DNA from: Methylobacterium sp. AMS5
GTDB lineage: Bacteria > Pseudomonadota > Alphaproteobacteria > Rhizobiales > Beijerinckiaceae
Assembly: GCF_001542815.1 (NCBI RefSeq)
Contig: NZ_CP006992.1
Location: forward strand, 4,407,501 to 4,471,500
DNA: 64,000 nucleotides
Direction: 5' to 3'
Positions 1-64,000 of the stretch are shown here, in pieces (positions within the stretch are counted from its first letter, which is position 1; the number at the start of each line of letters is the position of its first letter). The notes beneath the pieces were generated by a model, which saw only the letters and a list, made by a program, of their open reading frames with translations, ran no database searches and was not told the DNA's origin. A program made the translations under genes and the position numbers.

Positions 1-2
1 CC

Positions 3-164
3 GAGGCTTGCGCCGAGGTCGAACTGCTCGTCCCCGAGGACGGGGTCTCGCCGGGTCAGGCCTGCGTGATCTACGCCGACGACGGCCCGCGCGCGCAGGT
101 GCTCGGCGGCGGCACCATCCGGCGCATCGGCGCGTTGCAGGCAGGCGCCGCCGAGGCCGCCTGA
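3..164 (+). CDS. mnmA: MnmA tRNA 2-thiouridylase, C-terminal end (partial)
   Basis: This is the last 53 codons of a gene that enters from the left edge. The reading frame ends in a TGA and contains a GQACVIY segment followed by a VLGGGTI segment, which is the usual C-terminal beta-barrel signature of tRNA-specific 2-thiouridylase MnmA (TrmU). That enzyme thiolates U34 of Lys, Glu and Gln tRNAs using ATP and a sulfur relay. The catalytic cysteines and PP-loop lie outside the window, so only the C-terminal domain supports the call. The residues after the last strand are Ala-rich and of no recognisable function. Confidence 0.75.
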
Positions 165-208
165 TGGGGGTGCTTCGCGCCGGGCTGATCTCGGTTTTCC
201 CAGATCCC

Positions 209-231
209 GCGATCGCTCTTCGGGCGATCGC
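209..231. repeat. Perfect 8-bp inverted repeat downstream of mnmA
   Basis: GCGATCGC occurs twice, separated by 7 nt (TCTTCGG), so an 8-bp stem can form about 45 nt after the mnmA stop. No T-run follows, so a simple intrinsic terminator is not supported; it could be a 3' stabilising hairpin. Each arm is itself a palindrome. Confidence 0.45.
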
Positions 232-417
232 ACCGCTCGGCAGGCGTGAAGAGCGCCCGCGAAGCGGCCTCGGCCACACCGAGGCGTCTCGATCGTCGTC
301 CCGAAAGGTCGCTGCCGGCTTTCGGAAAAGACGATGCGAAATGAGATGGCGAGAGCCCAAGCCGCGGAGGCGGCTGCCGGCGCGTGAGGCCGGAAGTCAT
401 GAGAGGGTGACAGTGAG

Positions 418-1074
418 ATGCTGAGCGAGCGGGTGCCCGAGGCCGGGCCCACCACCGAGCTGATGCGCAAGGCCTATGCCCGCTGGGCGCCGGTCTACGA
501 TGTGGTCTACGACAAGCTCACCGAGCCGGCCGCCCGCGCCGCCGTCGAGGCGGCCGTCGCCCACGGGCCGCGGGTGCTGGAGGCCGGCGTCGGCACCGGC
601 CTGTCGCTCGGCTACTATCCCCGCGACAGCTTCGTCTGCGGCGTCGATCTCTCCGAGGACATGCTCAAGCGCGCCCGCGGCAAGGTCCGCCGCAAGGGGC
701 TGACCCACGTGAAGGGCCTCCAGGTCATGGACGTGTGCCGCCTCGGCTACGCCGATGCGAGCTTCGACGCCGTGGTGGCGCAGTTCCTCATCACCCTGGT
801 GCCGAACCCGGAAGCCGCGCTCTCCGAGTTCCTGCGGGTGGTGCGCCCCGGCGGCGGCATCGTGCTCGCCAACCATTTCGGTCAGTCGAACGGGCCGGTG
901 GCGCGGGTCGAGGAGATCGTCGCGCCGCTCTGCACCAAGATCGGCTGGTCCTCGGACTTCAAGGCGACCCGGATCGAGGCCTGGGCCCAGCGCAACGGCG
1001 TCGAGGTCGTCGGCCTCGCGCCGACCTTCCCCGGCGGCTTCTTCAAGATCCTGCGCATGCGTAAGCGGGGCTGA
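418..1074 (+). CDS. pmtA: Class I SAM methyltransferase, PmtA-like phosphatidylethanolamine N-methyltransferase
   Basis: A 218-residue soluble methyltransferase. The N-terminal AYARWAPVYD segment, motif I LEAGVGTGLSLGYYP (about residues 59-73) and the GVDLSEDMLKRA segment resemble the Rhodobacter-type PmtA family, which methylates phosphatidylethanolamine to phosphatidylcholine with S-adenosylmethionine. A later VVRPGGGIVLANHFG stretch is the usual post-motif III strand. The ATG at 418 follows a GAGAGG-like Shine-Dalgarno. The next gene, a membrane protein, starts 38 bp downstream and may be cotranscribed. Other small-molecule methyltransferases share the fold, so lipid specificity is inferred from the N-terminal motif. 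Confidence 0.72.
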   Translation: MLSERVPEAGPTTELMRKAYARWAPVYDVVYDKLTEPAARAAVEAAVAHGPRVLEAGVGTGLSLGYYPRDSFVCGVDLSEDMLKRARGKVRRKGLTHVKGLQVMDVCRLGYADASFDAVVAQFLITLVPNPEAALSEFLRVVRPGGGIVLANHFGQSNGPVARVEEIVAPLCTKIGWSSDFKATRIEAWAQRNGVEVVGLAPTFPGGFFKILRMRKRG

Positions 1075-1112
1075 GGACGGACACGCGACATCCGTCCGGC
1101 GGAGGCAGGCCG

Positions 1113-1949
1113 ATGACGTCACGGGACGGGGAGGGCGATCGACGCGACGGCGCGGCGAACCGGCCGGATCCTGCGGCCGGGCCGCCGGGGCCGCGCCGGC
1201 CCTGGCTGCGCTGGCTCCCGCTCCTGGCGCTGGCCCTGCTCTCCGTCGGCATCCTCGCCTCGGGGGGGGGGCGCTTCCTCGATCTCGACCGGCTCTCCGA
1301 GTCGCGGGTCTGGCTTCAGGCGCTCATCGCCGAGGACCGGGTGCGGGCGATCGCGCTGGCCTGCCTCGCCTATGTCGGCTCCGTGGTGGTCTCGCTGCCG
1401 GCGACGCTGGTGCTCACGGTGCTGGCCGGGCTGCTGTTCGGCCCCGTGACGGGCGCCTTGATCGCCATCGCCTCGTCCACGACGGGGGCGGCCATCGTGT
1501 TCTCGGTCGGGCGCTACGCCGCCGGCGACCTGATCCGGCGCAAGGCCGGCCCGCGGGTCGGCCGCTTCGCCGACGGGTTTCGCCGCGATGGCTTCGGCTA
1601 CATCCTGATCCTGCGGCTCCTGCCGATCTTCCCCTACTGGATCACCAACCTCGCCCCGGCCGCCTTCGGCGTGCCGCTTCGCACCTTCGCGCTCGCCACC
1701 CTGCTCGGCCTGACCCCGGGGGCCTTCATCTATGCCGGTCTCGGTGCCGGCCTCGAAGATCTGCTGGCCACGCGCGACGAAGTGAAGGCGGCCTGTCTCG
1801 CGGCTGGGGGGGCGGATTGCGCGAAGGGCATCGATCTGCGCGCGCTGGTGACGCCCGGCATGGTGGCCGCGCTGGCGGCGCTGGCAGGATTTGCTCTTTT
1901 GACGGTTTATCTGCGCCGACGGCTTGAGCGGCGGACGCTTCGCGCATAA
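1113..1949 (+). CDS. TVP38/TMEM64 (SNARE-associated/DedA-like) membrane protein
   Basis: A 278-residue inner-membrane protein. A charged, Pro-rich N-terminus of about 30 residues precedes a transmembrane helix. The core contains the family pattern: a long hydrophobic segment ending LAGLLFGPVTGALIAIASSTTGA, then FSVGRYAAGD, then the re-entrant-loop segment LRLLPIFPYWITN, and a final helix. TVP38/TMEM64 and DedA proteins are linked to lipid scrambling and undecaprenyl-phosphate recycling in other organisms; the substrate here is unknown. It follows the pmtA-like gene by 38 bp, suggesting a lipid-related unit. A run of nine G lies in frame near 1263. Confidence 0.78.
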   Translation: MTSRDGEGDRRDGAANRPDPAAGPPGPRRPWLRWLPLLALALLSVGILASGGGRFLDLDRLSESRVWLQALIAEDRVRAIALACLAYVGSVVVSLPATLVLTVLAGLLFGPVTGALIAIASSTTGAAIVFSVGRYAAGDLIRRKAGPRVGRFADGFRRDGFGYILILRLLPIFPYWITNLAPAAFGVPLRTFALATLLGLTPGAFIYAGLGAGLEDLLATRDEVKAACLAAGGADCAKGIDLRALVTPGMVAALAALAGFALLTVYLRRRLERRTLRA

Positions 1950-2121
1950 GACTTGCGCACAAGCGAATGGCGCGTTGCCGGACTGACGTGCAACCTGACC
2001 GGCACAGGGGGAGCCGGGACAGGAACGCGCCCTTCGCGCCGCGATTGACCGACACAACGACGGGTGACGCTTGAGACGGCCCCGCCTTCCGTTCCCCGGC
2101 CGGCAGCCCGAGCCGGCGGAC

Positions 2122-3606
2122 ATGGCGCAGAATGAACTGGCGGCGATCGCTGCCCTGCCATGGCACAGCGGGGCAGCGACCGCGACCGCGCGGTCGCCCG
2201 GCCGGCTCGGCCTGTCCGGCCGCCTGTTCCTGCTGACGGTCGCCTTCGTCGTCCTGGCCGAGATCCTGATCTACGTTCCGGCAGTGGCGACCTACCGGAT
2301 GTCGCGGCTCTCCGACCGCGTCGCGGCGGCGCGGGTCGCCGCCCTCGTGCTGAACGCCGCCCCCGAGGGGCAGGTCCCCGACGAGACCGCTCGGCGCCTG
2401 CTCATGGGGGTCGGCGCCCGCGCCATCGCCGTGCGGGTCGGCGAGACGTGGCGTTACCTCACCGATGGACCGGCGCCGTCCGCCGTCGCCGAGACCGTGG
2501 ATCTGCGCGAGCGACGCCTGACGGGCTCGGTCGGCGGCGCCTTCCGGACGTTGTTCCTTCCCACCGAAGCGCCGATCCGGGCGATCGGACCCGGCCAGGA
2601 CGGCTTCGACGCCGTCGAGGTTCTGCTCGACGAGGGGCCTCTGCGGGCGGCCCTGGCCGATTTCTCGCTCCGGCTGCTCGTCGCCTGCCTCATCATCGCG
2701 GCCCTGGCGGCCGGGCTCGTGTTCTTCGTGCTTCAGCGGGCGATCGTGCGGCCGGTGGTCCGGCTCGCCCGCGACATCGCCGCCTTCGCCGACGACCCCG
2801 AGCGGACCGACCGGGTTGCCCGGCGCTCGGCGCGCACCGACGAGATCGGCGAGGCGGAGAACGCGCTCGCCCGGATGCAGGTGGCGCTTGGCGGCGAGCT
2901 GCGCCAGCGGCGGCGGCTGGCCGAGCTCGGCCTCTCGGTGAGCAAGATCAACCACGAATTGCGCAATCTGCTGACCACCGCCCAGCTTCTCGGTGACCGC
3001 CTGGAAAGCGTCTCCGATCCCCTGGTGCAGCGCGTCGCGCCGCGCCTCGTGGAGACCCTCGACCGGGCGATCCGCTTCTGCGAGGCGACGCTCGCCTATG
3101 GCCGCGCCACGGAGCCGAACCCGCAGCGGCGCATGGTGGCGCTCGGCCCTCTGCTCGAGGAACTGACCGACCTCGCCGACCTGATGCCGGCGGCCCGCAT
3201 CCGCGTGGAGGTGCGCGCGGCGCCGGATCTCGAGATCGACGTCGATCCCGAACAGCTCCTGCGGGCGCTGACCAACCTCGTGCGCAACGCGGTCCAGGCC
3301 CATGCCGCTGCCAAGACCGCGGACGGCACCGTGCTGATCGAGGGGGTCCGGAGCGGCGCGCTCGGCTCGGGCTCGGTCACGGTCCTCGTGACCGACAACG
3401 GACCCGGCGTGCCCGAGCGGGCCAAGGCGAACCTGTTCGCCGCCTTCCAGGGCTCGACCCGGGCCGGCGGCACGGGCCTCGGCCTCGCCATCGCCTCGGA
3501 GCTGGTGCGCCTCAACGGCGGAACGCTCTGCCTCGACGAGACGACGGACGGCGCGCGCTTCCGCATCGTCATCCCGGACCGCGCCGCGGGGGTGAAGGCG
3601 GCCTGA
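2122..3606 (+). CDS. Membrane sensor histidine kinase (HAMP, HisKA, HATPase)
   Basis: A 494-residue sensor kinase. Two transmembrane helices flank a periplasmic region of about 140 residues with no recognised fold. A HAMP linker follows (IVRPVVRLARDIAAFADD), then the phosphoacceptor box KINHELRNLL, the N-box LTNLVRNAVQAH, the G1 box VTDNGPGVPE and the G2 box GTGLGLAIASELV. There is no response regulator next to it, so it is an orphan kinase here. The start is uncertain: ATG at 2122 has no good Shine-Dalgarno, and a TTG at 2071 would add 17 residues. The ligand is unknown. Confidence 0.82.
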   Translation: MAQNELAAIAALPWHSGAATATARSPGRLGLSGRLFLLTVAFVVLAEILIYVPAVATYRMSRLSDRVAAARVAALVLNAAPEGQVPDETARRLLMGVGARAIAVRVGETWRYLTDGPAPSAVAETVDLRERRLTGSVGGAFRTLFLPTEAPIRAIGPGQDGFDAVEVLLDEGPLRAALADFSLRLLVACLIIAALAAGLVFFVLQRAIVRPVVRLARDIAAFADDPERTDRVARRSARTDEIGEAENALARMQVALGGELRQRRRLAELGLSVSKINHELRNLLTTAQLLGDRLESVSDPLVQRVAPRLVETLDRAIRFCEATLAYGRATEPNPQRRMVALGPLLEELTDLADLMPAARIRVEVRAAPDLEIDVDPEQLLRALTNLVRNAVQAHAAAKTADGTVLIEGVRSGALGSGSVTVLVTDNGPGVPERAKANLFAAFQGSTRAGGTGLGLAIASELVRLNGGTLCLDETTDGARFRIVIPDRAAGVKAA

Positions 3607-3643
3607 AGGCCGCCTTCCGAAGTGTCCGCGGATGGGGCCGCGT

Positions 3644-5221
3644 TCAATGCCCCGCGCCGGCCGGTGCCGCGGCGCGGGGGCGGCGGATGAGCGGGGTGCC
3701 GCAGGCCATCGCCAGGAACAGCACCGTGAGGACGAGGAACACGTCCTCGAAGCTCATCACCAAGCCTTGAATCCGCACGGTGTTGTTGAGCGCCTTCAGC
3801 GCCATGCCGTTGGCGTCGCCCCCGAACACCTCGAACTGGCGCCGCATGGCGTCGAGGCGCTCCAGCGCGGCGCCGTTGGCCCAGGTGAAGCGCTCGTGCA
3901 GGCGCGCGAGGTGGAAGTCCCAGCGGGCGTTGAGCACCGTGTTGATGAGGGCGAGGCCGACCGCGCCGCCGAGGTTGCGCGTGAGGTTGAACAGGCCCGA
4001 GGCGTTCTTCATCCGCTCCGGCGGCAGGGTGCCGAGCGCGATGTTGTTGATCGGGATCATGCACAGCATCAGGGAGCAGCCCCGCAGCACCTGGGGCCAC
4101 AGCAGCTCGTAGAAATCCCAGTCCTTGGTCAGTCCGGTGACGATCCAGGTGCCGACCGCGAAGCCGGAGAATCCCATCGCCATCATGATGCGCGGATCGA
4201 GCTTGGCCGAGAGCTTTCCGGCGATCGGGGCGGTGGCGAACATGCACAGGCCTGAGACGAACATCGTCTCGCCGATCTGCAGCGCCGAGTAGCCGCGCAC
4301 CCGGGCGAGATAGACCGGGTAGAGGTAGGTCAGGCCGTAGAGGCCGATGCCCATCACGAAGCTGAAGACGCAGCCGGCGGCGAAGTTGCGGTCCGAGAAG
4401 GCGCGCAGGTCGACGATCGGCTGGCGCGCGGTGAAGACGCGGGCGAAGAAGGCCAAGCCCGACACGGCGCAGACGATGGCGCAGACGAACACCGCCTCGT
4501 CCTGCAGCCAGTCGTGGTTCGGCCCCTCCTCCAGCACGTATTCGAGGCAGCCGAGGAAGCCCGCCATGAAGGCGAGCCCGGCCCAGTCGAAGGACTTGAG
4601 CAGGTCGAAATTCGGCCGGTCGAAATCGATCAGGAGGAAGGTCGAGATCGTGACGAAGATGCCCGGCACGATGTTGATGAGGAACAGCCAGTGCCAGGAG
4701 AACAGGTCGGTGAGGTAGCCGCCGATGGTCGGGCCGATGGTGGGGGCCAGCGTCGCCACGAGGCCGATCATCGGCGAGACGATCGAGCGCTTCGAGGGCG
4801 GAAAGATCGTGAAGGCCGCAGCGAACACGGTCGGGATCATGCCGCCGCCGATGAAGCCCTGGAGCGCGCGCCAGACGATCATCTCGCCGATCGACGAGGA
4901 GGTGGCGCACATCAGGCTCATCAGCGTGAAGCCGGCCGCCGAGACCGAGAACATCCAGCGCGTCGAGAGCACCCGCGACAGGGTGCCCGAGAGCGGGATC
5001 GAGATGACCTCGGCGATGAGGTAGCTCGTCTGCACCCAGGGGATCTCGTCGCCGGAGGCCGAGAGGCCGGCCTGGATCTCGTTGAGCGAGGCCGAGACGA
5101 TCTGGATGTCGAGGATCGCCATGAACATCCCGAACACCATGCACAGGAACGCCACCATGCGGCGGCGGTCGATGGGCGGGTCGGCGGCAGGGCTTGCGGC
5201 GAGGGTCGCGCTGGCGGCCAT
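3644..5221 (-). CDS. DHA2-family MFS multidrug efflux permease (EmrB type)
   Basis: A 525-residue permease with about 14 predicted transmembrane helices. Motif C/A-like segments are visible: FMAILDIQIVSASLNEIQ in helix 1, WVQTSYLIAEVISIPLSG in helix 2 and the LAPTIGPTIGGYLTD antiporter motif in helix 5. EmrB/QacA proteins export drugs by proton antiport, and with an HlyD/EmrA partner can reach across the periplasm. The upstream gene on the same strand is such a partner, separated by 197 bp containing a palindromic repeat. The start ATG at 5221 follows a CCGAGG-like ribosome site. Regulation is probably by the TetR protein divergent from the partner gene. Confidence 0.88.
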   Translation of the reverse strand: MAASATLAASPAADPPIDRRRMVAFLCMVFGMFMAILDIQIVSASLNEIQAGLSASGDEIPWVQTSYLIAEVISIPLSGTLSRVLSTRWMFSVSAAGFTLMSLMCATSSSIGEMIVWRALQGFIGGGMIPTVFAAAFTIFPPSKRSIVSPMIGLVATLAPTIGPTIGGYLTDLFSWHWLFLINIVPGIFVTISTFLLIDFDRPNFDLLKSFDWAGLAFMAGFLGCLEYVLEEGPNHDWLQDEAVFVCAIVCAVSGLAFFARVFTARQPIVDLRAFSDRNFAAGCVFSFVMGIGLYGLTYLYPVYLARVRGYSALQIGETMFVSGLCMFATAPIAGKLSAKLDPRIMMAMGFSGFAVGTWIVTGLTKDWDFYELLWPQVLRGCSLMLCMIPINNIALGTLPPERMKNASGLFNLTRNLGGAVGLALINTVLNARWDFHLARLHERFTWANGAALERLDAMRRQFEVFGGDANGMALKALNNTVRIQGLVMSFEDVFLVLTVLFLAMACGTPLIRRPRAAAPAGAGH

Positions 5222-5264
5222 GGGGCGCCTCGGAAAGTCTTGAATGCGATTGATCCCCTCCTCA

Positions 5265-5378
5265 CCCTCATCCTGAGGTGCCTCCGCGAAGTGGAGGCCT
5301 CGAAGGGTGTTCCAGGGATCGTGCGGGAACTGGAGGATCCTTCGAAGGCCCGCTGACGCGGGCAGCTCAGGATGAGGG
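5265..5378. repeat. Dispersed ~113-bp palindromic intergenic repeat, copy A
   Basis: A 114-bp element bounded by perfect 13-bp terminal inverted repeats (CCCTCATCCTGAG at 5265-5277, CTCAGGATGAGGG at 5366-5378). It shares the internal words TTCCAGGGATCG and GGAGGATCCTTCGA with copies at 36775-36886 and 47965-48077. It contains smaller hairpins inside. It sits between the efflux permease and its HlyD partner, so it would be transcribed within their message and may act as an mRNA processing or attenuation element. Confidence 0.85.
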
Positions 5379-5418
5379 GTTCGGCAGGATCGAAGGCCTT
5401 GTTCGGCTGGCCAAAGTC

Positions 5419-6627
5419 TCAGGGCCGGGCGGCGAGCCGTTGCACCGGCGCGTCGGCGCCCTCGCGGGTATCGACCCTCACCACGACCGAGAGGCCGGGG
5501 CGCAGCAGGCCCTCGCGGGCGAGATCCTCGGGCACGTGGACGCGCACGGGCAGGCGCTGGACGATCTTGGTGAAGTTGCCGGTGGCGTTGTCCGGCGGCA
5601 GCAGGCTGAAGACCGAGCCGGAGGCGGGCGAGAGCGATTCCACCGTGCCGACGATGTCGCGGTCGGGATAGGCGTCCACGTGGATGTGGACCTCCTGGCC
5701 GGGCCGGACGCGGGCGAGCTGCGTCTCCTTGAAGTTCGCATCGACCCGCACGCTCTGCAGCGGCACCAGGGCGGCGATGCGCGAGCCGGGGGAGACGTAG
5801 GCGCCGGCCTCCACGGCCTTGTTGCCGACGACGCCGTCGAAGGGCGCGCGGATCACCGCGAAGTCGAGGTCGCGCCGGGCACGGTCGACGGCCGTGCGCA
5901 ACTCCGCGGCGAGGTTTTCCGCCTCGCGCGTCTGCGCCCGCAGCACCTCGACATTGGCCCGCGCGGCGACGAGGGCGGCCTCGGCCGACTTCACCGCCGC
6001 CCCGGTGCGGTCGCGGTCGGCCTTGGCCTGATCGAGACGGGATTTCGCGACGAAATCGGCCTGCATCCCCGTGGCGCGGGCGTAGTCGGCGCCGGCTCGC
6101 ACGGCGTCGGCCTTCGCGGCCTCGATCTGCGCCGCGCTCTGAAGCACCTGCGCCTGCGCCGCCTCGGCCTGCCGGCCGACGCGGGTAATGGTGCTCTCCT
6201 GCGTGGCGAGCTTGTCCTCCGCGGCCTTCAGGGCGAGGCGATAATCGCCGTCGTCGAGCCGGGCGATCACGTCGCCCCGCTTCACCGCCTGCCCGTTCAC
6301 CACGGGCACCGCCGCGAGATAGCCCGACACCTTGGCGGCCAGAACCGAGATGTCCGCCTGCACGTAGGCGTCGTCGGTGCTGACGAAAAAGCGCCCGACC
6401 GTCCACCAGTCCCAGCCGGCATAGGCGCCGCCGCCGAGCGCCGCGCACAGCACGAGGCCCAGCACCGCCCGCCGCAGCGGACGCCGGGGTTTGGCGGGGG
6501 AGGGCGGCACCGGCTCGGCGACGACCGGGGCGGGTCGCAAGGCCGCTGCCCGGCCGGCCTCGGCCCGCTCCTCCTCGGCCGTCTCAAGGGCGGCCTCGGA
6601 GCGGCCGGCATCCTCACGCAGCGACAT
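5419..6627 (-). CDS. HlyD/EmrA-family membrane-fusion protein
   Basis: A 402-residue periplasmic adaptor. An N-terminal cytoplasmic stretch of about 45 residues precedes one transmembrane helix, then FVSTDDAYVQADI, the hallmark EmrA segment. A biotinyl-lipoyl hybrid half-motif (VPVVNGQAVKRGDVIARLDDGDY), a long alpha-hairpin coiled coil and the return half-motif (VIRAPFDGVVGNKAVEAGAYVSPG) follow. It would dock to the downstream EmrB-type permease. The ATG at 6627 was chosen because ATGs further upstream (6636, 6645, 6669) approach or enter the operator at 6650-6668. Confidence 0.87.
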   Translation of the reverse strand: MSLREDAGRSEAALETAEEERAEAGRAAALRPAPVVAEPVPPSPAKPRRPLRRAVLGLVLCAALGGGAYAGWDWWTVGRFFVSTDDAYVQADISVLAAKVSGYLAAVPVVNGQAVKRGDVIARLDDGDYRLALKAAEDKLATQESTITRVGRQAEAAQAQVLQSAAQIEAAKADAVRAGADYARATGMQADFVAKSRLDQAKADRDRTGAAVKSAEAALVAARANVEVLRAQTREAENLAAELRTAVDRARRDLDFAVIRAPFDGVVGNKAVEAGAYVSPGSRIAALVPLQSVRVDANFKETQLARVRPGQEVHIHVDAYPDRDIVGTVESLSPASGSVFSLLPPDNATGNFTKIVQRLPVRVHVPEDLAREGLLRPGLSVVVRVDTREGADAPVQRLAARP

Positions 6628-6649
6628 GGCTGACATCCCAGACATGTAT

Positions 6650-6668
6650 TGACCGAACCGTTCGGTCA
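6650..6668. promoter_or_regulatory. TetR-type operator 1 (perfect palindrome)
   Basis: TGACCGAACCGTTCGGTCA is a perfect 9+1+9 palindrome, 22 bp upstream of the HlyD start. A second near-identical site lies at 6717-6735. Position between divergent efflux and tetR genes makes it the likely binding site of the adjacent TetR regulator; this is inferred, not shown. Confidence 0.75.
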
Positions 6669-6716
6669 TTCGTCGGGCCGAGTTGACGCCGCCCTCATTG
6701 GAGAGCTAGCTAGCAC

Positions 6717-6735
6717 TGACTGAACGGTTCGGTCA
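6717..6735. promoter_or_regulatory. TetR-type operator 2 (palindrome, one mismatch)
   Basis: TGACTGAACGGTTCGGTCA matches operator 1 in its arms with one mismatch, 32 bp before the tetR start. The two operator centres are 67 bp apart. It is placed to give autoregulation of tetR while operator 1 controls the efflux operon. Confidence 0.75.
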
Positions 6736-6767
6736 ATGCGGGCGAGTTGGGGTAAGCGGGTCAGGCC

Positions 6768-7430
6768 ATGGTGGGTGCGGCGACACAGGAACGGGGGCCG
6801 GTAGCCCCGCAAGCAACCTCATCGGGCGAGAGCGACAAGCGCCGGCAGATCCTGGAGGGCGCGCGTCAGGTGTTCATGGCCTCCGGCTTCGACGGGGCCA
6901 GCATGGGCGAGATCGCCAAGACCGCGAACGTCTCGAAGGGTACGCTCTACGTCTACTTCGACAGCAAGGAAGCCCTGTTCGAGGCCCTGACCACCGAGGC
7001 GAAGGCGGGTTTGGCCGAGAACCTGTTCCGGCTCGACGAGGACGACCCGGATGTCCGCGCCGTGCTGACCCGGCTCGGCACCAGCTATCTCACGATGATG
7101 GCGCGGCCGGAGCACGTCTCGATCATCCGCATGGTGATCGGCGCCTGCGAGAAATTTCCCCGGTTCGGGCAAGCCTTCTACGAGGCCGGTCCCGCCTGCG
7201 GGGTCGGGCGGCTCAAGGCCTATCTCGATGCCCAGGTCTCGGCCGGGCGCCTCTCCGTCGCCGACACCGATCTCGCCGCCAAGCACTTCCTCCAGCTCTG
7301 CCAGGCCGGGATGCTGACGCGCCTGCTGTTCAATGCGGGCGCGGCACCGGACGAGGCCGAGATCCGGCACCGGGTCGCGGAAGCCGTTCGCGTCTTCTAC
7401 GCGGGCTACGGACCGTCCACGGCGGGGTGA
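6768..7430 (+). CDS. TetR/AcrR-family transcriptional repressor of the efflux pair
   Basis: A 220-residue regulator. After a 24-residue tail, the helix-turn-helix reads RRQILEGARQVFMASGFDGASMGEIAKTANVSKGTLYVYF followed by the usual SKEALFEAL. The C-terminal part resembles the TetR_C domain seen in AcrR-like repressors (LGTSYLTMMARPEHVSIIRMV). It is divergent from the hlyD/emrB-like genes, with two palindromic operators between them, so it most likely represses both and is released by an efflux substrate. The ligand is unknown. The next gene is convergent and ends 5 bp away. Confidence 0.88.
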   Translation: MVGAATQERGPVAPQATSSGESDKRRQILEGARQVFMASGFDGASMGEIAKTANVSKGTLYVYFDSKEALFEALTTEAKAGLAENLFRLDEDDPDVRAVLTRLGTSYLTMMARPEHVSIIRMVIGACEKFPRFGQAFYEAGPACGVGRLKAYLDAQVSAGRLSVADTDLAAKHFLQLCQAGMLTRLLFNAGAAPDEAEIRHRVAEAVRVFYAGYGPSTAG

Positions 7431-7434
7431 CCGC

Positions 7435-9198
7435 TCACCCGGCGAGCGCGAAGGCCGGATCGTCGGCGAAGTCGCCCCCGGACAGAATCGACTGCTCCAG
7501 GCCGCCCGCCGCCGGCAGCAGGTTCTCGGCGAAGAAGCGGGCGAGCGCGATGCGCGCGGCATGGGCCGGATCGGTCTCGCCCGCCTTCACGGCCGCGCTC
7601 GAAGCCAACCCCGCCGTCGCGAGGCAGGCCGCGCCCTGCACGAGGCCGAACAGGCGCAGATACGGCGTCGCACCGGGGAGCGCCTCCTGCGGGCGGTTCG
7701 AGGCGAGCGCCTTGAGCAGGAAACTCGTCGCCCGGTCGAGGCTGCCGATGCCGTCCCGCAGGCGCGCCGCCGCGTGGCCGAAGCCGGGGGTGCTGTCCTT
7801 CAACAGGCCCTCCGCCACCCGCCGCATCGAAGCGATCTGCGCGCCGACCGTGGCACCGCCGTTCAGCGGCAGCTTGCGGGTGACGAGGTCGATCGCCTGG
7901 ATGCCGTTGGTGCCCTCGTAGATCCCGAGGATGCGGGCATCGCGCATGAGTTGGGCCGCACCCGTCTCCTCGACGAAGCCCATGCCGCCATGGACCTGCA
8001 CGCCGAGCGAGGTCACCTCGTTGGCGATGTCGGTGGAGAAGGCTTTGGCCACCGGCGTCAGCAGCGAGGCGCGGTCATGCGCCGCCTTTCCCTCGGGTCC
8101 ATCAGCGGCGTCGAGGCCTTGCGCGGTGAGGTAGCAGATGCCGCGGGCCGCCGCCGTGTAGGCCTTCATCGTCAGCAGCGTGCGCTGGATGTCGGCATGC
8201 GCCACGATGGCGCTGACCGGCTCGGGCGAGCCCGGTGCCCGGCCCTGGCGGCGCTCGCGGGCGTAGTCGAGGGCCTTCTGATAGGCGGCTTCCGCCACAC
8301 CCACGCCCTGGAGGCCAACATTGAGCCGGGCCGAGTTCATCATCGTGAACATGCAGGCCAGCCCCCGGTTCTCCTCGCCGATCAGCCAGCCGGTCGCGCC
8401 GCCGGCGTCACCGAAGGCCATGGAGCAGGTCGGCGAGGCGTGGATGCCGAGCTTGTGCTCGAGGCCCGAACACCGCAGGTCGTTGCGCGTGCCGTCCGGC
8501 AGCACCTTCGGTACGAGGAACAGCGAGATGCCGCGGGTGCCGGCCGGGGCGTCCTTGAGGCGGGCGAGCACGAGGTGGCAGATGTTGCCGGCCAGGTCGT
8601 GCTCGCCGTAGGTGATGTAGATCTTGGCGCCCGTGATCCGGTAGGTGCCGTCGCCGTTGGGCTCGGCGCGGGTGCGCAGCGCCGAAAGGTCCGAGCCGGC
8701 CTGCGGCTCGGTCAGGTTCATGGTCGCGGTCCACTCGCCCGAGACGAGCTTTTCGAGGTAGCGCCCCTTCAGGTCGTCGGAGCCATGGGCGGCCAGCGCC
8801 TCGATGCCGCCGACGGTGAGGATCGGGCACAGGCCGAAGGCGAGGTTCGCGCCGTTCCACATCTCGGTGCAGGCGGCGGCGATCAGGTGCGGCAGGCCCT
8901 GCCCACCGTAGTCGGGGTCAGCAAGCACGCCGTTCCACCCGCCCTCGACGAAGGCGCGGTAGGCTGACGCCCAACCCGGCGCGGTGGTGACGTGCCCGTC
9001 CGAGAACGGCGTGCCGTGGCGGTCGCCGATCCGGTTGAGCGGTGCGATGACGTTGCCGGCGAACCGGCCCGCCTCCTCAAGAATGGCGACCGCATCCTCC
9101 GGGCCGATCTCCGCGCCGCTGCGCGCCAGCACGGCGTCGAGCCCCGCGACGTGGCGGAGGGTGAAGGCCATCTCCTCGACGGGCGCGCGATAGCTCAT
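7435..9198 (-). CDS. Acyl-CoA dehydrogenase, long ~590-residue type
   Basis: A 587-residue FAD enzyme with the N-terminal extension and extra C-terminal helical domain of the long acyl-CoA dehydrogenase subgroup (also the length of DmdC-type enzymes). Visible motifs are the FAD-binding MNLTEPQAGSDLSALRT, the YITYGEHDLAGN segment and the active-site region ARILGIYEGTNGIQAIDL, where the Glu of YEGTNG is the catalytic base in the family. It oxidises an acyl-CoA to the enoyl-CoA, passing electrons to ETF. The substrate chain cannot be told from sequence. The ATG at 9198 leaves 109 bp to the divergent Sua5 gene. Confidence 0.88.
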   Translation of the reverse strand: MSYRAPVEEMAFTLRHVAGLDAVLARSGAEIGPEDAVAILEEAGRFAGNVIAPLNRIGDRHGTPFSDGHVTTAPGWASAYRAFVEGGWNGVLADPDYGGQGLPHLIAAACTEMWNGANLAFGLCPILTVGGIEALAAHGSDDLKGRYLEKLVSGEWTATMNLTEPQAGSDLSALRTRAEPNGDGTYRITGAKIYITYGEHDLAGNICHLVLARLKDAPAGTRGISLFLVPKVLPDGTRNDLRCSGLEHKLGIHASPTCSMAFGDAGGATGWLIGEENRGLACMFTMMNSARLNVGLQGVGVAEAAYQKALDYARERRQGRAPGSPEPVSAIVAHADIQRTLLTMKAYTAAARGICYLTAQGLDAADGPEGKAAHDRASLLTPVAKAFSTDIANEVTSLGVQVHGGMGFVEETGAAQLMRDARILGIYEGTNGIQAIDLVTRKLPLNGGATVGAQIASMRRVAEGLLKDSTPGFGHAAARLRDGIGSLDRATSFLLKALASNRPQEALPGATPYLRLFGLVQGAACLATAGLASSAAVKAGETDPAHAARIALARFFAENLLPAAGGLEQSILSGGDFADDPAFALAG

Positions 9199-9307
9199 GA
9201 CCGGTTCACCGCTCCTCCCGCCGCGCCTTCCGGGGGCGGCGATCCCGTTTGACGGCTTGCGGCTGAAGGGTCTACGGCCGGCCGTTCTTCCTCGCATCCC
9301 CTCCGAT

Positions 9308-10297
9308 ATGGACGCCCCACCGTCAACCATCCCCACGCTGCGCCTGGCGGCCGACGCGGACGGCCTCGCGCGAGCGGCCGCCCTGCTCCGGGCGGGGCGT
9401 CTCGTCGCCCTGCCGACGGAGACGGTCTACGGGCTCGGGGCCGATGCCACCGACCCGGAGGCGGTGGCCGCGATCTATGCGGCCAAGGGCCGCCCGCGCT
9501 TCAACCCGCTGATCGCCCATGTCGCGACCGCCGAGGCTGCGTTGGCCGAGGGCGTGTTCGACGAAGCCGCCCTCCGGCTCGCGGAAACATTCTGGCCGGG
9601 GCCGCTGACCCTGGTGGTGCCGGCGGCACCCGGCGGCTCGGTCTGCGATCTCGCTCGGGCCGGCCTCGACTCCGTGGCGCTCCGCGTGCCGGCCCACGAC
9701 ATCGCCCGCGCGCTGCTGGAACGGGCCGGGCGACCGGTGGCGGCGCCCTCGGCCAACCGCTCCGGACGGGTGAGCCCCACCAGCGCCGACCATGTGCTGA
9801 CCGATCTCGACGGGCGCATCGCGGCCGTGCTCGACGGAGGCGAATGCCCGGTCGGGGTCGAATCCACCGTCGTCGCCTGCCTCGGCGGCCCGCCCCGACT
9901 GCTGCGCCCCGGCGGGGTGACGCGGGAGGCCATCGCTGCCGTGCTGGGCTTTGCCCCCGAAGCAGTCAGTGATCCGGGCTCGCGGCCCGTGGGCCCTGGT
10001 CTGCTTGCCTCGCACTACGCGCCGCGGGCCGGGGTGCGGCTCGATGCCAGGACCATCGAGCCCAGTGAGGCGGTTCTGCTGTTCGGGGCCTTCCGCCCCG
10101 CTGGGCTGGACCATGCAGCAGCGGTCGAATCCTTGAGCGAGCGCGGGGATCCGGCGGAGGCCGCCGCGCGGCTGTTCGGGGCCTTGCGCCGGCTCGACGC
10201 CTCGGGCGCACCGACCATCGCTATCGTCCCGGTGCCGGAGGAGGGGCTGGGCGAGGCGATCAACGACCGCCTGCGCCGGGCTGCGGCGCCGCGCTGA
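9308..10297 (+). CDS. sua5: Sua5-type L-threonylcarbamoyladenylate synthase
   Basis: A 329-residue protein with an N-terminal YrdC domain (GRLVALPTETVYGLGADA, then AIYAAKGRPRFNPLIAH) and the later APSANRSGRVSPTSADHV and VGVESTVV segments. The C-terminal Sua5 domain is entered by PGLLASHYAPRA. The enzyme makes threonylcarbamoyl-AMP from Thr, bicarbonate and ATP, the first step of tRNA t6A37 synthesis. Length and the second domain separate it from the short TsaC form. It is followed by a strong intrinsic terminator at 10401-10428. Confidence 0.9.
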   Translation: MDAPPSTIPTLRLAADADGLARAAALLRAGRLVALPTETVYGLGADATDPEAVAAIYAAKGRPRFNPLIAHVATAEAALAEGVFDEAALRLAETFWPGPLTLVVPAAPGGSVCDLARAGLDSVALRVPAHDIARALLERAGRPVAAPSANRSGRVSPTSADHVLTDLDGRIAAVLDGGECPVGVESTVVACLGGPPRLLRPGGVTREAIAAVLGFAPEAVSDPGSRPVGPGLLASHYAPRAGVRLDARTIEPSEAVLLFGAFRPAGLDHAAAVESLSERGDPAEAAARLFGALRRLDASGAPTIAIVPVPEEGLGEAINDRLRRAAAPR

Positions 10298-10400
10298 AAC
10301 CGGCACGATTTTTCGTTGAATTTTTTTTCGGAACCACACGGCCTTCGGCGCATTGTCCGATCACGAAGGCCAGTTCAGCCCCCAATGGCCTTTTCCCTTC

Positions 10401-10428
10401 AAGGCTCGGAGCAATCCGAGCCTTTTTT
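10401..10428 (+). terminator. Intrinsic terminator after sua5
   Basis: A perfect 10-bp stem (AAGGCTCGGA / TCCGAGCCTT) with a GCAA tetraloop is followed directly by a T-run. Orientation fits the plus-strand sua5 gene ending 103 bp upstream; on the minus strand no T-run follows, so it does not serve the convergent kinase gene. Confidence 0.9.
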
Positions 10429-10466
10429 CTTGCCCGCTCCGCAAGCCGCTGCGGGCGAAGGGAAAA

Positions 10467-12230
10467 TCATCGCGCTCGCACGGCGCGCCGCTGGATCGCT
10501 CGGCGCAGGATGCGCGAGAGATCCTCCACCGAGTAGGGCTTGTGCAGCAGCGGGAAGCCGTGGTGCCCGTCCTCGGCCAGCACGTGGCTGTAGCCGGAGG
10601 AGAGCACGATCGGCATGCCGGGCGTCCGCCCCCGGATCGTGCGGGCGAGTTCGACCCCGTTCATGCCGGGCATCACCACGTCGGTGAACACCACGTCGAA
10701 GCGTTCCGGCGTCCGGTCGAGTTCGGCCAGCGCCTGCTCCGCATCCATCGCCCAGACGGTGCCGTAGCCGAGTTCGGCCAGCGCTTGCGTCGCGAAGGCG
10801 CCGACCTCGCGGTTGTCCTCGACGAGGAGCACGCAGGTGCCGTGGCCGGGGGCCAGCGGCTCGGGCTCGTCGGCGGACTCGACCATCGTCGGGGCGACCT
10901 TGGCCCGCGGCAGGAACAGGGTGAAGGTCGTGCCCTGTCCCAGCACGCTCTCCACCGCGATGTCGCCGCCCGACTGCTTGGCGAAGCCGAACACCTGGGA
11001 GAGACCGAGCCCGGTGCCCTGGCCGACGCCCTTCGTCGTGAAGAACGGCTCGAAGATCCGTGACAGGTCGGCCGGCGCGATGCCCGTCCCCGTGTCGGAA
11101 ATCGCCACCGCGACGAAGTCGCCGGGCACGGCCGGATGGGTGCGCAGGGCCGGGATCTGCCCGGCATGGCCGACGCGGATGGTCAGCGTGCCCTCGCCCT
11201 CCATGGCGTCGCGGGCGTTGACGACCATGTTGACCAGCGCCGTGTCGAACTGGCTCGGATCGGCCTCCACGAGGCAGGCGAAGGGCTCGCCGGCGGCGTC
11301 GAAGCAGGGCTCGATCAGGGTCTTCACCTGGATGCGCGCGCCGGTGAGCGTGCCGACCATGTCGGCCACCGAGGCGACGCCGCGGCCGGCATCGAACACC
11401 TCGGGCTTGAGCGCCTGGCGCCGGGCGAAGGCGAGGAGCTGGCCGGTCAGCTTGGCCGCGCGCGCCACCGTGTCGGAGATGGCATCGACGTAGCGGCGGC
11501 GGCGCTCCTCGGCGAGGTCGGGGCGCTTGAGCAGGTCGGTGGAGGATTTGATGACCGTGAGCAGGTTGTTGAAGTCGTGCGCGACGCCGCCGGTGAGCTG
11601 GCCCACCGCCTCCATCTTCTGGCTCTGGCGCAGGGCCTCCTCGATCCGCTCGCGCTCGGCCACCTCGGCGCGCAGGCGCTCGTTGGCCTCGGCGAGTTCG
11701 TGCAGGCGCAGCCGCTCCGCCGTGAGGTCGGTGATCACGCCGCAAAGGAGAAGGGTGTCGCCGTCGCCGTCGAGGCGGCTCAGCGACAGGTAGGCCGGGC
11801 GCTCGACTCCCGCCTCGCCGCACAGGGCGATCTCGCCGCGGGCCGGCATCTGCGCCGCCTGCGCGATCAGGGCGGCGAGCGCCGCGTCCTGGCCCCCGGC
11901 GGCGAAGCGCGCGAAGGACTGGCCGATCAGGCGCTCCTGCGGCGTGCCCAGGGTCTCGGCGAGCCGGCGGTTGCAGTAGAGCAGCGTCCCGTCCGGCCCG
12001 AGGGTGAAGGCGCCCTCCTGGATCTGCTCGATCAGCACCCGGTAGGGCCGGTCGGCATTCTCCAGGGTATAGACCAGCCGCTCGCCGCCCGGACCTTCGA
12101 CCACGATCGCATCGAAATCCCCCCGGCGGATCGCCGCGAGGGTATCCTCGACCTCCTCCAGCCGCGTTTCCAGCGCGCGGATGCGCGCCTGCGCCGCGTC
12201 CAAAGCCGTGGCGGCGGGCTCAGCGCTCAT
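10467..12230 (-). CDS. PAS hybrid histidine kinase with C-terminal receiver, last gene of the kai operon
   Basis: A 587-residue soluble kinase. An N-terminal coiled coil precedes a PAS domain ([31 protein letters not shown]), a second coiled coil, a HisKA box ([16 protein letters not shown]), the HATPase N and G boxes ([36 protein letters not shown]) and a receiver ([10 protein letters not shown], phosphoacceptor in [12 protein letters not shown], conserved Lys in LLHKPYS). No transmembrane segment is seen. It overlaps the upstream kaiB-like gene by 11 bp if the ATG at 12230 is used; an alternative start at 12281 adds 17 residues. Operon position makes it the probable signalling partner of the Kai proteins, which is an inference. 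Confidence 0.87.
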
Positions 12231-12555
12231 CGGCGGCCCCGTCGAGTCCAAGCCCTTCGAGTCCAAGCCCGTCGAGGACATGCCGCTCGTCGCTCAGATC
12301 GCCGGTGATGCGCCGGGCGGGGAGGGGGGAGAGCCGTATCAGGGTCGGCGCCGCGACCACGCCGTCGGCGCCCGCAAGCGCCGATTGCTGGTAGATGTCG
12401 ACCACTTCGAGGTCGCACGCGCCCCCGAGCCGATGCTCGCACAGGCGGCGCACGCTCTCGATGCTGCGGGTCGAGCGCGGCGAGGTGCCGGCGACGTAGA
12501 GGCGCAGCCGGGTGCGCCCGGCCTCCCCGTGGGCCGTGATGTCCCCGCCGCTCAA
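12220..12555 (-). CDS. kaiB: KaiB-domain protein, second copy
   Basis: A 111-residue protein with the KaiB thioredoxin-like fold: the first strand [28 protein letters not shown], then [29 protein letters not shown] and [17 protein letters not shown]. It starts with TTG at 12555, overlapping the stop of the upstream kaiB by 4 nt (TTGA), which implies translational coupling. The C-terminal LEGLGLDG tail is encoded by short repeated DNA. It is more diverged than the upstream copy: the family's conserved Lys/Arg-rich surface is altered. In cyanobacteria fold-switched KaiB binds KaiC; the role of a second copy here is unknown. Confidence 0.85.
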
Positions 12556-12923
12556 ACGCTGTCCGCCTTCGCTGCGGGACTTTTTTCTGCGAGGTTCTGG
12601 GGCTGGATATCGAGGCCGACCAGCACCTTCTCGGTGTTGGACAGGTCGCCGATGATGCGCTTGAGCGGCGCGGGCAGGCGACGCACCAGGGTCGGGATTG
12701 CCAGGATCTGGTCACCGACCGCGAGCTGCGGGTTCTTCATCAGGTCGATGACCTCGATGTCGTAGTGCCCGGCGAGGTGCTCCTCGCAGAAACGCTTGAG
12801 GTTGGCCATCGCCGTCAGCGACTTGGCAGTCTGTCCGGCGACGTAGAGGCGCAGGTGGTAATGGCCCTCGTCCACCGGGCCGCCGGCGTCGAGTCCATCC
12901 TCGGTTGGTTCGGAGCCGCTCAT
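12552..12923 (-). CDS. kaiB: KaiB-like clock-family protein, first copy
   Basis: A 123-residue KaiB-family protein with a 20-residue acidic N-terminal extension. Family segments are [80 protein letters not shown]. The LAIPTLVR cis-proline region and IIGDLS are typical. It overlaps the kaiC stop by 4 nt (ATGA). Together with kaiC it forms the conserved KaiBC pair found in many non-cyanobacteria, where it is associated with stress tolerance or daily timing rather than a proven circadian oscillator. Confidence 0.92.
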
Positions 12924-14671
12924 TGCGTGCCTCCCCGGCGGGTGGAGAGGATGCGCCGCTCGCTGGTCAGCATCGCCTCGCGCATCTCGTCCTCGCTCGC
13001 TAGCACCGCCTCTTCCTCCGCCGCGGTTTCCAGGGTGGCGCGCAGTTCGTCGATCTGGCGCTCCAGCGACTGGCGCCGCCGCTCCGCCTCGCGCCGCCGT
13101 CGGCGGCTCTCCTGCTCGCGGCGCAGAACGGCGGCGGCTTCCTCCGTCTCCTGCACGATGCGGGCGGTGCCGGTCAGCACGCCCGCCGGGCCGATATAGG
13201 CCTCGACGAGGGTGATGCCGTCGCTCGACATACTGAACTCGCGCACTTGGTTCGAGTGGCGCATGCCGCGGGCCTTGATGACGTAGAGCGTGCGCGAGCG
13301 CTCGCCGTTGGCCTCGATGTTGAGGAGCTTGATCCAGGCATCCATCAGCGAGGAGACGCCGATATTGCTGTCGTGGTCGAGGCTGCCGTCCTCGCGCAGG
13401 CTGGTGAACACGGCGGTGATGCCGCGGCTCTTCAGCATGTCGACCATGCGCAGCATCGTCGCCTGAAGCTCGGCCGGCGGGCCCCGCAGCGCCGAGAGCG
13501 GATCGACCACCACCACGGAGGGCGCGAAGCGATCGATGTCCCGGTGCATGCGCGCCAAGTGCATTTCCAGGCCGTAGAGGCTCGGACGCGCCGCCTCGAA
13601 CCGCAGCAGGCCCGCCTCGACATGGCGGGCGAGGTCGAGGCCGATCGAGCGGGCGTTGCGGATGATCTGGTCGGCGCTCTCCTCGAACACGAAGGACATG
13701 CAGCGCTCGCCGCGCGCGCAGGCCGCGTCGATCATGCTCGACGTGATCATGGTCTTGCCGGTGCCGGACTGGCCCGACACGAGGATGCTGGTGCCGCGGT
13801 GGAAGCCGCCGGGTTCGAGCATCGCGTCGAGGCCGGGGATGCCGGTGGAGGCCACGCCCTCGGCGATGGTGTAGTCGAGGTCGGCCGCGGTAACCGGCAG
13901 GACGCTGATGCCCTCGGCATCGATCAGGAACGGGTACTCGTTGGTGCCGTGGGCCGAGCCGCGATACTTCACCACGCGCAGGCGCCGGGTCGTGATCTGG
14001 TCCTCGACGCGGTTGTCGAGCAGCACCACGCAGTCGGAGACGTATTCCTCCATCCCCTGGCGGGTGAGCTGGCCCTCGCCGCGCTCGCCGGTGATGATCG
14101 CGGTCAGCCCCCGGTCCTTGATCCAGCCGAACAGGCGGCGGAGTTCGGCCCGCAGCACCGTCTCGTCGGAAAAGCCCGCGAACAGGGTCTCGATCGTGTC
14201 GAGCACGACGCGCTTGGCGCCGATCGAATCCACCGCGAAGCCGAGGCGGATGAACAGGCCTTCGAGGTCGTACTCGCCGGTCTCCTCGATCTCGCTGCGC
14301 TCCACGCGGACGTGGTCGATGGCGAGCTTGCCCTGCGCCACCAGCCCGTCGAGGTCGTAGCCGAGGGAGGCGACGTTGGCGACGAGATCCTCGGCGCGCT
14401 CCTCGAAGCTCATGAACACGCCGGGCTCGCCGAAGCGGGTCGCGCCGTTGACGAGGAAGGTGGTGGCGAACAGCGTCTTGCCGCAGCCGGCCGCGCCGCA
14501 GACCAGCGAGGGCCGCCCCTTCGGCAGGCCGCCGAAGGTGATGGTATCGAAGCCGTCGATGCCGGTGGCGACTTTCGCGAGCGCGGGGGCGCTCGTGGAT
14601 GCGCTCTTGGATGCGCCCTTCGAAGCGTCCTTGGGAGTGCCTTCGGGCGGGCTCGCGGATTCAGACGCCAA
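12920..14671 (-). CDS. kaiC: KaiC family double ATPase/kinase
   Basis: A 583-residue protein with two RecA-like domains. CI has the P-loop GAAGCGKT at residues 59-66 and catalytic Glu pair at 90-91 (SFEER); CII has GQSGTGKT at 300-307 and Glu pair at 330-331 (VFEES). Aligning CII by hand to cyanobacterial KaiC puts Ser440-Ser441 (GVSSLMDAW) at the Ser431/Thr432 autophosphorylation sites, so a dual Ser site is kept. A basic coiled coil (residues about 505-575) replaces the KaiA-binding tail, in keeping with the absence of kaiA. The start is TTG at 14671, supported by GGAG 7 nt upstream. It is the first gene of kaiC-kaiB-kaiB-kinase. Confidence 0.92.
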
Positions 14672-15050
14672 GGCAGGTCTCCAGCACGGTTTCTTCCCCG
14701 GCCGTCATCGGGGGCAACCCGTCCGGTCCGCTATCCAGGCGCGGGATCGTGATGGGGAGCGCTGCGGCCGGGACACGAGGAAGAGGGCGGGCGCCGGCAG
14801 CGGCGCCGGTCGCAGGCGCCGACGGGAGGGGGCGGAGGCGTCGTGAGGCAAGGGCGTCGTCATGAAGGCGTCATGGCGGGCCTCGATCACCCGTTGCACG
14901 GCTCCCGTAATGCAAAGGCCAGGGGGTGGCAATACACGGCCCGGCGAGCGCCCGGCAGGCTCCCCGAGCCGTGGTTCGCGGCCGATATTTCTTCGAATCT
15001 TCTACGGCTCCGCTGAAACCAATCGCCGCGCGGGCACTTTGAGGAAAGCC
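14672..15050. other. Divergent intergenic region between kaiC and a response regulator
   Basis: A 379-bp non-coding stretch that must hold the promoters for the kai operon (minus) and the response-regulator gene (plus). The half nearest the response regulator is less GC-rich (TATTTCTTCGAATCTTCTA near 14988). The Shine-Dalgarno GGAG for kaiC lies just right of 14675 on the minus strand. No convincing sigma-factor motif or palindrome was identified by eye. Confidence 0.5.
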
Positions 15051-15473
15051 GTGTCCCATCAACCCTCTGCAGCGCGCTTCACCCCAATGCCCTGTCTGTC
15101 CGAGCCGACCGATCCGTCCTCCGCGCGCCGCATCCTCGTCGTCGAGGACGAGTGCTTCGTGCGCATGGTGGCCGTGGACATGCTGGAGGATGCCGGCCTG
15201 CCGGTGGCCGAAGCGCCGGACGCCGACGCGGCCCTGCAACTCCTGGAGGGGAGGGCGCAGGCCTTCGGCGCCCTGTTCACCGACATCGACATGCCGGGCT
15301 CGATGGACGGGCTGACCCTGGCTGCGCGGGTGCGGGCGCGCTGGCCGCATATCCGCCTCGTCGTCACCTCGGGCCGGGTCCGGCCGCGCGCCGACGATTT
15401 GCCCGATGCGGGTTTCCTGCCGAAGCCCTATTGCCGCTCCGACCTGCTCGGCGCCCTCGGCCAGGCCGCCTGA
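15051..15473 (+). CDS. Single-domain response regulator, divergent from kaiC
   Basis: A 140-residue CheY-like receiver: RRILVVEDECFVRMVAVDMLEDAG, phosphoacceptor Asp in LFTDIDMPGSMDGLTLA, the Thr/Ser of LVVTSGR and the conserved Lys in FLPKPYCRSDLLGAL. No output domain is present. GTG at 15051 is preferred to ATG at 15087 because a strong GAGG site sits 6 nt before the GTG and nothing comparable precedes the ATG. It lies back-to-back with the kai operon that ends in a hybrid histidine kinase, so it may be part of the same phosphorelay, though this is only contextual. Confidence 0.85.
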   Translation: MSHQPSAARFTPMPCLSEPTDPSSARRILVVEDECFVRMVAVDMLEDAGLPVAEAPDADAALQLLEGRAQAFGALFTDIDMPGSMDGLTLAARVRARWPHIRLVVTSGRVRPRADDLPDAGFLPKPYCRSDLLGALGQAA

Positions 15474-15495
15474 CGGCATCGCTCCGGCATCGGCC

Positions 15496-16842
15496 TCAGG
15501 CCGCCGGAACCGGCCAGCTCATCTCCACCCGAAGGCCGCCGAGTTCGGAGCGGCTGAGGCGCATCCGCGCGCCGACACCCTCCGCGAGGTCGCGGGCGAT
15601 GGCGATGCCGAAGCCCGTGCCGGGCCGGGTCTCGTCCCAGCGCCGGCCGCGGGCGATGCCGGCGATTGCGGCCTCGCTCATGCCGGGGCCGTCATCCTCC
15701 AGCACCAGACGGTGTTCGCCCCCCTCCGCGCGTCCCGAGACGCGGATGCGGCGGTGGGCCCATTTGCGGGCGTTGTCGAGGAGGTTGCCCAGGATCTCGG
15801 TGAGGTCGCCCTCGTCGCCGGGGAAGGCGAGGTTTTCCGGGACCGCGATCTCCCAGCGCAGGGCCTCGCCCTCGGGCAGGCGCTTGAGGGCGCCGACGAT
15901 CCGTCCCAGTGCCGGTCCGACCGGGCAGGCGCGCCGCCGCAGCCCCCCCGAGGCCGCCCGCGCCCGGGCGAGCGTGCGCTCGACCTGCCGGCCCATGGCG
16001 TGCGCCTGCTCGGCGATCTCCGCCGCCAGGGTGGGGTCGGCGGCTTCCGTGCGGCGGGCCAGCGCGTCGAGCACCGCCAGCGGGGTCTTGAGGCCGTGGG
16101 CCATGTCGCCGGCGCCCGTGCGCGCCCGCTCCAGGTCGCGCTCCTGGGCGTCGAGCAGGCGGTTGAGATCGGCCACCAGCGGGCGCACCTCCTCGGGAAA
16201 GGTGTCGGGCAGCCGCGCCTGCGTCCCGGCATGGATCGCGGCGAGATCCGCCCGCAGGGTCCGGAAGGGTGCCAGTGCCCGGCGCACGAACAGCGACATG
16301 GCGAGCGTCAGAGCCGCGAACAGCGCGCCGAGCGAGGGCACCAGCAGGCGCAGGAAGGTGGCGCGGCTCTGGGCGAGGTCGCGGCGATCCTCGGCCACCG
16401 TGACGGCGAGCGCCACCGCGCCGCCGTGGCCCGGAATCGAGACCCGCCGGGTCACGGCGATGAGCCGGCCGCCGTCCGGCCCGGCGAGGTCGCCGACCGC
16501 CGGCTCCTCCGATGTGTCGGGAAGCGTGCCGAGGCTCCGGTCCCAGAGCGAGCGCGAGCGCAGGGCGGTGCCGCCGGCACGCTCGACTTGCCAATAGAGG
16601 CCGCCATAGGGCGTCGAGAAGCGCGAATCCGGCGGCTCGCGCGGCAGGGTCGGGGCCCCGTCCGGCGCCAGGGCGACCTGCCCGGCGATGAGCTTGGCAG
16701 TGCGGTCGAGGCCGTCGGCGGTGCGGGCGTCGAGCACCCGGTCGAAGATCAGCGTCAGCCCGATCCCGGCCAGCACCAGCGCCAGGGCGATCAGCCCGGC
16801 GGCGGCGAGCCCGAGCCGCAGGCGCAGCGAGCCGCTGTTCAC
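15496..16842 (-). CDS. Envelope-sensing histidine kinase (PhoQ/QseC-like)
   Basis: A 448-residue sensor kinase. Two transmembrane helices flank a periplasmic domain of about 130 residues; a HAMP region (RRALAPFRTLRADLAAI) leads to the unusual phosphoacceptor box DMAHGLKTPLAVLDAL, typical of PhoQ-like kinases. The N-box reads LTEILGNLLDNARKWA and the G boxes LEDDGPGMSE and GTGFGIAIARDLAE. The start is GTG at 16842, overlapping the stop of the response regulator by 4 nt. With the regulator and an upstream PepSY protein it forms a three-gene operon of the kind that responds to periplasmic stress, divalent cations or antimicrobial peptides in relatives. Confidence 0.87.
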   Translation of the reverse strand: MNSGSLRLRLGLAAAGLIALALVLAGIGLTLIFDRVLDARTADGLDRTAKLIAGQVALAPDGAPTLPREPPDSRFSTPYGGLYWQVERAGGTALRSRSLWDRSLGTLPDTSEEPAVGDLAGPDGGRLIAVTRRVSIPGHGGAVALAVTVAEDRRDLAQSRATFLRLLVPSLGALFAALTLAMSLFVRRALAPFRTLRADLAAIHAGTQARLPDTFPEEVRPLVADLNRLLDAQERDLERARTGAGDMAHGLKTPLAVLDALARRTEAADPTLAAEIAEQAHAMGRQVERTLARARAASGGLRRRACPVGPALGRIVGALKRLPEGEALRWEIAVPENLAFPGDEGDLTEILGNLLDNARKWAHRRIRVSGRAEGGEHRLVLEDDGPGMSEAAIAGIARGRRWDETRPGTGFGIAIARDLAEGVGARMRLSRSELGGLRVEMSWPVPAA

Positions 16843-17504
16843 GGCGGATCGGACGGCACGAGGTAGCCGTGGCCGCGGCGGGTCTCGATGATGCCGGGGC
16901 CGAGCTTGCGCCGCAGCCGGGTCAGCAGAGCCTCCAGCGCGTTGGCCTCGCGGTCGCTGTCGCTGCCGTGGAGATGGTCGAGCAGCTCGCCCGCCGCCAC
17001 GACCTGCCCCTGGCGGTGGAGCAGGAAGGCGAGCAGGCGGTATTCGAGCGCGGTGAGGTCGGCCTCGCGGCCCGCCACCGAGACCGCGCGGGTGCGGGTG
17101 TCGAGTTCGACCGCGCCGGCCCGCAGGACGGGAGAGGCGTGGCCGGCGGTGCGGCGCAGGATGGCGCGCAGCCGCGCCACCAGCTCCTCCATCCGGAACG
17201 GCTTGACGAGGTAGTCGTCGGCGCCCGCGTCGATCCCCTCGACCCGCTCGCGCCAGCCGTCGCGGGCCGTGAGGATCAGCACCGGCAGGGCGACGTCGGC
17301 CCCGCGCAGGCGGCGCAGCACGCCGAGGCCGTCGAGCCGCGGCAGGCCGAGGTCGAGCACCATGGCGTCGTAAGTCTCGGTCTCGGCCCGGAACCACGCC
17401 GCCTCGCCGTCGCCGACGATCTCGGCGACGTAGCCGGCCCGCTCCAGACCCTCGCTGATGTCGGCCGCGATGCGCGGCTCGTCTTCTACGACGAGGATGC
17501 GCAT
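16839..17504 (-). CDS. OmpR/PhoB-family response regulator
   Basis: A 221-residue regulator with an N-terminal receiver (MRILVVEDEPRIAADISEGLERAG, phosphoacceptor in MVLDLGLPRLDG, Thr in LILTARDG, Lys in YLVKPFRMEEL) and a C-terminal winged helix (LTALEYRLLAFLLHRQGQVV, then LEALLTRLRRKLG and TRRGHGYLV). Partner kinase overlaps its 3' end. The closest architectural parallels are PhoP/QseB-like regulators. It begins 24 bp after the PepSY gene. Confidence 0.9.
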   Translation of the reverse strand: MRILVVEDEPRIAADISEGLERAGYVAEIVGDGEAAWFRAETETYDAMVLDLGLPRLDGLGVLRRLRGADVALPVLILTARDGWRERVEGIDAGADDYLVKPFRMEELVARLRAILRRTAGHASPVLRAGAVELDTRTRAVSVAGREADLTALEYRLLAFLLHRQGQVVAAGELLDHLHGSDSDREANALEALLTRLRRKLGPGIIETRRGHGYLVPSDPP

Positions 17505-17528
17505 GTCGTCCCCGGAAGCAGGTCGGCC

Positions 17529-17876
17529 TCAGTCATCGTCGTCCACGTCGAGGAGCTTGAGGGAACTGGCATCGATCTTCACGTCGCGGCGGCGCCCGTC
17601 GGTGCCGAGGATGCGCAGCTTGTAGAGCCAGCGCCCGTCGTCGCGCTTGAGGTCGAGCGCCACCACGTCCCCCGGCACGGCGGCGCGGGCGGCGGCCAGG
17701 ACGGCATCGAGGGGGCGGATCTCGCCGCGCTCCAGGGCGCGGCGCGCCCGCTCGCCGTCGTCGTCGGCCCGCGCGGGCACGGCGCCCAGAGGCCCGGCAC
17801 TCAGGGCCGGGATCAGCGCGACGAGCGCGAGAAGGAACGGGCGAAGCGGGAAAGGGAACATCGGGGCACGAACCAT
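17529..17876 (-). CDS. Exported PepSY-domain protein, leader gene of the two-component operon
   Basis: A 115-residue secreted protein: a signal peptide (FPLRPFLLALVALIPALSAGPLGAVPARA) followed by one PepSY unit (GEIRPLDAVLAAARAAVPGDVVALDLKRDDGRWLYKLRILGTDGRRRDVKID) and an acidic Asp tail. PepSY domains are thought to inhibit or modulate peptidases or to tune sensor kinases in the periplasm. Its place at the head of a regulator/kinase operon suggests feedback on the sensor. The start could also be ATG at 17861; neither has a strong ribosome site. Confidence 0.75.
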   Translation of the reverse strand: MVRAPMFPFPLRPFLLALVALIPALSAGPLGAVPARADDDGERARRALERGEIRPLDAVLAAARAAVPGDVVALDLKRDDGRWLYKLRILGTDGRRRDVKIDASSLKLLDVDDDD

Positions 17877-18027
17877 GGCGCGACGCGGAGATGCCTGAGC
17901 CCGGCTGACGCGAGGCTGACAGGCGGCGTCAGGCTCGCGCGCCGCCGGGTTTGCGAGAAGGCGGCATCGACGGCGCAGCGGCTCTGAGCGGCGCGCCGAC
18001 CGCCCTCTCCCCGCGAGGCCCATCCCG

Positions 18028-18651
18028 ATGTCGCTCACCGCCACCATCCTGCTGATCTACGCGGCCTGCCTCGCCGGCACCATCGTCAGCCCCGCCCGAT
18101 CCAATGGGGATCGTCCCCCGGAAGGGCCGGGCCCACGCCGCCTGCTCGCCGCGCTCCTCGTTCCCGCGCTGGCCCTGCTGGCCGGATTCCAGGTGGCCCC
18201 GGCCCGCGCGGGCGAGGCCACGCCCGCGACCGTAAGCGGCCCGGCCACGGTGATCGACGGGAGCACGATCGAGATCGGCGGCCGGCGCCTGCGCCTCCAC
18301 GGCATCGACGCCCCCGACCTCGACCAGATCTGCTTCGACGGGCACGAGCGCGGCTATCCTTGCGGCCGCGTGGCTGCCGCCGCCCTGGCGGCGCGGATCG
18401 GGAGCGACGCTCTCGCCTGCGAGCCGCGCGCCGCCGCGGACGGCCGCGCCGGCGTCGTGTGTCGCCTCGGGGAGGATGATCTCGCTGCCTGGATGGTCGC
18501 CAGCGGATACGCTGTGGCCGACCGCAGCGTCTCGGCCGACTACGCCGACCAAGACCGCCGCGCCTGGGGCCGCCGTCTCGGCCTGTGGTCCGGGGTGTTC
18601 GAACTGCCCGCGGAGCGCCGCCGGGTGCTCCGAGCGAGCGCCGGCCTGTGA
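18028..18651 (+). CDS. Membrane-anchored or exported SNase-like (thermonuclease-fold) protein
   Basis: A 207-residue protein with a short N-terminal hydrophobic helix, a loop and a second hydrophobic segment ending in ARAG, followed by a thermonuclease-like barrel: ATVIDGSTIEIGGRRLRLHGIDAPDLDQIC matches the OB-fold start and Asp-containing calcium region of staphylococcal nuclease homologues. A later ADYADQDRRAWGRRLGLWSG segment is also typical. Four Cys residues could form disulfides. Several catalytic Arg/Glu positions cannot be confirmed by eye, so enzymatic activity is uncertain. It is divergent from the PepSY gene. Confidence 0.78.
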   Translation: MSLTATILLIYAACLAGTIVSPARSNGDRPPEGPGPRRLLAALLVPALALLAGFQVAPARAGEATPATVSGPATVIDGSTIEIGGRRLRLHGIDAPDLDQICFDGHERGYPCGRVAAAALAARIGSDALACEPRAAADGRAGVVCRLGEDDLAAWMVASGYAVADRSVSADYADQDRRAWGRRLGLWSGVFELPAERRRVLRASAGL

Positions 18652-18719
18652 TGCGGGCCGTCGCCGCCTCGTGCCGTGACGCTCGGGGCGCGCAATCCCG
18701 CGGGTGGCGTCCCGCCGGC

Positions 18720-19715
18720 CTACAGCGCCAGCGCTCCGTCCGACCATGCGCCGTGCCGGTTCAGGATGGCGGCGAAGACGGTGCCGAGGCGCAGGCGTTC
18801 GGCCTCGACCTGAGGCCCATCCACTGCGACCGGCCGGCAGCGGGCGCCCCAGCCCGCGGGCATGAAGTCGGGGTTGTGCAGGGCGTGGTCGGAGGCTTCC
18901 GAGAAGAAGGCGCGGTCGCCGCCGTCGATGTAGCTCTCAGCCGGCAGGCCCTCGGCGAGCAGGATGTCGTGGCTGTCGAGTTCGACGTGCCAGTAGGTGA
19001 CGCTGGCGACCGGCTCACGGGTGACCGTGGTGCCGTTGATCAGGCACATGACGGGCACGAGCACGCCGCCCTCGTTGTCGGCATCGGCCCCGACCAGAAC
19101 CGGGTGGCCCGGCGAGAGGAAGAGATCGCGCTTGGGCAGACCGCCGCCGAAGGCACCCGCGCGCACGCGGACGGGCTGCCGGTCGTGGTGCAGGGCCCTG
19201 CCGCCGCCGTCGAGGACGCGATGGCCGATCCAGGTGATCGTCCGGCGCGCGCCGGACGCGGTGACGGCGACGTCCCGCTCGCGCAGATCCTCGACGGCCA
19301 CCTCGCCGCGCTCGGTCAGGATGTGGGTGCCCGAGCCGAAACAGAGGACGTTGTAGTCGCCCAGGGACGCATTGCTCACGTTGACGACCTGTCCGGGCGT
19401 GAGCGGGCTGTTCGACAGAATGATGTAGCTGCTGGCGCCGCCGGCTCCGTTCGGCTGGCTTGCGAGCACGATTAGGCTTGGATCGTCGAAATTGGTCGCG
19501 TAATAAGTTGCGCTGCTCTCGAATCCAAATCTATTGATAACGAAAGTTACCGGATCGTTGGGGTTCGATATGGTTCCGTTGACGACGACATTGGAATCTC
19601 TGCTGATCGCATCGACGGAAAAGCTCGTGCTATTGCTGTTTGATTGGGTTGCGCCTCCGGACTGTCCTGCGCGGAACACTGTGTTGTTGAAAACGATTGG
19701 CAGAGCCAAGCCCAT
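18720..19715 (-). CDS. Hint (Hedgehog/intein) domain protein
   Basis: A 331-residue protein. The first 125 residues are Asn/Ser-rich with no recognised fold and are encoded by DNA visibly poorer in GC than the rest. A Hint domain begins at CFGSGTHILTERGEVAVEDLRERD and includes the block LSPGHPVLV, the usual catalytic His region. Such proteins, common in Methylobacterium and Rhodobacterales, may self-cleave and are often exported by type I secretion. No secretion genes lie nearby. The start ATG at 19715 has an AGGAG only a base or two upstream, which is unusually close. The biological role is unknown. Confidence 0.8.
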   Translation of the reverse strand: MGLALPIVFNNTVFRAGQSGGATQSNSNSTSFSVDAISRDSNVVVNGTISNPNDPVTFVINRFGFESSATYYATNFDDPSLIVLASQPNGAGGASSYIILSNSPLTPGQVVNVSNASLGDYNVLCFGSGTHILTERGEVAVEDLRERDVAVTASGARRTITWIGHRVLDGGGRALHHDRQPVRVRAGAFGGGLPKRDLFLSPGHPVLVGADADNEGGVLVPVMCLINGTTVTREPVASVTYWHVELDSHDILLAEGLPAESYIDGGDRAFFSEASDHALHNPDFMPAGWGARCRPVAVDGPQVEAERLRLGTVFAAILNRHGAWSDGALAL

Positions 19716-19882
19716 TCTCCTGTCGTCTTTGGCTTGGCGCGCCGATAAGACAGCACATCGCGCACGCACCTCTGATTTGGGAAAGACCAGACTGCCAAGC
19801 TTATGTCCAGCATAGATTCGCTGCGTCGCGCCTCGGCGCCATCGCCGACCGGAAAGCGTCGAGCCGCGTACGCGGCACCGGG

Positions 19883-20197
19883 TCAGTGCGGCCCTGTCAG
19901 GTGCTTGCACCGCCGCGCGAGCCCGCCCGCGAAGTCGCGCAGGGCGGCTTCCACCAGGGCGGCGACCTGCGCCTCCGTCTTCGGCGCGCGGATTACGAGG
20001 CTCGCCATCACCTCCGGGTGGACCCGCCGCTGCTTGGGCGTGCGGGCATGGTTCGACAGGCGCAGCCGCTCCGGCCCTTCGCCGCGGGCGAGATAGAGGC
20101 TGTCGCCGCGCGCATTGCGGGCGGTCTCGCGAAAGCCGTGCGCGGCGAGCAGGCGGCTCGCAAGGGCGAGCGCCTGGGGCGGCGGCAGCGGGCGCAT
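19883..20197 (-). CDS. Hypothetical protein, last gene of the iron-siderophore operon
   Basis: A 104-residue soluble protein that I do not recognise. It is basic, with Leu/Ala-rich helices at both ends and a central SLYLARGEGPERLRLSNHARTPKQRRVHPE segment. Its ATG overlaps the stop of the DUF3325-like gene by one base (ATGA context), so it is translated with the siderophore uptake operon. The intergenic 167 bp after it, up to the Hint gene start, shows no clear terminator. Confidence 0.65.
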   Translation of the reverse strand: MRPLPPPQALALASRLLAAHGFRETARNARGDSLYLARGEGPERLRLSNHARTPKQRRVHPEVMASLVIRAPKTEAQVAALVEAALRDFAGGLARRCKHLTGPH

Positions 20198-20547
20198 CAG
20201 GCCGCGGCGGCGAGAACCGCCAGCGGCAGGGCCGCCGCGACGAGGGCGGCGAGCGCGGCGGGGGCGACGTAGCGCGGGCGGTAGGAGAGGAGCAGAACCA
20301 GTCCGAGCGCCGCCCCGGTGAGCGCGCCGATCCACTGCACGGGGCCGAAGGCCCAGCCCTCCCACAGCCCCGCGACGACCAGGGACAGGGCGATCGCGAG
20401 CCAGCCGAAGAGACGCAGGCGCAGCATCGCCGCCCGCTCCGCCTTGCGCTCGAAGACCTCCGCGTGGTGCCGGTTCAGGCTGAGGCAGAGGGCGGCGAGG
20501 CCGGCGAAGCTCAAGGACAGGTTCACGGCCAGGACGAGGGGCGTCAT
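20197..20547 (-). CDS. DUF3325-like inner-membrane protein
   Basis: A 116-residue protein with four hydrophobic helices and an internal LCLSLNRHHAEVF segment, resembling the small DUF3325 proteins that accompany TonB siderophore receptors. It overlaps the preceding PepSY protein by 4 nt. No biochemical function is established for the family; it is presumed to assist iron reduction or ferrisiderophore processing at the inner membrane. Confidence 0.7.
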   Translation of the reverse strand: MTPLVLAVNLSLSFAGLAALCLSLNRHHAEVFERKAERAAMLRLRLFGWLAIALSLVVAGLWEGWAFGPVQWIGALTGAALGLVLLLSYRPRYVAPAALAALVAAALPLAVLAAAA

Positions 20548-22136
20548 GCGTGGGTCGGCTCAGGGCGCCGCGCGGGCTGGCGGGCGGGGGAGGCGGGAAC
20601 CGGGGCCGGCTTCGCAGCCCGCTTGGGTGCCTCGTAGCGCAGGATCTTGCGGGCGGCGACGGCGAACAGCATTGCGAGCAGCAGCATCGCCCCGTCGAAC
20701 CACACGAAGAGCGGGTCGCCGCCAGCCAGCCGCAGGGGATGGCCGGGGATCGTCAGGATGTCGGCTGCGACCACCGCGACGCAGAGCACCGACACGGCGG
20801 CCAGACCCTCGCACCACGCCCGGCGCTGCGGACGGACGAGCGGCACCAGGGCCGCGACGATCCAGGCGCCGAAGAAGACGCGGATCTCCCAATCCTCGCG
20901 CCCGGCGAGGCCGACGGGCAGGAGCCGGTTGGCGATGAAGAAGCAGGCGATGGCCGCCGGCAGGCCGGCGATGCTGCCGACATTCAGCGCCTGGACCAGC
21001 CGCAGGCCGAAGAAGGGCCGCTCCCCCGCCTTCGGCAGGCGGGCCAGCGACCAGAGCACGACGCCGGTCGCGACCATGGCGCAGCCCATGATCCCGCACA
21101 GGAAGAATACCAGCCGCAGCAGGGTGCCGGCGAAATGCGCCTCGTGCAGGCCGGTCATCACCGTGAAGGTCTTGGCCGCGGGCTTGAGGCCGCCGTCGCG
21201 GACCTCGAGGATCGCGCCGCTCACCCCGTCGAAGGCGATCTGCGGATGCTCGTGCGAGAGGCCGTGCGGCTCCTCGAACACCGCGACCACGGTGGCGTTG
21301 GCGTCGCCCGGATTGACGATCGTGAGCCGCTCCAGCGGCTCCGGCCGGGCCGCGACCGCCCGCGCCACGATCGGCCCGAGCGGGGCGAGCGCGGCGGCCT
21401 GCTTCGCGGGCGGGCGCGGCGTCGTGATCCAGTTCGCCTCGGTGAAGAAGGTCTGGGCGTTGCCCTTGTAGGCGGTGTTCACGCCCCAGGGCATGTAGAA
21501 CGTCGCGAGGGTGATGATCCCGGTATAGGTGATCATCACGTGGAACGGCAGCGCCAGCACGCCGGTGACGTTGTGGGCGTCGAGCCAACTGCGCCGGGGC
21601 GCCTTGTCGCGGCGGAAGGTGAAGAAGTCGGCAAAGATCCGCTTGTGGGTGACGATGCCGGAGATCAGCGTCACCAGCATGATCATCGCGCAGAACCCGA
21701 CGACCCAGCGCCCCCAGAGCGGCGGCATGTGCAGCTCGAAATGGAAGCGGTAGAGGAAGTCGCCCCCTTGCGTATCGCGCACGGTGGACTCGGTTCCGGT
21801 CCGCGGATCGAGCAGGACGTGGCCCGGACGCTCGCCCGGCCGGGTGCGCCAGAACAGGTCGAGCACCGGGTTGTCGGGCTGCGGCAGGCCGACGAACCAG
21901 GTTCGGGCCTTGGTCGCGTGCTGGCCGAGATAGGCCACCGCATGCTCGGCCGCCGCCCCGAGGGCGGCAGCCTCCAGCGGCTCGGCTCGCGTGAATTCGG
22001 GGCGCATCCAGCGGGAGATGTCCGGCCGGTAGTAGCTCGCGGTGCCGGTGACGAAGATCGCGAACAGCACCCAGCCCACGATCAGGCCGGACCACGTGTG
22101 CAGCCACGCCATCGACTGGCGGAAGCTTCCCTTCAT
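20544..22136 (-). CDS. PepSY-associated TM protein, putative ferrisiderophore reductase
   Basis: A 530-residue membrane protein with the PepSY_TM layout: an N-terminal WLHTWSGLIVGWVLFAIFVTGT helix with conserved His, a large periplasmic segment ending RFHFELHMPPLWGRWVVGFCAMI, and further helices with His residues (DAHNVTGVLALPFHVMITYTG, FTVMTGLHEAHFAG). The paired His residues could bind heme, as in PiuB/FoxB-type proteins that reduce siderophore iron. It sits in the middle of the uptake operon, overlapping both neighbours by 4 nt. A Pro/Ala-rich basic tail ends the protein. Confidence 0.83.
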   Translation of the reverse strand: MKGSFRQSMAWLHTWSGLIVGWVLFAIFVTGTASYYRPDISRWMRPEFTRAEPLEAAALGAAAEHAVAYLGQHATKARTWFVGLPQPDNPVLDLFWRTRPGERPGHVLLDPRTGTESTVRDTQGGDFLYRFHFELHMPPLWGRWVVGFCAMIMLVTLISGIVTHKRIFADFFTFRRDKAPRRSWLDAHNVTGVLALPFHVMITYTGIITLATFYMPWGVNTAYKGNAQTFFTEANWITTPRPPAKQAAALAPLGPIVARAVAARPEPLERLTIVNPGDANATVVAVFEEPHGLSHEHPQIAFDGVSGAILEVRDGGLKPAAKTFTVMTGLHEAHFAGTLLRLVFFLCGIMGCAMVATGVVLWSLARLPKAGERPFFGLRLVQALNVGSIAGLPAAIACFFIANRLLPVGLAGREDWEIRVFFGAWIVAALVPLVRPQRRAWCEGLAAVSVLCVAVVAADILTIPGHPLRLAGGDPLFVWFDGAMLLLAMLFAVAARKILRYEAPKRAAKPAPVPASPARQPARRPEPTHA

Positions 22137-22447
22137 GGCGCGGATCCTCCCATCGCCAACCAGAGGAGGGCGCCGAGCACGACGGCCGTGCCGGCCACGG
22201 TGAGGAGCGCCCGCAGCAGCGTGCGCGTCGCGAAGACGAGTATGACGATGCCCGCCATCACGGCGAAGCTGAGCAGGGTCGCCGTCGCCACCGCCTCGGA
22301 GCGCGCCATCGGCAGGGTCAGCGACAGCAGCGCGGTGGCGAGCGCGGCGATCCCGTAGCCGCCGCCCGCGGCCAGGACGACCCTTCCGGCCACGGAGACC
22401 CGCTCAAGCGCCCTCGTCCTGCCTTGCGCATTGCCTTGCGAAGCCAT
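22133..22447 (-). CDS. DUF3649-like small membrane protein
   Basis: A 104-residue protein with three or four hydrophobic helices (VVLAAGGGYGIAALATALLSLTLPM and the C-terminal LLTVAGTAVVLGALLWLAMG). The size, helix pattern and place directly after a TonB receptor match the DUF3649 proteins of siderophore operons. It begins 9 bp after the receptor stop and overlaps the PepSY gene. Confidence 0.7.
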   Translation of the reverse strand: MASQGNAQGRTRALERVSVAGRVVLAAGGGYGIAALATALLSLTLPMARSEAVATATLLSFAVMAGIVILVFATRTLLRALLTVAGTAVVLGALLWLAMGGSAP

Positions 22448-22456
22448 GCCGGCCTC

Positions 22457-24811
22457 CTACCAGCGATAGCGCAAGGTTGCATAGACGGTCTGCGGCAGGC
22501 CGTAATAGCAACTGGTGTAGCCGTTGCAGCCGCTGACGTAGCGCTCGTCGAGGAGGTTGTTGGCGTTCACCTGCATCGAGAAGCCCTGGAGCGTCGCGTC
22601 GAGGTACTTCAGCTCATAGTTGAGCGTGGCGTCGACCAGCACGCTGGCCGGCACCTTGAAGGTGTTGGCCGCATCGCCCCAGGACGGTCCGAGGTAGCGC
22701 ACGCCGCCGCCGACTTCGAGGCCGAGGAGCGGCCCCTCGCTGAAGCGGTAGGTCGCCAGCAGCGAGGCGGTGGAATCCGGTACCAGAACCGGGCTGCGGC
22801 CCTGGAGCGGCACCGTCTGACCCGGGGTCAGGTCGTTGGCGGTTCGGCCGTCGTCCCGGACGTTGCGGATGTCGAGGAGCGAGAAGCCGCCGACCAGGGT
22901 GACGCCCTCGGTGAGGTTCACCCGCGCCTCGAACTCCATGCCCTGCACGCCGACCTGACCGGTCTGGACGACGAAGCCTTGGCGCGCCGGGTCCGCGGTC
23001 GTGCGGTTCGACTGGCGGATGTCGAAGAAGGCGGCGGTGAGCAGGATGTCGGTGCCCGGCGGCTGGTACTTGATGCCGGCTTCGTACTGGTCGCTCAATT
23101 GCGGATCGGGCACGCGGCCGACGGTGCCGAAGGCCGGATCGAACACGCGGCCCGCGACGATCGGTTCGAAGGCCTGACTGTAGGACACGTACGGCGCCAC
23201 GCCCGAATCGAACAGGTAGAGCAGGCTCGCCCGGCCGGTGAAGGCGTCGGCCGGCGCGTTCTGGAGCGTCAGGGTGCTGGTTCCGTTCGCGGCAAAGGAG
23301 CGGGTCGGCCCCGTCTGGCGCGCGACGTCGTAGCGCCCGCCCAGCGTCAGCACGAGGCGGTCGAACTTCATTTGATCCTGGAAGTAGACGCCGGTCTGCT
23401 GCGCATCGACCCGCGAAACGGTGTTGAAGGCCGGGACCGCGATGTTCATGTCGTAGTTCGGCGCCAGCACGTTCAGGTCCGGCGCATCCGGGAACGGGGA
23501 GCCGCTGGTCCGGGTGCTGAAGGTGCGGTGATCGACGCCGAGCAGGGCGGTGTGGGCGATGAAGCCGGTGTCGAAGTTGGCGACGAAGTTGCTGTCCATC
23601 GTGTAGGCTTCCGCCGCCACGTTGGCTGCGATGACGGCGCGCGGAATCAGCGGGCCCGAGGCGAACGGCCCATTGCGGGGATTGAAGGCGCTGTAGACGC
23701 TGCGGTAATCGCCCTGGGTGCGCAGGTAGCGCCCGGCCGAGTGGAAGCGCAGGTTCTCGCTGAAGCGGTGATCGAACAGGTACTCGATCGAGGCCTGGGT
23801 CCGGTCCGAGCGCTCGACGCCGCGGTCGCCGTCGTAGAAGTTCACCGGCAGGCGGCCGATGACGCCGTTGCCGAAGTTGCGCGGGAACACCGTGCCCACC
23901 GCCGGGAAGCCGCCGTAGAAGCCCGAGAACGGATCGCGCTGGTAGTTGCCGATGAGCGTGAGCTGGGTGTCGGCGGAGGGCCGCCAGGTCAGGCTCGGGT
24001 TGATCAGCGCCCGCTCGACCCGCGTCGTGTCCACGGGGCCGTCGCCGTTCCAGCCGAAACCGACGATGCGGTAGGCGAACTGGTCGGCGAGCCAGGGCAC
24101 GTCGGATGGGATCGGGCCGCCGACATCGACGCCGCCGCGCACCTCGCTGAAGCCGCCGCCCTGGACGAAGACCTCGCCGTGCCGGACGAATTGCGGCACC
24201 TTCGACACGAGGTTGACGATGCCGCCCGGACCCGACTGTCCGTAGAGCACCGAGGCCGGGCCCTTGATGACGTCGATGCGCTCCAGCCGGTAGGGATCGA
24301 TCGTGGCGTTGGCGTCGCGTCCCCCGAGCAGCGCCATACCGTCGAGGAAGACCGGCGCGGTGAAACCGCGGATCAGGAACTGCTCCAGGCGGCTCGAGCC
24401 GGCGCCGCCGCGCTGCTCGGTGGTGACGCTTGGGGTGTAGCGCAGCGCCTGGTTAATGCTGAGCGCGTTCTGGTCCTCGATCTGCTTGCGGCCGATGACG
24501 GAGATCGACTGGGCCGTCTCCAGGATCGGCGTGTCGGTCTTGGTGGCGACGGTGCTGCGGCTGGCGACGTAGCCCGGCACCGCGCCCGAGGCGCCGCCGG
24601 GGCCGTACAGCGCGCCGCCGAGTGTGGCGCCGCGGCCCTCGCCGGTCACGCTCAACTCGGACAGTTCGACGGCGCCGGCCGCCTCCTGTGCGAGGCCCGG
24701 CACGGCGAGGCCGAGCAGGGCCGTTCCTGACAGAAATGTCGAGGCAAGCAGGCGTGAGATCCGGCCCGCACGCGGAGCCGGCCGAGCGGAAACGGCGCGA
24801 TCTTCGAACAT
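22457..24811 (-). CDS. TonB-dependent ferrisiderophore receptor
   Basis: A 784-residue outer-membrane receptor. A signal peptide (about 40 residues, ending PGLAQ) is followed by the TonB-box region, a plug domain (TDTPILETAQSISVIGRKQIEDQNALSINQALRYTP; IRGFTAPVFLDGM; RIDVIKGPASVLYGQSGPGGIVNLVSK) and a 22-strand barrel ending in the C-terminal aromatic YATLRYRW needed for BAM insertion. The siderophore subclass is FhuE/FpvA/FoxA-like; no N-terminal signalling domain is present. It is the first gene of an operon with three membrane proteins and is preceded by an AT-rich region with a palindrome at 24915-24931. Confidence 0.92.
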   Translation of the reverse strand: MFEDRAVSARPAPRAGRISRLLASTFLSGTALLGLAVPGLAQEAAGAVELSELSVTGEGRGATLGGALYGPGGASGAVPGYVASRSTVATKTDTPILETAQSISVIGRKQIEDQNALSINQALRYTPSVTTEQRGGAGSSRLEQFLIRGFTAPVFLDGMALLGGRDANATIDPYRLERIDVIKGPASVLYGQSGPGGIVNLVSKVPQFVRHGEVFVQGGGFSEVRGGVDVGGPIPSDVPWLADQFAYRIVGFGWNGDGPVDTTRVERALINPSLTWRPSADTQLTLIGNYQRDPFSGFYGGFPAVGTVFPRNFGNGVIGRLPVNFYDGDRGVERSDRTQASIEYLFDHRFSENLRFHSAGRYLRTQGDYRSVYSAFNPRNGPFASGPLIPRAVIAANVAAEAYTMDSNFVANFDTGFIAHTALLGVDHRTFSTRTSGSPFPDAPDLNVLAPNYDMNIAVPAFNTVSRVDAQQTGVYFQDQMKFDRLVLTLGGRYDVARQTGPTRSFAANGTSTLTLQNAPADAFTGRASLLYLFDSGVAPYVSYSQAFEPIVAGRVFDPAFGTVGRVPDPQLSDQYEAGIKYQPPGTDILLTAAFFDIRQSNRTTADPARQGFVVQTGQVGVQGMEFEARVNLTEGVTLVGGFSLLDIRNVRDDGRTANDLTPGQTVPLQGRSPVLVPDSTASLLATYRFSEGPLLGLEVGGGVRYLGPSWGDAANTFKVPASVLVDATLNYELKYLDATLQGFSMQVNANNLLDERYVSGCNGYTSCYYGLPQTVYATLRYRW

Positions 24812-24914
24812 CTTTTCCGGTACGCTTTTAACTTAGGTTATAAAAACCCAAGAAGACACAACGATTTGTGCCCCGCGTATGACAAGCACCGAATGATGCA
24901 TGCAAGATATATGT

Positions 24915-24931
24915 TTTATAACTGTTATAAA
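24915..24931. promoter_or_regulatory. AT-rich perfect palindrome upstream of the siderophore receptor
   Basis: TTTATAACTGTTATAAA is a perfect 8+1+8 palindrome 104 bp upstream of the receptor start. The half-site GTTATAAA occurs again near 24837, preceded by TTTTAAC, giving a looser second site. It lies in the most AT-rich part of this part of the window. It differs from the Irr/ICE consensus known in Alphaproteobacteria (TTTAGAA-N3-TTCTAAA) but has similar geometry, so an iron regulator is plausible. Confidence 0.5.
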
Positions 24932-25052
24932 TACAAATACTTGAACGCTCGATTATGTTTGCGTGCAACCGTTTTTACTATCTGATATTTTCCTGTTCTG
25001 TTGCGGTTCTGCATCGGTCGCACGGTTCGGATCACGGGCTCGGGGCGACGCG

Positions 25053-25331
25053 CTACAGATCCGTTCGGTCCGCTTCGCTCAAGATCTGCCGGCGCTCGAT
25101 CGGATCCCAGATTCCCTCGAAGACCGGAGCCGGGCCTTTCAGCCGCTCGGCGGCGGGCATCACCGCAGCCGGAGCGATCGGCTGCCCCAGAATGGGAGCA
25201 AGCGACAGCACGGCCACGACGGTGCCGATCACGCACAGCGCGGTCATCGCCCAGCGCGGCGCATCCCAGCTATGAAGAAGGACGGATCCGGCCGCGAGGA
25301 GGGCTGCGGATCCGACGAGTTTGGGAAACAT
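25053..25331 (-). CDS. Small two-helix membrane protein, function unknown
   Basis: A 92-residue protein with two hydrophobic segments (LVGSAALLAAGSVLLHSW and WAMTALCVIGTVVAVLSLAPILG) and a soluble tail ending GPAPVFEGIWDPIERRQILSEADRTDL. I do not recognise the family. ATG at 25331 is chosen since the hydrophobic pattern starts there; a GAGTGAG stretch lies upstream. The frame stays open for 79 codons upstream, so a longer product is possible. Confidence 0.5.
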   Translation of the reverse strand: MFPKLVGSAALLAAGSVLLHSWDAPRWAMTALCVIGTVVAVLSLAPILGQPIAPAAVMPAAERLKGPAPVFEGIWDPIERRQILSEADRTDL

Positions 25332-25649
25332 CGACGGCTCACTCGATACGGCTCCGCTCCCCGGTGCGAGCGGGATGCCACCGTGTTTCGTGCCAAATCG
25401 GGACATGCGCCGGATTTCGCGTCCCGTCCCGGCTGCGGGGCGCCCAGTCGGACCAGGGCGCTCGAGCGCAGCCGGTGCGGGATGCCGCGACGGCGCGATG
25501 GGCATGGCCCGCAATCCGGCGCACGGCCTGGCGTAATAGTGATTGGCCGCGCCAAAGACCTGAACCATATTTCATGTTAGGGGCTCGCAACGGCTCTACG
25601 ATCTCAGGCGATCGGGAGGCGAGCCAATTCGGTGAGGGAGGCCGACCCT
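25332..25649. other. Gene-poor stretch between small membrane genes
   Basis: About 318 bp that probably separates divergent small genes on the minus and plus strands. Open frames across it are GC-driven and show no family motif. A TATTTCATG stretch near 25568 is the least GC-rich part and could hold a promoter for the small gene at 25650. Nothing else was recognised. Confidence 0.4.
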
Positions 25650-25748
25650 ATGACAAGCATGCTGACCGTGATTGCTCTTCTTCTTGCCCCCGTGGGGGCT
25701 CTTGCCTTCGGCGCCTGGGCGTTCGGGCGTCTTCGTCCCGCGTCCTGA
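25650..25748 (+). CDS. 32-residue single-helix membrane peptide
   Basis: A short frame starting ATG at 25650 with a strong GGGAGG ribosome site 8 nt upstream. It encodes one hydrophobic helix (MLTVIALLLAPVGALAFGAWAFG) and a short basic tail RLRPAS. Good translation signals and a clean membrane-helix composition argue for a real small protein. Function and family are unknown. Confidence 0.55.
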   Translation: MTSMLTVIALLLAPVGALAFGAWAFGRLRPAS

Positions 25749-25877
25749 CGCCGTGGCATCGCCGCCCGTTCGATCGGGCGGTGGCGCTCCGATGCGACGT
25801 CCAGCCGATTTCCGACACAAAGCGGCATCACCGATGGGGCATCGTGGCACGCGTGCCGGCGAAGGGAGATCCTGCGC

Positions 25878-26069
25878 ATGACGATTCTGCTTCGGTTCGC
25901 GCGTGGCCTTGCATCCGCAGCGCACCATGTCGTCCGCCTCTCGCCGAAGGTGATTTCCCTCGCGCTCGTCTCGGTGATCGGCCTGTCGGCCGGCCGAACG
26001 GCGAATGCCGACCGCGACGGCGATGGCGACGAGACGACCCGTTCCATCGTCTACCGCCACTACATCTGA
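25878..26069 (+). CDS. 63-residue small exported or membrane protein
   Basis: A small frame preceded by GGGAG 9 nt upstream of the ATG at 25878. A hydrophobic segment (VISLALVSVIGLSAGRTANA) resembling a signal peptide or single helix is followed by an acidic DRDGDGDETT stretch and a short YRHYI end. It is followed by a strong hairpin at 26122-26152. I do not recognise a family. Confidence 0.55.
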   Translation: MTILLRFARGLASAAHHVVRLSPKVISLALVSVIGLSAGRTANADRDGDGDETTRSIVYRHYI

Positions 26070-26121
26070 GCGCATGCCGGCCGCCGCCGGCCACGCGAAA
26101 ACGCGGCCCGTCCTCCTCGAT

Positions 26122-26152
26122 CGCGAGCTGGGCTCGGTGATCCCAGCTCGCG
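26122..26152 (+). terminator. Probable intrinsic terminator after small gene
   Basis: An 11-bp perfect stem (CGCGAGCTGGG / CCCAGCTCGCG) with a 9-nt loop is followed by CTTTCTTC. It lies 53 bp after the stop of the 63-residue gene, and the weak T-rich tail fits plus-strand termination. Confidence 0.72.
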
Positions 26153-26509
26153 CTTTCTTCGGCCGGTGATGGCGCGGTCCCCCAGGCGAAAGCCGCGTCG
26201 CGCGAGCCGGAACCCCCCGGAATGCTGACAGGGACGACGAGGGCGGCACTCCGGCAAATGCCCTGAATCCGAGGCCGCGCCCGAAAACCTGCACCTGCGC
26301 CTCGTCCAGAGCACGTTCGGCGAGACGATGCCCAAATGCTCCGTGCCCGGAATGGTACGATCGAGAGCGGCTCTTACTCCTTGTTCCGAGGCCGGCTCTT
26401 TCGCTGAACTGGCATCCACTTCGGTGGAGACCGCCCTAGCCCGGAAGAGCGCCGCGGAATACCGCTGCGCGCATGAAGCCCGGATCGGGCGCGGATACGG
26501 TCGGCCCCA
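26153..26509. other. Intergenic region before the large surface protein
   Basis: About 360 bp with no gene that I can support. It is followed by a short tandem repeat at 26510-26552. It must contain the promoter of the large downstream gene, but no clear -35/-10 pair was seen. Confidence 0.45.
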
Positions 26510-26552
26510 AGTCTGATGTTGAGTCTGATGTTGAGTCTGATCTCAAGTCTGG
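26510..26552 (+). repeat. 12-bp tandem repeat at the 5' end of the large surface-protein gene
   Basis: AGTCTGATGTTG is repeated exactly twice (26510-26533), followed by a degenerate third unit (AGTCTGATCTCA) and a partial fourth. The unit is a multiple of three and contains ATG, so it creates several possible starts encoding MLSL repeats in the frame of the downstream protein. Confidence 0.75.
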
Positions 26553-26569
26553 CGCGAGTGGGGATGATC

Positions 26570-29500
26570 ATGGCCGACGTCACGTTTTCTCAGTCAACAC
26601 TTGCCGGTTACTCGGGGCTGGCCTCGGCTCTGCAATGGGGGCCGGACGGACGACTCTACGTTGCCGAGCGGTTCGGCAGCATCAAGGCCCTGACGGTCGC
26701 CCAGCAGGGCAACGGCTACGTCGTCACCAAGACGGAATCGATCGACCTCATCCTCAACCTGCCCAACCACAACGATGACGGCTCGCTGAACGCGAGCCTG
26801 AAGGAGCGGCAGGTCACCGGCATCCTCGTCACCGGCACCGCCGACAACCCCGTCCTCTACGTCACCTCGAGCGACCCGCGCATCGGCGCCGGCAACGGCG
26901 GCGAGGACACCAATCTCGACACCAATTCCTCGATCATCTCGCGCCTCACCTTCGATTCCACGACCGATACGTGGAAGAAGGTCGATCTCGTGCGCGGCCT
27001 GCCCCGCTCGGAGGAGAACCACTCCGCCAACGGCATGGCGATCTCGCCCGACGGCAAGACGCTCTACGTGGCGGTGGGCGGCAACACCAACGCGGGCGCG
27101 CCCTCCAACAACTTCGCCGGCCTGCCGGAATTCGCCTACGCCGCCGCCGTGCTCAAGGTCGATCTGACGGCGCTCGACGCCATGACGCTCAAGAACCCGA
27201 CCGGGCTCAACCCCTACCTCTACGACCTGCCGACCCTCGACGATCCCTACCGACCCAACAACGGGACAGCCGGCAACGAGAACCCGGACGGCTCGGATGT
27301 CAGCGGTCCGTTCGGCGGGCGCGACGGGTTCAACATGGCCAAGATCACCGCCGACAGCCCGGTGCAGATCTACTCGCCCGGCTACCGCAATGCCTACGAC
27401 GTGCTTCTGACCTCCGACGGCAAGATGTTCACCTACGACAACGGCGCCAATAACGGCTGGGGCGGGCGCCCGTCGGATGCCGCCGGCAACGTCGTGACCA
27501 ACCAGAACCAGATCCCGCTCAACACCCCCGACCTGGACGGCGGCACCAAGCGGCTCAACTACGACCAACTCCACGAGATCACGGGGCAGGGCTATTACGG
27601 CGGCCATCCCAACCTCGTGCGGGCGGTGGGGGGCCAGGCCGGCTGGCTGCTGACGCCCGGGGCGGGCGTCACCGGCGCGACCTTCCTGCCCCAGGGCAGC
27701 GCCGGCCTGCCCGCCGATTTCAACTCGGTGATCCCGGCCGGCACCGCCGACCCGCGCGAGAGCGTGTTCTTCGAGGGCGGCATCAGCGACGGCGCCCTCG
27801 ACACCGGCCAGGGCTCGCTCAACGGCCTGGCCGAGTACACCGCCTCGACCACCTGGACGACGGCGAACGGCGGCACGACGAGCATCAAGGGCGCCATCCT
27901 CGTCACGGATCTGGCGGGCTACCTCCACATCATCCCCCGCAACGCGTCGGGCGGCGTCGACACCACGGTCGGCGCCGCCGGCCAGATCGTCGCCGCGGGC
28001 AAGCAGGTGGTGCCGATGGGCGGCGGTGCGCCGCTCGGCATCGACGCGGTCGGCGACGGCAAGCCCTTCGCCGGCACCGTCTGGGTCACGACGCTGGCCG
28101 ACGGCAACATCAAGGTGCTGACGCCGGGCCCGACCAACCCGCAGAACCTCGACCTCGACGGCGACGGGATCAACAACACGCTCGACCCCTTCGCCCTCGA
28201 CCCCGACAACGGCACCGCGGGCACCGACGTGATCTCGGGCGGCAAGACCGTCGTGCTCAACTTCGAATCCGGTGCGATCCCCGGCACCTTCGGCGGCAGC
28301 GGGCTCACCGGAGCGATGATCAACGGGCTCGACCCGTTCCTCGACGGCGGCCTCTACACCTCGGCCAACATCATCGCGGGCGGCGCGGGCGGCGTCATCC
28401 AGTTGAAGAACGTGCAGGAGGGCGACTTCACGGAAGGCAACAACACCCTCAAGGACGCGTTGCAGGCCGGCGTCACCTTCGACGACAGCGTGGCCACCGC
28501 CAACGTCACCATGACGATGGCGAACTGGATTCCGAACGCCACGAGCAACGGCGGCTTCCCCTCGGCGGGCCTGCAGATCGGCACGGGCGATCAGGACAAC
28601 TTCATCAAGCTGGTGCTCGGCGGGCGCGGCGAGAGCGCGGCCGGCAAGTACACCAGCGCGATCTTCGAGACCTCGATGGAGAATCTCGGCGTCGCCCAGA
28701 CCAGCGCGGTCACCAACAACGCGCTCCTGAGCGCGACGAGTGCGAGCTGGGTGCAGCTGCGCCTCGCGGTCAATCTCGAGACCAACACCGTCACGCCCTA
28801 CTGGCGCTTCGGCACCGGGGCGGTCTCCTCCGCCACCGACGCGAACGCCGCCTTCACCGCCGGCACCAGCCTGAGCGTGCCGAGCGGCAGCGCGCTGCTG
28901 AAGGCGATCCAGGGCGATTACACCGTGGGCGGCAAGGCCAGCGGGATGGCGGTGGGCCTGCTCGCCACCTCCAACGACGGCGAGGCTTTCACCGCCGATT
29001 TCGATGGGATCACCATCACGACCACCGCCAAATCGGGCACGACGAACCCGGTCGTCGCCGCGATCAATGCCGGCGGCGCAGCGCTGACGCAGGACGGGAT
29101 CGGCTTCTCGGCCGACCAGTACTTCACCGGCGGCGCCACCTTCATCGACATGGCCGGCGGCAACGGCCTGCAATCGGCCTTCACCAACACCGTCTACCAG
29201 ACCGAGCGCTACGGCAATTTCAGCTACGCGATCCCCGTCGCCAGTACGAGCCAGGCCTACACGGTCGAGCTGCGCTTCGGCGAGCTGTGGTGGAGCAATC
29301 CGGGCCAGCGCGTCTTCGACGTCACGCTCGAAGGGCAGACCATCCTCAACGACCTCGACATCCTGGCCCAGACCGGCAACTTCAACACGCCCTACACCTA
29401 CGTCTCGGGCCCGATCACGGCGGGCGCCAACGGTACGCTCGACCTGCAATTCGCCAACGGCATCGACAACGCCAAGCTCAGCGGCATCGTCGTGCGCCAA

Positions 29501-31294
29501 GCGAATGGGGGCGGCGGCACCGACATGACCAAGCCGACGGTGGGGCCCTTCACGGTCCAGGCGCCCGTGGCGGGTGACGCGAGTGCCAGCGTCACGGTGG
29601 TCTACAACGACGCCTCGGGGATCAACCTCGCCAGCATCACCGCGGCCGACATCGCGGTGACGGGGCCCGGCGCGATCGGCGCGATCAGCCTGCAATCCAA
29701 GACGAGCACCAGCGCGACCTCGGCCACCGCCACCTACATCGTCGCCGCACCCACCGGGGGCTGGACCAACGGCCAGTACACCGCCACCGTCAAGACCGGT
29801 GAGGTGTCCGATGCGAGCCCGGCGGCCAACACCAACCTTGCGGCCTCACAGCTCTTCTCGGTCCAGACCAGCAGCGCGGGCGGGATCGTCGCGGCGATCA
29901 ATGCCGGCGGCGGGGCGCTGATCCAGGACGGAATCAGCTTCTCGGCCGACCAGCACTTCACCGGCGGCGCCACCTTCATCGACGGCACCGGCGGCAACGG
30001 CCTGCAATCGGTCTTCACCAACACCGTCTACCAGACCGAGCGCTACGGCAATTTCAGCTACGCGATCCCCGTGGCCAGCACGAGTCAGGCCTACACGGTC
30101 GAGCTGCGCTTCGGCGAACTCTGGTGGAGCAATCCGGGCCAGCGCGTGTTCGACGTGTCGCTGGAGGGCCAGACCGTCCTCAACGACCTCGACATCCTGG
30201 GCCAGACCGGCAGCTTCAACACGCCCTACACCTACGTCTCGGGCCCGATCACGGCGGGCGCCAACGGCACGCTCGACCTGCAATTCGCCAACGGCATCGA
30301 CAACGCCAAGCTCAGCGGCATCATCGTGCGTCAGGCCACGGGGAGCACCGACACGACCGGGCCGAGCATCGGTGCCTTCACCGTCGACGGTCCCGCGTCC
30401 GGCACGGGTGGGGCCAGCGTGACGGTGGTCTACAACGATGCGTCTGGCATCAACCTCGCCAGCATCGCCGCGGCCGACCTCGCGGTGAGCGGAGCCGGTG
30501 CGGTCGGGGCGATCAGCCTGCAATCGAAGGTGGCGACCAGCGCGACCTCGGCCACCGCCACCTACCTCGTCGCCGCCCCGGCGGGCGGCTGGGCCGACGG
30601 CCAATACACCGCGACCGTCAAGGCCGGCGAGATCGCCGACGCAAGCCCGGCGGCGAATACCAACGCCGCCACCTCACACCCCTTCACCATCGACGTGACG
30701 CCCGGCAGCGACACCCTCGTCCTCGCCATCAATTCCGGCGGGGCCGCCTATACCCGTGCGGACGGGACCGTGTTCGAGGCCGACACGTCGGCCGCCCCCC
30801 ACCGCTTCTACGTCGCCGGCCAGGACGGGAACGCGACCTATTCCGACATCGACCCGATCGCCGGGACGACCGACGACGCGCTCTACCAGAACCAGCGCTT
30901 CGGCTGGGCCAGCGCCTCGACCACGGATGCGGATGACGGCCGCTTCGGCTACGCGATCAAGAACGCGAACGGCAGCGCGCTGGCCTCCGGCTCCTACGAA
31001 GTGATCCTGCACTTTGCCGAGATCTACAACCAGCCCGACGATCCGGGCGGCCTCAGCGGGGCGGGCCAGCGCCAGTTCCATATCGGCATCGAGGGCACCA
31101 CGATCACCAACTTCGACATCTGGGCGGCGGCCGCGGCGGGGGCGACCGCGACGACCCTGACGCGGGCGGTCTCGGTCACCGACGGGACGCTCGACCTCGC
31201 CTTCTGGCAGGGCGCGGCCGAGAATCCGACCGTGGCGGCGATCGAGGTGTGGAAGGTCGACCCCGGCTCGGCTCAAGGCGGCCTCTTGGTCTAA
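26570..31294 (+). CDS. Giant surface protein: sugar-dehydrogenase-like propeller, Ca-binding linker, three malectin modules
   Basis: A 1,574-residue protein. Residues 1-530 form a beta-propeller resembling PQQ-type glucose/sorbosone dehydrogenases (LQWGPDGRLYVAERFG; NHSANGMAISPDGKTLYVAVGG; YSPGYRNAYDVLLTSDGKMFTYDNG). A Ca-binding-like stretch DLDGDGINNTLDPFALDPD follows, then a concanavalin-like region (about 560-820). Three malectin-like carbohydrate-binding modules start near residues 828, 1105 and 1383; the first two are each followed by an Ig-like unit and form a 278-residue tandem repeat. No Sec signal is clear. ATG at 26570 is preferred; ATG at 26516 would add a hydrophobic MLSL-repeat leader. 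A role in binding or oxidising surface polysaccharide is inferred. Confidence 0.8.
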   Translation: MADVTFSQSTLAGYSGLASALQWGPDGRLYVAERFGSIKALTVAQQGNGYVVTKTESIDLILNLPNHNDDGSLNASLKERQVTGILVTGTADNPVLYVTSSDPRIGAGNGGEDTNLDTNSSIISRLTFDSTTDTWKKVDLVRGLPRSEENHSANGMAISPDGKTLYVAVGGNTNAGAPSNNFAGLPEFAYAAAVLKVDLTALDAMTLKNPTGLNPYLYDLPTLDDPYRPNNGTAGNENPDGSDVSGPFGGRDGFNMAKITADSPVQIYSPGYRNAYDVLLTSDGKMFTYDNGANNGWGGRPSDAAGNVVTNQNQIPLNTPDLDGGTKRLNYDQLHEITGQGYYGGHPNLVRAVGGQAGWLLTPGAGVTGATFLPQGSAGLPADFNSVIPAGTADPRESVFFEGGISDGALDTGQGSLNGLAEYTASTTWTTANGGTTSIKGAILVTDLAGYLHIIPRNASGGVDTTVGAAGQIVAAGKQVVPMGGGAPLGIDAVGDGKPFAGTVWVTTLADGNIKVLTPGPTNPQNLDLDGDGINNTLDPFALDPDNGTAGTDVISGGKTVVLNFESGAIPGTFGGSGLTGAMINGLDPFLDGGLYTSANIIAGGAGGVIQLKNVQEGDFTEGNNTLKDALQAGVTFDDSVATANVTMTMANWIPNATSNGGFPSAGLQIGTGDQDNFIKLVLGGRGESAAGKYTSAIFETSMENLGVAQTSAVTNNALLSATSASWVQLRLAVNLETNTVTPYWRFGTGAVSSATDANAAFTAGTSLSVPSGSALLKAIQGDYTVGGKASGMAVGLLATSNDGEAFTADFDGITITTTAKSGTTNPVVAAINAGGAALTQDGIGFSADQYFTGGATFIDMAGGNGLQSAFTNTVYQTERYGNFSYAIPVASTSQAYTVELRFGELWWSNPGQRVFDVTLEGQTILNDLDILAQTGNFNTPYTYVSGPITAGANGTLDLQFANGIDNAKLSGIVVRQANGGGGTDMTKPTVGPFTVQAPVAGDASASVTVVYNDASGINLASITAADIAVTGPGAIGAISLQSKTSTSATSATATYIVAAPTGGWTNGQYTATVKTGEVSDASPAANTNLAASQLFSVQTSSAGGIVAAINAGGGALIQDGISFSADQHFTGGATFIDGTGGNGLQSVFTNTVYQTERYGNFSYAIPVASTSQAYTVELRFGELWWSNPGQRVFDVSLEGQTVLNDLDILGQTGSFNTPYTYVSGPITAGANGTLDLQFANGIDNAKLSGIIVRQATGSTDTTGPSIGAFTVDGPASGTGGASVTVVYNDASGINLASIAAADLAVSGAGAVGAISLQSKVATSATSATATYLVAAPAGGWADGQYTATVKAGEIADASPAANTNAATSHPFTIDVTPGSDTLVLAINSGGAAYTRADGTVFEADTSAAPHRFYVAGQDGNATYSDIDPIAGTTDDALYQNQRFGWASASTTDADDGRFGYAIKNANGSALASGSYEVILHFAEIYNQPDDPGGLSGAGQRQFHIGIEGTTITNFDIWAAAAAGATATTLTRAVSVTDGTLDLAFWQGAAENPTVAAIEVWKVDPGSAQGGLLV
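29051..29884 (+). repeat. 834-bp coding tandem repeat, unit 1 (malectin + Ig-like)
   Basis: First of two head-to-tail units of 834 bp (278 codons) inside the surface-protein gene. Long stretches, such as the part encoding SQAYTVELRFGELWWSNPG, are the same at DNA level in unit 2 (29885-30718), showing a recent duplication or ongoing gene conversion. Confidence 0.85.
29885..30718 (+). repeat. 834-bp coding tandem repeat, unit 2 (malectin + Ig-like)
   Basis: Second unit, in frame with the first and offset by exactly 834 bp. A third, diverged malectin module without the following Ig-like part starts at about 30719. Confidence 0.85.
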
Positions 31295-31364
31295 ACTCTC
31301 GACCGATTTCCGGCTTCCCTTCCAGCGGCCTCTCGTCCGCCGCCGCCCTCGCGAAAGGTCCGTC

Positions 31365-32888
31365 ATGTCCTTCGACCCCTCCAAGGCCTTTCCCACCCCC
31401 GTTCCGAAACTCGAACCCAACACCTTCGCCTTCGAGCAGCTGCCGATGGTCAAGCCCACCGGCTTTCGCGAATACGACGCCCGCTGGTTGTTCCCGCAGG
31501 AGATCAACCTGATGGGCGTCCAGGCGCTCGGCCTCGGTCTCGGCACGCTGATCCATGAGCGCGGCGTGCGCCCCGACATCGTCACCGGCCACGACTTTCG
31601 CGCCTACTCCGCCTCGATCAAGCTCGCGCTGATCGCCGGGATGCAGGCGGCGGGCCTGCGGGTGAAGGATATCGGGCTCGCGCTCTCGCCGATGGCCTAT
31701 TTCGGCCAGTTCGCCCTCGACTGCCCCTGCGTGGCCATGGTCACCGCCTCGCACAACGACAACGGCTGGACCGGCGTGAAGATGGGCGCCGAGCGGCCCA
31801 TGACCTTCGGCCCCGACGAGATGGGCCGCCTCAAGGAGATCGTCACCACGGGCGCGTTCCGGTACCGCGACGGCGGCGCCTACGAATTCGTCTCGGATTT
31901 CGCTCAGGTCTATCTCGACGACCTCGTGGCGCGCGCCAAACCCGTCTCGCGAAAGCTGAAGGTCGTGGCCGCCTGCGGCAACGGCACGGCCGGCGCCTTC
32001 GCCCCCGCGCTTCTGGAGCGGCTCGGCGTCGAGGTGATCCCGCTCGATGTCGAGCCGGATCACAGCTTCCCGCGCTACAACCCCAACCCTGAGGACATGG
32101 CGATGCTGCACGCCATCGCCGACAAGGTGCGCGAGACCGGCGCCGATGTCGGCCTCGGCTTCGACGGCGACGGCGACCGCTGCGGCGTGGTCGATGACGA
32201 GGGCGAGGAGATCTTCGCCGACAAGATCGGCGTGATGCTGGCCCGCGACCTGTCGAAGCTTCACCCGAACGCGACCTTCGTGGTCGACGTGAAATCGACC
32301 GGCCTCTACGCCGCCGACCCCGAGCTGCAGGCCCGCGGCGTACGCACCGATTACTGGAAGACCGGCCATTCCTACATCAAGCGCCGCGTCAACGAACTCT
32401 CGGCGCTGGCCGGCTTCGAGAAGTCGGGGCACTTCTTCTTCAATGCCCCGGTCGGCCGCGGCTACGACGACGGCCTGCTGACCGCGATCGCGGTGATCGA
32501 GATGCTCGACCGCAATCCGGGGCAGACCATGGCCGACCTCTACCGGGCGCTGCCGAAGACCTGGGGCTCGCCGACCATGTCGCCGCATTGCGCCGACGAG
32601 GTGAAGTACGGCGTGGTCGAGGCGGTGACCGAGCGGTTCCGGGCGCTCCACGCCTCGGGCGAGCCGGTGGGCGGCCATCCGATCACCGATCTGGTGACGG
32701 TCAACGGCGTGCGCGTGACCACCGCCGACGGCACCTGGGGGCTGGTACGGGCCTCCTCCAACAAGCCGGAACTCGTGGTGGTGGTGGAGAGCCCGGTCTC
32801 CGAAGCGCGACTTCGCGAGATGTTCGCGGCGGTGGATGGGGTGCTGCGCCAGCACCCGGAGGTGGGCGCCTACAACCAGACGATTTGA
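31365..32888 (+). CDS. manB: Phosphomannomutase/phosphoglucomutase
   Basis: A 507-residue alpha-D-phosphohexomutase. The four family loops are visible: phosphoserine loop MVTASHNDNGWTG, metal-binding loop FDGDGDRCGVV, sugar-binding loop EKSGHFFF and phosphate-binding loop RASSNKPELV. It interconverts mannose-6-P and mannose-1-P (or the glucose forms), feeding GDP-mannose made by ManC at 46133. An AAAGG ribosome site precedes the ATG at 31365. The first 40 residues extend the family's usual start. Preference for mannose over glucose is inferred from the surrounding mannose-linked genes. Confidence 0.9.
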   Translation: MSFDPSKAFPTPVPKLEPNTFAFEQLPMVKPTGFREYDARWLFPQEINLMGVQALGLGLGTLIHERGVRPDIVTGHDFRAYSASIKLALIAGMQAAGLRVKDIGLALSPMAYFGQFALDCPCVAMVTASHNDNGWTGVKMGAERPMTFGPDEMGRLKEIVTTGAFRYRDGGAYEFVSDFAQVYLDDLVARAKPVSRKLKVVAACGNGTAGAFAPALLERLGVEVIPLDVEPDHSFPRYNPNPEDMAMLHAIADKVRETGADVGLGFDGDGDRCGVVDDEGEEIFADKIGVMLARDLSKLHPNATFVVDVKSTGLYAADPELQARGVRTDYWKTGHSYIKRRVNELSALAGFEKSGHFFFNAPVGRGYDDGLLTAIAVIEMLDRNPGQTMADLYRALPKTWGSPTMSPHCADEVKYGVVEAVTERFRALHASGEPVGGHPITDLVTVNGVRVTTADGTWGLVRASSNKPELVVVVESPVSEARLREMFAAVDGVLRQHPEVGAYNQTI

Positions 32889-32956
32889 CCAGACCTCTGG
32901 CCGATGGGGCGCGTGATAACGGTTCCGGCTGATCACCTCGGTGATGGGTGCGTGTC

Positions 32957-32982
32957 CCCTCGCCCCGCGTGCGGGGAGAGGG
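32957..32982. terminator. GC-rich hairpin after the phosphohexomutase gene
   Basis: CCCTC-G-CCCCGC, GT loop, GCGGGG-A-GAGGG: an 11-bp stem with one internal mismatch, 69 bp after the stop. No T-run follows, so it may be a Rho-assisted or mRNA-stabilising hairpin. Confidence 0.5.
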
Positions 32983-33078
32983 AGCGCCGGCTCGCCGAAC
33001 CCATCAACCGAAGACCGTAAGAAGGCATGATTCGGGGAGAAGGACCTTCGCTAGCCGGCCTGGCGATACCCAGGCCAG

Positions 33079-33224
33079 CCGATCAAGCGTGGCCGTTCGG
33101 CAACAAACCGTTGTCTGTCAGAAAATTTCTGACAAAGACCCGCGAGAAAACAGCATTAAGCTGAACCGTTTTCGTCGGCCCATACCTCGTGGGGAGTAGT
33201 CCTCACGGGGTACGTTGCAGATTT
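33079..33224 (+). promoter_or_regulatory. Upstream region of beta-helix/RTX gene 1 with conserved elements and a palindrome
   Basis: CCGATCAAGCGTGGCC at 33079-33094 and TACGTTGCAGATTT at 33211-33224 recur at nearly the same distances (219/217 and 87/84 bp) before the paralogous gene at 35310. Between them a perfect 9+1+9 palindrome, TGTCAGAAAATTTCTGACA, lies at 33116-33134 and has no equivalent in the second copy. Together these look like a duplicated promoter or regulatory region. Confidence 0.6.
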
Positions 33225-33246
33225 ACGCAATCGATCTGCTCGCTAA

Positions 33247-34968
<1,722 letters not shown>

Positions 34969-35092
34969 CGAAGGGAGGCGGACCGGTCACCGGATGCTGC
35001 GCGGGGCGGGCTTGACATGCCTCGGCCGGCCGCAGCCGCGGGATCCTCCGCGGCCGCGACCGGCGGCAACGCGCCACCGAATCCCTCAGCGC

Positions 35093-35239
35093 CCGATCAA
35101 GCGTGGCCATACGGCCACATCGGTTGTGCGCCGCGAAAAATATCGGGCTGCGGTGCCGGGACTAAAATCTTTACAGTTAATGATTTCCCGCGCCGGATAG
35201 GCCGCATGGCCTAGCGCAGATTGATTACGTTGCAGATTT
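35093..35239 (+). promoter_or_regulatory. Upstream region of beta-helix/RTX gene 2 with conserved elements
   Basis: CCGATCAAGCGTGGCC (35093-35108) and TACGTTGCAGATTT (35226-35239) match the sites before the first paralog in sequence and spacing to the start codon. The 70 bp between the second element and the ATG at 35310 is AT-rich and could contain the core promoter. Confidence 0.6.
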
Positions 35240-35309
35240 GCTAGGTCGATCCACTGATTCTATTCATATAGTTATTGATTTTGTTGTAATATTAACAAAT
35301 GGAGCAAAT

Positions 35310-36740
35310 ATGCCCATGGGTTTGACCACCAGCACCACGCCCATCCGTACGACGCATGACGGACAGGTCATCGAAAATCTGGATCTCTGGGTCTCCGACG
35401 GCGACGCCATCCGCGTCGAGCACGACGATGTCGTCATCCGCAACGTCACCATTCACCACGCCGACGGCAACGGCATCGTCGTCGAGGATTCCAGCGGCGT
35501 CACCGTCCAGAACAGCCTGATCGTCAATTCCGATCCGCCCGACGGCAACCAGGGCCTGGCCGGCGAGGCCACGGGCATCCGGGTCGTCAATTCGCCCGAC
35601 TTCACCGCCTCGCACGTGACCCTGCAGGACAGCGGAACCGGCATCTATCTCGGCCAGTCGCCCGGCGCGGCGCTCTCCTACATCGAGGGTCACGACTTCC
35701 ACGGGCTCTATCCGTCGGGCCAGTTCGTCCAGTTCTACCAATCGCCGGATGGCAGCCTCACGAATTTTGCCGTCAGCAACGATCCGAACGGGTCGCATGT
35801 CGAGGACAACGTCTCGATCATCGACAGCCCCAATGTCTCGATCGCCAACGGCGTGATCGACGGCAACAACTCGCCGAGCGGCGTCGGGGTGATGTTCGAG
35901 GGCGAGTCCCAAGGCGGCCACGTCCAGAACGTCGACGTGATCCACATGGGCAATGGCGGCTTCTCGTCCTACTCGGACGACGTGACCTTCATCGACACCC
36001 GCTCCTTCGACAACATCGCCGACGACCAGGGCCGGGGTGATCCCCTGTCCAACGCCGTCATCTGGAACGCGACCGGCGACGACGTTTCGATCATCGACTC
36101 GACTTACACGGACCCGGCGGTGGCCAACAACATCGCCTGGGGCCCGTCCTCGGCCGGCGCGGACGTGTCGGCGGCCCCCTCGGCCACGCCGATGACCCCG
36201 ATCCACAACGTGTTCGACTGGGTGGCGGGTACGGTCGGAACCGTCGTGGGCATCGTCACGGGCAACAGCCCGGCATCGCCGCCCCCGGTCGCCGCCTCAC
36301 CCTCCGGCGCGGGCCTCAACCGCGACGGCACCGCCGGGGCCGAGACGATGAACGGATCGAACGCCGCCGACGACCTCGACGGGATGGGCGGCAACGACAC
36401 GCTCAACGGGCTGGCCGGCGACGATGCGCTCTACGGCGGGGCCGGCAACGACCGGCTCGACGGCGGCAGCGGCACCGATCATCTCTGGGGCGGGGCCGGA
36501 GCCGACCGGTTCGCGTTCAAGGCCGGCAACGGCACCGATTGGGTCGAGGATTTCGAGACCGGCGGCTCCGCGCCAGACGTGATCGAGATCAGCCGGTCGA
36601 TGTTCGGCTCGCTCAACGCCGTCCTGGCCGCGGCGCAGGATGTCGGCACCGATGTCGCGATCCGTTCAGGATCGGACACGCTCTGGCTCGCCGACACGCA
36701 GAAGGCCGAGTTGAGCGCAGGCCATATCCTGTTCGTCTGA
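35310..36740 (+). CDS. Right-handed beta-helix protein with RTX repeats, paralog 2
   Basis: A 476-residue paralog of the protein at 33298, strongly similar over its whole length. It has the same beta-helix coils ([33 protein letters not shown]), a different linker (WVAGTVGTVVGIVTGNSPASPPP) replacing the PT-rich spacer, and RTX nonapeptides ([31 protein letters not shown]). ATG at 35310 follows GGAG by 5 nt. Conserved upstream elements suggest coregulation with paralog 1. Its intact 3' end lacks the tandem duplication of paralog 1. Confidence 0.85.
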   Translation: MPMGLTTSTTPIRTTHDGQVIENLDLWVSDGDAIRVEHDDVVIRNVTIHHADGNGIVVEDSSGVTVQNSLIVNSDPPDGNQGLAGEATGIRVVNSPDFTASHVTLQDSGTGIYLGQSPGAALSYIEGHDFHGLYPSGQFVQFYQSPDGSLTNFAVSNDPNGSHVEDNVSIIDSPNVSIANGVIDGNNSPSGVGVMFEGESQGGHVQNVDVIHMGNGGFSSYSDDVTFIDTRSFDNIADDQGRGDPLSNAVIWNATGDDVSIIDSTYTDPAVANNIAWGPSSAGADVSAAPSATPMTPIHNVFDWVAGTVGTVVGIVTGNSPASPPPVAASPSGAGLNRDGTAGAETMNGSNAADDLDGMGGNDTLNGLAGDDALYGGAGNDRLDGGSGTDHLWGGAGADRFAFKAGNGTDWVEDFETGGSAPDVIEISRSMFGSLNAVLAAAQDVGTDVAIRSGSDTLWLADTQKAELSAGHILFV

Positions 36741-36774
36741 CCGCGATGTCCGCGCGATGAGGCGGAAAACCCAT

Positions 36775-36886
36775 CCCTCCGCCTCCTCCTGAGGTGGCCG
36801 CGCCAGCGGCCCTCGAAGGATCTTCCAGGGATCGCACGGGATCGGGAGGATCCTTCGAGGCAGCTTCGCAGCACCTCAGGACGGGG
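36775..36886. repeat. Dispersed ~113-bp palindromic intergenic repeat, copy B
   Basis: Shares CTTCCAGGGATCG and GGAGGATCCTTCGAGG cores with copies A and C. The terminal arms (CCTGAGGTG at 36788-36796, CACCTCAGG at 36872-36880) are less perfect outside this core. Its right arm contains the TGA stop of the convergent small gene at 36876-37136. Confidence 0.78.
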
Positions 36887-37136
36887 GCGTGGGTGGGAAA
36901 GCATCGGCGCCCCGGCCGTGCCCGTGGCAGCGATGGGGGGCCAGGACCCGCTCGATCCCGGCCCGGAACGCGGCCAGCGTACCGAGCGGCCGGGCGCAGC
37001 CGCCGCAGGCGATGGCCGCCTCGGCGGTCGGGTCCGCCGGCCAGGTGACGGCGGGGGAGCCGCAGGCCGCGCAGGCGAAGCTCCATTCGCTCACGAGGAT
37101 CGCCGCCCCCAGACCTGCTGCGGACTGCGCGCCCAT
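36876..37136 (-). CDS. Small zinc-ribbon-like protein coupled to the Wzc-like gene
   Basis: An 86-residue protein with two CxxC pairs (FACAACGSP and IACGGCARP) spaced 21 residues apart, a typical zinc-ribbon arrangement, and a His/Cys-rich end (APHRCHGHGRG). The ATG overlaps the stop of the Wzc-like gene by one base. The stop codon lies inside palindromic repeat copy B, so the C-terminal residues may be a by-product of repeat insertion. Function unknown. Confidence 0.62.
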   Translation of the reverse strand: MGAQSAAGLGAAILVSEWSFACAACGSPAVTWPADPTAEAAIACGGCARPLGTLAAFRAGIERVLAPHRCHGHGRGADAFPPTPPS

Positions 37137-39340
37137 CACGCGCTGTTCCGGTAGTAGTGCGAGAAGTCGCGGTAGAGCGTGCCGCGATCCGCGGCGCGGC
37201 CCTGGTGGCGCTTCAGATCGACCTTGTTCAGGACGAGCCCGGCGACCGTCAGCCCGAGCCGGTGCATATAGGCGAGGCTCGCGGTGACGGCGGCCTTCTG
37301 CGTGCCGTGCCACGCCACGACGTGGACCACGGCATCGGCGTGCTGGCGCAGGAGCGCGACATCGCCCAGCAGCAGCACCGGGGGCACCTCCACGAGGATG
37401 ACGTCGTAGCGCTCGCGCGCCTCCCGCACGAGCATCCCGAAGGTCGGCTCGGCGTAGATGTCGTGACCGTCCTTGAGGCCGGAGACGCGGCGGATGGTCG
37501 AGATGCGGCCCTCCGTCTCCTCGTCGTCGGCGTGCGTCTCGTGCCCGAGATTGCCGTGGCGGCCGTCCTCGATCGCCGCGCGGCGGGGCGAGCCGTCGAG
37601 GATCAGCACCCGGCGCCCCATCGCGGCGAGCGAGCGTGCCACCGAGCGGGCAACGACGGACTTGCCCTCTCCGGGCATCGCCGAGGTGACGAGGACGACC
37701 TTGAGTGGCTCGCGCACCGCGACGAGTTCGGCCACCGCCGCCCGCACGGCCTCGCGGAAGACGAGATCCTGTTCCAGGCGCTCGCCCGATTGCGCACCCG
37801 CCGGCCGGTTCGGCAGCAGCGCGAGGCAGGGCAGGCCGGTCTCGGCCTCCATCTCGCCCTGGCTGCGGTAACCCCGGTCGCGGCGGTCGAGCCCGAGCGC
37901 CAGCACCGAGCCGGCGCCGGCCCCGGCGAACAGGCCGAGGCCGAGCACGAGGCCGAGGCCGGGCCCGGTGGGCAGGGTCGGCACCTTGGCCGGCGCCAGC
38001 ATCTGCGCCATCACCGGCTTGAGTTCGCTCAGCGCGTTGGCGGTCTGGTAGCCCTCGTCGAGGACGCGCAGGCGGTCGCGGGCGGCCGTCGCGTCGGCTT
38101 GGAGTGCGCGGAGCTTCGATTCGAGCGCCTTGCTCTCGATGAGCGAGCGGCGCACGGTCGAGACCCGCGCCTCGGCCGAGGCTTCGAGCCCGCGGGCGGC
38201 GCCGAGATCGACCTCGACCAGCTTCAGCACCTCGGCCATGCGGAGCTGAAGCCGCTGCTGGAGCGCGGCGATCGAGGCCTTGAGGCGCAGCACGCTGGGA
38301 TGGTTGTCGCCGGAGACGGCGGTGAGTTGCTCCAGTTCCTGGCGCAGCTTGCTGTCATCGGCCAGCATCTGCTGGATCACCGGCGAGATCGTCGTGTCGG
38401 AGGCGTTCGGCACGCCGCCGAAGCGCATCACGTCCCCGGCGCGCTGCAGCCGCGCCTCCTCCGCCAGCCGCTTGGCCGAGGCGCTGGAGAGTTCGGTGAG
38501 GGCGTCGCGCAACTGCTGCTCGCGCAGGTCCACGCCCTCGCGCACCGATTCGACGAAGCCCGTGCGCTTGCGGAAGGCGTCGATCTCGCTGTCCAGCCGG
38601 GCCAGTTCGCCGCGCGAGACCTGGATCTGCTCGGCGTACCAGCGGCTCGCCCGCTCGGTGGCGAGGGAGGCTGCCTGCATCTTGCGGGCGAGATACTCGG
38701 TGGCGAAGGTGTTGGCGGTCTCCGCCGCCCGCTTCGGGTCGCGGTCACGGTAGCCGATGGTGATCAGGTAGGCCTTGGCGTCGTTGCCGACGGTGAGCCC
38801 GCGCAGGAGCCGCTGGGCCTGGGCGTCGCGCTCGGTCTCCTGCTGCGCGGTTTCTTCCGGACGGGTGCCGGGGAGGGCGGGCAGCGCGGCCTGAACCCGA
38901 TTCTCGAGAGCTTGCCTCAGGGAGCCGACCCATCCCGCCGATGCCTCCTTGGCCGCCTGCCCCGCCTGGGCCGCCTGCTTGGCTTGCCCGGCTTCCTCGA
39001 GCCGGCCCGCCACGGATTGCGCGATGGCAAACGAGCGGATGATGCGCGCCTCGCTCTCCACCACCGAGGCCGGTTCGAGGGCGATCTGCGGGCCGGACTT
39101 GCCCGTCCCGCGCACATCTTGGGTCTGGCCGAAATCGAACTGGAGCAGCACCTCGGCGGTGTAGCTCGGCGGCAGGGCGAGCGAGGCCGCCCCCGCCGCC
39201 AGCGCCGACAGCCCGGCGATCGAGGCGATCATGATCCGGCGCCGCCAGAGCACCGCGAGGGCGTGCCCGGTGACCGCCTCGTAATGGGAGGTCAGCGATC
39301 GCCCGCCGCCGGGCGGGTCGGCTTCGTGGAACGGATCCAT
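37136..39340 (-). CDS. Wzc-like polysaccharide chain-length/transport protein with altered kinase motifs
   Basis: A 734-residue inner-membrane protein: Wzz domain with a first helix (IMIASIAGLSALAAGAASLAL), long periplasmic coiled coil, second helix (GLGLVLGLGLFAGAGAGSVLAL) and a cytoplasmic BY-kinase-like domain. Walker A is intact (SAMPGEGKS). Walker A' reads ILDGS instead of the usual DxD, and Walker B reads VEVPP where DxPP is usual; the segment between them is shortened. A C-terminal Tyr cluster remains (YRDFSHYY). It probably controls polymer length and export, but tyrosine kinase activity is doubtful. It is adjacent to the priming transferase. Confidence 0.83.
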   Translation of the reverse strand: MDPFHEADPPGGGRSLTSHYEAVTGHALAVLWRRRIMIASIAGLSALAAGAASLALPPSYTAEVLLQFDFGQTQDVRGTGKSGPQIALEPASVVESEARIIRSFAIAQSVAGRLEEAGQAKQAAQAGQAAKEASAGWVGSLRQALENRVQAALPALPGTRPEETAQQETERDAQAQRLLRGLTVGNDAKAYLITIGYRDRDPKRAAETANTFATEYLARKMQAASLATERASRWYAEQIQVSRGELARLDSEIDAFRKRTGFVESVREGVDLREQQLRDALTELSSASAKRLAEEARLQRAGDVMRFGGVPNASDTTISPVIQQMLADDSKLRQELEQLTAVSGDNHPSVLRLKASIAALQQRLQLRMAEVLKLVEVDLGAARGLEASAEARVSTVRRSLIESKALESKLRALQADATAARDRLRVLDEGYQTANALSELKPVMAQMLAPAKVPTLPTGPGLGLVLGLGLFAGAGAGSVLALGLDRRDRGYRSQGEMEAETGLPCLALLPNRPAGAQSGERLEQDLVFREAVRAAVAELVAVREPLKVVLVTSAMPGEGKSVVARSVARSLAAMGRRVLILDGSPRRAAIEDGRHGNLGHETHADDEETEGRISTIRRVSGLKDGHDIYAEPTFGMLVREARERYDVILVEVPPVLLLGDVALLRQHADAVVHVVAWHGTQKAAVTASLAYMHRLGLTVAGLVLNKVDLKRHQGRAADRGTLYRDFSHYYRNSA

Positions 39341-39410
39341 GGGTCACGCCTGCGTCGGGATCGAAAAGGGGGAGCGCGTCGAGGGGAGGAGGGGCCGCCG
39401 GGGCCCCTCC

Positions 39411-40934
39411 TCAGCGGGCGCCCTTGGCGGTGAGCACCGCCGGCACCGTCTCGAGGAGGATGTACAGGTCGGTCCAGATCGACCAATTGCGGATGTAGAA
39501 GCTGTCCTGCTGCTCCTGCACCGTGAGGTCGCCGTCGCTGCGGGCCGAGATCTGCCACAGTCCGGTCAGGCCCGGCGGCACGCTCGCCCGCAGCGCCTGG
39601 AAGGCCGGGCCGAACCGCTCGGTGTGGTAGGCGGGGAAGGGGCGGGGCCCGACCACGCTCATGTCGCCGCGCAACACGTTGAGGAGCTGGGGCAGCTCGT
39701 CGAGGCTGGTGCGGCGGATGAAGCCGCCGATGCCGGGCAGGACGCGCGGATCGTTGCGCAGCTTGCAGAACCGGTCCCATTCGCGCCGGGCGGCCTCGTC
39801 GGCAGCCAGATGCTCGGCGAGCCGCGCCTCCGCGTCGCGGAACATGCTGCGCAGCTTGTACACGCGGATGGTACGGCCATCCCGCCCGACGCGGGGCTGG
39901 ACGTAGAAGGCCGGGCCCGGATCGGCGATCTTCACGCCAAGCGCCAGCACACCGATCAGGGGTCCGAAGACGAGAAGGGCCGGCACCGCCACGGCAAGAT
40001 CGAGCGCCCGCTTGAGGCGCAGGTTGTGCGGCAGGAAGATCGCCCGGCGCACCACGAGCCCGACCACGGGACCGAGGCAGCGGGTCTGCAGGCGCACGGT
40101 CTCCACCTCCGGCGCATGGTGCGCCACGAGCACCTGCCGGAACGGGTGCCGGGTGAGCCAGGCGAAGCGGGCGGGCTCGCGTTCGCCGGGGGTGCAGATG
40201 GCGACCTCGGCCGCCTCCAGCAGGCTCGCCATGCGCTCGGCCGAACGCTCGGCGTCCTCCGAGGGCCCCGGCGGCACGACGGTGCGGAAGGGCTCGACGG
40301 TTTGATCGGCCGTGCGGACGATGCCGATCGGTCGCAGTCCGAGTTCCGGCCGGGCGGCGAGGCTGCGGGCCAGCTCGGCGGCGCCCTCGCCGTAGACGAT
40401 GGTCGCCGCCCCCCAAACGCCCCGCCGGACGAGACGCGCACGCACGAACCCCTCCGCGTAGTGCCCGAGCGGGATGGCGAGGAGGGCGGCGATCCCGGTG
40501 GCGGCCCAGGACCATGGCCAGGACCAGGGCCCGCCGCCGACCAGGACGGCAGCGGCGAACGCGAGGGCGGCGGCCAGACCGCGGCGGCGCAGCCGCTCGA
40601 TCGGCTCCGCCTCGATCGGTTCGTAGAGGCCGCACAGGGCCAGGGCGCCGATCTGCAGGGCGCACCAGCCGGTCAGCATGGCCGGCGCGAGGCCGGCGGC
40701 CGCTCCGGCCGCCGCCATGACGAGCAGGCTTCCCCCGCAGGCGGCCAGCACGGCGACGGCGTCGCCGCCGAGCAGGGCCCCGGTGACGATCCGGCGCCGC
40801 GCCTCGGCGATCGTCTCGGCGCGCCCGGACCGGGCGGGTCCGAGACGCTCCTTGAGACGCTCTCGAAGGCGCCCCGGCCAGCCGGCTCCGCCGGCCGGCA
40901 GGAGACCGGTATTTGCGACATCGACGTCCGGCAT
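39411..40934 (-). CDS. Polyprenyl-phosphate sugar-1-phosphate transferase (WbaP/ExoY-like)
   Basis: A 507-residue enzyme. The N-terminal half has several hydrophobic helices and a CoA-binding-like domain; the C-terminal half is the bacterial sugar transferase domain: LKRALDLAVAVPALLVFGPLIGVLALGVKIADPGPAFYVQPRVGRDG, YKLRSMFRDAEA, RRTSLDELPQLLNVLRGDMSVVGPRP and PPGLTGLWQISARSD. It loads the first sugar onto undecaprenyl phosphate to start repeat-unit assembly at the inner membrane. Whether glucose, galactose or mannose is used cannot be told. It lies 70 bp upstream of the Wzc-like gene. Confidence 0.9.
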   Translation of the reverse strand: MPDVDVANTGLLPAGGAGWPGRLRERLKERLGPARSGRAETIAEARRRIVTGALLGGDAVAVLAACGGSLLVMAAAGAAAGLAPAMLTGWCALQIGALALCGLYEPIEAEPIERLRRRGLAAALAFAAAVLVGGGPWSWPWSWAATGIAALLAIPLGHYAEGFVRARLVRRGVWGAATIVYGEGAAELARSLAARPELGLRPIGIVRTADQTVEPFRTVVPPGPSEDAERSAERMASLLEAAEVAICTPGEREPARFAWLTRHPFRQVLVAHHAPEVETVRLQTRCLGPVVGLVVRRAIFLPHNLRLKRALDLAVAVPALLVFGPLIGVLALGVKIADPGPAFYVQPRVGRDGRTIRVYKLRSMFRDAEARLAEHLAADEAARREWDRFCKLRNDPRVLPGIGGFIRRTSLDELPQLLNVLRGDMSVVGPRPFPAYHTERFGPAFQALRASVPPGLTGLWQISARSDGDLTVQEQQDSFYIRNWSIWTDLYILLETVPAVLTAKGAR

Positions 40935-41006
40935 GGGCTCGCTCGCACTGCGTAACGGGCGGGAGGGGCGGGCAGCGGGCAGACAGGGGGCGCGGGATCG
41001 GCGCGC

Positions 41007-42005
41007 TTACTCGGCGGCCTGCCGCGGGGCGGCGTCCGCTTGTGCCTGGGCCTCTCGAATTTGCTCGTCGATCCAGCGGTAGGTCGGCTGCAGGCCTTCG
41101 CGCAGGTGGATGAGGGGCTCCCAGCCCAGAACCTCGCGCAGGCGGGTGTTGTCGCTGTTGCGCCCGCGCACGCCCTGCGGCTTGCTCAGGTCGAACGCCT
41201 TGTGGATCGTCTTGCCGGAGACTTCGGCCACGAGATCGACGAGGCCGCTGATGCTGACGAGTTCGTCCGTGCCGAGGTTGAGCGGCCCGTGATGGTCCGA
41301 CTGCATGATGCGGTAGATGCCCTCGACGCAGTCGTCGACGTACATGAACGAGCGGGTCTGCTGGCCGTCGCCCCAGATGTCGATCGTGCCGCCGTCGGGC
41401 GTGCGCGCGATCTTGCGGCAGATCGCGGCGGGCGCCTTCTCCTTGCCGCCGTCATAGGTGCCGAGCGGCCCGTAGACGTTGTGGAAGCGGACGGAGCGGG
41501 TCGGGAAGCCGTAATCCTCGGTGAAGTACTGGCAGAGCTTCTCCGTGTAGAGCTTCTCCAGGCCGTAGCCTTCCTCGGGCGCGGCCGGGAAGGCATCCTC
41601 CTCCTTCAGCGGGATCACGCTCGGCACGTCCTGCAGATGCTGCGGGTAGACGCAGGCCGAGGAGGAGAACAGGAACCGCTCGACCCGCGCGTCGAAGGCG
41701 GCCTTCAGCATCTGCGCGCTGATCATCGTGTTGTTGAAGGTGATCGAGGCGTGCGCGCCGGAGATGTAGCCGATCCCGCCCATGTCGGCGGCGAGATTGT
41801 AGACTTCGTCGACGCCCTTCACCGCCTCGCGGCACTCTTCGATCGAGCGCAGATCGGCGAGCATGAACTCGTCGGCGTCGCTTTGCCCGAAATCGGGGTA
41901 TTTAATATCGACGCCACGGACATGATAGCCAAGGCGACGCAGGTACGTCACCAGATGTCCACCAATGAAACCGCCGGCCCCGGTAACAACTGCGCTCTTC
42001 GACAT
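41007..42005 (-). CDS. GDP-mannose 3,5-epimerase-like NAD-dependent epimerase
   Basis: A 332-residue extended SDR enzyme. The Rossmann motif VTGAGGFIGGHL, ADMGGIGYI, SSSACVYPQH, YGLEKLYTEKLCQ (catalytic Tyr/Lys) and RFHNVYGPLGTYDGGKEKAPAA closely resemble GDP-mannose 3,5-epimerases, which give GDP-L-galactose/GDP-L-gulose. With ManB and ManC in the region supplying GDP-mannose, a rare L-sugar in the polymer is plausible. ATG at 42005 is used; a GTG three codons earlier is possible. The upstream intergenic region holds two long inverted repeats. Confidence 0.83.
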   Translation of the reverse strand: MSKSAVVTGAGGFIGGHLVTYLRRLGYHVRGVDIKYPDFGQSDADEFMLADLRSIEECREAVKGVDEVYNLAADMGGIGYISGAHASITFNNTMISAQMLKAAFDARVERFLFSSSACVYPQHLQDVPSVIPLKEEDAFPAAPEEGYGLEKLYTEKLCQYFTEDYGFPTRSVRFHNVYGPLGTYDGGKEKAPAAICRKIARTPDGGTIDIWGDGQQTRSFMYVDDCVEGIYRIMQSDHHGPLNLGTDELVSISGLVDLVAEVSGKTIHKAFDLSKPQGVRGRNSDNTRLREVLGWEPLIHLREGLQPTYRWIDEQIREAQAQADAAPRQAAE

Positions 42006-42254
42006 GGGTGTCACGCCTTTTTCTGCTTTGGCGCTTCCATTCTTATTTCAGGGGCCGTCTGAGCATATCTTCTCGATGGGCGATCATACTTTCGCGCTGC
42101 GGTAATCCTTTGGGGCGCTGCGCAACGACGTGGAGATCGGCCGGGAAAAACTGCGCGCGCCGGGGCGCAGGCCGGGTGCCTCGCAAGAACCCCGGCCCCC
42201 GAACGCTCCGGCCGGGGCAACGATGCTCACAGGCAGTCGCTCGAACGGGCATGC

Positions 42255-42300
42255 CCGCGGACACGGGCCCGATCATGCCGGATCGGGCCCGTGTCCGCGG
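42255..42300. repeat. Perfect 20-bp inverted repeat (first of a pair)
   Basis: Arms 42255-42274 and 42281-42300 are perfectly complementary over 20 bp and separated by ATGCCG. The arm starts CCGCGGACACGGG. No T-run follows in either direction. It lies in the 459-bp gap between two minus-strand polysaccharide genes. Confidence 0.9.
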
Positions 42301-42361
42301 ATCATGGCGCGACGCCCCCCCCGCGCCGGGCGGGCAGCGTCCGCTTCGTCGGATACGCGTT

Positions 42362-42404
42362 CTCGATCATCGTCCTGGATACCGGATCCAGGACGATGAT
42401 CGAG
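42362..42404. repeat. Perfect 19-bp inverted repeat (second of a pair)
   Basis: Arms 42362-42380 and 42386-42404 pair perfectly over 19 bp around ACCGG. The arm contains GATCATCGTCC. Located 62 bp from the first repeat, upstream of the epimerase gene and downstream of the WecG-like gene. No T-run lies on the minus-strand side. Confidence 0.9.
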
Positions 42405-42464
42405 GCTCTTGTTCTCGCATCATCTTTTTTCCGAAAGCCGGAGGCCACCTTTCGGGACGATGCT

Positions 42465-43244
42465 TTAGAACGACCGCCGCGGCCGCGACGGGGCGCTCAG
42501 GAGCTGGAACCCGGCGCGCAGGATGAACTCGGGCACGATCCGACCGTAGCGGCGCGCCAGCCGGCGCGGCTCGGTGCCGAGGCGGAAGGCCCATTCGAGC
42601 CCGCGCCGCTGCATCCAGGCCGGCGCCTGCCGCTTGGTGCCGGCGAGGAAGTCGAAGGCCGCACCGACGCCGACCATGACCGGCACCTCGAGCCGGTCGC
42701 GGTGGCGCGCCATCCAGTATTCCTGCTTCGGGGTGCTGAGGCCCACCCACAGGATGTCGGGCGCCGCCGCGTTGATGCGCGCGACGATCGCTTCGTCCTC
42801 CTCCGGCGTGGTCGGGCGGAAGGGGGGCGAGAAGGTGCCGGCGATGGGCAGATCGGGGAACTGCTCCGTCAGGCGTGCCGCCAGCCGCTCGGGCAGGCCG
42901 GAACCGCCGCCGAAGTAGTATTGCCGATAGCCCTTGCGGGCGGACAGGGCCGTCAGCGCGCGCATGAGGTCGGGTCCGTAGACCCGCTGCGTGCGCGGGA
43001 AGCCGAGCCGGCGCGCCATGAAGACCAGCGGCATCCCGTCCGGCGTGACGAGGCCGGCGCGCTCGTGGATCGCGCGCAAGCGCCCGTCGGTCTGGCACTC
43101 GATGACGCCGTGGGCACCGGTGATGCAGACGTAGTGGCGCTGGCGGGCGAGGATCCAGTCCTCGACCGCCATCACCGCCTCGTCCAGCGTGATCGCGCTG
43201 ACCGGCACCCCCAGGATCGGAACGCGGGGGAGGGGTGCGCTCAT
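42465..43244 (-). CDS. WecG/TagA/CpsF-family glycosyltransferase
   Basis: A 259-residue GT26 enzyme. Family motifs include [60 protein letters not shown], then [17 protein letters not shown] and [31 protein letters not shown]. It transfers a sugar, such as ManNAcA or another residue, to a lipid-linked intermediate at the cytoplasmic membrane face. It overlaps the upstream decarboxylase gene by 4 nt, so both are translated together. The acceptor and donor here are unknown. Confidence 0.9.
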
Positions 43245-44257
43245 GAGCCGGTCTTCGCGAGTTCCACCTTGGCGAGTTCGGGCAGCGCCGGCTCGAACGG
43301 CGTCACGCTCGAGCCGGCGGCCGAGAGCAGCGCCTCGAAATAGGCGATCGTCCGCGTCAGCCCCTCGTCGAGCCCGACCTTCGGGGTCCAGTGCAGCATC
43401 GCCTTCGCCCGGGTGATGTCGGGGCAGCGCTGGCGCGGGTCGTCCTGCGGCAGCGGGCGGTAGACGATCTCCGAGCGCGAGCCGGTGAGCGCGATGATCC
43501 GATGGGCGATCTCGGCGATGGTCACCTCGGTCGGGTTGCCGAGATTGACCGCGCCGTCGAGCGTGCCTTCGACGTTCATCAGGCGCATCAGCCCCTCGAC
43601 GAGGTCGTCGACGAAGCAGAAGGCGCGGGTCTGGCGGCCGTCGCCGTAGAGGGTGATCGGCTCGCCCCGCAGCGCCTGCACCACGAAGTTCGAGACGACC
43701 CGGCCGTCGTCGCGGTTCATCCGCGGCCCGTAGGTGTTGAAGATGCGCGCCACGCGGATCGGCACGTGGTGCCGGCGCTGGTAATCGAAGAACAGGGTCT
43801 CGGCGCAGCGCTTGCCCTCGTCGTAGCAGGCGCGCGGGCCGCTGACGCTGACGAGGCCGCGATAATCCTCCGGCTGCGGGTGGACGTCCGGATCGCCGTA
43901 GATCTCGCTGGTGGAGGCCTGGAGGATCGGGATGCCGAGCCGCTTGGCGAGCCCGAGCATGTTGATGGCCCCGATCACGCTCGTCTTCGTGGTCTGCACC
44001 GGGTCGCGCTGATAGTGGATCGGGGAGGCGGGGCAGGCGAGATTGTAGATCTCGTCGACCTCGACGTAGAGCGGGAAATTCACGTCGTGGCGCATGACCT
44101 CGAAGCGCGGATTGCTCAGGTGCTGGGCTAGGTTCGACCGGTCGCCCGTGTAGAAATTATCGACCGCGAGCACGTCGTGTCCCTGCGCCACCAGTCGATC
44201 GCACAGGTGGCTGCCGACAAAACCGGCCCCACCCGTCACGAGGATACGCTTCTTCAT
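43241..44257 (-). CDS. UDP-glucuronate decarboxylase-like SDR (UDP-xylose synthase type)
   Basis: A 338-residue extended SDR enzyme: Rossmann motif [81 protein letters not shown] (catalytic Tyr/Lys) and [10 protein letters not shown]. These are the signature segments of UDP-glucuronic acid decarboxylase (UXS), which makes UDP-xylose. dTDP-glucose dehydratases are related, but the CPASP and YDEGKR segments favour UXS. It is the first gene of a unit with the WecG-like transferase. ATG at 44257 follows GGGAGA. Confidence 0.87.
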
Positions 44258-44712
44258 CGCTCGACGTCTCCCATTGTCGGTCGATCCCAGCTTAGGAGAC
44301 CTTGATCGGGTGCGGCATTGCTGTTTCGAGGAAGACGCGGCGTCCTGCGTGCGAAGGCGGTTTACCACGATCGGGAGGTGCAAGCCCCTTTCTTGCCGTG
44401 GGCCAAGCGGCGCGCGCGGAATCGGTTCCCAAGCGCGCCTTCGAGCCGCAACCGGCACCGTCGGACTAACCCGGTCGCGAACCCTGAGGTGACCGAATAG
44501 CCAGAGCCAACGGGGAGGGGCTCTGGCATTCAGACAGGGCGTCACGACAGCCCGGCCGCCTCCCGGTTCTCCCCCGGTGCTCCCTTGAGCGCGGAGGGCT
44601 CCGGGCGGCACCTCCGGGGTACCGGCCGAGCGGCAGATCTCCCGAATGGAGCAGTCTCCCGAACGGCCGCGTCGCCGGCCGGCGCCCGGCAAGCGGCCTG
44701 AGAGGCGAAGGC
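44258..44712. other. Divergent regulatory region between the UXS-like and ExoF-like genes
   Basis: A 455-bp non-coding gap that separates minus- and plus-strand exopolysaccharide units and must hold both promoters. A 9-bp perfect stem-loop (GCCAGAGCC at 44500-44508, GGCTCTGGC at 44519-44527) lies about 185 bp before the ExoF-like start. No other motif was recognised. Confidence 0.5.
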
Positions 44713-46080
44713 ATGCTCGATTTCAGGACATTTCGGTTTCGGGGCGGCGAGGGGCCTCTTCGCGCAACGCTCGGCGCGATGCTCGGCTCGGGACTTGTGC
44801 TCCTCCTCGCGGGCGCCCCCCTGGCCGCCGAGGCGCAGGCTCCGGAGGCCTTGCCGGAGCCCTCGGCCGAGACCGCGCTGCTGCTGTCGAGCGGCGACAG
44901 GGTGACGATGGTCGTCTTCGGCCAGACGGACCTGACCGGCGAGTACGTGGTCGATGCGGTGGGCGACCTGAACCTGCCGATGGTCGGCCGTGTCCGGGTC
45001 GCCGGGCTGTCGCCCGAGCAGGCCGAGACCCTGGTGCGCACCCGCCTCAACGACGGTTACCTGCGTTCGGCCACCGTCAGCCTGCGGCTGTCCGAGATGA
45101 AGCCGGTCTATGTTCTGGGCGAGGTACGTTCGCCTGGCAGCTACACCTACCGCTACGGCCTCACCGTGCTCGGCGCGGTGGCGCTGGCCGGCGGCGGGCG
45201 GGTCGGCGACCGCTCCATCACCGAACTCAAGGGCGAGGTGCTGACCGCGCGCGAGCGTCTGCGCAGCCTGGAACTCGCCCGGCTCGCCCAGCGCGCCCGG
45301 CAACTTCGGCTGGAGGCCCAGCGCGACGGGCGGACGAGCTTCGTCTCGGACGAACTGATCGGCCCGGAGGCGACGGCGCTGATGCGCGGCGAGCAGGAGA
45401 TCTTCTCGCTCCAGCGCGAGACGGAGCGCAGCGAGGTCGGCCTGCTGCGCCAGCAGGTCGAGCGGCTGGAGACCGAGCGGACGTCGCTGACCCAGCAGCG
45501 GTCCCTGATCGAGGAACAGGTGAAGCTCACCGAGGCCCAGGTCCGCAACTACGCACGGCTGACCGATAACGGCCACGGCCTGCAGACGATCATGGTCGAC
45601 CGGCAGCGGGAGAACGCCCGGGTCCGGGCGGAACTCGCCCGGATCGACGCGGAACTCGCCCGCAACGGCACCGCCACCGGCGAACTGACCCTGCGCCAGC
45701 GCGACACCGAGAACGGGCATCGCCGCCGGGTCGTGGCCGACCTTCAGGCCACCCGCCAGCAATTGCTGGAGACCGAAGCGAGTCTGCCCATCGCCCGCGA
45801 CCTGCTGGAAAGCCGCGCCCGGCGGCTCGCCGCCTCCGACGGCGGCACCGAGTCCACCGGCTGGAACGTCGAGGTGACGCGGACCCAGCGCGACCGGGCG
45901 GCGACGTTCCGGGCCAGCCTGACCTCCGTGCTGCTGCCGGGCGACGTCGTGCAGGTGTCCCCCGCCAAGGCCGGCACCGGAGAGGCGCCGGCCCCGGCCC
46001 CCACTCGTGGCGGGGCGGCCGCTCCCGGCCCCGTCTCGCAGGCGGCACCCGCCCTGCGCAGCGCGATCGAAACCCCCTGA
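44713..46080 (+). CDS. exoF: ExoF-like polysaccharide export protein (Poly_export/SLBB)
   Basis: A 455-residue exported protein. A signal peptide ([22 protein letters not shown]) is followed by a polysaccharide-export domain ([43 protein letters not shown]), an SLBB segment ([31 protein letters not shown]) and a long coiled coil (residues about 175-370). This order matches ExoF of Rhizobiaceae rather than the lipoprotein Wza; no lipobox Cys is present. It likely forms part of the periplasmic/outer-membrane export path. A Pro/Ala-rich tail ends the protein. ManC follows 52 bp later. Confidence 0.85.
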
Positions 46081-46132
46081 CCTTTTTTCCCAGTTCCATC
46101 TTCCAAGTCCCAGCACAAAAGGACGCCCGTCG

Positions 46133-47542
46133 ATGCCTGCACGGATCCAGCCCGTCATCCTCTGCGGCGGCTCGGGAACGCGGCTCTGGCCCACCTCCCG
46201 CACCTCGCTGCCGAAGCAGTTCGTGCCCCTGCTCGGGCCGCACTCGACCTTCCAGCAGACCCTGCTGCGGCTCCAGGGCCCGCTCTTCGCCCGGCCGATC
46301 GTCGTCGCCAACCGCGATCACCGCTGCCTCGTCGAGAAGCAGGCCGCCGCGATCGATGCGGGCGTCACCCTCCTGCTGGAGCCGGAGCGCCGCGATTCCG
46401 GCCCGGCGATCCTGGCCGCCTGCACCCTGGTGGCGCGGGAGGATCCGGAGGCGGTGGTGCTCGTGCTGCCCTCCGACCACATCGTCACCGAGCCGCGTGC
46501 CTTCCGGCGGGCCGTGGCCTCCGCCCTGCCGGCGGCGCGGGCCGGGCGGCTCGTCACCTTCGGCATCGAGGCCGATCACGCCAGCATCGAATACGGCTGG
46601 ATCCGGCCCGGCGACCGCGTCGAGGCGCGCTGCCACGCCGTGCACACCTTCGCCGAGAAGCCGGACGCGGCGCGGGCCGCCACCTACCTCTCGGAGCGCT
46701 GGCTATGGAACTCCGGCAATTTCCTGATGCGGGCGGACACCCTGTGCGCCGAATACGCCGCGTTCGATCCCGACACGGCCGCCGCCGCCGCCCGGGCGGT
46801 CGAGGCCGCCGCCGACGAGGGCGGGGCGCTCGCCCTCGACGCCGAGGGGTTTGCCGGCACCCACAAGACCTCCCTCGACTTCGCGGTGATGGAGAAGACG
46901 AGCCGCGCCGCGGTCGCGCGGATGCGCTGCGGCTGGTCGGATGTCGGCAACTGGAACGCGCTCTGGGCGATCAGCGAGCGGGACGATCTCGGCAATGTCA
47001 GCCGCGGCGCGGCCGAGCTGTTCGACACCGAGGGCTGCTTCGTCTCCTCGGAGGGGATGGTGACCTCGCTCGTCGGCGTGCGGGATCTCGTGGTGGTGGC
47101 CGAGAAGGACGCGATCCTGGTGGCCGACCGCAGCCGCTGCGGCGACGTGCGCAAGATGGTCGAGATCCTGCGCAGCAAGGGCCGGCCCCAGGCCGAGTGG
47201 CACGCCTCCTCGCACCGCCCCTGGGGCAGCTACCGGGTGCTGGAGGCTTCCGACGGTTTCCAGGTCAAGCGGATCACCGTGGCACCCGGCGGCCGGCTCT
47301 CGCTGCAGAAGCATCGCCACCGGGCCGAGCACTGGGTCGTGGTGCGGGGCTGCGCCCGGGTCACCGTGGACGACACGGTCGCCGATTACCGCGAGAGCGA
47401 GCACATCTTCATCCCGCTCGGCGCCATCCACCGCCTCGAGAATCCCGGCAACGACGATGTCGAACTGATCGAGGTGCAACTCGGCAGCTACCTCGGCGAG
47501 GACGACATCGTCCGCCTCGAGGATGCCTACCACCGCGCCTGA
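46133..47542 (+). CDS. manC: Mannose-1-phosphate guanylyltransferase/mannose-6-phosphate isomerase
   Basis: A 469-residue bifunctional-type enzyme. The nucleotidyltransferase domain starts PVILCGGSGTRLWPTSRTSLPKQFVPL and contains the FAEKPD and WNSGNFLMRADTL segments and STDFAVMEK-like region (TSLDFAVMEKTSR). The C-terminal type II isomerase cupin has PWGSYRVLEASDGFQVKRITVAPGGRLSLQKHRHRAEHW. It makes GDP-mannose from mannose-1-P and GTP. ATG at 46133 follows AAAAGGACG. It is cotranscribed with the ExoF-like gene and links to the phosphohexomutase at 31365. Confidence 0.93.
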   Translation: MPARIQPVILCGGSGTRLWPTSRTSLPKQFVPLLGPHSTFQQTLLRLQGPLFARPIVVANRDHRCLVEKQAAAIDAGVTLLLEPERRDSGPAILAACTLVAREDPEAVVLVLPSDHIVTEPRAFRRAVASALPAARAGRLVTFGIEADHASIEYGWIRPGDRVEARCHAVHTFAEKPDAARAATYLSERWLWNSGNFLMRADTLCAEYAAFDPDTAAAAARAVEAAADEGGALALDAEGFAGTHKTSLDFAVMEKTSRAAVARMRCGWSDVGNWNALWAISERDDLGNVSRGAAELFDTEGCFVSSEGMVTSLVGVRDLVVVAEKDAILVADRSRCGDVRKMVEILRSKGRPQAEWHASSHRPWGSYRVLEASDGFQVKRITVAPGGRLSLQKHRHRAEHWVVVRGCARVTVDDTVADYRESEHIFIPLGAIHRLENPGNDDVELIEVQLGSYLGEDDIVRLEDAYHRA

Positions 47543-47551
47543 CCGCTCGCC

Positions 47552-47947
47552 ATGACAGCCCCCGAGGAGCGGACAACGGAGACCGGACCGGACGCCGCGG
47601 CGTCCGAGCCGGCGGAGCACGGCGCCCTGACCCGGCACTGGGACAGCCTGGACGGGGAGGCCGCCGCGCTGCTCGGCGCGGTCGAGCGGAATCTCGAGCG
47701 CAACTTGGACCGGGACAGGGACCGCGGGCCGGAGGAGGGCCGGCGTCCGACCCCGTTCGGCGGGGAGGTGCACCGGCCCCGCCTCAACGGTCCGAGCCGT
47801 GCCGCGAGCCTGCCCGACCGGCCGAAGCGCTGGATCACTGCGGTGATCGCGGCGGCGGCGCTGACGCTGCCCTTCGCCACGCCCGCGGGCGATGCCAGCC
47901 CGCGGGCCCCGTTCGGCGGGCCTGCGCCCGAGCGGGGCGCCGAGTGA
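47552..47947 (+). CDS. Hypothetical single-helix membrane protein after manC
   Basis: A 131-residue protein beginning 9 bp after the manC stop. The first 90 residues are polar and acidic/basic (EHGALTRHWDSLDGEAAALLGAVERNLERNLDRDRDRG), then one transmembrane helix (WITAVIAAAALTLPFATPAG) and a short tail. No family recognised. Close spacing suggests cotranscription with manC. It is followed by palindromic repeat copy C. Confidence 0.6.
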   Translation: MTAPEERTTETGPDAAASEPAEHGALTRHWDSLDGEAAALLGAVERNLERNLDRDRDRGPEEGRRPTPFGGEVHRPRLNGPSRAASLPDRPKRWITAVIAAAALTLPFATPAGDASPRAPFGGPAPERGAE

Positions 47948-47964
47948 CGGCCATCCGACCTGCC

Positions 47965-48077
47965 CCCTCATTCTGAGGTGCCGACGCGCAGCGTCGGCCT
48001 TAAAGGATCTTCCAGGGATCGCGCGCTTCCCGGAGGATCCTTCGAGGCCCGCTGTCGCGGGCAGCTCAGGATGAGGG
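47965..48077. repeat. Dispersed ~113-bp palindromic intergenic repeat, copy C
   Basis: A 113-bp element with terminal inverted repeats CCCTCATTCTGAG (47965-47977) and CTCAGGATGAGGG (48065-48077), one mismatch from perfect. Internal hairpins include GCCGACGCGCAGCGTCGGC. It lies between convergent genes (plus-strand hypothetical and minus-strand mxaB), where it could act as a bidirectional terminator. Confidence 0.85.
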
Positions 48078-48124
48078 TGAGGAGGGGATATCTGTTCGCT
48101 TGCCCGCCGCCCCTTCGAAGCAAC

Positions 48125-48802
48125 TCACAGCAGCGCGTTGCGCCGGTTGACCGCGATCTGCACCAGCCCGGCGCGCGACTCGACGCCGAGCTTCTTGCGC
48201 ATGCTGGAACTGGCATTGATGATCGTGCGGTAGCTCACCGCCATGGCGCTGGCGATGGCGTCGTAGGATTTGCCCTGGCTCAGCAGCGACAGGATCTGCA
48301 ATTCGCGCGCGCTCAAGGTGGCGAGCGGGGCGGGGCGGGCGCTGCGGTTCAGCATCGCCACATCGGTGGCGAGCGCGTGCGGCAGGTAGCCCTGCCCGGC
48401 ATGGACGGCGTCGAGCGCCTCCAGGAAGGCGTCCGATCCGGCATCCTTGAGCGCGAAGCCGAGCGCGCCGCTTTCCAGGGCGCGGGAGACCAGCACCGGG
48501 TCGGCATGCATGCTGAACACGAGGATGCGCGCGGCCGGATCGAGCGCCCGGATGCGGCGGATCAGCGACAGGCCGGACAGGCCGTCGTCGCGAAAGCTCA
48601 GATCGGCCACGACGACGGCCGGCCGGTGCCGGTGGAACAGGCGGTAGCCCGAGACGATGTCGGCGGCCTCGTAGACTCTGGCGACGCCCGCGGCTTCCGC
48701 CAGCCGGCGCACCCCCTGCATCACGATCGGGTGGTCGTCGATGACGAGCATCGTCTCAGGCCGCGTCGGCAGGGGCCGGGTGGAGGCGCGTCCGTCGCTC
48801 AA
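48125..48802 (-). CDS. mxaB: MxaB response regulator (NarL/LuxR type)
   Basis: A 225-residue regulator, last gene of the mxa cluster, as in M. extorquens, where MxaB is needed for normal methanol dehydrogenase expression. The receiver has VIDDHP, phosphoacceptor in VVVADLSF and Lys in FALKDAG; the C-terminal helix-turn-helix reads LSARELQILSLLSQGKSYDAIASAMAVSYRTIINASSSMRKKLG. A TTG start at 48802 is preferred: it overlaps the mxaH stop by 4 nt (TTGA) and keeps the whole first receiver strand. ATG at 48751 would start inside that strand. No sensor kinase is adjacent. Confidence 0.85.
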   Translation of the reverse strand: MSDGRASTRPLPTRPETMLVIDDHPIVMQGVRRLAEAAGVARVYEAADIVSGYRLFHRHRPAVVVADLSFRDDGLSGLSLIRRIRALDPAARILVFSMHADPVLVSRALESGALGFALKDAGSDAFLEALDAVHAGQGYLPHALATDVAMLNRSARPAPLATLSARELQILSLLSQGKSYDAIASAMAVSYRTIINASSSMRKKLGVESRAGLVQIAVNRRNALL

Positions 48803-49389
48803 GGCTGCCCTCCCGGCTGCTTTTCCGGTTCCCGAGGCCTCTCCGGCGCGGCGATATCCGGCCGCTCGCGGGCTTCGAGGCGGGCCAGCGCGGCGGCGTG
48901 GTCGGCGCCCTGGGAGCGGGTGTTGTAGTAGTGCTGGCACATCTCGCCGTAGAGGCTCTTGTGGCGGCCGCGCACCGACGCGATCCCGCCGAGGCCGTCG
49001 ATCAGGCTGCGATAGGATTCCGTCTTGCCGATCTCGGACAGCATCTGTCCGAGCTGCACCGTGCGGTTGGCGATCATGCGCTTGTCTTCCACGAAGGCGC
49101 TGCGCGCCCTGTCGAGGGCTTCGCGCAGTTCCCTGACCGCGGCGGCGTCCGCGGGCAAGGGGTGTCCGGCCTCACGGCCCGCGAGCCAGCGCGCCGGATC
49201 CGTCCCGTCGGTGGGCGAGAGCCAGTCGGCGAGGTGATCCTCCGAGGTCGAGGCGACGACGGCCCCGTCGTCGCCCCGGTCGGGCGCCGCGTTCGATGCC
49301 GCGCCGGAGGTCTCGCCACCGCGGTCGCAGGCGGAGAGGACCAGCAGGGCGGCGAGCCCCGCCGCGAGACCGGCCGTAAGCGGTCTCAT
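48799..49389 (-). CDS. mxaH: MxaH, exported lipoprotein of the mxa cluster
   Basis: A 196-residue protein with a lipoprotein signal (GLAALLVLSAC, Cys21 acylated) and a helical domain of no known fold (LREALDRARSAFVEDKRMIANRTVQLGQMLSEIGKTESYRSLIDGLGGI). Symbol is by position between mxaE and mxaB and by exported nature, as in M. extorquens. A role in methanol oxidation is not established. The ATG overlaps the mxaE stop by 4 nt. It ends in a Pro/Glu-rich tail. Confidence 0.75.
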   Translation of the reverse strand: MRPLTAGLAAGLAALLVLSACDRGGETSGAASNAAPDRGDDGAVVASTSEDHLADWLSPTDGTDPARWLAGREAGHPLPADAAAVRELREALDRARSAFVEDKRMIANRTVQLGQMLSEIGKTESYRSLIDGLGGIASVRGRHKSLYGEMCQHYYNTRSQGADHAAALARLEARERPDIAAPERPREPEKQPGGQP

Positions 49390-50330
49390 CGCAGGGCTTC
49401 CTTCGCCGGGGTGGCGATCGCGAGGCTGCGCGGGCCCTCGGCCACCGGCAATTGGGTGACCTCCTTCAGCGTGGCGAGATCGATGACGGACACGGTGTCG
49501 GAGAACCAGTTCGCCACGTAGGCCCTTCCCCCCTCGATCACGATGCCCTCCGGATAGCGGCCGACGCCGATGGTCGCCGCATTTGCGAGCGTGCCCGCAT
49601 CGAGCACGGTGACCGTGCCGGCATGCTGGTTGGTGACGAAGACCCGCGCCCCGTCCGGGCTCACGCCGACGCCATAGGGCATGGCGCCGGCCGGCACGGT
49701 GGCGAGGGCTTTGAGCGTCTGCGTGTCGATCACGGTGAGGTCGTTGCTGCGTACGTTGCCGACATAGAGGCGGCGCTGGTCCGGGCCGAGCGCCAGGGCG
49801 AACGGCGCGGTGCCGACGGGAATCGTCGCGAGCCGGGTCATCCGCGCCCCGTCGAACACGCTGACGCGATGGCTTTCCCGGTCGGCGACGTAGAGCCGGC
49901 CGGCGCGGTCGAGGACGATGTGGGCCGGGTCTCGGCCGGTCTCGGCGGAAGCCTCGACGGTGCCGTCCGCGGCCGAGAGCCGGTCGATGCGGTTGCCCGA
50001 CCAGTCGGCGACGAACAGGGTCCGGCCATCCGCCGAGGCGGCGAGGCCGAAGCCCTGGCCGTTGTAGGGGAGGCGGCGCAGCACCGCGCCCGTGGCGGCG
50101 TCCGCCACGGTGATCGCGTGCCCGTCCGGATGCGTGAGGAACACGGATCCGCCGCCCGTCGCGACCGTGGCGGGCGCTCCCGCCACGGTCGCGTGGCCTG
50201 CGACCATTCCCGCCTCGAGGCGCGTCACCTGAGCTCCCTGCTGGCTCGCGACGTAGATCGTCGCGGCTCGCACGGGCAGGCCGGCGAGAGCGGGGACAAG
50301 GAACAAGGCGACGAGGGCGGGGCGGATCAT
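49386..50330 (-). CDS. mxaE: MxaE, exported YVTN-type beta-propeller
   Basis: A 314-residue periplasmic protein with a signal peptide (ALVALFLVPALAGLPVRAA) and repeated YVTN propeller blades (IYVASQQGAQVTRLE, LFVADWSGNRIDRLS, LYVADRESHRVSVFD, LYVGNVRSNDLTVID, VFVTNQHAGTVTVLD, AYVANWFSDTVSVID). The symbol rests on its position between mxaD and mxaH. The function is not known; a role in periplasmic assembly or stabilising the dehydrogenase is possible. It starts 24 bp after mxaD. Confidence 0.8.
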   Translation of the reverse strand: MIRPALVALFLVPALAGLPVRAATIYVASQQGAQVTRLEAGMVAGHATVAGAPATVATGGGSVFLTHPDGHAITVADAATGAVLRRLPYNGQGFGLAASADGRTLFVADWSGNRIDRLSAADGTVEASAETGRDPAHIVLDRAGRLYVADRESHRVSVFDGARMTRLATIPVGTAPFALALGPDQRRLYVGNVRSNDLTVIDTQTLKALATVPAGAMPYGVGVSPDGARVFVTNQHAGTVTVLDAGTLANAATIGVGRYPEGIVIEGGRAYVANWFSDTVSVIDLATLKEVTQLPVAEGPRSLAIATPAKEALR

Positions 50331-50354
50331 GTCGCGTGCCTCATTGGGACCGGC

Positions 50355-50885
50355 TCATTTGCCCTTGCCGCCCTCCACGGCCGCCTTCAGGCCCTTCAGC
50401 CCTTCCGAGAAATACGTGTTCATCGCCGCCTTGCCGGCCTCGTCGCTGAGGTTCTCCGGCGGTTCGTTGCCGGTGTCGCCGCGATAGAACCGGCCCATCC
50501 ACTCGACCTTGGAGCCGTCGCCCTCCGGGCTCACGGTGAAGGTCGCCGAGTAGGACGAGACCGGCAGCGCTGTCAGGTTCGGCTCGCCCATCCGGTAGGA
50601 ATAGGTGCGGCCGTCCGCCTTGTACTCGTCGAGGCTCTCTTCGAGTTTTCCGCCGTTCTTGAAGGTCAGCGTGCGGGTGCCGCCATCCTTCGAGCCGCTG
50701 CCCTCGGCCTTCTCGATCGCCGGGTGCCACTTTCCGATGCCCGCGAAGTCGCCCGCGACCTTCCACACCGCGTCCGGGCTCGCCTTGATCGTGATCGATT
50801 GGGAGACCTTCTGCGGGGTCGGGCCGTGGGCGAGGGCGGCGGTCGCAGCGAGTGCGAGCGGCAGAACGAGAAGGGACAGACGCAT
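50355..50885 (-). CDS. mxaD: MxaD, periplasmic SRPBCC-fold methanol oxidation protein
   Basis: A 176-residue protein with a signal peptide (RLSLLVLPLALAATAALA) and a START/SRPBCC-like fold (VSQSITIKASPDAVWKVAGDFAGIGKWHPAIEKAEGSG). In M. extorquens the 17-kDa MxaD stimulates electron transfer between methanol dehydrogenase and cytochrome cL. The start ATG at 50885 overlaps the stop TAA of mxaL (TAATG). Length and motif agree with the family. Confidence 0.92.
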   Translation of the reverse strand: MRLSLLVLPLALAATAALAHGPTPQKVSQSITIKASPDAVWKVAGDFAGIGKWHPAIEKAEGSGSKDGGTRTLTFKNGGKLEESLDEYKADGRTYSYRMGEPNLTALPVSSYSATFTVSPEGDGSKVEWMGRFYRGDTGNEPPENLSDEAGKAAMNTYFSEGLKGLKAAVEGGKGK

Positions 50886-51895
50886 TATGACATCCTGCTG
50901 GGGGTGAAGGGTGTGAGGCGGGCGCGGAGCGCACCCGCGAGGAAGACGGCGAGCACGAGGGCCAGAGCCGCCGCGCCGAGGAGGGGGCGGAGGTCGAGCC
51001 GGCTCGGAAGGGGGCGCGGCGTGGCAGCGGCGAGAAGCGGCGCGCGCAGGTCCGGCCCGTCGAGATGGGCGTAGGCGAGGCCCGTCTGGGCGGCGAGCGC
51101 CTTCAGATGCGGCTCGCGCACGGAGGAGAGATGCTCCTCGCCGCGTGCCGCCGCGCCGCCGAAGGGGGCATTGCGCGGATTGTAGCCCTCGCGCGATTCC
51201 GCATCGGCCGGGGGCGGGCCGAAGCGGTTCTCCTGCTGCACGTCCGATTCGGCATAGAAGCCGGTCTCGCGGCCGCGGTCGTTGAATTTCGGGATCGGCG
51301 CGAGCGCGTACCCGCCCGCTCCGACGATCAGGCCGCGCACCGCCCCCGCCTTGCCCTCGAAGGGCGGGATGCCGGTGGCGGGGAGCGGCGGCGTCTCCTG
51401 CCCGTCGGTGATGAACAGGAGGTCGGTGTCGAGTTCGCCGGCCATGGTGAGGGCGCGGTGGAGGCCGGACGCGATGCGGCTGTCGCCCTCCCAGGCCATG
51501 CGCCAGTCGAGCGCGGCGATCGCCCCGTCCAGCGGCGCGAAATCGGCGCAGACCTCGATCGGCGCGAACAGCAGGAACGGGCGCCGTTCCGTGAACAGGG
51601 CGAGCGCGAGGCGCGAGCCGCAGGGCAGTTCGGGCAGCAGACCGCGCAGGGCCGCCTTGGCGGTGTCGAGCCGGCTCGCCGGGCGCCCGTCGCTTGTATA
51701 GTCGCGCACGTTCATGCTGCCGGTGATGTCGACCACCGCCAGCACCGACACGCCAGAGCGGGTCAGCGGCAGCGGGGGCACGACGATCGCCAGACCTGCG
51801 AGCAGCAAGGCTGCGGCGAGCGCCTGGAAGCGGCGATCGCGCAGGTTTCTTGCGAAGGGAAGCGCCGCCCACACACTCATGGCCCGCCGATTCAT
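50885..51895 (-). CDS. mxaL: MxaL, vWA-domain methanol dehydrogenase maturation protein
   Basis: A 336-residue membrane-anchored von Willebrand A protein. One N-terminal helix, a MIDAS motif (VVDITGSMNVRD) and a second metal-loop region (LLFITDGQETPP) are visible, with a C-terminal helix (LLGAAALALVLAVFLAGAL). MxaL acts with MxaR, S, A, C and K in calcium insertion into MxaF in M. extorquens. ATG at 51895 overlaps the mxaK stop by 4 nt. Confidence 0.9.
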   Translation of the reverse strand: MNRRAMSVWAALPFARNLRDRRFQALAAALLLAGLAIVVPPLPLTRSGVSVLAVVDITGSMNVRDYTSDGRPASRLDTAKAALRGLLPELPCGSRLALALFTERRPFLLFAPIEVCADFAPLDGAIAALDWRMAWEGDSRIASGLHRALTMAGELDTDLLFITDGQETPPLPATGIPPFEGKAGAVRGLIVGAGGYALAPIPKFNDRGRETGFYAESDVQQENRFGPPPADAESREGYNPRNAPFGGAAARGEEHLSSVREPHLKALAAQTGLAYAHLDGPDLRAPLLAAATPRPLPSRLDLRPLLGAAALALVLAVFLAGALRARLTPFTPSRMS

Positions 51896-52518
51896 GGTCC
51901 ACCCCGGGGTTGCCCGGGAATGTCGGTCCAGATCTGCTTGGGCTCGGCCTTCAGCTCGTCGCCGAACTTGCGATCGAATTCCGGAAAGTCGCGGATCAGG
52001 CGCGAGGCGACATCGAAGTTGAACTTCGCGTCCCAGAAATCGGGCCGGGCCTGAAGCGCCCGGCGGTAATCCTGGCGCGCGAGCGTCACCTGCGGGCCCG
52101 CCTTGTCGAGTTCGCTGCGCTCGATCAGCCGGAAGGCCTCGCGGATGCGGGCATTGGCGACGATGTAGCGGGCGCGCGCCGCGGCGTCGGCGGACCGCCG
52201 ATGGTCGAGGGTTTCCAGCAGCGGCTCCGCCTCACCGAGACGATCGCGAAAAGCCAGGAACTTGGTGCGCGCGACGAGGAGCGCGTCGGGGGCGTCAGGC
52301 GGGACGGCGAGGTCGCGGCCCGCTTCCAGCTCGGCGATGGCCGCGTTGGTGCGCGCGTCCCGCCAGGCCGAGAGCGCGAAGGCGGCGGCAGCCCCGAGCA
52401 GCAGGATCGGCAGCAGCACGAGCAGGGTGGGGCGCAGGCTGCGCCAGCCCTGGCCCAAGCCCGCGCCGTGCCGGGTGCGCAGGGACGGGGAGGGCGCGTG
52501 GGTGAGGGCGGTGGGCAT
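51892..52518 (-). CDS. mxaK: MxaK, methanol dehydrogenase maturation protein
   Basis: A 208-residue protein with one N-terminal helix (TLLVLLPILLLGAAAAFALSAW) and a periplasmic helical domain resembling a TPR-like array (AELEAGRDLAV; LARQDYRRALQARPDFWDAKFNFDVASRLI). Symbol is by gene order between mxaC and mxaL, and by length. Mutants of mxaK in M. extorquens fail to load calcium into the dehydrogenase. The start overlaps the mxaC stop by one base. Confidence 0.88.
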   Translation of the reverse strand: MPTALTHAPSPSLRTRHGAGLGQGWRSLRPTLLVLLPILLLGAAAAFALSAWRDARTNAAIAELEAGRDLAVPPDAPDALLVARTKFLAFRDRLGEAEPLLETLDHRRSADAAARARYIVANARIREAFRLIERSELDKAGPQVTLARQDYRRALQARPDFWDAKFNFDVASRLIRDFPEFDRKFGDELKAEPKQIWTDIPGQPRGGP

Positions 52519-53585
52519 CAGGCGGCGGCCCTTTTCGGCGCAGCGGCGGGCGCGGGGCCGGGCGCAGCGGCACTCCGCTCACGGACGGGCACGCGCAAAA
52601 AGTCGGTCTCCGCCAGCTTGGCGAGGACGAGGAGGAGCAGGCCGAAGGCGGCGAGCGCATAGGCCCAGCCGGTGAGGTCGCGGCGCGGGCGCTCCTCGGT
52701 ATAGGGGATCGGGTCGCGCTCCAGCGCCTCGATCTGGCGCACGGCGTTGGCCACGGCCTCGGCGCCCTCCGCCTCGAAAGCGCGGTAGGGCACGCCGAGG
52801 CTCTTGAAGAACAGGTCGAGATGGCGCTCGGGGGCCGCCTGCGGCGTATCCTCGCCCGCGGGCTTGTCATAGATCGAGGGCGAGCCCTTGGTGCGCAGGA
52901 ACAGCCAGTAGAGGTTCGGCTGCACCTTGGCGAACTCGGCGCGCAGCTGCGCCTGGATGCGCGGGTCGATCACCGCCGCGCCGTCCGAGACCAGCAGCAG
53001 CGCCCGCGACACACCCGGCGCGCCCGCGCCGAACTGCGACAGCGCCATGCCGAGGCCGCGGGCGACGTTGGTGTAGTCGAGGCCCGGTCGGTCGATGGCG
53101 GCGACCGCCGCGCGCACGGCGTCGTGCCGGTCGGTCATCGGCACGACCAGCATCGGCGCCGTCGAGAAGGCGGTGACCGCGAACTGATCGTGAGCGCGCT
53201 CGCCGACGAAGTCGCGCAGGATGCGCCGGGAGGCGGCGGCCTTCGATTCCTCCGCCCCCGAGGGCTGCCGGCCGGCAAAGGTCTCGTTCATGCTGCCGGA
53301 GCGGTCGATCAGCATCGAGACCTGCGCCCCGATGCCGGTGCGGGTCACCCGCTCGCCGGCGCGGTACGGGCCGGCCAGCGCCAGGACGAGACCGCCGATC
53401 GCCAGCATGCCGGCGGCGGTCAGGGCGATCCGCAGACCCGCAGAGAGGGGATCCTCGGGTGCGGCCGCGACCGAGGCGACCGCGCTGCGCCGGGTCACGG
53501 ACAGGAGCAGCGGCAGAAGCGCCAGCGGCAGAAGCCAGAGCAGCCAGGGCGTGGCCAGGCCGAGGGAGGGGAGGAGCGCCGTCAC
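52518..53585 (-). CDS. mxaC: MxaC, vWA-domain methanol dehydrogenase maturation protein
   Basis: A 355-residue protein with BatA/BatB-like layout: two N-terminal helices, a vWA domain with MIDAS (LIDRSGSMNETFAG), a later LLVSDGAAVIDPR segment and a C-terminal helix. It forms the RSACKL maturation group with its neighbours. It starts 4 bp after mxaA. The order of vWA, ATPase (MxaR) and DUF58 (MxaS) genes mirrors the general MoxR/BatA systems. Confidence 0.9.
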   Translation of the reverse strand: MTALLPSLGLATPWLLWLLPLALLPLLLSVTRRSAVASVAAAPEDPLSAGLRIALTAAGMLAIGGLVLALAGPYRAGERVTRTGIGAQVSMLIDRSGSMNETFAGRQPSGAEESKAAASRRILRDFVGERAHDQFAVTAFSTAPMLVVPMTDRHDAVRAAVAAIDRPGLDYTNVARGLGMALSQFGAGAPGVSRALLLVSDGAAVIDPRIQAQLRAEFAKVQPNLYWLFLRTKGSPSIYDKPAGEDTPQAAPERHLDLFFKSLGVPYRAFEAEGAEAVANAVRQIEALERDPIPYTEERPRRDLTGWAYALAAFGLLLLVLAKLAETDFLRVPVRERSAAAPGPAPAAAPKRAAA

Positions 53586-53589
53586 CGGG

Positions 53590-54522
53590 TCACGCGCTCC
53601 GCTCGACCGCGCCGAGCCGGCGCAGCAAGGCCTCGACCTCGGGCAGGGGAAGCGTCGTGCCGGCCCCGGCGGTGTCCCGGCCGAAGAAGGCCAGCCGCGA
53701 GGCCGAGAAGAACCTTTCCAGGCCGCCCGCCTGCCCCCGGAAGGCGGGATGGCGGCCGAGGAAATCGGGCAGGTCGTCGGCGAGCACCCGGCGCCCGTCG
53801 GTGGCGTCGAGGCCGCGATGCAGGGCGAGCAGCGCCTCGCGGTACAGGGCTTCGCCCTGCGATTGCTGCCTCGCTCGGCCCAGCGCCTTCAGGGCGAGCG
53901 CGAAGGGCCGGCCGCGGCGACGTCCAAAGAACCACCACGCCCGGTCGTAGGCGAGCAGCCCCAGCGCCAGAACGGCGAGCGCGAGGAAGCCGGCCGCCGA
54001 GGCGAGCGCCGGCTGCGGATCGAGGCGCGGCGCGCGCCCGTCGGGCCGCAGGTACTCGGCCGGGTCGTCGCGCCGCTCGGGTTGCACCTCGCGCAACGGC
54101 GAGACGCCGATCTTCCAGGCGGGCAGCTGTGCCACCGCCGTAGTCGAGCCGTTGGCGCCGGCACTCTCGACGGTGACGGGAAAGCCCGGCACTTCGAGGG
54201 TGCGGGCATCGAGCGCGACGTAGAAATCCTGGTAGGTCAGGCGCAGGCGGATCACGTTCGCGCCGTCCGCGCCCCGGCTCTCCTCCGTCCGTACGTCGCG
54301 CAGGTCGAGCCAGTAGGTGACCGGCCCGGGCTTCGGCAGGGAGGGCCGCTGCAGGGTGAAGCCGGGATCGGTGCGGATCTCGGCCTGGACCTGCACGAGG
54401 TCGCCCTGGAAGTAGCCGAAGGCGCGGGGCGTGCGCAGCTCGACGCCGCGCACCTGCGCGGAGGCGGGCAGAGACACCAGCGCGAGGAGGAGGGCGAGGG
54501 GCAGCGCGCGCATCGCTCTCAC
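53590..54522 (-). CDS. mxaA: MxaA, methanol dehydrogenase maturation protein
   Basis: A 310-residue protein with a signal peptide (LPLALLLALVSLPASAQ), a periplasmic beta-rich domain of about 140 residues, one transmembrane helix (LASAAGFLALAVLALGLLAYDRAWWFF) and a cytoplasmic tail. Needed for calcium insertion in M. extorquens. The start is GTG at 54522, overlapping the mxaS stop by 4 nt; ATG at 54513, three codons later, is an alternative with a poorer ribosome site. Confidence 0.88.
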   Translation of the reverse strand: MRAMRALPLALLLALVSLPASAQVRGVELRTPRAFGYFQGDLVQVQAEIRTDPGFTLQRPSLPKPGPVTYWLDLRDVRTEESRGADGANVIRLRLTYQDFYVALDARTLEVPGFPVTVESAGANGSTTAVAQLPAWKIGVSPLREVQPERRDDPAEYLRPDGRAPRLDPQPALASAAGFLALAVLALGLLAYDRAWWFFGRRRGRPFALALKALGRARQQSQGEALYREALLALHRGLDATDGRRVLADDLPDFLGRHPAFRGQAGGLERFFSASRLAFFGRDTAGAGTTLPLPEVEALLRRLGAVERSA

Positions 54523-55388
54523 GTCGTCATCAGGTGGCGGCTCAGCGCTTCCGCATCGAAGCGGTCGGCGAGCCGGAAGGGCGGACGGGCGAAGGGGGCG
54601 CAGATCCGGCGCAAGGCTTCGACGCGCTCGGCCTCGCGGGCGATCCAGCGGCGGCGCAAGGACGGGCGCAGGAAGACGAGGCGGCGCCCGGCGCCCTCCA
54701 GGTCGTCGAGTTCCACGAGGCCCCAGGCCGGCAGGTCTTCGGTCTCGGCGGAATCGGCGAGCAGCACCGGCGTCACGTCGTGGAGCGCCAGTGCCGAGAA
54801 GACGGCCTCGATCAGCGCCTCCGGCCAGCGGAAATCCGAGACGAGGAAGATCAGCTTCGGGCGCCCGGCGAGACGGCGCGCCGCCTCCAGAAAACCCTCG
54901 GCGCCGCGTCCCTCGCAGGCCGCCTCGCCGAGACGGGCGGCGGCGGCCTGGGCGGCGGCGCGGTGGCGGGTCGCGGGGAGGTAGAGGTCGTCGCGCACGA
55001 TGTCGTCGCAGGCGATCACACCGAAGCCGTCGCCGATCCGCGTCGCGGAGCGGGCGAGCGTCGTGCAGAAGGCGCCCGCGAGATCGCGCCGGTCGGCCCG
55101 GCCGCGGAAGCGCATCGAGGCGGAGAGGTCGACCAGCGCGTAGGTCTCGACCGGGCTGCGCGCCTCGAAGCGGCGCACGAACACGCCCTCGAACGGGTCG
55201 CGCAGCGACGCGCGCACATCGATGCGCCGCGCATCCGGCAGGCGTGAGAAGCTGACCTGGTCGCGGAACGTGCCGAGGCCGCCGGCATCGTGCCCGCGAT
55301 GGGCGCCGACCCGATGTCCGCCGGGCCGCCAGCGCGGCAGGTAAATGATGTCGGCCCCATCGTTGACCCCGTCCTCCGGACTGCTCAC
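54519..55388 (-). CDS. mxaS: MxaS, DUF58-family methanol dehydrogenase maturation protein
   Basis: A 289-residue cytoplasmic protein of the DUF58 type: RDQVSFSRLPDARRIDVRASLRDPFEGVFVRRFEARSPVETYALVDLSASMRF carries the DxSxS MIDAS-like site of the family. Another conserved segment is LIFLVSDFRWPEALIEAVF. It starts with GTG at 55388, overlapping the mxaR stop by 4 nt (GTGA). It pairs with the MoxR-type ATPase MxaR. Confidence 0.9.
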   Translation of the reverse strand: MSSPEDGVNDGADIIYLPRWRPGGHRVGAHRGHDAGGLGTFRDQVSFSRLPDARRIDVRASLRDPFEGVFVRRFEARSPVETYALVDLSASMRFRGRADRRDLAGAFCTTLARSATRIGDGFGVIACDDIVRDDLYLPATRHRAAAQAAAARLGEAACEGRGAEGFLEAARRLAGRPKLIFLVSDFRWPEALIEAVFSALALHDVTPVLLADSAETEDLPAWGLVELDDLEGAGRRLVFLRPSLRRRWIAREAERVEALRRICAPFARPPFRLADRFDAEALSRHLMTT

Positions 55389-56416
55389 GGGGCGGGCACC
55401 GTCTCGAACACCGCGCGAATGAGGTCGGGCACGATCTGCGCGCGCCGCATCTCGTAGACGGGTTCGAGGAAGACGCGGTGGGCCATCACCTCGGGGAAGA
55501 CGGCGCGGATATCCTCCGGCACCAGCCAGTCCCGGCCTTCCAGCCAGGCGCGGACGCGGGCGGCGCGCACGAGGAAGGCGACGCCGCGGGGCGAGGCGCC
55601 GCCCTGGACGAGGCGGTCCATGTCGATCCCGGAAAGCCGGATGCCGGCGGGGCCGGGGCGCACCAGCGCCTCCCACAGGCCGACGACGTAGGCCTCGATC
55701 GCCGGCTCGGCCGAAATCGCGTGCTGGATCGCGCTGGCGATGGTGCCGATGCGCTCGAAGTCGAGCACGCCGGCCTCGACCGCTTCGGTGAGCCGGTCGG
55801 TGTCGTGGAAGCGGGGATCGAAGACGAGGTCGCGGCGGGCCTTCGTATCGCGTGGCGCCTCCATGCCGATTTCCATGAGGAAGCGGTCGCGCGCGGCGGC
55901 CGGCAGCTCGAAGGTCTCCTCGCGCTCGACCCGGTTGCGGTCGGCGAAGACCTGGAGGTTGGGGAAACGGTACGCGCGGTTGAAGGCGGTGACGCTGCGC
56001 TCGGCCATGATGCGCAGGAGCAGCGCGTGGACCTGGGGCCGGGCGCGGTTGATCTCGTTGAAGAAGAAGACCGAGAGGTCTTCCGCCTGCCGCAACACCG
56101 GGCCGGGCTCGACCCGCGGGCGGCCGTCCTCGCCGAGATAGGTGTGGTAGATCAGGTCGGTGGGCATCATGTCGACGGTGCCCTCGACGCGCTCGTAGGC
56201 GCCGCCGAGGCCGCGGGCGACCGCGCGCAGCAGCGTGGTCTTGCCGACGCCGACATCGCCTTCGAGCATGACGTGGCCGCGGGCGAAGATCGCGATCGTC
56301 AGCAGGCGGATCGCCCGTTCCTGGCCGACAACGGCCTTGCCGATCTCGCGCTCGAAACGCGCGGCGGCATCCCGCCAGTCGGTGAGCATGGCGTCGCCGG
56401 GGCGCAAGGTGTTCAT
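55385..56416 (-). CDS. mxaR: MxaR, MoxR-family AAA+ ATPase
   Basis: A 343-residue cytoplasmic AAA+ protein: Walker A LEGDVGVGKTTLLRAV, Walker B VFFFNEINRA, sensor 1 region AFNRAYRFPNLQVFADRNR and arginine-finger region AARDRFLMEIGME. It is the founding type of the MoxR family and drives metal loading of methanol dehydrogenase with MxaS, A, C, K and L. ATG at 56416 is used. It is separated from mxaI by 181 bp containing a strong hairpin, which may reduce expression of the maturation genes. Confidence 0.93.
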   Translation of the reverse strand: MNTLRPGDAMLTDWRDAAARFEREIGKAVVGQERAIRLLTIAIFARGHVMLEGDVGVGKTTLLRAVARGLGGAYERVEGTVDMMPTDLIYHTYLGEDGRPRVEPGPVLRQAEDLSVFFFNEINRARPQVHALLLRIMAERSVTAFNRAYRFPNLQVFADRNRVEREETFELPAAARDRFLMEIGMEAPRDTKARRDLVFDPRFHDTDRLTEAVEAGVLDFERIGTIASAIQHAISAEPAIEAYVVGLWEALVRPGPAGIRLSGIDMDRLVQGGASPRGVAFLVRAARVRAWLEGRDWLVPEDIRAVFPEVMAHRVFLEPVYEMRRAQIVPDLIRAVFETVPAP

Positions 56417-56565
56417 TCGGCGGGTGGCCTTTGTTTGCCGTCTTGGGCGCCCCAGGCGCCATGGGCCGCCGCCACCTCTCCGCTCCCTTTTGCGGGGATG
56501 GATCGGGGCAGGGCCTGTTCGGATGGGGCGCCGGGCGGTGCCTCCTGCGCCACCCCCGCCCCGAA

Positions 56566-56588
56566 CCCCTCCCCGCGAGGGGGAGGGG
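56566..56588 (-). terminator. Strong hairpin 10 nt after mxaI
   Basis: CCCCTCCCC (56566-56574) pairs with GGGGAGGGG (56580-56588) around GCGAG. On the minus strand it lies directly after the mxaI stop. There is no T-run after it, so partial termination or 3'-end protection of the abundant mxaFJGI message is more likely than full termination. Confidence 0.6.
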
Positions 56589-56597
56589 GCAAAAGGC

Positions 56598-56888
56598 TCA
56601 GTTCGCCGCGATCTTGCTGACGTCGTACTCGAACTTGCCGGTCTTCTTGAAGTTCTCGACGCGCTTCTTGTTGCGCTCTTCCATCTGCTTGATGGAATCG
56701 GCCTGCTTGTTCAGCTCCTTGGGGTCGTGCTTGGGATCGTACTTGGAGCCGGCGATCTTCTCGGGGAAGCCGGGCTTCGGCTCCCAGCAATTGCCCGCGG
56801 CCTTGCACTTGGTGCCGTCATAGGCGAGCGCCGGGGCGGCGATGCCGGACAGGGCGACGATGGCGGCGGCGATGAGAGTGGTCTTCAT
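56598..56888 (-). CDS. mxaI: MxaI, methanol dehydrogenase small subunit
   Basis: A 96-residue precursor. A signal peptide (MKTTLIAAAIVALSGIAAPALA) precedes the mature small subunit starting YDGTKCKAAGNCWEPKPG, with two Cys forming the known disulfide loop and a long Lys-rich helix (DPKELNKQADSIKQMEERNKKRVENFKK). It wraps around MxaF in the alpha2beta2 enzyme. ATG at 56888 follows a strong GGAGGAAA site. The sequence matches the known M. extorquens protein in length and motifs. Confidence 0.97.
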   Translation of the reverse strand: MKTTLIAAAIVALSGIAAPALAYDGTKCKAAGNCWEPKPGFPEKIAGSKYDPKHDPKELNKQADSIKQMEERNKKRVENFKKTGKFEYDVSKIAAN

Positions 56889-57020
56889 GGTTTCCTCCAC
56901 TTTTCGAGACGTGCTCTTCTTGAGGCTTGCTCTTCGGGGATCCGGCCGCGCCCGGCGACAGGATCCCACCGCCCGCCCCCTCGATCGTGCCGGTTGAATC
57001 CGGCTCGACACCCGAAAGGA

Positions 57021-57614
57021 TCACTCGTCCAGCGGCTTGCACTGGCCCTTGGCGTCCTTCGGGATGACTTCGCCCTGCTTGTAGGGCGTGTAGGCCTTCT
57101 TCTGCTCGTCGTTGAGCCACAGCGCGTCCTGCTTCGGCCCCGTATAGAGGTGCCGGATCCAGGCGATGGTCTGCAGCATCTCGTCCGGCGTCAGATTCTC
57201 GTTGTGCGGGCCCATCATGCCGTTGGCGCCGCCGAAGATCGTGGCGAACAGGCCCACATCCGTCGTGTTGGACGGATAGGTCCAGTAATTGTCGTTCAGC
57301 CCCGGCCCGAGCTTTCCTTCCGCGAGGTGGCCGTGGCAGCCCGAGCAGGAGGTCGCGAACAGGCTCTCGCCGTTCCGCAGGCAGGACTTGTCGTCGATGT
57401 AGAGGTTCTCGCCGGTCTCGAGGAACTTCTTCACGGCCGGCGTGTCGCGGCCGCCTTCCTTGCCCTGCGACACGTCGAGCGCCTCGCCGGTGACGGTGTT
57501 GCGGAACACGACGCCGGTCTGCGGCCCGGATTGCGGCTGGGCGAGCGCGGGCAGGGCGATGCCGGCGAGCGCGAGGCCGAGAAGGGCCGTTCCGATCTTT
57601 ACGCGGTTCATCAT
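57021..57614 (-). CDS. mxaG: MxaG, cytochrome cL
   Basis: A 197-residue periplasmic cytochrome, the direct electron acceptor of methanol dehydrogenase. After the signal peptide ([20 protein letters not shown]) comes a long N-terminal segment, then the heme site CSGCH (in [21 protein letters not shown]) and Met-containing region [21 protein letters not shown] at 57614 is used; ATGs at 57611 and 57635 are alternatives and none has a strong ribosome site. It starts 38 bp after mxaJ. Confidence 0.95.
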
Positions 57615-57652
57615 CGTCTTGTTCTTGGTCCTCATCTCACGGTCGGTCGGGA

Positions 57653-58543
57653 TCAGTTGGAGACGGGCAGCACGGGCACGCCCTCCTCCTTCAGGATCGC
57701 CTCGATCTTCGGCTTGGCCTTCTCCAGGGCGGCGTCGATCTGCGCCTTCAGGGCGGTGTCGTCCTTGCGCACGCCCATCGCCTGGTCGAAGCTCTGCGGC
57801 ATCTTCCGGCCGTCGCTGGCCTGCGTGTCGTCGGGCACGGCGGTCATGCGCAGCTTGGTCGAGGAATCGCGCACGTAGCGGGCGACGTCGGGCCCGAAGG
57901 CCACGCCGACCTCGGCCTTGCCGGTGGCGACCTCGCTGACCATCCGGGCCGGATCGATCTGCGTGTATTGATTCCGCGGCGCGCGAAAATTCACCAGCGA
58001 GTAGAGGTAGGCCATGTCCTCCTCGTAGCGGCCGATATCCTTGAGCATCGCCTCGCCGGGCGTGCCGAAGCCGACCACCATGTGGCTCACTTCCTTCAGG
58101 CGCGGATCGGACCAGGACTTGATGTCGAGATCCTTGTCGGCGCGGGTGAGGAAGACGTAGCCTGAGCGGTAATAGGGCTTGCTGGTGAGCACGCGGGGAT
58201 CGTCGGCATCGAGCCCGATCACCACGTCGCAGGTCTTCTTCTCCAGCCCGTCGCGCACGAGGTAGATCGCGGGCTTGCCGAGCCACACGAACTGGGCCTT
58301 GCGGCCCATGGCCTCGGCTACCGTCGTCGCGATGCGGTTCTCGAGCCCCGAGCCGTCCTTCATCGAGAGCGGCGGCTGCTCGGCGGCGCAGACGCGCAAG
58401 GTGCCGGCATCGGGTTTCGCGGCCTCGGCGGCTTTCGACTCCTGCGCCAGGGCGGGCGCGCACAGGGCGGCGAGGGCGGTCAGGGCAGCGGTCAGAGCGA
58501 CGGCCGATGTGGCTGTACGGCGCCGTCCGTTCACGAGCGACAT
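57653..58543 (-). CDS. mxaJ: MxaJ, periplasmic binding-protein-like methanol oxidation protein
   Basis: A 296-residue protein with a signal peptide ([24 protein letters not shown]) and a type II periplasmic-binding fold ([71 protein letters not shown]). It is required for functional methanol dehydrogenase and is thought to help assembly. It lies between mxaF and mxaG as expected. The 250 bp between mxaF and mxaJ contains hairpins. Confidence 0.95.
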
Positions 58544-58723
58544 AGGTTCGTTTCCTCTGGCTTATTCTTATGAAATCTTGGCACCGGGCTTTTTCGGCTG
58601 AGACCTGCCCTTGGCGCATCTCCCCGTGCGGACGATCGCCGGCGCGCGGGACGAGGGTCTGCGGAGAGGGACATGAGGTGGCGCGGACCGTCACGGGCCG
58701 TTCGTGCCCGCGCCATCTCGGCC

Positions 58724-58757
58724 CCGTCCCTCCCCCGGGCGAGCGGGAGAGGGACGG
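58724..58757 (-). terminator. Strong hairpin between mxaF and mxaJ
   Basis: CCGTCCCTC (58724-58732) pairs perfectly with GAGGGACGG (58749-58757), with further CCC/GGG pairing inside. It lies 37-70 nt after the mxaF stop on the minus strand. A smaller CTGCC/GGCAG hairpin is at 58765-58778. Without a T-run it is best read as an attenuator or mRNA-processing element favouring mxaF abundance. Confidence 0.6.
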
Positions 58758-58793
58758 TTCGCATCTGCCGTCAGGCAGTTCCTGCTTCAGACC

Positions 58794-60674
58794 TTACTTG
58801 GCGGCCGACTTCCACTCGCCGACGTTCGGATCGTCGTAGGGGCCCTTGCCGTCGAGCGAGAACACCACCACGCCGCCACCCATCTGGGTGTAGTTGGCGA
58901 GCTTCTTGAAGGCACCCACCGCGCCGAGACCGGCGGTCGGGTCGGCGAGGTCGAACACGAGGCCGACACCCGGCCAGCCGCCGACGCCGTAGTAGATGGC
59001 GACGTACTGCGTGTCCTTATGGGTGTAGGTCATCGGGTAGCCGATGGCGCCGGACGGGATCTTGAACTTCCAGAGAAGGTCACCCGTGTCGGAGTCGCGC
59101 GCCTTCAGGTAGCCGTCGAGGGTGCCGTAGAAGACGAGGTCGCCCGCGGTGGCCATGGTGCCGCCCCACACGGCGAAGCGCTCCATCTTCTCCCACTTAT
59201 AGTCGCCGGTGATCGCGTTGTACGCCTTGATCTGGCCGAGACCTTCGTAGTTCTGACGGTCGCCCTTCGGGCCCGGATACATGTTCAGCGTCGCACCGAC
59301 GAAGAACTGACCCGCACGATAGGGAAGCATGAAGGGCTCCCAATCCATGCAGATGTGGTTGATGCCCATGAAGAACAGTTCACGCTTCGGATCGTACGAG
59401 TCGTGACCCTGGTTGTGGTAGCCCATCGCCGAGGGGCAGATGTCCTTGGCGAGGTGGTCCATCCGGGTGCCGTATTCGGGATCGCGCACCGGCTGGCCGG
59501 TCTTGAGATCCACCGACTTGAACACGTTGACCGTGTCGTCGAGCTTGTTCGCCGAGACGAGCGCGCCGTCGGTCCGGTCGAGCGTGTAGACGATGCCGTT
59601 GCGGTCCGGGTGGGTCAGCAGCTTGCGGGCCTTGCCGTCCTTGTCCTTCTGCTCGGAGAGCATCATGACGTTGACGCCGGCGTAGTCCCACTCGTCGTGC
59701 GGGGTCTTCTGGTAGCCGAACTTGGCTTCACCCGTGTCGGCGTCGCGGCCGAAGATCGTCATCGTCCACTTGTTGTCGCCCGGACGCATGGTCTCGTTCC
59801 ACGGCGCCGGGTTGCCGGTGCCGAAGTAGATCAGGTTCGTGCCCGGATCGTAGGCGTACCAGCCCCAGTTGGTGCCGCCGCCGATCTTCCAGGCGTCGCC
59901 TTCCCAGGTGCCGGTGCCGAGGCCCTTCTGGCCGTAATGGGGGTTCTTGATGTTGAAGTCGGAGGCCAGCAGCAGGTCCTTGTCCGGACCCGTTGCGTAG
60001 GCGCGCCACACCTGCTCGCCGGTCTTCACGTCGTAGGCGGTCAGGTAGCCGCGCACGCCGAGCTCGGCGCCCGAGGAACCGATGATGACCTTGTCCTTCA
60101 CGACGTAGGGGGCGATCGTGAGCGTCGAGCCGACCTTGATGTCGGAATTCTCGACCTTCCACACCGTCTCGCCGGTCTCGGCGTTGAGGGCGGCCACGTT
60201 GCCGTCGAGCTGGGTCTTGAGGATCAGCGCGGGGGTCTTGCCGTCGCCGGGCCAGTAGGCGAGGCCGCGGTTGACGAGGTCACAGCAGGCGACGGCGCGG
60301 GCGGCCGGGTTCTGCTTCGGCTTGTCCTGCCACAGGATCGTGCCCGGATCGTCGAGACCGAGGGCGAACGTGTTGTTCGGGAACGAGGTGTGGATGTACA
60401 TCTTGCCGTCGACGACGAGCGGCGCACCCTCGTGGCCGTTCAGCAGGCCGGTCGAGAACGTCCAAGCCGGCCGAAGCTGCTTCACGTTGCTCTTGTTGAT
60501 CTGCTTCAGGTCGCTGAAGTTGTTCGAATCGTAGTTCTTGCCGGGCATCACCCAGTTGTCGTCGCTCTTCGACAGCTCGACCAGCTTATCGTTGGCGTAG
60601 GCCCCGCTCGACAGCGCGGCCGGCGCGAGCGCCAGCATCGCCAAGGCCGAGACTGATGTCACAAACCTGCTCAT
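58794..60674 (-). CDS. mxaF: MxaF, calcium/PQQ methanol dehydrogenase large subunit
   Basis: A 626-residue precursor. The signal peptide ends at AYA, giving mature N-terminus NDKLVELS. The eight-bladed PQQ propeller has the vicinal disulfide Cys130-Cys131 (VACCDLV) and catalytic Asp330 in HDEWDYAG. Ala332, two residues after that Asp, marks the calcium MxaF type; lanthanide XoxF enzymes have Asp there. It oxidises methanol to formaldehyde in the periplasm with MxaI and cytochrome cL. ATG at 60674 follows GAGGAG. The first of 14 mxa genes, preceded by a long leader. Confidence 0.98.
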
Positions 60675-60782
60675 CCTGCGTCTCCTCGCTGAACCGCCTC
60701 GCCTTTCGGCCTCGCGGTATCTCTCAGACGTTTTTCTGAGGTTCCAGGATCGCTCGGAAGTCCTCCGAAGTGCCACATCGTG

Positions 60783-60804
60783 AATCTAAGGATATTCTTA
60801 GATT
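60783..60804 (-). promoter_or_regulatory. Inverted repeat in the mxaF leader
   Basis: AATCTAAG, GATATT, CTTAGATT: a perfect 8-bp stem within the transcribed leader of mxaF, about 40-60 nt after the predicted transcription start. Another short stem (CTCAGA/TCTGAG) is at 60723-60740. They could affect mRNA stability or bind a regulator. Confidence 0.6.
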
Positions 60805-60848
60805 TGAGCGGTCTTATGAAAGACTTATTAGCGTCCCTTCGCCTATAT

Positions 60849-60878
60849 TTTCTAGGCTTTGATTGGACGCGATGTCTT
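60849..60878 (-). promoter_or_regulatory. mxaF promoter, AAGACA-N18-TAGAAA
   Basis: On the minus strand AAGACA (60878-60873) and TAGAAA (60854-60849) are separated by 18 bp. This matches the -35/-10 form described for M. extorquens mxaF. Transcription would begin near 60842, giving a leader of about 170 nt before the ATG at 60674. Confidence 0.85.
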
Positions 60879-60895
60879 TAGCTGGTCGGACATTT

Positions 60896-60912
60896 CTTAT
60901 CAGGAAGATAAG
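60896..60912. promoter_or_regulatory. Inverted repeat upstream of the mxaF -35
   Basis: CTTATC, AGGAA, GATAAG: a perfect 6-bp inverted repeat about 18 bp upstream of the -35 hexamer. It is placed where an activator could bind, so a methanol regulator such as MxaB is a candidate. No binding site is established. Confidence 0.45.
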
Positions 60913-61044
60913 GCAATTATAAAAGTGCCAAGGCGTAGTGTCGCAACGTGTTGGCATCGTCTTGACCGGGGCCGGAACCCATCGCACCGTTGTGCTCAAC
61001 GGGCCCTCGCGAAGCGGCCCGACCGAGCGGGAGGCTTGTCGGCC

Positions 61045-61950
61045 ATGGCGCAGGGGCAGCGCGCGCGGGGCGGTCTAGCGGTATGCGGGCTCCTCGCCCT
61101 CGTGGTTTGGGCCGGGGGCGGCACCGCACGCGGCACCGCACTTGGAGACGATGCGTCGCACCCGCCGCCCGATGCCGCCGCACCGGCTCAAGCGCGCGAG
61201 CGGGACATCACCGAAACGGCCGCGCTCTATCCTCAGGACGGGCGCCGCGAGCTGACGAGCAGCGACCGCGCCCGCTATCCCGGCGCGGGCGTCCTGTGGT
61301 GCCGCCGTTCGGACGGCGTGCCGCAGAAGGCAGCCGCCGCGTGGCTGATCGGCACGCCTTCGCTCGTGATGCTGAACGCACACAACTTCCGCAACCGGCA
61401 GCTCGAAACGACGCGGCAGGTCGGCGACTGCTACTTCCAGATCGGCGGCCGCAATTACGATTTCGTCGCCGAGAGCCTGCACCTCGGCGTCGCCGCGGAC
61501 GCGACGCGCCTCCACATCACCGACGATTGGGCGCTGCTCCGCCTCGCGCAGCCGGCCGAGACGCAGCGCCAGCCGATGCCCGATGCGCCCCCCGATCTCT
61601 CCACCGGGGACCTGTCGCTCGCGGTGACCCTGGTCGCCCCCGGCGGTCACCAGAACTACCGGGGCGACAGCAGCCTGGAGACCTGCACGGTGCGCCGGAT
61701 CGACCCGCCGACGGAAGGCGGTATCCGGCGGGCCCGCCACGATTGCAACGACGGCTACGGCGGCTCGGGTTCGGGCCTCTTCGACGAGGCGGGGCGGCTG
61801 GTCGCCATGCAGAGCGCCTCGCTCTCCATGAACTCCCGGCACGCCTTCGACATCGAGTTCCATTACGGTTCCGCCCTGCTCATCGAGGGCGCCTTGCTCG
61901 ACGCCCTGCGCCGGGCGCAGCGGGAGGACACGCCGCCGCCGGCGCCGTGA
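61045..61950 (+). CDS. Exported V8/trypsin-like serine protease divergent from mxaF (mxaW position)
   Basis: A 301-residue secreted protein. The signal peptide (GLAVCGLLALVVWAGGGTARG) precedes a chymotrypsin-fold domain with a plausible triad: His113 in LNAHNF, Asp161 in TDDWALLRL and Ser241 in GYGGSGSGLFD, the last resembling the GNSGSP of V8-type proteases. In M. extorquens the gene divergent from mxaF is called mxaW, methanol-induced and of unknown function; whether this is its ortholog cannot be settled here. ATG at 61045 follows GGGAGG. Substrate unknown. Confidence 0.75.
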   Translation: MAQGQRARGGLAVCGLLALVVWAGGGTARGTALGDDASHPPPDAAAPAQARERDITETAALYPQDGRRELTSSDRARYPGAGVLWCRRSDGVPQKAAAAWLIGTPSLVMLNAHNFRNRQLETTRQVGDCYFQIGGRNYDFVAESLHLGVAADATRLHITDDWALLRLAQPAETQRQPMPDAPPDLSTGDLSLAVTLVAPGGHQNYRGDSSLETCTVRRIDPPTEGGIRRARHDCNDGYGGSGSGLFDEAGRLVAMQSASLSMNSRHAFDIEFHYGSALLIEGALLDALRRAQREDTPPPAP

Positions 61951-62146
61951 GCCGCGACGAGCCGCGACGAGCCGCGACCCTTGCCGGCGCTCGGGCGTGA
62001 AGGATTCCCGTAGGCGAGCCCGGCCTCGCTCGCTCGACCTGGTGCGACAGGATGCGCCTGGAACACCCTCCGAGAATCCCGGTTGCCCGGCTCAAACCGA
62101 CACACCGGGAGACGACCTTCGCAGGTCGAAGCATCTGAAGACGGAT

Positions 62147-62320
62147 ATGCCGAGCGATGCCGACCTGAAGGGCAATCCGGGCATCGGGCAGTCGAAGGGG
62201 CTGACCGGAACCGACCCGGAGGCGATCGAGGGGGATTCCACCTTCGAGGGCGATGTCGAGAACGAGACCGCGCCGGAGGGCGGGGTCGATCCCGATCACC
62301 GCGGGCGCACGAACGCCTGA
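62147..62320 (+). CDS. Small acidic conserved-type protein
   Basis: A 57-residue protein, MPSDADLKGNPGIGQSKGLT to the C-terminal DPDHRGRTNA, rich in Gly, Asp and Glu, with no helix long enough for a membrane. Short acidic proteins with GIG and GGVDPxxxGRTN segments are, in my recollection, common in Methylobacterium, which supports a real gene. The frame stays open upstream to 61997. Function unknown; a disordered stress protein is possible. Confidence 0.5.
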   Translation: MPSDADLKGNPGIGQSKGLTGTDPEAIEGDSTFEGDVENETAPEGGVDPDHRGRTNA

Positions 62321-62350
62321 GCGATCGGCGGGGCAGCGGTTCGGCCCGCC

Positions 62351-63085
62351 TCAGTCGAGCAACCAGCGGAGGGAGCGGCGCAGTTCGGCTGTGCCGTTCC
62401 GGTCGAACCAAGCGCCGTGGCTGAACACCACCCGCTCCGGCGACAGGGCGACGAGCCGGGCCGCGGCACGGGCCGCGTCGCGCTTGCGCAGGCGCACCAC
62501 CAGCCTGAGATAGATCGGCGCCCGTCCATCGGGCGCGGTCGCACCGGCGATCCGCAGGAACGGGCGCAGCAGGGGCGGGAGCTTACCCGGTTCCAAGTTC
62601 AGCACGAGGTCGGTCAGGATCAGCGTCGCCGAGGCGGCGTGGAAGAAGGCGACTTCGCGAAAGCCGAAGCCGCCGGGCACCACGACTTGCGACAGGTCGT
62701 CGGCCCATTCGGGCGGAGCCGTGTCGCCGAGATCCCGATCGAGCCGCACGCCCGCCTGACGGACCTGTCGGCGCTCGCGCAGGTTCGGGGCGGCCCAGGT
62801 CAAGGCCTGCGGGCAATGCCGCTGCCATTCCTTCAGATAGGTCCAGTGCCCGACATTGGGAGCGACGAGGTGGCGGATCGACCCGAGCGCTTCGATCTCG
62901 CGGTGCAGGCGCGCGTCGTAGCGGGTCGGCGAGTGCAGCCACAGGCCGCCGTCTGCGAGCCGCACCACGGTCATGCGCACGGGCAGCGGCAGGCCGGCAG
63001 CGTGGATCGGGCCGCTGTCCACGATCCAGAGACCGAAGGCCACGGGCTTGAGCCTGTCGAGGGGCGGATAGGTGGGATCACTCAC
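62351..63085 (-). CDS. DUF4336-like metallo-beta-lactamase-fold protein
   Basis: A 244-residue protein with the DUF4336 pattern: LWIVDSGPIHAAGLPLPVRMTVVRLADGGLWLHSPTRYDARLHREIEALGSIRHLVAPNVGHWTYLKEWQRHCP, then VVVPGGFGFREVAFFHAASATLILTDLVLNLE and VVFSHGAWFDRNG. The fold resembles beta-lactamase-like hydrolases, but the full HxHxDH zinc motif is not present. GTG at 63085 is chosen from the start of similarity; other starts are possible. Role unknown. Confidence 0.7.
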   Translation of the reverse strand: MSDPTYPPLDRLKPVAFGLWIVDSGPIHAAGLPLPVRMTVVRLADGGLWLHSPTRYDARLHREIEALGSIRHLVAPNVGHWTYLKEWQRHCPQALTWAAPNLRERRQVRQAGVRLDRDLGDTAPPEWADDLSQVVVPGGFGFREVAFFHAASATLILTDLVLNLEPGKLPPLLRPFLRIAGATAPDGRAPIYLRLVVRLRKRDAARAAARLVALSPERVVFSHGAWFDRNGTAELRRSLRWLLD

Positions 63086-63340
63086 GGCATCGGGTCCGGA
63101 ATCGAGGGGTTTTGCCCAGGGCCGATCATGGAGCCGCCGCTCGGCAGCCGCGTGACAGGAGCATCGAGACGGCGGCACGGGACATCAACGGCACGGTGAC
63201 GGACCCTGAGATCGCAAATGCCGGGTCGCCCTGGCGACCGATAGACCTCCAACCGGAGCGCGCGCGCTCGGTTTCCGAATGAATGTCCCGCGGCCGTCGT
63301 TTCTGTCCTGTCGCGGTGCGGGAACAACGCTTTCGCGCTA

Positions 63341-64000
63341 GAGCCTGTTATGCACTTGTCATAAGCTTTTCAGCTTGTCGGAGCATGAGGCAGACGAAGG
63401 CGACCATGTGCAGGCCAGCCAACGTGCTGGCGTAGCGCTCGTAATCTTTGACCAGCCGCCGACAGCGGGTGGCCCAGGCAAACGAGCGCTCCACCACCCA
63501 TCGGCGCGGCAGCAGGACAAAGCCGCGCTTGGCCTCAGGCGCCTTCACCACTTCCAAGTCGATGCCGTGCGCGCTCGCGGCGGCGGCGGGCTTAGGCCCG
63601 GAATAGCCCTGGTCGACAAAGGCCAACTCGACGCTGTCGCCCGTCTCCGCCTGCACCTCGGCGGCCAGCCGGCCGACCTCGGCCCGGTCGTCGACATCGG
63701 CGGGCGTCACGTGCAGCGCCACGACATGGCCCGGCGTGTCAACGGCCAGATGCAGCTTCGCACCCCGCTTGCGCTTGGCCCCGTCATAGCCGGCCCGCTC
63801 GCCGCTCTCGGGCGAGGAGCGCAGCGTCCGGCTATCGAGGATCACCGCCGAGGGCTCCGGCTCCCGCTCCGCCGCCATCCGCAGCACCGCCCGCAGGTCG
63901 CCGGCCACGTCCGCGAAACTGTCGGCCGACAGCCAACGCTGCGTCTGCTGATACACGGCCGCCCAAGGCGGCAGATCGTGCGGCATGAACCGCCAGGGCG
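63341..64000. mobile_element. IS5-family insertion sequence, cut by the window edge
   Basis: The left end of the element is placed at 63341 (GAGCCTGTTATGCAC) beside a TA in a CTAG context, as expected for IS5 elements of the IS427 type, which duplicate a short target. The opposite end and its inverted repeat are beyond 64000, so the boundary is inferred. It lies downstream of the DUF4336-like gene. Confidence 0.7.
63348..63998 (-). CDS. IS5-family DDE transposase (partial)
   Basis: The frame runs off the right edge and covers the C-terminal 216 residues of a transposase. DDE motifs are visible: first Asp in VILDSRTLRSS, second in LAFVDQGYSG and Glu in VVERSFAWATRCRRLVKDYER. The remaining N-terminal part is WRFMPHDLPPWAAVYQQTQRW. 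IS5 relatives of this type often use a frameshift between two frames; this cannot be judged here. The stop lies 7 bp from the element end. Confidence 0.9.
   Translation of the reverse strand, partial: PWRFMPHDLPPWAAVYQQTQRWLSADSFADVAGDLRAVLRMAAEREPEPSAVILDSRTLRSSPESGERAGYDGAKRKRGAKLHLAVDTPGHVVALHVTPADVDDRAEVGRLAAEVQAETGDSVELAFVDQGYSGPKPAAAASAHGIDLEVVKAPEAKRGFVLLPRRWVVERSFAWATRCRRLVKDYERYASTLAGLHMVAFVCLMLRQAEKLMTSA

Follow-up and report, generated by a model that had tools for sequence, protein, structure and literature searches.

A conserved N-terminal kinase module as a candidate reader of a KaiA-less KaiBC switch in Methylobacterium sp. AMS5

How the timer is read out is an open question for KaiBC systems that lack KaiA. 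The stretch of Methylobacterium sp. AMS5 DNA analyzed here (64,000 nucleotides of contig NZ_CP006992.1; hereafter the window) carries a Kai operon whose last gene encodes a hybrid histidine kinase, raising the question of which part of this kinase, if any, might contact the Kai proteins. The features discussed below are collected in Table 1. The ORFs on the minus strand and their Pfam matches confirm the four-gene kaiC-kaiB-kaiB-hybrid kinase operon proposed in a first-pass annotation of the DNA. That annotation had all four genes overlapping by a few bases, which is true of kaiC/kaiB-a and kaiB-a/kaiB-b (4 bp each from the coordinates). The kaiB-b/kinase overlap is 62 bp with the listed kinase start, or 11 bp if translation begins at the second Met, at 12230.

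Table 1. Features of the Kai operon, in window positions
Feature	Position	Strand	Description
kaiC	12920-14671	minus	ORF, 583 aa, TTG start
KaiC Ser440-Ser441 (TTG-start numbering)	13349..13354	minus	autophosphorylation pair; corresponds to AM1 KaiC1 S432/S433 and R. sphaeroides S413/S414 in the papers' numbering
KaiC C-terminal tail (~residue 512 onward)	12923..13138	minus	aligns with the coiled coil of R. sphaeroides KaiC (8dba)
kaiB-a (first KaiB)	12552-12923	minus	ORF, 123 aa, ATG start
kaiB-b (second KaiB)	12220-12555	minus	ORF, 111 aa, TTG start
hybrid kinase (KaiR1 position)	10467-12281	minus	ORF, 604 aa, ATG start
kinase N-terminal module, Kai-linked (~residues 24-85)	12027..12212	minus	helix, hairpin, start of pre-PAS helix
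further kinase domains, by residue			PAS 85-190, HisKA 227-290, HATPase 341-460, receiver 484-588

KaiC matches the Pfam KaiC family (PF06745, 359.8 bits) in two stretches, corresponding to the CI and CII ATPase domains. Its best PDB match is KaiC of Rhodobacter (Cereibacter) sphaeroides (8dba) at 674 bits, versus 324-368 bits for cyanobacterial-type and other KaiC structures. Both catalytic Glu pairs, the Lys/Arg finger positions and the Ser pair are conserved, bearing out the first-pass reading of the Glu and Ser pairs, and Ser-Ser occupies the autophosphorylation position in all 82 KaiC sequences compared with R. sphaeroides KaiC. The coiled-coil tail that had also been proposed aligns with the R. 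sphaeroides protein through 8dba residue 551, where the C-terminal coiled-coil extension is a known fold (8dba; PMC10076222). The tail runs about 79-106 residues past the LTG motif in 79 of 83 sequences measured; of the four exceptions, one has a tail of 13 residues and three lack the motif. Judged by alignment, the AMS5 tail is an extension of at least about 50 residues predicted to form the coiled coil of the R. sphaeroides type. KaiA (PF07688), the component that would mark a cyanobacterial KaiABC oscillator, has no match in a Pfam search of the whole genome in which a Synechococcus control gave a match, as the first-pass annotation had supposed. The locus thus combines the features of the R. 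sphaeroides type: a two-ATPase KaiC with Glu and Ser pairs, the C-terminal extension, and KaiB in the absence of KaiA. Systems of this type are reported to form a dodecamer and to show fast KaiA-independent autophosphorylation and hourglass kinetics (PMC10076222).

The closest published counterpart is in Methylobacterium (Methylorubrum) extorquens AM1, where the operon kaiC1-kaiB2-kaiB1-kaiR1 encodes a KaiC1 phosphorylated at its Ser pair; loss of this protein causes UV sensitivity (PMC8069551). Compared with that published description, the AMS5 locus has the same gene order, two KaiB proteins, the Ser pair (offset by 8 residues), a second kaiC-kaiR locus at another genomic site, and a methylotroph host. 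By gene order and Ser pair, this KaiC is the orthologue of AM1 kaiC1. The label "methylotroph" is reasonable because the nearest relative in the collection searched, which excluded very near genomes, is Methylobacterium sp. Leaf123 (95% KaiC identity). Given the 8dba match, the AM1 gene order and second locus, the conserved residues and the lack of KaiA, the operon is almost certainly a KaiA-less R. sphaeroides-type KaiBC switch and the counterpart of the AM1 operon. The arrangement is neither unusual nor new, having been published for AM1 (PMC8069551); among the best 80 of at least 537 confirmed kai loci, a set that likewise leaves very near genomes outside the search, the order kaiC-kaiB-kaiB-kinase recurs in 74. 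A divergent single receiver gene (14862-15473) was considered as a further member and rejected, as a similar gene occupies that place in only 4 of these 80 loci (L011, L013, L014, L038). Related operons vary in composition. R. sphaeroides KD131 shares the coiled-coil KaiC extension, the lack of KaiA and the kaiC-kaiB-kinase order, but has one KaiB rather than two and an HWE kinase rather than HisKA plus receiver. Photosynthetic Bradyrhizobium (BRADO1478-1481) is described as having a PAS kinase after kaiC-kaiB, with one kaiB listed and the receiver as a separate gene (PMC3899966).

What the first-pass annotation missed is a conserved module of about 60 residues at the N-terminus of the kinase. 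Above the Pfam cutoffs, the kinase matches PAS_4, HisKA, HATPase_c and Response_reg, the last at 58.3 bits against a cutoff of 30.2, with an acceptor Asp visible by eye in FTDVVMPG. The module itself has no Pfam or PDB match, and no Pfam family reaches E 0.001 over kinase residues 1-79. An AlphaFold model of the kinase places a long helix at residues 23-52, followed by a low-confidence hairpin (pLDDT ~60-70) ahead of the PAS domain. No description of such a module was found in the open-licence papers searched, and section 4.2 of PMC8069551, which describes the AM1 operon, names no N-terminal kinase module. Like SasA and CikA, histidine kinases that read the state of KaiC or KaiB (PMC6378743), this protein is a histidine kinase and a predicted Kai reader. 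However, the reading part of SasA is an N-terminal domain that is thioredoxin-like and resembles KaiB; this kinase lacks such a domain by Pfam, and its model shows helix plus hairpin instead. CikA reads through a C-terminal pseudo-receiver without the acceptor Asp that is present here.

A single-sequence phmmer search with this kinase's module alone found it in the kinase of 78 of the best 80 of at least 537 loci, which span Alpha-, Beta- and Gammaproteobacteria, Bacteroidota, Methanoperedens-type archaea, Rokubacteria and Planctomycetota. A family HMM for the module drew its training set from these 80 loci, and its matches there are therefore not independent. L092 (24 bits) and L085 match weakly. 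The output behind the module varies: HisKA, HWE (L107, L108) or GGDEF-EAL (L094), and in L073 and L090 the module stands alone, without any output domain. L065 seemed to be a further stand-alone case, but its kinase ORF continues in another frame; it was read as a frameshift and not counted. The R. sphaeroides KD131 kinase begins with the module core (53 bits), retaining only the first ~41 positions. By contrast, none of 12 loci of another type, in which kaiB precedes a more distant KaiC, carries the module.

The association with kaiB was then scored free of gene context in 289 alphaproteobacterial, 299 Pseudomonadota and 247 Bacteroidota genomes, overlapping samples in which genome G000 occurs twice. 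The profile comprises 61 positions and was built from kai-adjacent kinases. The three scans gave 33 genomes with a match, 30 of them clear (E 5.4e-8 or better), of which at least four (G000, G071, G576, G577) had contributed a row to the profile. All 30 clear matches lie at a distance of 49-305 bp from a kaiB; that in G000 (E 5.5e-28) is 83 bp from kaiB-b. The class and phylum scans scored only 21-22 first-look candidates per genome where more existed; when all first-look candidates were scored in the 30 cassette genomes, each held a single copy, that of the cassette. For the three weak matches (G377, G469, G750; E 3e-4 to 7e-4), the contig concerned carries no kaiB, and we took them to be chance hits. 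At this threshold, roughly one chance match per thousand genomes is expected, and three lies somewhat above that.

Which Kai protein might the module contact? Among Bacteroidota with an R. sphaeroides-type KaiC, the module occurs in 18 of the 20 genomes that have a KaiB (the exceptions are G670 and G597) and in none of the five that have none (Fisher p 0.0004, for genomes that are not independent). The near relatives G721 and G825 have a KaiC without the tail, yet retain KaiB and the module. Because the module tracks KaiB in Bacteroidota and survives loss of the KaiC tail, KaiB or KaiB-bound KaiC is the likelier partner on this genomic evidence; the chances that it is KaiB rather than KaiC alone seem even. 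A tight link to the second KaiB was suggested by the first four genomes, all with two KaiB, and refuted by later samples: of the 30 genomes with clear matches, 13 carry a single KaiB near the module, which is therefore not tied to the second copy. The 305-bp gap in G721 and G825 does not hide another KaiB; its ORF of ~82 codons has no KaiB match and, in G721, no Pfam match. Docking of the module on the KaiC coiled-coil tail would suit two helical elements that both occur in this operon type, but the tail-less KaiC of G721 and G825 and the five tailed KaiC without KaiB or module make it improbable. It is also unlikely, if slightly less so, that the module is a mere dimerization or signaling helix before PAS that travels because the whole kinase does. 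The long helix and low-confidence hairpin of the model, and an operon that moves as a unit, would fit such a helix; however, the catalytic parts were swapped while the module stayed, and generic helices would be expected to recur among the remaining kinases of a genome, yet each of the 30 cassette genomes holds just one copy.

We assign a probability of roughly 0.6 to the reading that best accounts for these observations, a KaiBC switch read by the kinase module. KaiC would autophosphorylate on its Ser pair without KaiA, as in R. sphaeroides, where the C-terminal extension allows this because it holds the A loop exposed. Fold-switched KaiB-a, again by analogy with R. sphaeroides, would bind the CI ring and drive the return to the dephosphorylated state. 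The module, on genomic association probably the Kai-reading piece of the kinase, would touch KaiB or the KaiB-KaiC complex, and the signal would pass through PAS to HisKA and the receiver. The kinase could instead be an input, with its PAS sensing a redox or other cue that acts on KaiBC and with output through LabA or another protein. The operon histidine kinase of R. sphaeroides has been suggested to carry a redox signal to KaiBC (PMC5520375), LabA lies downstream of both KaiC proteins in the model for AM1, and the AMS5 genome encodes one NYN-family (LabA-like) protein. This possibility, which we regard as the less likely direction, is harder to reconcile with a constant Kai-adjacent module in front of varying catalytic ends, which a fan of outputs fits better. 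The presence of Kai proteins alone speaks for a self-sustained circadian oscillator, which is very improbable given a genome without KaiA and a nearest studied system that has been described as an ATP/ADP-driven hourglass (PMC10076222). In physiological terms, the KaiBC switch probably serves stress survival and not a free-running rhythm, by analogy with the UV phenotype of AM1 KaiC1; the stress link raised in the first-pass annotation is thus already published for an operon of the same order (PMC8069551).

The genome has no KaiB matches besides the two copies of the operon, which are diverged, as the first-pass annotation had stated. KaiB-a is canonical and strongly conserved (89 bits in Pfam), KaiB-b diverged and evolving faster (69.4 bits), and sequence comparison marks them as an old paralogue pair. 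Fold-switch positions are conserved differently between them, in residue counts that omit the additional copies in L066 and L069 as well as the diverged first copy of L066. The suggestion that the two may be antagonists competing for KaiC could draw on this old split and on the fold-switch positions, but many cassettes make do with a single KaiB, which is a-like in L092-L095 and b-like in L099. The unequal rates do not bear on the sign of a KaiB-b effect; nothing in these comparisons supports antagonism, which seems unlikely. KaiB-b may, tentatively, be a specialized paralogue, perhaps a mixed-complex subunit or a kinase-facing adaptor.

Our analysis adds to a published operon a conserved ~60-residue module with clear matches only beside kaiB, which may be a means of timer readout. 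The odds are about balanced that it represents a Kai-reading domain not described before and a third coupling route beside the KaiB-like domain of SasA and the pseudo-receiver of CikA, serving KaiBC systems without KaiA in lineages from Proteobacteria through Bacteroidota to Methanoperedens-type archaea. Such a domain would recognize KaiB or KaiB-bound KaiC, perhaps by hairpin strand addition in the way CikA pairs with fold-switched KaiB, and would plug into HisKA relays, HWE kinases or cyclic-di-GMP enzymes or act as a stand-alone adaptor. Keeping its place next to kaiB in different phyla as the catalytic domains behind it change, the module is a concrete and cheaply testable readout candidate, as R. 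sphaeroides KaiB and KaiC have already been purified by others and a genetic system for M. extorquens is in use. It would also be a sequence marker for the kinase of the Kai system among the dozens in each genome.

The four-gene kai operon reported by the first-pass annotation was recovered in the window, with every ORF found on the minus strand and supported by Pfam. The operon indeed lacks KaiA, as the annotation had also stated: a search of the genome (5.6 Mb, 4 contigs) returned zero KaiA matches with a positive Synechococcus control. The whole-genome search found kaiB-a and kaiB-b as its total KaiB complement, together with one LabA-like NYN protein. One additional two-domain KaiC is encoded at C1:29041-30420. 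At this second locus (L091), the KaiC ORF overlaps by 4 bp a kinase ORF with a matched HisKA-HATPase core, a matched C-terminal receiver, and, by eye, a receiver-like N-terminus; neither KaiB nor the N-terminal module of the window kinase was matched there. The single-domain receiver gene beside kaiC in the window has a counterpart at that place in just 4 of the 80 best loci described below.

Features of the kai operon and its neighbors in the window
Feature	Position	Strand	Support
kaiC	12920-14671	-	ORF + Pfam
kaiB-a	12552-12923	-	ORF + Pfam
kaiB-b	12220-12555	-	ORF + Pfam
kinase	10467-12281	-	ORF + Pfam
acyl-CoA dehydrogenase, neighbor	7435-9336	-	Pfam
Sua5/YrdC-type threonylcarbamoyl-AMP synthase, neighbor	9197-10297	+	Pfam
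OmpR-type regulator with histidine kinase, neighbor	15496-17504	-	Pfam
single-domain receiver gene, divergent, beside kaiC	14862-15473	+	Pfam Response_reg

The operon as found in the window is already published. The relevant sections of PMC8069551 describe kaiC1-kaiB2-kaiB1-kaiR1, the same gene order, in Methylobacterium extorquens AM1 alongside kaiC2-kaiR2, with KaiC1 phosphorylated at S432/S433; loss of kaiC1 causes UV sensitivity, and loss of kaiC2 or labA causes resistance. The text of its section 4.2 has the amount of KaiC1 dropping as growth temperature rises, and its Figure 3 legend disagrees, giving KaiC1 as induced by UV and/or heat. The coiled-coil tail noted on the window KaiC corresponds to a known fold, because the alignment to R. 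sphaeroides KaiC (8dba), its top solved relative at 674 bits, runs through the C-terminal extension of that protein. Cyanobacterial KaiC scores about 320 bits. Within the portions of PMC10076222 that treat the R. sphaeroides protein, the extension is a coiled coil joining two hexamers, and phosphorylation is KaiA-independent and made possible by an exposed A loop. In that species the return to the dephosphorylated state has been shown to be driven by KaiB.

The best 80 of at least 537 confirmed loci encoding relatives of the window KaiC were surveyed. Two KaiB proteins and a module-bearing protein are encoded in 74 of them; L066 has three KaiB, L069 four, and L054, L072, and L085 one each, while the contig of L043 stops just past its KaiB. 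In L069, from Planctomycetota, kaiC is followed by four consecutive kaiB genes (4781-8236). The hosts span Methylobacteriaceae, Acetobacteraceae, Azospirillum, Bradyrhizobium, Pseudomonas, Luteibacter, Bacteroidota, Methanoperedens, Rokubacteria, and one planctomycete. When 82 KaiC sequences were compared with R. sphaeroides KaiC, no variation was seen at the Ser pair, at the CII Glu pair, or at the Lys/Arg positions in either domain. The CI Glu pair is also whole, except in one or two rows that are truncated or misaligned there.

The module itself (consensus of 26 rows, xxxELxxRLxEAEETLxAIRxGxVDAxVVxGxxGxQVYTLxxADRPYRxLIEQMQEGAVTL) is present in 78 of these 80 loci by single-sequence phmmer. 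Zero Pfam families cover kinase residues 1-79, the earliest NCBIfam start is residue 96 among the 25 of 112 matches listed, and a PDB profile search gave a best E of only 0.12. By these databases and the literature searched, which did not include Iguchi et al. 2018 (a study that may discuss kaiR1), the module is undescribed. A protein search with it found 324 relatives, the 120 listed being given without genomic context. AlphaFold2 modeling of the first 200 kinase residues (67 sequences) predicts helices at 23-52 and 77-86, a confident PAS domain, and a hairpin at 58-62/68-72 with pLDDT of about 60-70. A strongly conserved yet poorly fixed hairpin would suit a docking piece, low pLDDT being in itself no evidence of docking.

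Context-free scans with profile A1, a 61-position profile of the module (no more than 21-25 candidates scored per genome), matched 4 of 289 alphaproteobacterial, 11 of 299 Pseudomonadota, and 19 of 247 Bacteroidota genomes; KaiB exceeded its cut-off in 10, 35, and 25 genomes of the same samples, which overlap. In total, 33 genomes were matched, with that of the window counted once and at least four having contributed a profile row. For the 30 clear matches, the distance to a KaiB domain is 49-102 bp (28) or 305 bp (2), with two KaiB nearby in 17 and one in 13; KaiB is absent from the contigs of the three weak matches (E 3e-4 to 7e-4). When every candidate was scored in 30 cassette-bearing genomes, each yielded exactly one module match, that of the cassette itself.

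The module could accompany the KaiC tail rather than KaiB, and Bacteroidota with a window-type KaiC (at least 45% identity, n = 25 genomes) bear on this choice. The module occurs in 18 of 20 that have KaiB (missing from G670 and G597) and in 0 of 5 that lack it (Fisher p 0.0004, with kinship ignored), and the tail is kept in all five of the latter. Conversely, the near relatives G721 and G825 retain KaiB and the module with a tailless KaiC, its profile match stopping at 473 of 568. Since tailed KaiC without KaiB lacks the module and tailless KaiC with KaiB has it, the module follows KaiB and not the tail. It was found in 0 of 12 loci of another type, with kaiB before a more distant KaiC (L100-L105, L109-L111, L115, L121, and L124). 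The parts behind the module vary: HisKA and receiver in the window kinase, an HWE kinase in L107 and L108, and GGDEF-EAL in L094, whereas the module proteins of L073 (241 aa) and L090 (236 aa, adjoined by a separate kinase) have no catalytic part. In the R. sphaeroides KD131 operon, kaiC-kaiB-HWE kinase, the kinase also opens with the module core (53 bits, residues 4-44).

Several other arrangements were observed among the Bacteroidota loci. Between kaiB and the kinase, G721 and G825 (L116, L117) carry an unrelated ORF some 82 codons long. In three KaiB-less genomes, G627, G708, and G815 (L128, L130, L132), an MlaE lipid-transport permease gene lies about 0.3-0.6 kb after KaiC; ORF sizes are similar in the KaiB-less G771 (L131), in the opposite orientation. 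A NarL/LuxR-type response regulator gene replaces the module-bearing protein after KaiC in G670, with KaiB (L123, by eye), and in G647, without KaiB (L129, by Pfam).

The two KaiB paralogues were compared by position. All 77 second-position rows, from all groups, form one side of a branch in a tree of few columns (SH-aLRT 84, under the 95 mark), so a single old origin of the second KaiB is favored but not proven; the first-position label requires five changes. The first KaiB proteins share a mean pairwise identity of 75% and the second ones 53%; when the 74 loci are compared in pairs, the first KaiB is the more similar of the two in 99.7% of cases. In T. elongatus KaiB, G89A plus D91R locks the fold-switched form, according to the mutant described in PMC6378743. 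Gly89 is retained in 80/80 first-position and 54/77 second-position proteins; position 91 is Asp (64/80) or Asn (12/80) in the former and Gly (41/77) or Asp (21/77) in the latter, which also carry Tyr48 and Gln49 (69/77 each). These residues suggest that the two types differ in fold-switch balance and surface. They are uninformative on antagonism between the copies, an idea raised in the first-pass annotation that is not supported.

The sequence evidence gathered shows that the parts of the system are conserved and that the module is associated with kaiB; in AM1, a UV phenotype and Ser phosphorylation of KaiC1 have been demonstrated, as PMC8069551 recounts. The strand 2 of the CikA pseudo-receiver pairs with strand 2 of fold-switched KaiB, in the complex treated in PMC6378743, and we speculate that the module hairpin could pair with fold-switched KaiB in the same way. 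We infer that the module would read KaiB-bound KaiC and hand its state on to the kinase.
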